Shown one piece after another: positions 1 through 16,567 of a stretch of 16,567 bases of DNA. The stretch comes from Promethearchaeota archaeon (GTDB taxonomy: Archaea; Asgardarchaeota; Lokiarchaeia; Sigynarchaeales; SOKP01). The translations under genes were made by a program, and so were the position numbers. The stretch is from NCBI GenBank assembly GCA_016839905.1, contig JAEOTJ010000378.1, forward strand, positions 1-16,567. Direction: 5' to 3'. Position 1 is the first letter of the stretch. Every line of letters begins with the position of its first letter. The notes under the pieces were generated by a model. It was not told where the DNA came from. It worked only from the letters and a program-made list of their open reading frames with translations, and made no database searches.

Positions 1-179
1 ATGATCTGAAACGAATTTATTCGTTAAGGAATTTTATTCTTATTTTTTTATTCTTAATGTCATTCTATTAATTTATAATTAGTTCATTAAGAATTTATGA
101 ATGTGTTAAATGTCTTAAAAGAAGAATTACCAGGATTAAAACTTTTTTTTTCCACCAAAGAATATATTATTTAAAAAAT
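1..179. other. AT-rich intergenic edge region
   Basis: No convincing gene is visible. Two perfect inverted repeats are present: a tight one at 10-25 (7-bp arms, 2-nt loop) followed by T-rich sequence, and a wider one with 10-bp arms at 50-59 and 85-94. A 25-codon ATG reading frame at 97-174 exists but has nothing to support it. The region probably holds the 3' flank of the GTPase gene at 180-791 and of whatever lies left of the window. Confidence 0.5.
10..48 (+). terminator. possible hairpin plus T-rich terminator
   Basis: A perfect 7-bp inverted repeat (AACGAAT at 10-16, ATTCGTT at 19-25) is followed by T-rich sequence at 32-48. This could end a plus-strand gene lying left of the window. 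Archaeal termination mainly needs the T-tract, so the hairpin may be incidental. Confidence 0.25.
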
Positions 180-791
180 TTAAGGATTAATAGCTTCAAG
201 AACCACTTTTTCCCCACAATAATTACATATTCTTAATTTTTTATTAAAATATTCCCTGCAGGCTTCGCATTTCTGTAATTTTATACTAATTATCTCTCTT
301 ACAACGTTTGAAAATGCCTCTTCAACATTTTCCCCCGTTTTTGATGATGTTTCAATAATATTAACGCTCCAATCATACTCTGCACAATATTTCTCTGCTT
401 CTTCCTTTGTAATCTCTCGTTCCTCTATTAAGTCTATTTTAGTACCAATTAAAACCTTAATTACATCCTCTTCTGCATACATATCTACGAGTTCAACCCA
501 ATTATGGATATCTTCAAGGGTATTTTGTATGGTAGTATCATATAGAATTAAAGCGGCTACGGCACCTTTCAAATAACTAGGTAAAAGATTTCTATATTCT
601 TCTTCGCCGGCAAAATCCCAAATAGTTACATCAATAGTTAGATTTTCTTCTAACTCAATTTTTTTCCTTTTAAACGCAACACCAATGGTATCCATCATTT
701 TTTCCATAAAGATCCCATCAATATAGCGAGCAATTAGAGAACTCTTGCCAACACCCTTAGCTCCTGCCAAAACAATTTTGAATTTAAGCAT
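180..791 (-). CDS. Ras/Rab-like small GTPase with C-terminal zinc ribbon
   Basis: This is a 203-residue small GTPase, a GTP/GDP molecular switch of the Ras superfamily. G1 P-loop is GAKGVGKS (residues 10-17). The switch I Thr is T35 within DTIGV. G3 is WDFAGEE (58-64), G4 is TKID (Ras has NKxD) and G5 is SSK within ETSSKTG. The residue equivalent to the catalytic Gln of Ras (Q61) is Glu. Instead of a lipidated Cys tail, the C terminus carries a zinc ribbon, CEAC-x10-CNYC. The ATG start places the P-loop at the usual distance, and a TATA-like box lies about 28 bp upstream, suggesting a leaderless mRNA. It is the downstream member of a tandem pair with the gene at 945-1547, to which it is closely similar along its whole length. 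The cellular role is unknown; in Asgard archaea such proteins are thought to relate to membrane or cytoskeletal signalling, but that is inference here. Confidence 0.93.
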   Translation of the reverse strand: MLKFKIVLAGAKGVGKSSLIARYIDGIFMEKMMDTIGVAFKRKKIELEENLTIDVTIWDFAGEEEYRNLLPSYLKGAVAALILYDTTIQNTLEDIHNWVELVDMYAEEDVIKVLIGTKIDLIEEREITKEEAEKYCAEYDWSVNIIETSSKTGENVEEAFSNVVREIISIKLQKCEACREYFNKKLRICNYCGEKVVLEAINP

Positions 792-814
792 TATTAATTA
801 GGATAAAAATTGTA

Positions 815-824
815 TTAATTAAAT
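815..824 (-). promoter_or_regulatory. TATA-like box for the 180-791 GTPase
   Basis: The minus-strand sequence ATTAATTTAA-like at 815-824 is centred about 28 bp before the ATG at 791. That spacing would start transcription at or within a few bases of the start codon. It gives this paralogue its own promoter rather than relying on read-through from 945-1547. Confidence 0.35.
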
Positions 825-944
825 TTTAAAATATCTTCATATAAAAGAATTATCACTGGATAATCTCAATAAAATAGTATGATTGAACTTTTATTTTATT
901 AATAAAAACAAGATGAAGAATTAGAAAATTAATAAGCAAAGAAC

Positions 945-1547
945 TTAAAGCTCCACTTTTTCCCCACAATTATTACAGATTTTTAAATTTTTATTAAAGT
1001 AATCTCCGCAGGCATGACATTTCTGAAATTTTAAATTCACAATCTCTCTTGAAACACTTAAAAATGCCTCTTCAACATTTTCTCCTGTTTTAGATGATGT
1101 CTCAATTATTGTACCGCACCATTTATGGTCAGAACATATTTGTTCTGCCTCTTCCTTCGTGATCTCTCGTTCCTCTATTAAATCTATTTTAGTTCCAATT
1201 AAAACCTTAATTACATCATCATCTGCATATGCATCTACGAGTTCAACCCAATTATGGACATCTTCTAGTGTATTTCTTCTAGTAGTATCATACAGGATTA
1301 ATGCCGCAGAAGCACCCTTTGCATATGGGGGAAAAAGGTTTCTATATTGTTCTTCGCCTCCAAAATCCCAAATAGTAACATCAAGAGTCAAATTATCTTC
1401 TAAATTAATCACTTTTCGTTTAAACGCAACACCAATAGTATCCATCATGTTCTCATTGAACACATTATCACAAAATCGAGCAATAAGAGAACTTTTCCCA
1501 ACATTTTTGGCTCCAGCTAACAGAAATTTAAACTTTAACGATAACAT
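945..1547 (-). CDS. Ras/Rab-like small GTPase with C-terminal zinc ribbon (paralogue)
   Basis: This is a 200-residue small GTPase, the tandem paralogue of the protein at 180-791. Motifs in order are the P-loop GAKNVGKS, DTIGV in switch I, WDFGGEE (G3), GTKIDL (G4), ETSSKTG (G5), and the C-terminal zinc ribbon CHAC-x10-CNNC. G3 reads D-F-G-G-E rather than D-x-A-G-Q: it has the double Gly typical of Arf and Gα proteins, and Glu at the catalytic Gln position. The ATG at 1547 gives MLSLKFKF, two residues longer at the N terminus than its neighbour. The 153-bp gap to the downstream paralogue, with its own TATA-like box, argues against a tight operon. A recent tandem duplication is the simplest origin. 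The overlapping plus-strand frame at 1159-1587 is only a shadow of this gene. Confidence 0.93.
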   Translation of the reverse strand: MLSLKFKFLLAGAKNVGKSSLIARFCDNVFNENMMDTIGVAFKRKVINLEDNLTLDVTIWDFGGEEQYRNLFPPYAKGASAALILYDTTRRNTLEDVHNWVELVDAYADDDVIKVLIGTKIDLIEEREITKEEAEQICSDHKWCGTIIETSSKTGENVEEAFLSVSREIVNLKFQKCHACGDYFNKNLKICNNCGEKVEL

Positions 1548-1571
1548 GATTGTATTTATTCTAAAAGATAT

Positions 1572-1583
1572 GATTAAATATTT
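1572..1583 (-). promoter_or_regulatory. TATA-like box for the 945-1547 GTPase
   Basis: The minus-strand sequence AAATATTTAATC is centred about 30 bp before the ATG at 1547. This is typical archaeal TATA spacing for a leaderless or near-leaderless transcript. Confidence 0.35.
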
Positions 1584-1664
1584 TTAACTTAGATGATATA
1601 AAAAGATTATCATTGGTGTAATCCTACATGCTGTTTCATTGTCAAGATGGAAATGATGTTTAAG

Positions 1665-1672
1665 TTTATATA
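1665..1672 (+). promoter_or_regulatory. TATA box for the winged-helix-like gene
   Basis: TTTATATA at 1665-1672 is centred about 26 bp before the ATG at 1695. This spacing predicts transcription starting essentially at that ATG, and so favours 1695 over the upstream in-frame TTG at 1686 as the start codon. Confidence 0.5.
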
Positions 1673-1694
1673 ATTTTAATGTTTATTGTACTGT

Positions 1695-2153
1695 ATGGAA
1701 AAGAAAGATGATGATTTTAACAAAAAAAGTAAAAATGATTCTGAAAAAATGAAAAATTTATTTAACCAAATGGCTGAAGTCACGAAGAAAACGGTTGCTA
1801 AAGATATGGTTCAATTAAAACACGTGGAAGTAAAAAAGCAAGAAGTAAGTGAAGAAACAATAGATCTTGCCAGAACGTTAAAACAACAAATAGTAGAACA
1901 TGATAAATTCGAGAAACTTTCAAATAATGAGCTTACAATCTTAGAATCTTTTCAAGGTAGAAGGTTATTTTTATCACGCATAGCCATAATTGTTAATCAA
2001 AGTCGGATTCCCTTAGGCATTCCTGGTTTTAAAAAAGTTGAATTAGAGAATATAATCGATGGACTTCATAAAAAAGGATATCTTGATTCTGAAAAAGTCA
2101 GAAATGAATTAGTTTTTTTCCTTACAGAAAGAGGTAAATATAGAGTTCAATAA
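1695..2153 (+). CDS. hypothetical protein with C-terminal winged-helix-like domain
   Basis: This is a 152-residue protein of unrecognised family. The first ~60 residues are highly charged, Lys/Glu-rich and probably disordered or helical. The last ~75 residues look like a small winged helix. They contain a helix in the LTILESFQG region, a helix after PLGIPGF, a likely recognition helix (VELENIIDGLHKKGYL), and a two-strand wing ending FFLTERGKYRVQ. This suggests nucleic-acid binding, but there is no motif that names a target. The reading frame also permits a TTG start at 1686; ATG 1695 is chosen because the TATA box at 1665-1672 would make the mRNA leaderless there. The gene is divergent from the GTPase at 945-1547 and converges on rpoK with 23 bp between the stops. 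Function unknown; the domain call is inference from pattern only. Confidence 0.75.
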   Translation: MEKKDDDFNKKSKNDSEKMKNLFNQMAEVTKKTVAKDMVQLKHVEVKKQEVSEETIDLARTLKQQIVEHDKFEKLSNNELTILESFQGRRLFLSRIAIIVNQSRIPLGIPGFKKVELENIIDGLHKKGYLDSEKVRNELVFFLTERGKYRVQ

Positions 2154-2172
2154 ATACCAAATGATAATATAA

Positions 2173-2189
2173 TTTTTTAATCTTTTTTT
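2173..2189 (+). terminator. oligo-T terminator after the winged-helix-like gene
   Basis: Two T-runs (2173-2178 and 2183-2189) lie 20-36 bp past the stop at 2153. Archaeal RNA polymerase terminates on such T-tracts without needing a hairpin. The tracts overlap the 3' end of the convergent rpoK gene. Confidence 0.4.
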
Positions 2190-2479
2190 AAAATAAGTTT
2201 ATTGATAGGTACATCTTGAAATTCTCCACTTGGCATTTCTCTTCTAAGTGTTATTGGTAAAATTCCAGATTTCAACTCTGCCTGCGCAATCTTAATTGGA
2301 TCAATTATATTTTTAGGTTTTTGGATCAGTATGGGGGCACCAAAACTAATTTGAAGAGCTCGTGCTCCAACGATTCTTGCTTTTTCATATCGCGTGAGAA
2401 AAATAGGACCAATCTTGATATAACTTCTAACTTCCTTATATTTCTTTCTTAATTCTCTTGATTCCAAAAAACTAGACAC
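2177..2479 (-). CDS. rpoK: DNA-directed RNA polymerase subunit K (RpoK/Rpo6)
   Basis: This is a 100-residue archaeal homologue of eukaryotic Rpb6 and bacterial omega. It is a small core subunit that clamps the largest RNA polymerase subunit and aids assembly. The family signature is plain: [22 protein letters not shown] in the middle, then [10 protein letters not shown], then [19 protein letters not shown] near the end. Length is at the upper end of the normal range because of a ~27-residue N-terminal extension. The start codon is GTG at 2477-2479; no ATG precedes the conserved core. An AT-rich TATA-like box about 37 bp upstream allows an ~11-nt leader. It sits beside a tRNA gene on the same strand, and its 3' end faces the winged-helix gene. 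Confidence 0.93.
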
Positions 2480-2510
2480 GGTTATTCAAACCTAAAAAAT
2501 GAGTTGTTGT

Positions 2511-2523
2511 TAAATTAAATATA
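2511..2523 (-). promoter_or_regulatory. TATA-like box for rpoK
   Basis: The minus-strand sequence TATATTTAATTTA is centred about 37 bp before the GTG at 2479. It would give a short leader of roughly ten nucleotides. Confidence 0.35.
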
Positions 2524-2595
2524 CAATGTCATATAACTTTTTTGGTTTTTATACCAATATATAGTATATTTTACAGTAAATGGATAATATTATAG

Positions 2596-2701
2596 TGCGC
2601 GAGGAGGGATTCGAACCCCCGACCTACACGGTGTGAGCGTTTGACGTTAATTATGTATTTTCATAAATAAAGTCGTTATAACTTGGCTAAACCACTCGCG
2701 C
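2596..2701 (-). tRNA. tRNA-Val (anticodon CAC) with a 31-nt intron
   Basis: The acceptor stem GCGCGAG/CTCGCGC pairs at all 7 positions. The T arm is GGGGG-TTCGAAT-CCCTC, the variable loop is AGGTC, and A73 is encoded without CCA. The anticodon loop CTCACAC is intact and continuous with its 3' stem strand CGTGT, giving anticodon CAC (Val). The D arm (GTTT...TAAC, with a 13-22 T-T mismatch) resembles archaeal Val tRNAs. The 5' anticodon strand is only complete (ACACG) if 31 nt at 2641-2671 are removed between positions 28 and 29. The mature length is then 75 nt including A73. The D loop reads AGCCAAGTTA, so the usually invariant G18 appears to be A. tRNA identity is secure; the exact splice points are a pairing-based inference. 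Confidence 0.88.
2641..2671 (-). other. predicted tRNA intron inside the anticodon stem (28/29)
   Basis: Removing these 31 nt restores a perfect 5-bp anticodon stem (ACACG/CGTGT). The intron itself can fold into a hairpin: TTATTTATG pairs with CATAATTAA at 8 of 9 positions around a 6-nt loop. Flanking GAC and GTC add three more pairs, consistent with a relaxed bulge-helix-bulge substrate for the archaeal splicing endonuclease. The boundaries could shift slightly. Confidence 0.6.
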
Positions 2702-2717
2702 TTTTTGATATATTAAG

Positions 2718-2724
2718 ATATAAT
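2718..2724 (-). promoter_or_regulatory. TATA-like box for tRNA-Val
   Basis: The minus-strand sequence TTATATC at 2718-2724, with a second TA-rich stretch at 2708-2716, lies about 20 bp before the tRNA 5' end. It is a plausible promoter in the divergent region shared with hef. Confidence 0.3.
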
Positions 2725-2808
2725 CTCTAAAGGGAATTAAATTTTTTTATTAAAACAATATTAATTGTATTTAAGAAATATTCAGACTGTTTATTTTTAT
2801 ATATTTTC

Positions 2809-2820
2809 TTTATATTATAT
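2809..2820 (+). promoter_or_regulatory. TATA-like box for hef
   Basis: TTTATATTATAT at 2809-2820 lies about 35 bp before the candidate start codons at 2849-2852. A second TA-rich stretch at 2795-2805 is an alternative. Both sit in the region divergent with the tRNA gene. Confidence 0.3.
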
Positions 2821-2848
2821 CATTTAATCTGAAGAATATCAGAATTTT

Positions 2849-5194
2849 TTGGTGAGTTCTGTCTCAAGCAGAGAAGGTTTTCTAACCCATCCGTTAATAA
2901 AAGAAAGTTTAGTAGTGAGACGTGCGTATCAAGAAAATATCTTTATAAATTGTTTAAATCAAAATTGTTTAGTAGTCATTCCAACAGGTTTAGGTAAAAC
3001 TATTATCGCACTCATGTTAGCAGTTCATAAACTTTCAGAAAAGCCAAATTCAAAAGTGATATTCTTGGCGCCGACGAAACCCTTAGTGAATCAGCACTAT
3101 AAATCTTTCTTAAATTTAACACTAATTACTCCTGAGTCTCTTAAATCGATTACGGGAACGACCCCTCCGGAAAAAAGAAAAGAACTTTGGAATGAAGTAA
3201 AAGTTGCTTTCATGACCCCTCAAGTACTACAAAATGATTTAATTTCAAATTTATATTCTATTCAAGATGTGTCTTTAATCATTTTTGATGAATGTCATCG
3301 AGCGATTGGTGATTATGCTTACTGTTTTATTGCTAAAAAGTATTTGGACGCTTCGGAGTCCCCTCAAATATTAGGTCTCACGGCAAGTCCTGGTTCTACT
3401 GAGGAAAAGATTAATGAAATTAAACAAAATTTATATATCGATCATATCGAAATCAGAACAGAAAAAGATAAAGATGTGAAACCTTACATTCATAATGTAG
3501 ATAATGAATGGATAAAAATTAAGCTTCCTAAAGAATTCTTAGAAATTACAAGTATTTTAATAGAAAAATTAAAGAGCATCTATAAATGGTTAAAGCACAA
3601 CGACTTAATCAATTCGGTTGATGTGAATAAAGTCACTAGAAAAGATCTATTGTATTTAAATAAGGTTATAAATAACAGAATTAAAAACTCTCGAGGTAAA
3701 AACGAGAAATTCGAAATGTTTTATGCAAAAAAGCTTCAAGCGAATGCAATACGACTATCTCACATGTTAGAATTAATAGAAACACAAGGTATTAACGCGT
3801 TAAACGATTACTTTGAAAAAAATGAAGAAAAGATAAAGGATAATACAGCCAATAAATCCTTAAAAGAATTATGGGCTGATGTAGATTTTAAACGCGTAAA
3901 AGAATTGACTCAAAACATTCAGTCAAAGAGAATAATCCATCCAAAAATAGAAAGATTACAAGATATTTTACATTCTCAATTAAAAAAAAGTTCTGAATCA
4001 AGAATATTAGTTTTTTGTCATTTTAGAGATTCTATTAATAATATTGTTAGATTCTTTCAAAAAGATAAGATAATAAAAGCTCATAAATTCGTGGGCCAAG
4101 CAAAAAGGGGGTCAGATAAAGGATTAAGACAAAAGGAACAGATTGAGCTACTTGAAGAATTTAAGGAAGGTAATTACAACACATTAATTGGAACGAGCGT
4201 TGCCGAAGAAGGTTTAGATATCGCAGAATGCGATTTAGTTGTTTTTTACGATGTAGTGCCAAGTGCTATCCGCTCCATTCAACGCCGAGGTCGCACGGGT
4301 CGGAAAAAAGAAGGTAAAGTCATTATTTTAATGGCCGAAGGCACGAGAGATGAAGGATATTACTGGGCAGAAAAAGTAAAGGAAAAGAACATGAAACAAA
4401 GTCTAAAAAGAATTAAGGAGTCAGAAAAGGATTCTAAATCAGGACAATCTAATCTATTAAGTTTCATTTCCAATGATAAAGAAGATAATGGATCAAAAGA
4501 GTCACCTAAAGATTTAAATAATTCAATTCAAAAAATTGAAGGTGCTGATGAATTAAAAATTGTTTGTGATAATCGAGAAACAGCATCTCCCGTGGTTAGG
4601 AATTTATCATTAATGGGGATTGATCTAAGGTTAGAACAATTAACAGTAGCTGATTATGTAATATCAAATCGAGTTGGGATTGAAAGAAAAAATGCCCAAG
4701 ATTTTAGCGATTCCATAAAGGATGGGAGATTATTTACAGAGTTAAACGATTTAAAAAATAATTTTGAAAGACCAATTCTAATACTAGAAGGTGATCCATT
4801 CACGGATTCCAGTATAAATGAAAATGCTTTATATGGTGCCATTACTTCAATTATTTTAAATTTAGGAATAAATGTTTATAAAACTAGAGATCCAAGTGAA
4901 ACAGCGATTTTTTTATACCAATTAACTAAAAAGGAACAATCAAAAAATAAAAGCTCAATTAAACTGAGATTTAATAAAGCACCAATAGATATGTCTCGTT
5001 TGCTAGAGTATATTATTGCGGGCATTCCTGGAGTCAACGCTTTACGAGCTAAATATCTTCTTAATGAATTAAAGACAATACAAACAATTTTTAATGCCGA
5101 TATACCAGATATGACAAAAATTGAGAATATAGGTAAAAAAATTGCGCAAGAAATTTATAAAATTAGTAGATATAAATATCAAAATGGTTCTTGA
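2849..5194 (+). CDS. hef: Hef-type SF2 helicase / XPF-family structure-specific nuclease
   Basis: This is a 781-residue archaeal relative of FANCM (helicase) and XPF/Mus81 (nuclease). Such proteins process stalled forks and branched DNA. The N-terminal SF2 helicase has a Q-like motif around RRAYQE (24-29), Walker A PTGLGKT (45-51), Walker B DECH (147-150), motif III TASPG (178-182) and motif VI QRRGRTGR (~478-485). An insert of roughly 150 residues lies between the RecA lobes, as in Hef. A charged linker leads to the ERCC4 nuclease, with DNRE near residue 573, ADYVIS, and the catalytic ERK (~611-614) followed by DFxxSIKDGRL. Tandem helix-hairpin-helix motifs end the protein (~717-770; GIPGV and ENIGKKIA). 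All catalytic motifs appear intact. The start is TTG 2849 or GTG 2852; there is no ATG before HPLIK. Minus-strand frames inside it are shadows. Confidence 0.95.
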   Translation: MVSSVSSREGFLTHPLIKESLVVRRAYQENIFINCLNQNCLVVIPTGLGKTIIALMLAVHKLSEKPNSKVIFLAPTKPLVNQHYKSFLNLTLITPESLKSITGTTPPEKRKELWNEVKVAFMTPQVLQNDLISNLYSIQDVSLIIFDECHRAIGDYAYCFIAKKYLDASESPQILGLTASPGSTEEKINEIKQNLYIDHIEIRTEKDKDVKPYIHNVDNEWIKIKLPKEFLEITSILIEKLKSIYKWLKHNDLINSVDVNKVTRKDLLYLNKVINNRIKNSRGKNEKFEMFYAKKLQANAIRLSHMLELIETQGINALNDYFEKNEEKIKDNTANKSLKELWADVDFKRVKELTQNIQSKRIIHPKIERLQDILHSQLKKSSESRILVFCHFRDSINNIVRFFQKDKIIKAHKFVGQAKRGSDKGLRQKEQIELLEEFKEGNYNTLIGTSVAEEGLDIAECDLVVFYDVVPSAIRSIQRRGRTGRKKEGKVIILMAEGTRDEGYYWAEKVKEKNMKQSLKRIKESEKDSKSGQSNLLSFISNDKEDNGSKESPKDLNNSIQKIEGADELKIVCDNRETASPVVRNLSLMGIDLRLEQLTVADYVISNRVGIERKNAQDFSDSIKDGRLFTELNDLKNNFERPILILEGDPFTDSSINENALYGAITSIILNLGINVYKTRDPSETAIFLYQLTKKEQSKNKSSIKLRFNKAPIDMSRLLEYIIAGIPGVNALRAKYLLNELKTIQTIFNADIPDMTKIENIGKKIAQEIYKISRYKYQNGS

Positions 5195-5210
5195 ATTGTT
5201 TAAATTCCAA

Positions 5211-5220
5211 ATTAAATAAA
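5211..5220 (+). promoter_or_regulatory. TATA-like box for the 49-residue zinc-ribbon gene
   Basis: ATTAAATAAA at 5211-5220 is centred about 25 bp before the ATG at 5240. This fits a leaderless transcript and supports the short gene being expressed on its own. Confidence 0.35.
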
Positions 5221-5239
5221 AAGTTTGAATAATAAAAAT

Positions 5240-5389
5240 ATGATGAGTTATTGCCCTAAATGTAAAGAAGCATTGGAAGAGAACGTGGCATTTTGCCCTT
5301 TCTGCGGATTTCAAATTGGAAAGCTAGAAGAGGACAAGGACAAGACCATCGAAAGATTCGTTTTTCTTGTTCTAGTTTTAGTACAATAA
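5240..5389 (+). CDS. small stand-alone zinc-ribbon protein (49 aa)
   Basis: This is a short gene encoding MMSYCPKCKEALEEN and so on, with four cysteines in CPKC-x10-CPFCG. That is the standard zinc-ribbon form found at the ends of many archaeal proteins. After the ribbon come an acidic/basic stretch (LEEDKDKTIE) and a hydrophobic tail, RFVFLVLVLVQ. The tail could be a membrane-contact segment or simply the truncated start of a longer ancestral protein. Evidence for a real gene is the perfect cysteine spacing in frame with an ATG-ATG start, and a TATA-like box 25 bp upstream. It begins 45 bp after the hef stop. Likely roles are protein-protein or nucleic-acid contacts; no specific function can be assigned. 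It could also be a gene remnant. Confidence 0.65.
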   Translation: MMSYCPKCKEALEENVAFCPFCGFQIGKLEEDKDKTIERFVFLVLVLVQ

Positions 5390-5730
5390 ACTTATTTATC
5401 CTAAACTCTTTCACAGCCATGCATTTGATAATTTTATGGATAATTTCTATGATATTAAAGTAAATTCACAAATTTAAATGTTTCCAATCATTTACTTTGT
5501 CTTGAATAAATTAGACAATATTCTTTTTAATTTGATCACTCCATAAATTTATATTTAAGCTAAAATATTTTAATTTATCAATTATTAAGGTTATTAATAA
5601 ATACATTCCAAGAAAAAAATTGTTGAAAAATTCGCTCAAACTATCAATAAGTTTTATTAAATGAATAATTTTCGTTAGCAGTGAGCAGAAAAATAATCAA
5701 AACCAATCAAACCAAGAAAAGTGAATCGAC
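5390..5730. other. intergenic region, AT-rich, no gene seen
   Basis: This 341-bp stretch has only short frames in all directions and no recognisable RNA gene. A TTTTATTAAATG stretch at about 5651-5662 is a possible TATA element for the downstream GTPase and would give a leader of ~45 nt. In the GTPase frame, an open stretch rich in Gln, Asn and Ser precedes a TGA at 5722-5724, just before the conserved region. Confidence 0.5.
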
Positions 5731-6324
5731 ATTATCAAATTCAAAATTGTCTTATGCGGAAGTAAAAATGTCGGAAAAACATCTTTAATTCGCCGGTATG
5801 CTACGGGTAAGTTTGATAAATCTACTTTATCCACTATTGGTGTGGATTTTGAAACTAAGAAAATTACTCTCGCTGATGGAACCGAGTTAATGCTAAATAT
5901 ATGGGACTTCGCTGGAGAGAAAAAGTTTCGCATGCTTTTTCCATCATATATATCTGGTGCTTCTGGAGCTTTTCTATTATATGATATAACAAATAAAGCA
6001 TCTTTTGAGGATATTCAAGAGTGGTTGGATGTTATATATTCAGTTACTTCTCCACCAAAAACAATTATTTTATTAGAATCAAAAGCAGATTTAGAAGATG
6101 AAAGACAGGTAACAAAAGAGGACGTATTAGAAAAGTTTAGTAAATATAAATTTCATGATGAGATACTAAGTACTTCAGCAAAGACAGGACAAAATGTCGA
6201 AGAAGCTTTTCATCTGTTAGGTAATGAGATTATAAAGAACTCCTTGAAGAAATGCCCAAACTGTGACAAGTTTTATCCTTTAGAATTGTTATTTTGTCAA
6301 TTTTGCGGAGCAAAAACGCGGTAA
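5731..6324 (+). CDS. Ras-like small GTPase with C-terminal zinc ribbon, apparent ATT start
   Basis: This is the third small GTPase of the window, about 197 residues. The P-loop GSKNVGKT lies upstream of the first GTG (5842), so starting there would remove the nucleotide-binding loop. Reading back in frame, IIKFKIVLCG aligns residue for residue with MLKFKIVLAG of the 180-791 protein, and the Met position is an ATT (5731-5733). The frame is closed by TGA at 5722-5724, with no ATG, GTG or TTG between. Other motifs are TIGVDF (switch I), WDFAGEKKF (G3, again Glu for catalytic Gln), SKAD (G4, in place of NKxD) and STSAKTG (G5). The C-terminal zinc ribbon is CPNC-x10-CQFC. Possible explanations are an AUU start, a base error, or a lost start codon in a recent pseudogene. 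The body of the gene looks intact. Confidence 0.8.
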   Translation: MIKFKIVLCGSKNVGKTSLIRRYATGKFDKSTLSTIGVDFETKKITLADGTELMLNIWDFAGEKKFRMLFPSYISGASGAFLLYDITNKASFEDIQEWLDVIYSVTSPPKTIILLESKADLEDERQVTKEDVLEKFSKYKFHDEILSTSAKTGQNVEEAFHLLGNEIIKNSLKKCPNCDKFYPLELLFCQFCGAKTR

Positions 6325-6475
6325 ACATGAAGGGGCATATTTTTTGATTTATTATATTTAATTTTTAACTATCAAAATTCTATTTTTCTAATCCTTAAAT
6401 CATTACAATATAAAAAGAAATATATAATAGTAGAAATTTTAATTAAACAAATTCTAAAAATTATAACTACTTAAA

Positions 6476-7540
6476 ATGAATTATACGATAACTAAAGACA
6501 TACAAGAAATAATCAAGAGATTAGAAAAAGAAAGCATCTCGTTTAAGGGTAAGACAATATTAGTGACTGGAGGTGCCGGATTTCTCGGTTCTTGGGCATG
6601 TGATGTCTTAATAGAACAAGGAGCAAATTGTCTTTGTTTAGACAATTTATCTTCGGGCAGATTTGAAAACATATCACACTTAATTGACAAAGATAATTTT
6701 CGCTTTATTAATCATGATATTTCTGAGCCGATTTATTTTGGATTAACTCATAACCCAAGAGGCATTTGTATAGGAGATATTAAAAAAATTGATATTGTAA
6801 TGCATATGGCAAGTAGAGCTTCACCTTTTGAATTTCAGATTTATCCAATATCCATACTAAAAAGTAATACGCTTGGAACGATGAACACGTTAGAGATTGC
6901 CAAGCATCATAATGCGATTTTTTTTTATACAAGTACTTCAGAAGTATATGGGAATCCTCCAAAAGAAGTTGTCCCTACTTCAGAGGAATATTTTGGGCAT
7001 GTTAATCCTGTAGGTCCTAGGAGCTGTTATGATGAATCAAAAAGAGCCGGAGAAGCGTTTGTAAAAGCTTATGAATTGCAGCATAATATTAGGACAAAAA
7101 TTGTTCGTATTTTTAACACATCTGGACCAAGAATAAGGTCTGGTCCTGAATTTGGTAGGGTAATCCCAAACTTTATACGCCAAGCGTTAAATAATGAGGA
7201 TATAACCGTGTTTGGAGATGGTTCTCAAACTAGATCATTTACTTATGTTGTGGATGAAATAGAAGGAATTTTAAAAATGGTTTATAAGAAAGGAGCTATT
7301 GGAGAAGTAATTAATTTAGGAAATAATATCGAGCATACAATCTTAGAATTAGCTAAAGTTATAATTAAACTTACTGGTTCGGAGTCTAAAATAATTTTTA
7401 AACCCTTACCTATTGATGATCCCGTGCGAAGGTGTCCTATTCTAACCAAGGCAAATGAAATTCTAAATTGGAAACCAATTACATCATTAGAAGAGGGATT
7501 AAAAAAGACGATTGAATGGTTCAAACATAATGAAAGTTAA
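6476..7540 (+). CDS. UDP-glucuronate decarboxylase-like NAD-dependent epimerase (extended SDR)
   Basis: This is a 354-residue extended short-chain dehydrogenase. The closest family I recognise is UDP-glucuronic acid decarboxylase (UXS), which makes UDP-xylose. The NAD-binding GGAGFLG is at 32-38, followed by LDNLSSG. HMASRASP then leads to NTLGTMN, STSEVYG, the catalytic YDESK (YxxxK, about 185-189), RIFNTSGPR and VFGDGSQTRSFTYVVDE. The run GHVNPVGPRSCYDESKR is very UXS-like, although other nucleotide-sugar epimerases share much of it. A ~20-residue N-terminal helical extension precedes the Rossmann fold. An ATG start lies 46-60 bp after a TATA-rich stretch at about 6417-6430. The next gene overlaps its end by 11 bp, implying co-transcription. 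Likely role: nucleotide-sugar supply for glycans. Substrate specificity is inferred, not shown. Confidence 0.88.
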   Translation: MNYTITKDIQEIIKRLEKESISFKGKTILVTGGAGFLGSWACDVLIEQGANCLCLDNLSSGRFENISHLIDKDNFRFINHDISEPIYFGLTHNPRGICIGDIKKIDIVMHMASRASPFEFQIYPISILKSNTLGTMNTLEIAKHHNAIFFYTSTSEVYGNPPKEVVPTSEEYFGHVNPVGPRSCYDESKRAGEAFVKAYELQHNIRTKIVRIFNTSGPRIRSGPEFGRVIPNFIRQALNNEDITVFGDGSQTRSFTYVVDEIEGILKMVYKKGAIGEVINLGNNIEHTILELAKVIIKLTGSESKIIFKPLPIDDPVRRCPILTKANEILNWKPITSLEEGLKKTIEWFKHNES

Positions 7541-8048
7541 AAAAAACGACAGTGAAAAAGCTGAAATAGAAAAAAGCTATGCTCAATTTGAAAAGTTGGT
7601 TAAAATAAGCCTGATTATAGGTATTATTACTATTTCTGGTTTCATAATATATTATCTTTTAACGCCTGAACCGGGATATGTAACGTTTGGAATTTTAAAT
7701 TCGGAAAAGAAATCAGAGAATTATCCAACCAATACATCAATAGGTCAAACCATTGAATTCTATGCAACCGTTGAAAATCATTTAGGACGTGATTTTGATT
7801 TCAAGATCAAAATCTACAAGGGCAACAATCATACTATTTTAAGTTCAAAAGGATCTAATGCGACCGTCAATTATACATCAAAGAAGTATAATCTAAAAAA
7901 TAATCAAGGATGGGATCGTAAATATTCAATGAAATTTTTTCAAGTAGGTTCTAATCAACTCATAATAGTGGAACTATGGCAGGTAATTGATGAAAAAGAT
8001 GAGTTTTATGATATATTATGGTTACGATTAAACATTACTACCTCCTAG
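7530..8048 (+). CDS. single-pass membrane protein with DUF1616-like extracytoplasmic domain
   Basis: This is a 172-residue protein. A charged cytoplasmic N terminus (~24 residues) precedes one hydrophobic segment (about 25-45), then an extracytoplasmic beta-rich domain. That domain (PGYVTFGILNSE...YPTNTSIGQTIEFYATVENH) resembles the DUF1616 pattern of 'YPTN-x-T-x-G' followed by a description of an Ig-like fold. Several N-x-S/T sequons (NTS, NAT, NYT, NIT) could be N-glycosylated. The ATG at 7530 overlaps the epimerase stop by 11 bp; an in-frame TTG at 7512 is a less likely start. Overlap with a nucleotide-sugar enzyme suggests a shared role in surface glycan or envelope biology (inference). 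Its TAG stop shares the CTAG with the stop of the convergent tldE gene. Confidence 0.75.
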   Translation: MKVKKNDSEKAEIEKSYAQFEKLVKISLIIGIITISGFIIYYLLTPEPGYVTFGILNSEKKSENYPTNTSIGQTIEFYATVENHLGRDFDFKIKIYKGNNHTILSSKGSNATVNYTSKKYNLKNNQGWDRKYSMKFFQVGSNQLIIVELWQVIDEKDEFYDILWLRLNITTS

Positions 8049-9418
8049 TTTGCCGAACCAATAAAATTAACTTCTTTAATTCTGACATATGGTGCTTGAT
8101 AACCACCATATATTTTAAATTCTTGAGAGACAGCATCAATTTTCATGAATAGATCTAATAGATTTATACCAAACATGGTCTCATTAAGTGGTTCTTTAAT
8201 TTCGCCATTTTTAATGATATTTCCACAGAGTATCAATCCTGAAAAGTCGCCAGTTGAAATATTAGGCGAATCACCAGTATATTCAAGTAGTATACCTTCA
8301 TTTACTTCACTTATAATCTCATCTTTTGTAAAATTACCAGGTTTCATAATAAAATTTGTTGCATTAATTGAAGGAACTGAACCATACGATTTTCGGGAGG
8401 CATTTCCAGTACTTTCAATTCCTTCTTTTCCAGCAGTATAACTGTTATGCAATAAACCAGTTTTTAGAAATTTTCCTTTTTCAATAATTTTTTTATTTTT
8501 ACATGGAACTCCTTCGCCATCAAATATTGCAGAACCAGCAGCACCATTAATTAAAGCATTATCTTCGATATTTAGATGTTTTGAACCTATTATTTCGTCT
8601 CTTTTGTCTACTAAATAGCTTCTCTTATATTGGAAAGTTTCTCCATTAATTGCAGAAGCTATAGAACTTAAAATTAAGCTTATCGTACCATTTGGAGTTA
8701 AAATAAGAGGGGCTTTCATACTTTTAATTCTAATCCGATTTAGATTCATTTTTGCTTTCTTTAAAGCATTATTAGCAATCATTACAGCATCTAAATTTTT
8801 AATATCTCTTACTGTTTGCCAATCATTACCAGAAGATGTCTCTTTACTTATTTTATCTTTTACGATAATATTTGAAGATATGGCACAGATAGTATCTTTA
8901 CCATTAATTTCCATTCCATTAGAATTAAAGATATAACTTTTAGAATAATTTGATGAAAAATCAGCTGATTGGGATATTGCTAATTCATCTTCTTTACAAA
9001 CTTTAATTAAATCTTCTACATAATTCAAGGTATCCTCTATTTTTAAGTATTTTAATTCTTTATCAAAAAGACCTTTCACGCGGGGATAATTTTCATATTT
9101 TTCCGGCAAGTTTTTAAAATCAGGATCATTTGTTCCAGAATCCATCATTTTAAGGGCGATTTTAGTCATATTATCAATTGAATTTCTATTTAAGTTGTTT
9201 GTAAATGAAAAACCTAAAGCGCCTCTTTTATCAATAACCCTGATTGAAATACCCGAATCACTTCCCATTTCACTATTTTTAACTGAATTTTCTTCGATTT
9301 CAATATTTATATGGTTATTTTTATTAAAAAAGATCTCGGCACAGCTTAAATTTGTTTTTTTTTCCGCCAATTTTAATCCAAAATTTGCTAAACTGAACAC
9401 ATCTGTTTTTTCTGACAT
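8045..9418 (-). CDS. tldE: TldE/PmbA-family metalloprotease partner subunit
   Basis: This is a 457-residue member of the TldD/PmbA (TldE) family. In bacteria, TldE forms a heterodimer with TldD. That complex degrades unfolded or leader peptides, for example in maturation of modified peptides such as microcin B17. This copy lacks the zinc-binding HExxxH-type motif, as expected for the TldE partner. Family features include the N-terminal nucleation domain around EIFFNKNNHINIEIEEN, RVIDKRGALGFSFTNNL, APLILTPNGTISLILSSI in the centre, and a C-terminal stretch TGDFSGLILCGNIIKNGEIKEP. ATG at 9418 directly abuts the TAA of tldD (no intervening base), so the two are surely co-transcribed and made in equal amounts. 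The plus-strand frames inside it are shadows. The family call is strong; the physiological substrate is unknown. Confidence 0.92.
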   Translation of the reverse strand: MSEKTDVFSLANFGLKLAEKKTNLSCAEIFFNKNNHINIEIEENSVKNSEMGSDSGISIRVIDKRGALGFSFTNNLNRNSIDNMTKIALKMMDSGTNDPDFKNLPEKYENYPRVKGLFDKELKYLKIEDTLNYVEDLIKVCKEDELAISQSADFSSNYSKSYIFNSNGMEINGKDTICAISSNIIVKDKISKETSSGNDWQTVRDIKNLDAVMIANNALKKAKMNLNRIRIKSMKAPLILTPNGTISLILSSIASAINGETFQYKRSYLVDKRDEIIGSKHLNIEDNALINGAAGSAIFDGEGVPCKNKKIIEKGKFLKTGLLHNSYTAGKEGIESTGNASRKSYGSVPSINATNFIMKPGNFTKDEIISEVNEGILLEYTGDSPNISTGDFSGLILCGNIIKNGEIKEPLNETMFGINLLDLFMKIDAVSQEFKIYGGYQAPYVRIKEVNFIGSAN

Positions 9419-10861
9419 TTAATTCAATCCCCCCACTAACACATCATCAACTTTCATAAATGGCCCTCCATCACAAACGCGTACGCTCTGACCCCCCTTA
9501 CCACATATACCATCACTATGCCCAATATTTTTACCAATTGCAGTTATTTTATTGAGGGTTTCAAGCAACATCCCCGATAGAGAAACATCTCTCATCATTT
9601 CTTTTTTCTCTCCATTTTCAATTCTATATGAAATTTTTGTCTTGAATTGGAAGTTTCCTGTACTTGGGTCACAATATCCGTAATTAAATCCTTCACATAA
9701 AATACCTTCCTTTACATCCTCATACATTTCTTCTAGTGTCCAATCTTTTGGTTCTAAATATGTAAAGCCCATACGGACTTGTGGCCTGGAAGACGGTGAA
9801 GTTGCTCTACCATGACCATTGGGAGCAACAGTCATTCTGGATGCTGTTTCTAAGTTATGTAAATAGGTTTTTAAAATTCCATTTTCAATAATAGGTGTTC
9901 TTTGAGAGAGTACACCTTCATCATCCACGAAATAACTGCCATAGAGTTCAAAAGGTAAATTTAACTTTTTTCCTTGTCCCATTCTTGGATCATCAATAAT
10001 ATTAACATCTTCAATTCCTATTTTCTTGCCAATCATACCTTCTAAGACGCTTTCCTTATTAAGTACAAGATCAGCTTCGGAAGCATGTTGAGTTTCATGA
10101 ATTAGTACTCCCGTAAATTCCGGATCCATTATGACAGTAAACTTCCCTCCTACGGGAGATTTGGCATCTAAAAGTGCTAATGCCTCCTTGGCTGTTTTCA
10201 TGCTAAGATTTTTAGCGGTTTCTGTTTTATTAATTTCAAAACCTCCGATTCCTCCTACGGAATTTACAGCCCTTTGAATTATTCCATTTTTTTGGGCATA
10301 AACCAAATTATACATTCTTAAATATGATAAATCTTGATAAAGATAGCTTCCAAAAGAATTTAAAAATAAGCAATGATCCTTTTTATCCATATACAATGTT
10401 CGAGTATTTTTTATCTCTGGAGAGAATTCTGCTGCTATTTTTTCGTGTTGTTTAATGAGACTTATTTTCTCTTCAATGTCAACATCTACCAGATTTTCCT
10501 TACCAGTTGCTTTAAAATTCTTTATTAGGGGATCTCTTTCTCTTATTTTAAATTTATTTTTTCCTAATGACTCTGATAATTGAGCTAATTTTATAGCTCT
10601 TGAAAATTCATTAATAATTGCTTTTTTAGAGAGGTCTTTTAGAACAGTGAACCCCCAACCTCCATTTATAAAAGTTCTAATTCCGCAATCATTTACACTA
10701 AAGGAAGAGATTTCCTTGCTTTTTTGGTCAGTAAAATCTAAAGCAGTTCCCGTACTTACACTACATCTTATATCCCAGTACTCAATTTTATTTAAAGCAA
10801 GTTCATTTAATCCCCTTGTCAGGCCATCATCAATAAATTTTAAATCGTCAATAATTGCCAT
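9419..10861 (-). CDS. tldD: TldD-family zinc metalloprotease, catalytic subunit
   Basis: This is a 480-residue catalytic partner of the TldD/TldE complex. Recognisable stretches are MDPEFTGVLIHE (metal site at 255-259), SSSRPQVRMGFTYLEP, and the C-terminal GICGKGGQSV with Cys453, matching the third metal ligand region of TldD. The metal site reads HETQHASEAD, that is HExxH. Other TldD proteins I know have HExxxH (HEAxGHxxEAD), one residue longer. A near-leaderless promoter is suggested by ATATTTAAAA at 10889-10898, about 33 bp before the ATG. The gene is first in an operon with tldE. Possible roles are peptide degradation or maturation of a ribosomally made modified peptide; no precursor peptide gene was identified nearby. 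Confidence 0.92.
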   Translation of the reverse strand: MAIIDDLKFIDDGLTRGLNELALNKIEYWDIRCSVSTGTALDFTDQKSKEISSFSVNDCGIRTFINGGWGFTVLKDLSKKAIINEFSRAIKLAQLSESLGKNKFKIRERDPLIKNFKATGKENLVDVDIEEKISLIKQHEKIAAEFSPEIKNTRTLYMDKKDHCLFLNSFGSYLYQDLSYLRMYNLVYAQKNGIIQRAVNSVGGIGGFEINKTETAKNLSMKTAKEALALLDAKSPVGGKFTVIMDPEFTGVLIHETQHASEADLVLNKESVLEGMIGKKIGIEDVNIIDDPRMGQGKKLNLPFELYGSYFVDDEGVLSQRTPIIENGILKTYLHNLETASRMTVAPNGHGRATSPSSRPQVRMGFTYLEPKDWTLEEMYEDVKEGILCEGFNYGYCDPSTGNFQFKTKISYRIENGEKKEMMRDVSLSGMLLETLNKITAIGKNIGHSDGICGKGGQSVRVCDGGPFMKVDDVLVGGLN

Positions 10862-10888
10862 AATCTTAATCTTTTGTTTTTAATGTAA

Positions 10889-10898
10889 TTTTAAATAT
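10889..10898 (-). promoter_or_regulatory. TATA-like box for tldD-tldE
   Basis: The minus-strand sequence ATATTTAAAA is centred about 33 bp before the tldD ATG at 10861. It predicts a leader of only a few nucleotides. Confidence 0.4.
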
Positions 10899-11047
10899 TA
10901 CTATATGATAATAAATGATATATTTAAAGAAAAATTCTTTGGTTAGTAAAATCTAATATTTTAATTCTATTAATTTTGGGTTAAATAACGGTCATAAAAT
11001 AATGTAAATTGATGATTCATTCAAAATCATTGAATTGGGTACTTGAT

Positions 11048-11986
11048 TTATGAGGATTTTTTTTTTGAAATTCTTGCTCTTAATTTATCAATTACATTTC
11101 TTAAATGTTGAAGTTCTTGTTCTAATCTAAATCTTTCTGCATCAAGAAGCTGTTTTTCAGTCTCCAAATTCCTGAGCCTTTTTTCCAGATGCCTTGTATA
11201 AGTTATTAAATACGGTCCATCTTTTATGTCTTTAACTTTTTTCCTTTCTGAATGTAATTTCTTAAAACTAATTAATGACGACTTATAGCTAATATCGATT
11301 CCATTATCCCGTAAATATATACCTAACTCTTTATTAATTATAGGAAGGTTATAATATTTTTGGTGGTACTCTAGAAAATCTTTATTTATAAATTCTGGGA
11401 GGTATTTCCTTTCAATTGTTAAAATTTCAATTCCTTTTTTATCCATTAATGAAATTATTTTATTTTTTATCTCTAATTTTTTCTTTAATACTCTTTGATC
11501 ATAAAATATATTGCGATGAGAAGGTAATTTTGGAGGTAATTTCGGTTTAGGTGGTAGAATTCTTAATTTCTTAAAATTAATTAATGACGACTTATAGCTA
11601 ATATCGATTCCATTATCCAGTAAATATAAACACAATTCTTTTTTAATTCTAGGAAGGTTATCACGTTTTTGATGGTACTCCAGAAAATCTTTATTTATAA
11701 ATTCTGCGAGGTATTTCCTTTCAATTGTTAAAATTTCAATTCCCTTTTCGTCCATTAATGAAATTATTTTATTTTTAATTTTATTTTTAATATTTCTTAA
11801 AAATCTCTCAAGTTTCAAGCCCTTTAGATCCTTCTGAACTTTTGTTAAAGATTTGGAAAAGTCTCTAATACCTCTTAAAGTATCTTTTATATCATCAACT
11901 AATGATTCCAAGTTCTCATCTATACGTGTTGGTTCTTCTGGTGTATCCTTCTTAAATTCGTCCTTCTCATCATTATTATGAGTCAT
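11048..11986 (-). CDS. hypothetical protein with duplicated helical domain and C-terminal coiled coil
   Basis: This is a 312-residue, strongly charged soluble protein of unrecognised family. An acidic N-terminal region (1-60) leads into repeat 1 (~70-141), a Pro/Lys linker (144-156), repeat 2 (~173-244), and a C-terminal coiled coil (~264-307). The repeats are about 84% identical by eye, with the copies offset by 103 residues. Each starts IKNKIISLMD and ends IDISYKSSLI, predicting mostly helices, possibly an HTH-like DNA-binding unit. The coiled coil has RxLExE...LxxE...LxxE...LR heptads. These recall the N-terminal coils of proteasome-activating ATPases, but there is no AAA domain here. ATG 11986 has a TATA-like box ~27 bp upstream and a GAGGG stretch 3 bp before it. 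Function unknown. Confidence 0.8.
   Translation of the reverse strand: MTHNNDEKDEFKKDTPEEPTRIDENLESLVDDIKDTLRGIRDFSKSLTKVQKDLKGLKLERFLRNIKNKIKNKIISLMDEKGIEILTIERKYLAEFINKDFLEYHQKRDNLPRIKKELCLYLLDNGIDISYKSSLINFKKLRILPPKPKLPPKLPSHRNIFYDQRVLKKKLEIKNKIISLMDKKGIEILTIERKYLPEFINKDFLEYHQKYYNLPIINKELGIYLRDNGIDISYKSSLISFKKLHSERKKVKDIKDGPYLITYTRHLEKRLRNLETEKQLLDAERFRLEQELQHLRNVIDKLRARISKKKSS
11255..11470 (-). repeat. internal tandem duplication, copy 2 (residues 173-244)
   Basis: This block is nearly the same at DNA level as 11564-11779, offset by 309 bp (103 codons), with differences scattered among third-position and a dozen amino-acid changes. The frame is kept. Confidence 0.9.
11564..11779 (-). repeat. 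internal tandem duplication, copy 1 (residues 70-141)
   Basis: This is the partner of 11255-11470. High identity at both DNA and protein level implies a fairly recent in-frame duplication or ongoing gene conversion within the gene. Confidence 0.9.
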
Positions 11987-12004
11987 TATCCCTCAGATTA
12001 AATG

Positions 12005-12017
12005 CTATTTATTATAA
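12005..12017 (-). promoter_or_regulatory. TATA-like box for the coiled-coil protein gene
   Basis: The minus-strand sequence TTATAATAAATAG has its core about 27 bp before the ATG at 11986, the usual spacing for a leaderless archaeal mRNA. Confidence 0.4.
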
Positions 12018-12234
12018 GATAAATAACAGAAATGATTTTTATATATTTTTAATTTAATTTTATACAAATTCAATTCTGTTTTAAAAGGGATTTTTTATCA
12101 AGAGATTATTCTACTTATTCATATATTTTGAAAGTGGTTCCTCTCCAACATCCTTTTTTAAATGGTTTAATGATTAATTTTTAAGAATTTTCTTTTCGTC
12201 AAATTACTAAGTAGATTTAATAAGAAGATCTTTT

Positions 12235-12269
12235 ATTTAAATAAGTGATTATCGATAATCTATTTAAAT
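12235..12269. promoter_or_regulatory. compound palindrome, candidate operator
   Basis: A perfect 14-bp palindrome, GATTATCGATAATC (12247-12260), is framed by a second inverted repeat: ATTTAAATA (12235-12243) and TATTTAAAT (12261-12269). Three extra bases (AGT) sit on the left side only. Sixteen pairs of dyad symmetry in 35 bp is more than composition alone should give. It lies ~95 bp before the operon's TATA-like box, suiting an operator for a dimeric regulator. Confidence 0.5.
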
Positions 12270-12312
12270 GATATGAACATTTATATGTGTGATTTTGATT
12301 TTATTTTAATAG

Positions 12313-12340
12313 GATTTAAATTTTAAAAAAAATTTAAATC
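12313..12340. repeat. perfect AT-rich inverted repeat
   Basis: GATTTAAATTT (12313-12323) and AAATTTAAATC (12330-12340) are exact reverse complements with a 6-nt spacer. It lies 20 bp before the TATA-like box at 12361. It may be a regulatory site or, because it is so AT-rich, a chance structure. Confidence 0.4.
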
Positions 12341-12360
12341 TAAAAAATCAAACAATTTGG

Positions 12361-12370
12361 TTTATAATAT
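12361..12370 (+). promoter_or_regulatory. TATA-like box for the B12/opine dehydrogenase operon
   Basis: TTTATAATAT at 12361-12370 predicts transcription from about 12391. Unlike most genes here, that leaves a leader of ~90-100 nt before the main gene, and places the short frame at 12404 near the mRNA 5' end. Confidence 0.35.
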
Positions 12371-12403
12371 TGAGACTTCGTTATTGTGGATATATCTGCA
12401 TTT

Positions 12404-12487
12404 ATGGAAAAAAGAGAAATTTCCACTACAAGTGATTTTAAAAAAGAAAAAAATCCCGATTCCAATTACCTAAATTTGAAATGGTGA
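12404..12487 (+). CDS. possible 27-residue leader peptide frame
   Basis: This is an ATG frame encoding MEKREISTTSDFKKEKNPDS and ending in TGA at 12485-12487. It overlaps the first ATG of the downstream gene and ends just before that gene's second ATG pair (12493, 12496). GGTGAT at 12484-12489 could act as a Shine-Dalgarno element for those. The peptide is hydrophilic with no recognisable motif. It could be a translated leader coupling to the main gene, or chance. Confidence 0.25.
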   Translation: MEKREISTTSDFKKEKNPDSNYLNLKW

Positions 12488-14229
12488 TTTTTATGATGGA
12501 TGATAATTTAAATCTGGAAAATGAAAATAGGAAAAGAATTATAACAGCTTGCATCGGCCAATGCGTTCATGTTGCAGGTATATATAATTTTTTTAATATT
12601 GCTAATCAGTTGGGTATTATATGTGATTTTTTAGGTCTAGCAACTCCTATACAAAAAATAATTAATGAAATCCAGAAAATTAATCCTGATATCGTTGGGC
12701 TTAGTTATCGTTTAACTCCTTCAACTGTTAAACCCTTACTTAAAGAATTCTTTGAAAAGTATGAAAAAATAGAAGAAAAACCTGAAAAATTATTCTTTGC
12801 AGGCACACCCGATGTTGTTGCTGTAGCGAAAAAGATTTATAAATTTGATGAATATTTTATAGGCGGTGAATCACGAGATAGAATAATTTCAATTTTAATA
12901 AATGATGATAAGTTAGGTAATAAAAAAATTAAAATTCCAATGGATTTGGTTTCTCGAATTAAATGGAAAAAACCATATCCAATAATAAGAGCACATTTTG
13001 GATTGTCAAGTCTTAAGGAAACAATTAGAGGTATAAAAAAATTAGCAAAAGCAGAAGTGTTGGATGTAATTTCCATTGCTCCAGATCAAAATACTCAAGC
13101 AAATTACTACCATCCCGAAGAGCAAAATTTAGAATCTGAAGGAGCTGGAGGTGTTCCTTTAAAATCGAGAGATGATTTTGAAATTTTACATCATTCAAGG
13201 CTAACAGGTAATCACCCGTTATTAAGAATTTATGCTGGAACTCGAGATTTCATTAAATTAGCGAAATTATATCGGGATACTATTCAAAATGCTTGGTCAG
13301 CGATTCCAATCTTTTGGTTTAATCAGATGGATGGAAGAGGTCCATTATCATTAAAAGAATCCATAAAACAGCATTTAAATGTGATAAAATGGCATGCAAA
13401 TAATAAAATACCAGTGGAAATAAATGATCCTCATCATTGGAGCTTAAGAGATGCTCCTGATGTTATTGCAGTTGCTGATATGTATCTATCTGGAATTATT
13501 GCTAAAGATTTAGGTGTAAACCATTTTATTGCTCAATACATGTTCAATACACCTCCAGGAAGTTCTCTAAACATGGATCTTGCCAAAATTTTAGCTAAGG
13601 ATGCATTACTTCAAACATTAGTTGATGATAATTTTTCAGTAATAAAACAAGTAAGAACCGGTTTAACCTGTTTCCCTTTAAATCTAGAGAAAGCTAAAGG
13701 ACAATTAGCTACTTCTACAATGATTCAATTAGCTATAAAACCAGATATTGTTCATGTGGTAAGTTATTCTGAAGCAAATCATACCGCCTATCCAGAGGAG
13801 ATTATAGAAAGTTGTAATATTGTAGAACAAGTTATTGATCAAAGTTATTCTAGTAATATCAATTATATCGATAACAGAGTAAAGGAACGAAGGGAAGAAT
13901 TAATAGAACAAGCAAAATGGATAGTTAATATCATTTCTCATCTAGCTAAGACATCTGTTGAACAAGAAAATCCCTGGTCTAACTATAAAGTACTGAATCG
14001 ATTAGTAAAATATGGTATTTTTGATGCGCCACATTTAAAAGGTAATCCATATGCTCTTGGAAAAATTCACACTAAGATTATTGATGGATGTTGTTATTCC
14101 TGGGACGTGTCTCACAATAGGAAATTAGATGAAATAGAGAGAATAAGAAATATAGTTATGAATTATTCAGATAAATTCCCGGAATTAAATAAAATAAAAA
14201 ATATTAAAGAAATGGTTATAGAAAAATGA
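12481..14229 (+). CDS. cobalamin-binding, TIM-barrel mutase-like protein (fused B12 domain)
   Basis: This is a 582-residue protein with an N-terminal B12-binding Rossmann domain. The family pattern is DxHxxG-(41)-SxL-(26-28)-GG. Here it reads CVHVAG (C28, H30, G33), exactly 41 residues, then S75 in SYRL, and later FAG. The lower axial His is kept, but Asp is replaced by Cys. The rest looks like the TIM barrel of a B12-dependent enzyme: IYAGTRDF, DGRGPLSL, EINDPHHW and VVSYSEANHTAYPEE. The best resemblance I can recall is methylaspartate (glutamate) mutase subunit E, weakly; amino-acid aminomutases or a methyltransferase are alternatives. Start ATG 12481, or ATG 12493/12496 behind GGTGAT. Its TGA overlaps the next ATG (ATGA), so it is translationally coupled to the opine dehydrogenase. 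B12 binding is well supported; the reaction is unknown. Confidence 0.88.
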   Translation: MVIFMMDDNLNLENENRKRIITACIGQCVHVAGIYNFFNIANQLGIICDFLGLATPIQKIINEIQKINPDIVGLSYRLTPSTVKPLLKEFFEKYEKIEEKPEKLFFAGTPDVVAVAKKIYKFDEYFIGGESRDRIISILINDDKLGNKKIKIPMDLVSRIKWKKPYPIIRAHFGLSSLKETIRGIKKLAKAEVLDVISIAPDQNTQANYYHPEEQNLESEGAGGVPLKSRDDFEILHHSRLTGNHPLLRIYAGTRDFIKLAKLYRDTIQNAWSAIPIFWFNQMDGRGPLSLKESIKQHLNVIKWHANNKIPVEINDPHHWSLRDAPDVIAVADMYLSGIIAKDLGVNHFIAQYMFNTPPGSSLNMDLAKILAKDALLQTLVDDNFSVIKQVRTGLTCFPLNLEKAKGQLATSTMIQLAIKPDIVHVVSYSEANHTAYPEEIIESCNIVEQVIDQSYSSNINYIDNRVKERREELIEQAKWIVNIISHLAKTSVEQENPWSNYKVLNRLVKYGIFDAPHLKGNPYALGKIHTKIIDGCCYSWDVSHNRKLDEIERIRNIVMNYSDKFPELNKIKNIKEMVIEK

Positions 14230-15497
14230 AATTTTGTGTGATTGGTGCAGGATCTGGAGGTCGGGCGTTCGCAGCTTATTTAGCATCCAAAGGATATTCA
14301 GTTTCACTTTATAATCGCTCTTATTCAAGAATTGTGGATATTAGAAAAGAGGGAGGAATTAATGCTTTTGGAGCTTTAGTAGGTTTTTATTCAATCGATT
14401 TAATTACGCAAAACCTAAAACTAGCTGTAAGTGATGCTGATATAATATTAGTAGTTACACCTGCTTCTGCACATAAGAGTATTGCTAAAAGTATTGCTCC
14501 TTTTTTAAGAGATGGACAAATAATAATATTAAATCCTGGTAGAACCTTTGGGGCTGTGGAGTTTCATCGAATAATAGTAAAGAAAAGAGGTTTCCTTTCT
14601 ATTTTCATCGGGGAAACTCAAACTTTGCTTTTTACATGCAGAGCTTCGGATGATAATGGAGTAAATATATTAAAAATAAAGGATTCTGTAAATTTTTCAA
14701 CATTTCCTGATAAATACGTTTATGATACCTATAACATATTATTAGAAGTATTTCCGCAGCTTACTCCTATTGACAATTATCTCGAGGTAACCTTAAAAAA
14801 TATTGGTATGTTACTTCATCCCGCAATTTCTTTGTTTAATGCGGGAATGATGGATTACGGAAAGGCATTTAAATTCTATAATGAAGGAGCTACATCAAAA
14901 GTTTGCCAAATACTCGAAATGGTTGAATTAGAAATTAATAAAATTCTTAGTAAACTAGGTTTAAAGCAATTAAGATATCACAAATGGGCAAAAGAATCAT
15001 ATGGTATAGAGGCATCCTCAATCTATGAAGCGATTCAAAAGATCGAAGCTTATAAACCTGTAAATGCTCCTGATCAATTGATCACACGATATTTTACCGA
15101 AGATGTACCAACAGGGCTCGTCCCAATTTCCTCGTTAGGAGCTTTCCTTAATATACAAACACCTACTATAGAGTCAATTATTTATTTATCGGGTTTATTA
15201 TGTGGTACAGATTTCAAAAAGATTGGAAGAACTATTCAAGGATTAGATCTATATGATTATTTCATTAATCACTTGAAACGAATCCGGATAATAGAACGTG
15301 AGAAAGAGGGATTATTTAGTATTGAAAAAATTCTATCAAACCAAAATGAATTTAAAATCTGCTCTCATTGTGATCGTATAAATAATTATAAAAATGAATC
15401 TTGCTGGGTCTGTTACCTCAAAGATTTTAGAACATTAAATGAAAATGACTTGATAGAACTACACGAAGACAAGAAGAATGCTCTTATTCGAGCTTAA
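14226..15497 (+). CDS. opine (octopine/nopaline) dehydrogenase-family enzyme with C-terminal zinc ribbon
   Basis: This is a 423-residue NAD(P)-dependent dehydrogenase. The N-terminal Rossmann fold begins MKFCVIGAGSGGRAFAAYLA (GxGxxG at 7-12), with YNRS at the end of the second strand. It then has VVTPASAHKSIA and LNPGRTFGAVEF. The octopine-dehydrogenase domain is marked by NIGMLLHPAISLFNAG, with His198 as probable catalytic residue, and by RYFTEDVPTGLVPISSLG, a family hallmark. Opine dehydrogenases join or split an amino acid and a 2-oxo acid; relatives act on other amino-acid-like substrates. Unusually, ~45 further residues follow with CSHC (C379, C382), ten residues, then CWVC (C393, C396), the ribbon type seen on this window's GTPases. 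Its ATG overlaps the preceding stop by 4 bp, forming a two-gene operon with the cobalamin-binding protein and implying consecutive reactions. Substrate unknown. Confidence 0.88.
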   Translation: MKFCVIGAGSGGRAFAAYLASKGYSVSLYNRSYSRIVDIRKEGGINAFGALVGFYSIDLITQNLKLAVSDADIILVVTPASAHKSIAKSIAPFLRDGQIIILNPGRTFGAVEFHRIIVKKRGFLSIFIGETQTLLFTCRASDDNGVNILKIKDSVNFSTFPDKYVYDTYNILLEVFPQLTPIDNYLEVTLKNIGMLLHPAISLFNAGMMDYGKAFKFYNEGATSKVCQILEMVELEINKILSKLGLKQLRYHKWAKESYGIEASSIYEAIQKIEAYKPVNAPDQLITRYFTEDVPTGLVPISSLGAFLNIQTPTIESIIYLSGLLCGTDFKKIGRTIQGLDLYDYFINHLKRIRIIEREKEGLFSIEKILSNQNEFKICSHCDRINNYKNESCWVCYLKDFRTLNENDLIELHEDKKNALIRA

Positions 15498-15613
15498 TTT
15501 ATTTCAAGAAATAATCTAACATTAGATCAATATTAAATTGGTTAATGAAATTATAGGATTAGAATAATCGAGATCATTATGAAAGCAGATTTTAAAACTT
15601 AAAATAAAGTTAT

Positions 15614-15841
15614 TTATAAAATGAATTTTGAAAGATGTTCTATTTCAACATTCTTTTTTAGGTGTTTAATTAATGCAATAGCTTGATTTAGAGTACAAAT
15701 TTTTGAGAATTTTGAAGATTTTTGGAATTGAAATGTTCTGTTACATTTCCAGCATTTTTTTCTTTTTATGATTCTATCGCTATAGTACCAGGTACCACAA
15801 TAAATACATCGAAAAAAATGAATTTTTTTATTGTATGACAT
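15614..15841 (-). CDS. small zinc-ribbon protein, DUF1922-like (75 aa)
   Basis: This is a 75-residue basic protein. CIYC (around 12-15) and CWKC (around 30-33) with 14 residues between form a zinc ribbon. A C-terminal helical part (TLNQAIALIKHLKKN) follows. This order, ribbon then a short amphipathic 'eeA-x-x-x-i-k' helix, resembles archaeal DUF1922 proteins, whose function is unknown. ATG at 15841, with a TATA-like GATTAAATG about 28 bp upstream, suggests a leaderless mRNA. It is convergent with the opine dehydrogenase gene, with 116 bp between the stops. The name is a moderate-confidence family guess. Confidence 0.72.
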   Translation of the reverse strand: MSYNKKIHFFRCIYCGTWYYSDRIIKRKKCWKCNRTFQFQKSSKFSKICTLNQAIALIKHLKKNVEIEHLSKFIL

Positions 15842-15863
15842 GATATCTTGATAATCATTTTCT

Positions 15864-15872
15864 CATTTAATC
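15864..15872 (-). promoter_or_regulatory. TATA-like box for the 15614-15841 gene
   Basis: The minus-strand sequence GATTAAATG is centred about 28 bp before the ATG at 15841, compatible with a leaderless transcript. Confidence 0.3.
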
Positions 15873-15965
15873 TCAAGAAGGTTTTAGATTTTTTAATTTT
15901 TTAAGATTTTCTTATTAGTCTAATTAAAAAGAGATTTTACATTAAATAGATAAATATAATATTCA

Positions 15966-16121
15966 ATTAAGAAAAACCTTCAAGAAACAGATTATGATAT
16001 CAGTGCCTTTACTATCTTTACAGTTGGTAATACAATAGATATTTTAGAAGCAATCTCAGATGCAATCGAATCTGTCGCAGATTACATCTCTGTATTACTT
16101 AGAAGTTCACATGTAGCATAA
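15966..16121 (+). pseudogene. short open frame without standard start, possible small gene or remnant
   Basis: The frame is open from 15960 (after TAA at 15957-15959) to TAA at 16119-16121 and contains no ATG, GTG or TTG in its first part. From an ATT at 15966 it would encode 51 residues, IKKNLQETDYDISAFT and onward, ending in an amphipathic helix-like stretch (NTIDILEAISDAIESVADYI). Base composition is richer in G and C than the flanks, and codon choice looks coding. It could use an ATT start, like the proposal for the GTPase at 5731, or be the tail of a decayed gene. Confidence 0.3.
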
Positions 16122-16170
16122 ATATCCTTTTAAAACTTAAAAGATTTTTTACACTTAATAAAAGGATATT
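16121..16170 (+). terminator. competing hairpins, terminator- or attenuator-like
   Basis: CTTTTAA (16127-16133) and TTAAAAG (16137-16143) form a tight hairpin followed by TTTTTT (16145-16150), like an intrinsic terminator. The left arm can instead pair with a distant site: AATATCCTTTTA (16121-16132) matches TAAAAGGATATT (16159-16170) over 12 perfect pairs. The two folds exclude each other. The structure begins at the stop codon of the short frame at 15966-16121. Confidence 0.4.
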
Positions 16171-16305
16171 ATTATAATATAAATTAATATCAATTGTAGA
16201 AAATGGTGCTTTTTTACTACTAATTTATTGATATTACTATAGTACATATAACAAAATATTAGAAGAGAGAAAAATTAAATTTAATATAGTAGTTAAATTG
16301 AAATC

Positions 16306-16315
16306 TAAATAATAT
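16306..16315 (+). promoter_or_regulatory. TATA-like box for the partial membrane-protein gene
   Basis: TAAATAATAT at 16306-16315 is centred about 25 bp before ATG 16335. This spacing supports that ATG as the start of a leaderless message. Confidence 0.35.
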
Positions 16316-16334
16316 AAAAAAATAATAAAAAATT

Positions 16335-16567
16335 ATGGTTAATGATATGTCAACACTTACTATCAACACCTTATTAAACGGACTCAGCGCTTTTGCTATA
16401 GTTGTTTTTGGCGGGCTCTTCGTATTTAATGCTATATCCATGTATAAAAAAAGAAAAATTAAATTTTATCTATATGGTCTTTTATTAGGAGCATCTATAG
16501 CAGTTGGATGGTCGGGAATCCTGCTTTCTTTTATATGCATGCTTTTATCCTCAGGACAATGGGCAGG
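16335..16567 (+). CDS. integral membrane protein, 5' part only (runs off the window)
   Basis: The first 77 codons of a gene cut by the window edge are present. The product starts MVNDMSTLTINTLLNG. One hydrophobic segment runs from about residue 17 to 35 (LSAFAIVVFGGLFVFNAIS), followed by a basic loop (YKKRKIK) and a second hydrophobic segment from about 44 to 71. This is the positive-inside pattern of a multi-pass membrane protein. ATG 16335 is preferred because of the TATA-like box 25 bp upstream; ATG 16347 is an alternative. I do not recognise the family, though the layout is typical of uncharacterised archaeal membrane proteins. Confidence 0.75.
   Translation, partial: MVNDMSTLTINTLLNGLSAFAIVVFGGLFVFNAISMYKKRKIKFYLYGLLLGASIAVGWSGILLSFICMLLSSGQWA

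Follow-up and report, generated by a model that had tools for sequence, protein, structure and literature searches.

The window analysed here, a stretch of 16,567 nucleotides read as a whole, ends with two large genes, the first encoding a single-chain B12 mutase-like protein (MUT) and the second a CENDH-like opine dehydrogenase (ODH). As originally predicted, both ORFs are present and are joined by an ATGA overlap (Table 1). Ras-like GTPases are also encoded in the window. The nearest named MUT loci carry Lokiarchaeota or Lokiarchaeia labels, and the named homologs among the matches listed belong to Promethearchaeota and other Asgard groups (protein searches scored the 8000 candidates with most shared words and listed the best 120). 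From these labels, together with the GTPases, the contig is Asgard-like.

Table 1. Features of the MUT-ODH locus, in window coordinates
Feature	Position	Strand	Basis
MUT, single-chain B12 mutase-like protein, 582 aa	12481..14229	+	ORF
B12-binding (Rossmann) domain, N-terminal, residues about 19-140	12535..12900	+	PF02310 residues 19-81; profile matches in PDB
C28-x-H30-x-x-G33, lower-ligand motif, Cys instead of Asp	12562..12579	+	conservation, 123 proteins
S75-Y76-R77-L78, place of SxL motif	12703..12714	+	R77, L78 123/123; S75 116/123
TIM-barrel mutase domain, residues 151-557	12931..14151	+	VIA-align range 151..557 on 1cb7_B 43..439, rmsd 3.0, 374 aligned
R170-x-H172, strand 1; H172 aligned with GlmE claw R66	12988..12996	+	hhalign; R170 123/123, H172 122/123
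R249-x-Y251; Y251 aligned with GlmE R149	13225..13233	+	hhalign; both 123/123
D284-G-R286; D284 aligned with GlmE E171	13330..13338	+	hhalign; D284, R286 123/123
E431, aligned with GlmE Glu330 (adenosyl/homolysis glutamate)	13771..13773	+	hhalign; 123/123
ATGA overlap coupling MUT and ODH, 4 bases	14226..14229	+	ORF coordinates
ODH, opine dehydrogenase, CENDH-like, 423 aa	14226..15497	+	PF02317 7e-38; 1bg6 E 1.4e-77
ODH H198, aligned with His202 of 1bg6	14817..14819	+	invariant in 12 ODHs
CxxC-x10-CxxC zinc-ribbon-like C-terminal tail of ODH	15360..15413	+	4/118 ODHs

The N-terminal domain of MUT returns a PF02310 (B12-binding) hit of 27.7 bits (E 2.6e-6), under the Pfam gathering score of 32.1; the same domain is found in 35 out of 35 diverse MUT members at E <= 1e-3, and the PDB entries hit by its profile include corrinoid proteins, OraE and GlmS. 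The CxHxxG-41-S spacing noticed earlier holds, C28-V-H30-V-A-G33 being separated from S75 by 41 residues. C28, H30 and G33 are each kept in 118 of 120 sequences (the window MUT and its 119 closest homologs among the matches listed; the other two are gapped), so that, as a sequence pattern, the motif goes beyond chance. Across a wider and more diverse set of 123 members, H30 and G33 are each kept in 122, while position 28 holds Cys in 116 members, the Asp of the canonical DxHxxG in 5 and a gap in 2. Since both residues occur among these members, the Cys and Asp forms belong to the same family, and the Asp-to-Cys change, once proposed as a novelty of this protein, is a family-wide trait. The place of SxL, which we take to be the B12-domain motif corresponding to S75-Y76-R77, has an Arg where Leu is expected in all 123 proteins. 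MUT therefore exhibits an AdoCbl-mutase feature, a His lower ligand (H30, 122/123) together with a B12-binding Rossmann domain (PF02310, 35/35). The B12 domain being fused within the MUT ORF, there is no separate small subunit (GlmS), and the absence of the latter, also counted as novel at first, is simply explained.

The original prediction of a barrel-like region, to be given up if this region proved to have a non-B12 fold, is borne out by a TIM barrel of the B12-mutase type, the top structural match of which is GlmE. PF06368 (methylaspartate mutase E) matches residues 168-493 of the window MUT just above its cut-off (E 9.2e-7), and 19 out of 35 diverse members. Profile-profile comparison of MUT with GlmE reports probabilities of 4 and 21% (E 0.0095 and 0.001), which counts against the reading favoured below, and because these probabilities are low the residue-by-residue correspondence depends on a weak similarity of sequence, backed by the structural range. 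In this alignment of low probability, E431, present in 123/123 members, occupies the place of the homolysis glutamate E330 of GlmE. The role of Glu330/370/338 is described in PMC4413051. A search for MUT relatives on plasmids gave no match, and a convincing match was not found in a viral fold library.

Several identities were set aside. CoA mutases score a lower Z, and the CoA-mutase domain is missing from the Pfam matches. A PLP aminomutase would need the PLP lysine, which is absent: the OraE lysine, at the position we assume for it, aligns with MUT Ala41, invariant in A2. The mechanistic kinship with ornithine and lysine aminomutases that had been proposed is thus abandoned in favour of GlmE, the best structural match; MUT further differs from OraE and KamD in that its partner dehydrogenase is of the opine type. 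Regarding the public label "methionine synthase", it would make MUT a corrinoid methyltransferase, which we hold to be extremely unlikely. Many MUT homologs among the matches listed bear this name, the B12 domain is similar to corrinoid methyltransferase proteins and there is a weak metH match (E 0.003); however, at 15.2 bits this match stays far below the cut-off (1010.85), Pfam finds no cap domain, and a methionine synthase identity comes down to the label.

GlmE being the top structural match, MUT could instead be a single-chain glutamate mutase making 3-methylaspartate, ODH then acting on this product or coupling it to a keto acid. In agreement with such a function, the amine-binding E171 of GlmE corresponds to D284, a conservative change kept in 123/123 members (weak alignment), and GlmL is near or fused to MUT in 7 loci. 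However, the arginine claw of GlmE, named in PMC9545868, is not present at the aligned positions: in this weak alignment, R66, R100 and R149 face H172, Q206 and Y251, each kept in at least 122 of 123 members. Moreover, a true GlmE (778 bits) is also encoded in 1 of 18 MUT-carrying genomes, so that MUT is a distinct family, and a glutamate mutase is very unlikely. MUT and the GlmE/GlmS system with its GlmL have in common a B12 domain, a TIM barrel of the same fold, the E330/E431 pair and, for some MUT members, a linked GlmL; they differ in that MUT is one chain, has in most members Cys for Asp in DxHxxG, lacks the claw at the aligned positions and nearly always adjoins an ODH.

The link with GlmL takes two forms. 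A MutL domain is fused to divergent MUT members in L091 (1214 aa, E 4.9e-81) and L092 (1233 aa, E 7.5e-82), each located beside an ODH, and in L093 of genome G160 (E 1.2e-86), on a contig with nothing else of size. A stand-alone GlmL/MutL gene is part of the operon at L121, L130 and L094 (in the last with 606.6 bits, over the equivalog cut-off of 475), and another lies beside MUT in genome G023. These fusions and operons are an independent sign of AdoCbl chemistry. Within the Asgard phylum, only two of the 75 genomes with MUT, G023 and G160, have MutL at E <= 1e-20; MutL is therefore not required, a scarcity that speaks against our favoured reading. Ten further proteins of the window were scanned, and none is a GlmL.

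ODH comprises an NAD domain and the PF02317 helical domain of opine dehydrogenases, and its closest solved enzyme is the N-(1-D-carboxylethyl)-L-norvaline dehydrogenase 1bg6. Among 12 ODHs, R288 is invariant and D293, aligned with Asp297 of 1bg6, is kept in at least 90%. We take H198 and D293 to be the catalytic His/Asp and R288 the keto-acid Arg. ODH thus belongs to the same family as 1bg6 and octopine dehydrogenase (3c7a), with the active-site His/Arg/Asp kept, but differs from both by its coupling to a B12 mutase and, in the window copy, by the CxxC tail. The other three ODHs carrying this tail (L010, L015 and L024) come from loci labelled Lokiarchaeota.

The MUT-ODH pair is widespread and conserved across phyla, and the co-occurrence in other genomes on which the original prediction depended is confirmed. 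In the best 80 of 111 confirmed MUT loci from named genomes, ODH adjoins MUT at 77 (76 by ORF clustering and L059 by tblastn), MUT lying at a contig end in the remaining three (L021, L025 and L027). With longest-ORF starts, on which the adjacency counts are based, the two genes overlap in 58 of 77 measured pairs, the window included, and share a strand in 76 of 77, the exception being L032. The counts over 123 loci leave out the GC-rich L059, L122 and L124, where tblastn finds both genes adjacent. Two genome sets, both drawn from larger groups, were also surveyed. Among 195 genomes from the Asgard phylum of G001 (the genome of the Loki locus L003), 80 have ODH, 75 MUT and 73 both, adjacent in 69 of the 73 (44 ODH-first, 25 MUT-first); among 249 from the phylum of G006 (Tepidanaerobacter), the figures are 71, 50 and 49, with adjacency in 48 of the 49. 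Gene order hence varies between lineages while adjacency is kept. MUT without ODH is rare (2 and 1 genomes, respectively). The reverse, ODH without MUT, is seen in 7 genomes of the Asgard phylum and 22 of the G006 phylum, fragmentary ones included, which argues against the favoured reading; in L140, the neighbours of such an ODH are an RpiR-type regulator and a gene of the glutamate-symporter family. Over 114 loci, MUT and ODH tree distances correlate with r = 0.86 (top of 500 permutations 0.12), a value that includes shared species history. The pair ranges over Asgard and other archaea, Tissierellia, Anaerolineae, Armatimonadetes and Thermoanaerobacter (L034, L047), and it also occurs in Thermoanaerobacterium saccharolyticum (L031).

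If neighbours are restricted to genes contiguous on the same strand (gap <150 bp), the only ones that recur across lineages that, judged by eye, seem unrelated are AsnB-like, Ddl-like and GlmL genes. An AsnB-like gene accompanies the pair at 14 of 123 loci: it is the first gene downstream at 10 and the second at L037, and at L008, L011 and L017 it lies upstream on the opposite strand. Thermoanaerobacter wiegelii (L047) is one bearer of an AsnB-like neighbour. Compared with asparagine synthetase B, the Thr-Thr preceding the Arg of the aligned loop is replaced in 14/14 of these neighbours, and Cys2 is absent from 9/14. In AsnB, this loop presumably binds aspartate. In 16 other loci, the neighbour is a D-Ala-D-Ala-ligase-like ATP-grasp gene (13 on the same strand, 3 on the opposite one), and the two ligase types never occur together in one fetched stretch. 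Six Loki loci have the ATP-grasp gene together with an upstream alanine/ornithine-racemase-like gene, the L002 copy of which scores 369.5 bits against ornithine racemase, under the cut-off of 480. Two other neighbours were discarded as pathway parts: the NAD synthase-like gene of the Theionarchaea loci L076 and L077, the L076 copy scoring as an ordinary nadE (311.4 bits, cut-off 255), and the Ddl genes at L040 and L041, on the opposite strand and probably housekeeping. The ligases weakly hint at amidation or ligation of the product, the hint being weak because most loci show none. For the same reason, an amide-forming third step would be optional or encoded elsewhere, which also counts against the favoured reading.

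By analogy with ornithine and lysine fermentation, the pair might form a catabolic module in which MUT would isomerise an amino acid and ODH oxidatively cleave the product. Tissierellia and other Clostridia account for many of the named bearers, and in Tissierellia the surroundings of the pair include genes for 2-oxoacid:ferredoxin oxidoreductase, phosphotransacylase and acid kinase (domains checked in L038), a neighbourhood that would fit catabolism and weighs against the reading we prefer; the racemase-like gene of the six Loki loci points the same way. However, MUT lacks the PLP lysine, a gap of 491 bp separates the pair from the oxidoreductase genes in L038, and the partners found repeatedly in the operons of different lineages are amide-forming ligases and GlmL rather than degradative enzymes. 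This leaves the catabolic module a rather doubtful possibility.

Alternatively, ODH could join an amino acid and pyruvate, and MUT convert the resulting N-(1-carboxyethyl) compound to its N-(2-carboxyethyl) isomer by a fragmentation like that of glutamate mutase, via acrylate and an amino-acid radical, for cyclisation or coupling by the AsnB-like or ATP-grasp ligase. This would account both for the persistence of the pair and for the presence of amide synthetases beside it. An acrylate/glycyl-radical route is described for GlmE in PMC9545868. ODH is indeed nearest to an enzyme forming N-(1-carboxyethyl) amino acids, Cys2 is absent in 9 of the 14 AsnB-like neighbours, and a PDB search with two of them, L080 and L109, finds beta-lactam synthetase among their relatives. 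Beta-lactam synthetase uses N2-(2-carboxyethyl)arginine. However, asparagine synthetase is closer to both L080 and L109, the ligase is absent at most loci, and the route needs a 1,2-nitrogen shift without PLP stabilisation, for which we know of no precedent. On balance, an opine isomerase is unlikely. Improbable in the same measure is the broader proposal of a new coenzyme-B12 reaction, in which MUT would isomerise the ODH-made opine, to the N-(2-carboxyethyl) isomer or similar, and feed an amide ligase, yielding an ancient metabolite common to Asgard archaea and anaerobic bacteria.

We consider it probable that the pair is a two-enzyme metabolic module, an AdoCbl radical mutase of the glutamate-mutase fold class and an opine-type dehydrogenase acting on consecutive metabolites. 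From the computed domains, fold, residue alignment, pairing and partner genes, we infer the cofactor, the catalysis, the shared metabolite and the direction. MUT would bind cobalamin base-off via His30 and, with the help of Glu431, break the Co-C bond of AdoCbl. Its substrate, which it would rearrange, would be a small amino or imino acid, free rather than CoA-bound and held by an Arg/His/Tyr/Asp set unlike the arginine claw of GlmE. ODH, predicted to be a working NAD(P)-dependent enzyme, would form or cleave the C-N bond that links an amino group to an alpha-keto acid. Some lineages may have a third enzyme, an amide-forming one of the AsnB-like or ATP-grasp type, that uses the product, and biosynthesis is therefore favoured.

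The gene pair itself is not new. PMC2626281 (2009) reports in Halothermothrix orenii a putative operon (Hore_09740/Hore_09750) that pairs an octopine dehydrogenase with a cobalamin-binding protein of distant likeness to methionine synthase; the paper describes this operon as present in Thermoanaerobacter too, as exclusive to thermophilic anaerobes and as of unknown role. By this description the operon is like the present pair, and the Thermoanaerobacter pair is also seen here (L034, L047). Its range differs, extending here to Asgard and other archaea, Tissierellia, Anaerolineae and Armatimonadetes. Among the matches listed, no later literature names the pair, subscription journals lying mostly outside the scope. 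The operon is therefore known but unexplained, as far as these sources go. Of the candidate new B12-dependent pathway put forward originally, a B12 route with an opine-type enzyme stays plausible, and the claim of a new operon falls to the 2009 paper. As far as the literature searches reach, the mutase class, the Asgard and archaeal range, the GlmL link and the ligase partners are added here.

The public label "methionine synthase" is exposed as misleading for MUT. To our knowledge, coenzyme-B12 rearrangements are few, each with its own substrate pocket. A MUT family whose invariant pocket is different, and which is tied to ODH in organisms ranging from Asgard archaea to Thermoanaerobacter, points to a reaction and a metabolite yet to be discovered, and the operon recorded in 2009 becomes a directly testable question: which amino or imino acid triggers Co-C homolysis.

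A pattern search of 118 opine dehydrogenases (ODHs) returned a zinc-ribbon-like CxxC-x10-CxxC tail at the C-terminus of the window protein (15360-15413) and of the ODHs from the Lokiarchaeal loci L010, L015, and L024, and did not find it in the remaining 114. As seen in the translations, the double-CxxC ends of three Ras-like small GTPases of the window resemble this tail; the Ras match of the plus-strand GTPase begins only at model position 35. Among the other window genes, the helicase-nuclease protein resembles Hef. The translated 312-residue ORF contains a ~75-residue segment present twice, the copies being highly similar, and has no match in Pfam.

Features of the window and of locus L037
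Feature	Position	Strand	Basis
Ras-like small GTPase, double-CxxC tail at end	180-791	-	translation; Ras family match
Ras-like small GTPase, double-CxxC tail at end	945-1547	-	translation; Ras family match
Helicase + ERCC4 nuclease + HhH protein, Hef-like	2849-5194	+	domain matches
Ras-like small GTPase, double-CxxC tail at end	5842-6324	+	translation; Ras family match
TldD/TldE-type metallopeptidase pair, adjacent genes	8045-10861	-	domain matches
312-aa ORF, internal duplication	11048-11986	-	translation
D-glutamate cyclase-like gene, between mutase and AsnB-like gene	L037:6989-8071		PF14336

The B12 mutase-like proteins of loci L037 and L043 are near-identical (tree distance 0.08) and close to Theionarchaea copies. 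Their MAGs are labeled Thermococci and Methanomicrobia; at least one of these assignments may be mistaken.

At L140, a mutase-less ODH relative has an RpiR-type regulator on one side and a gene of the sodium/glutamate symporter family on the other, neighbors that hint at glutamate-like substrates. Judged by eye, L141 and L142 display the same arrangement.
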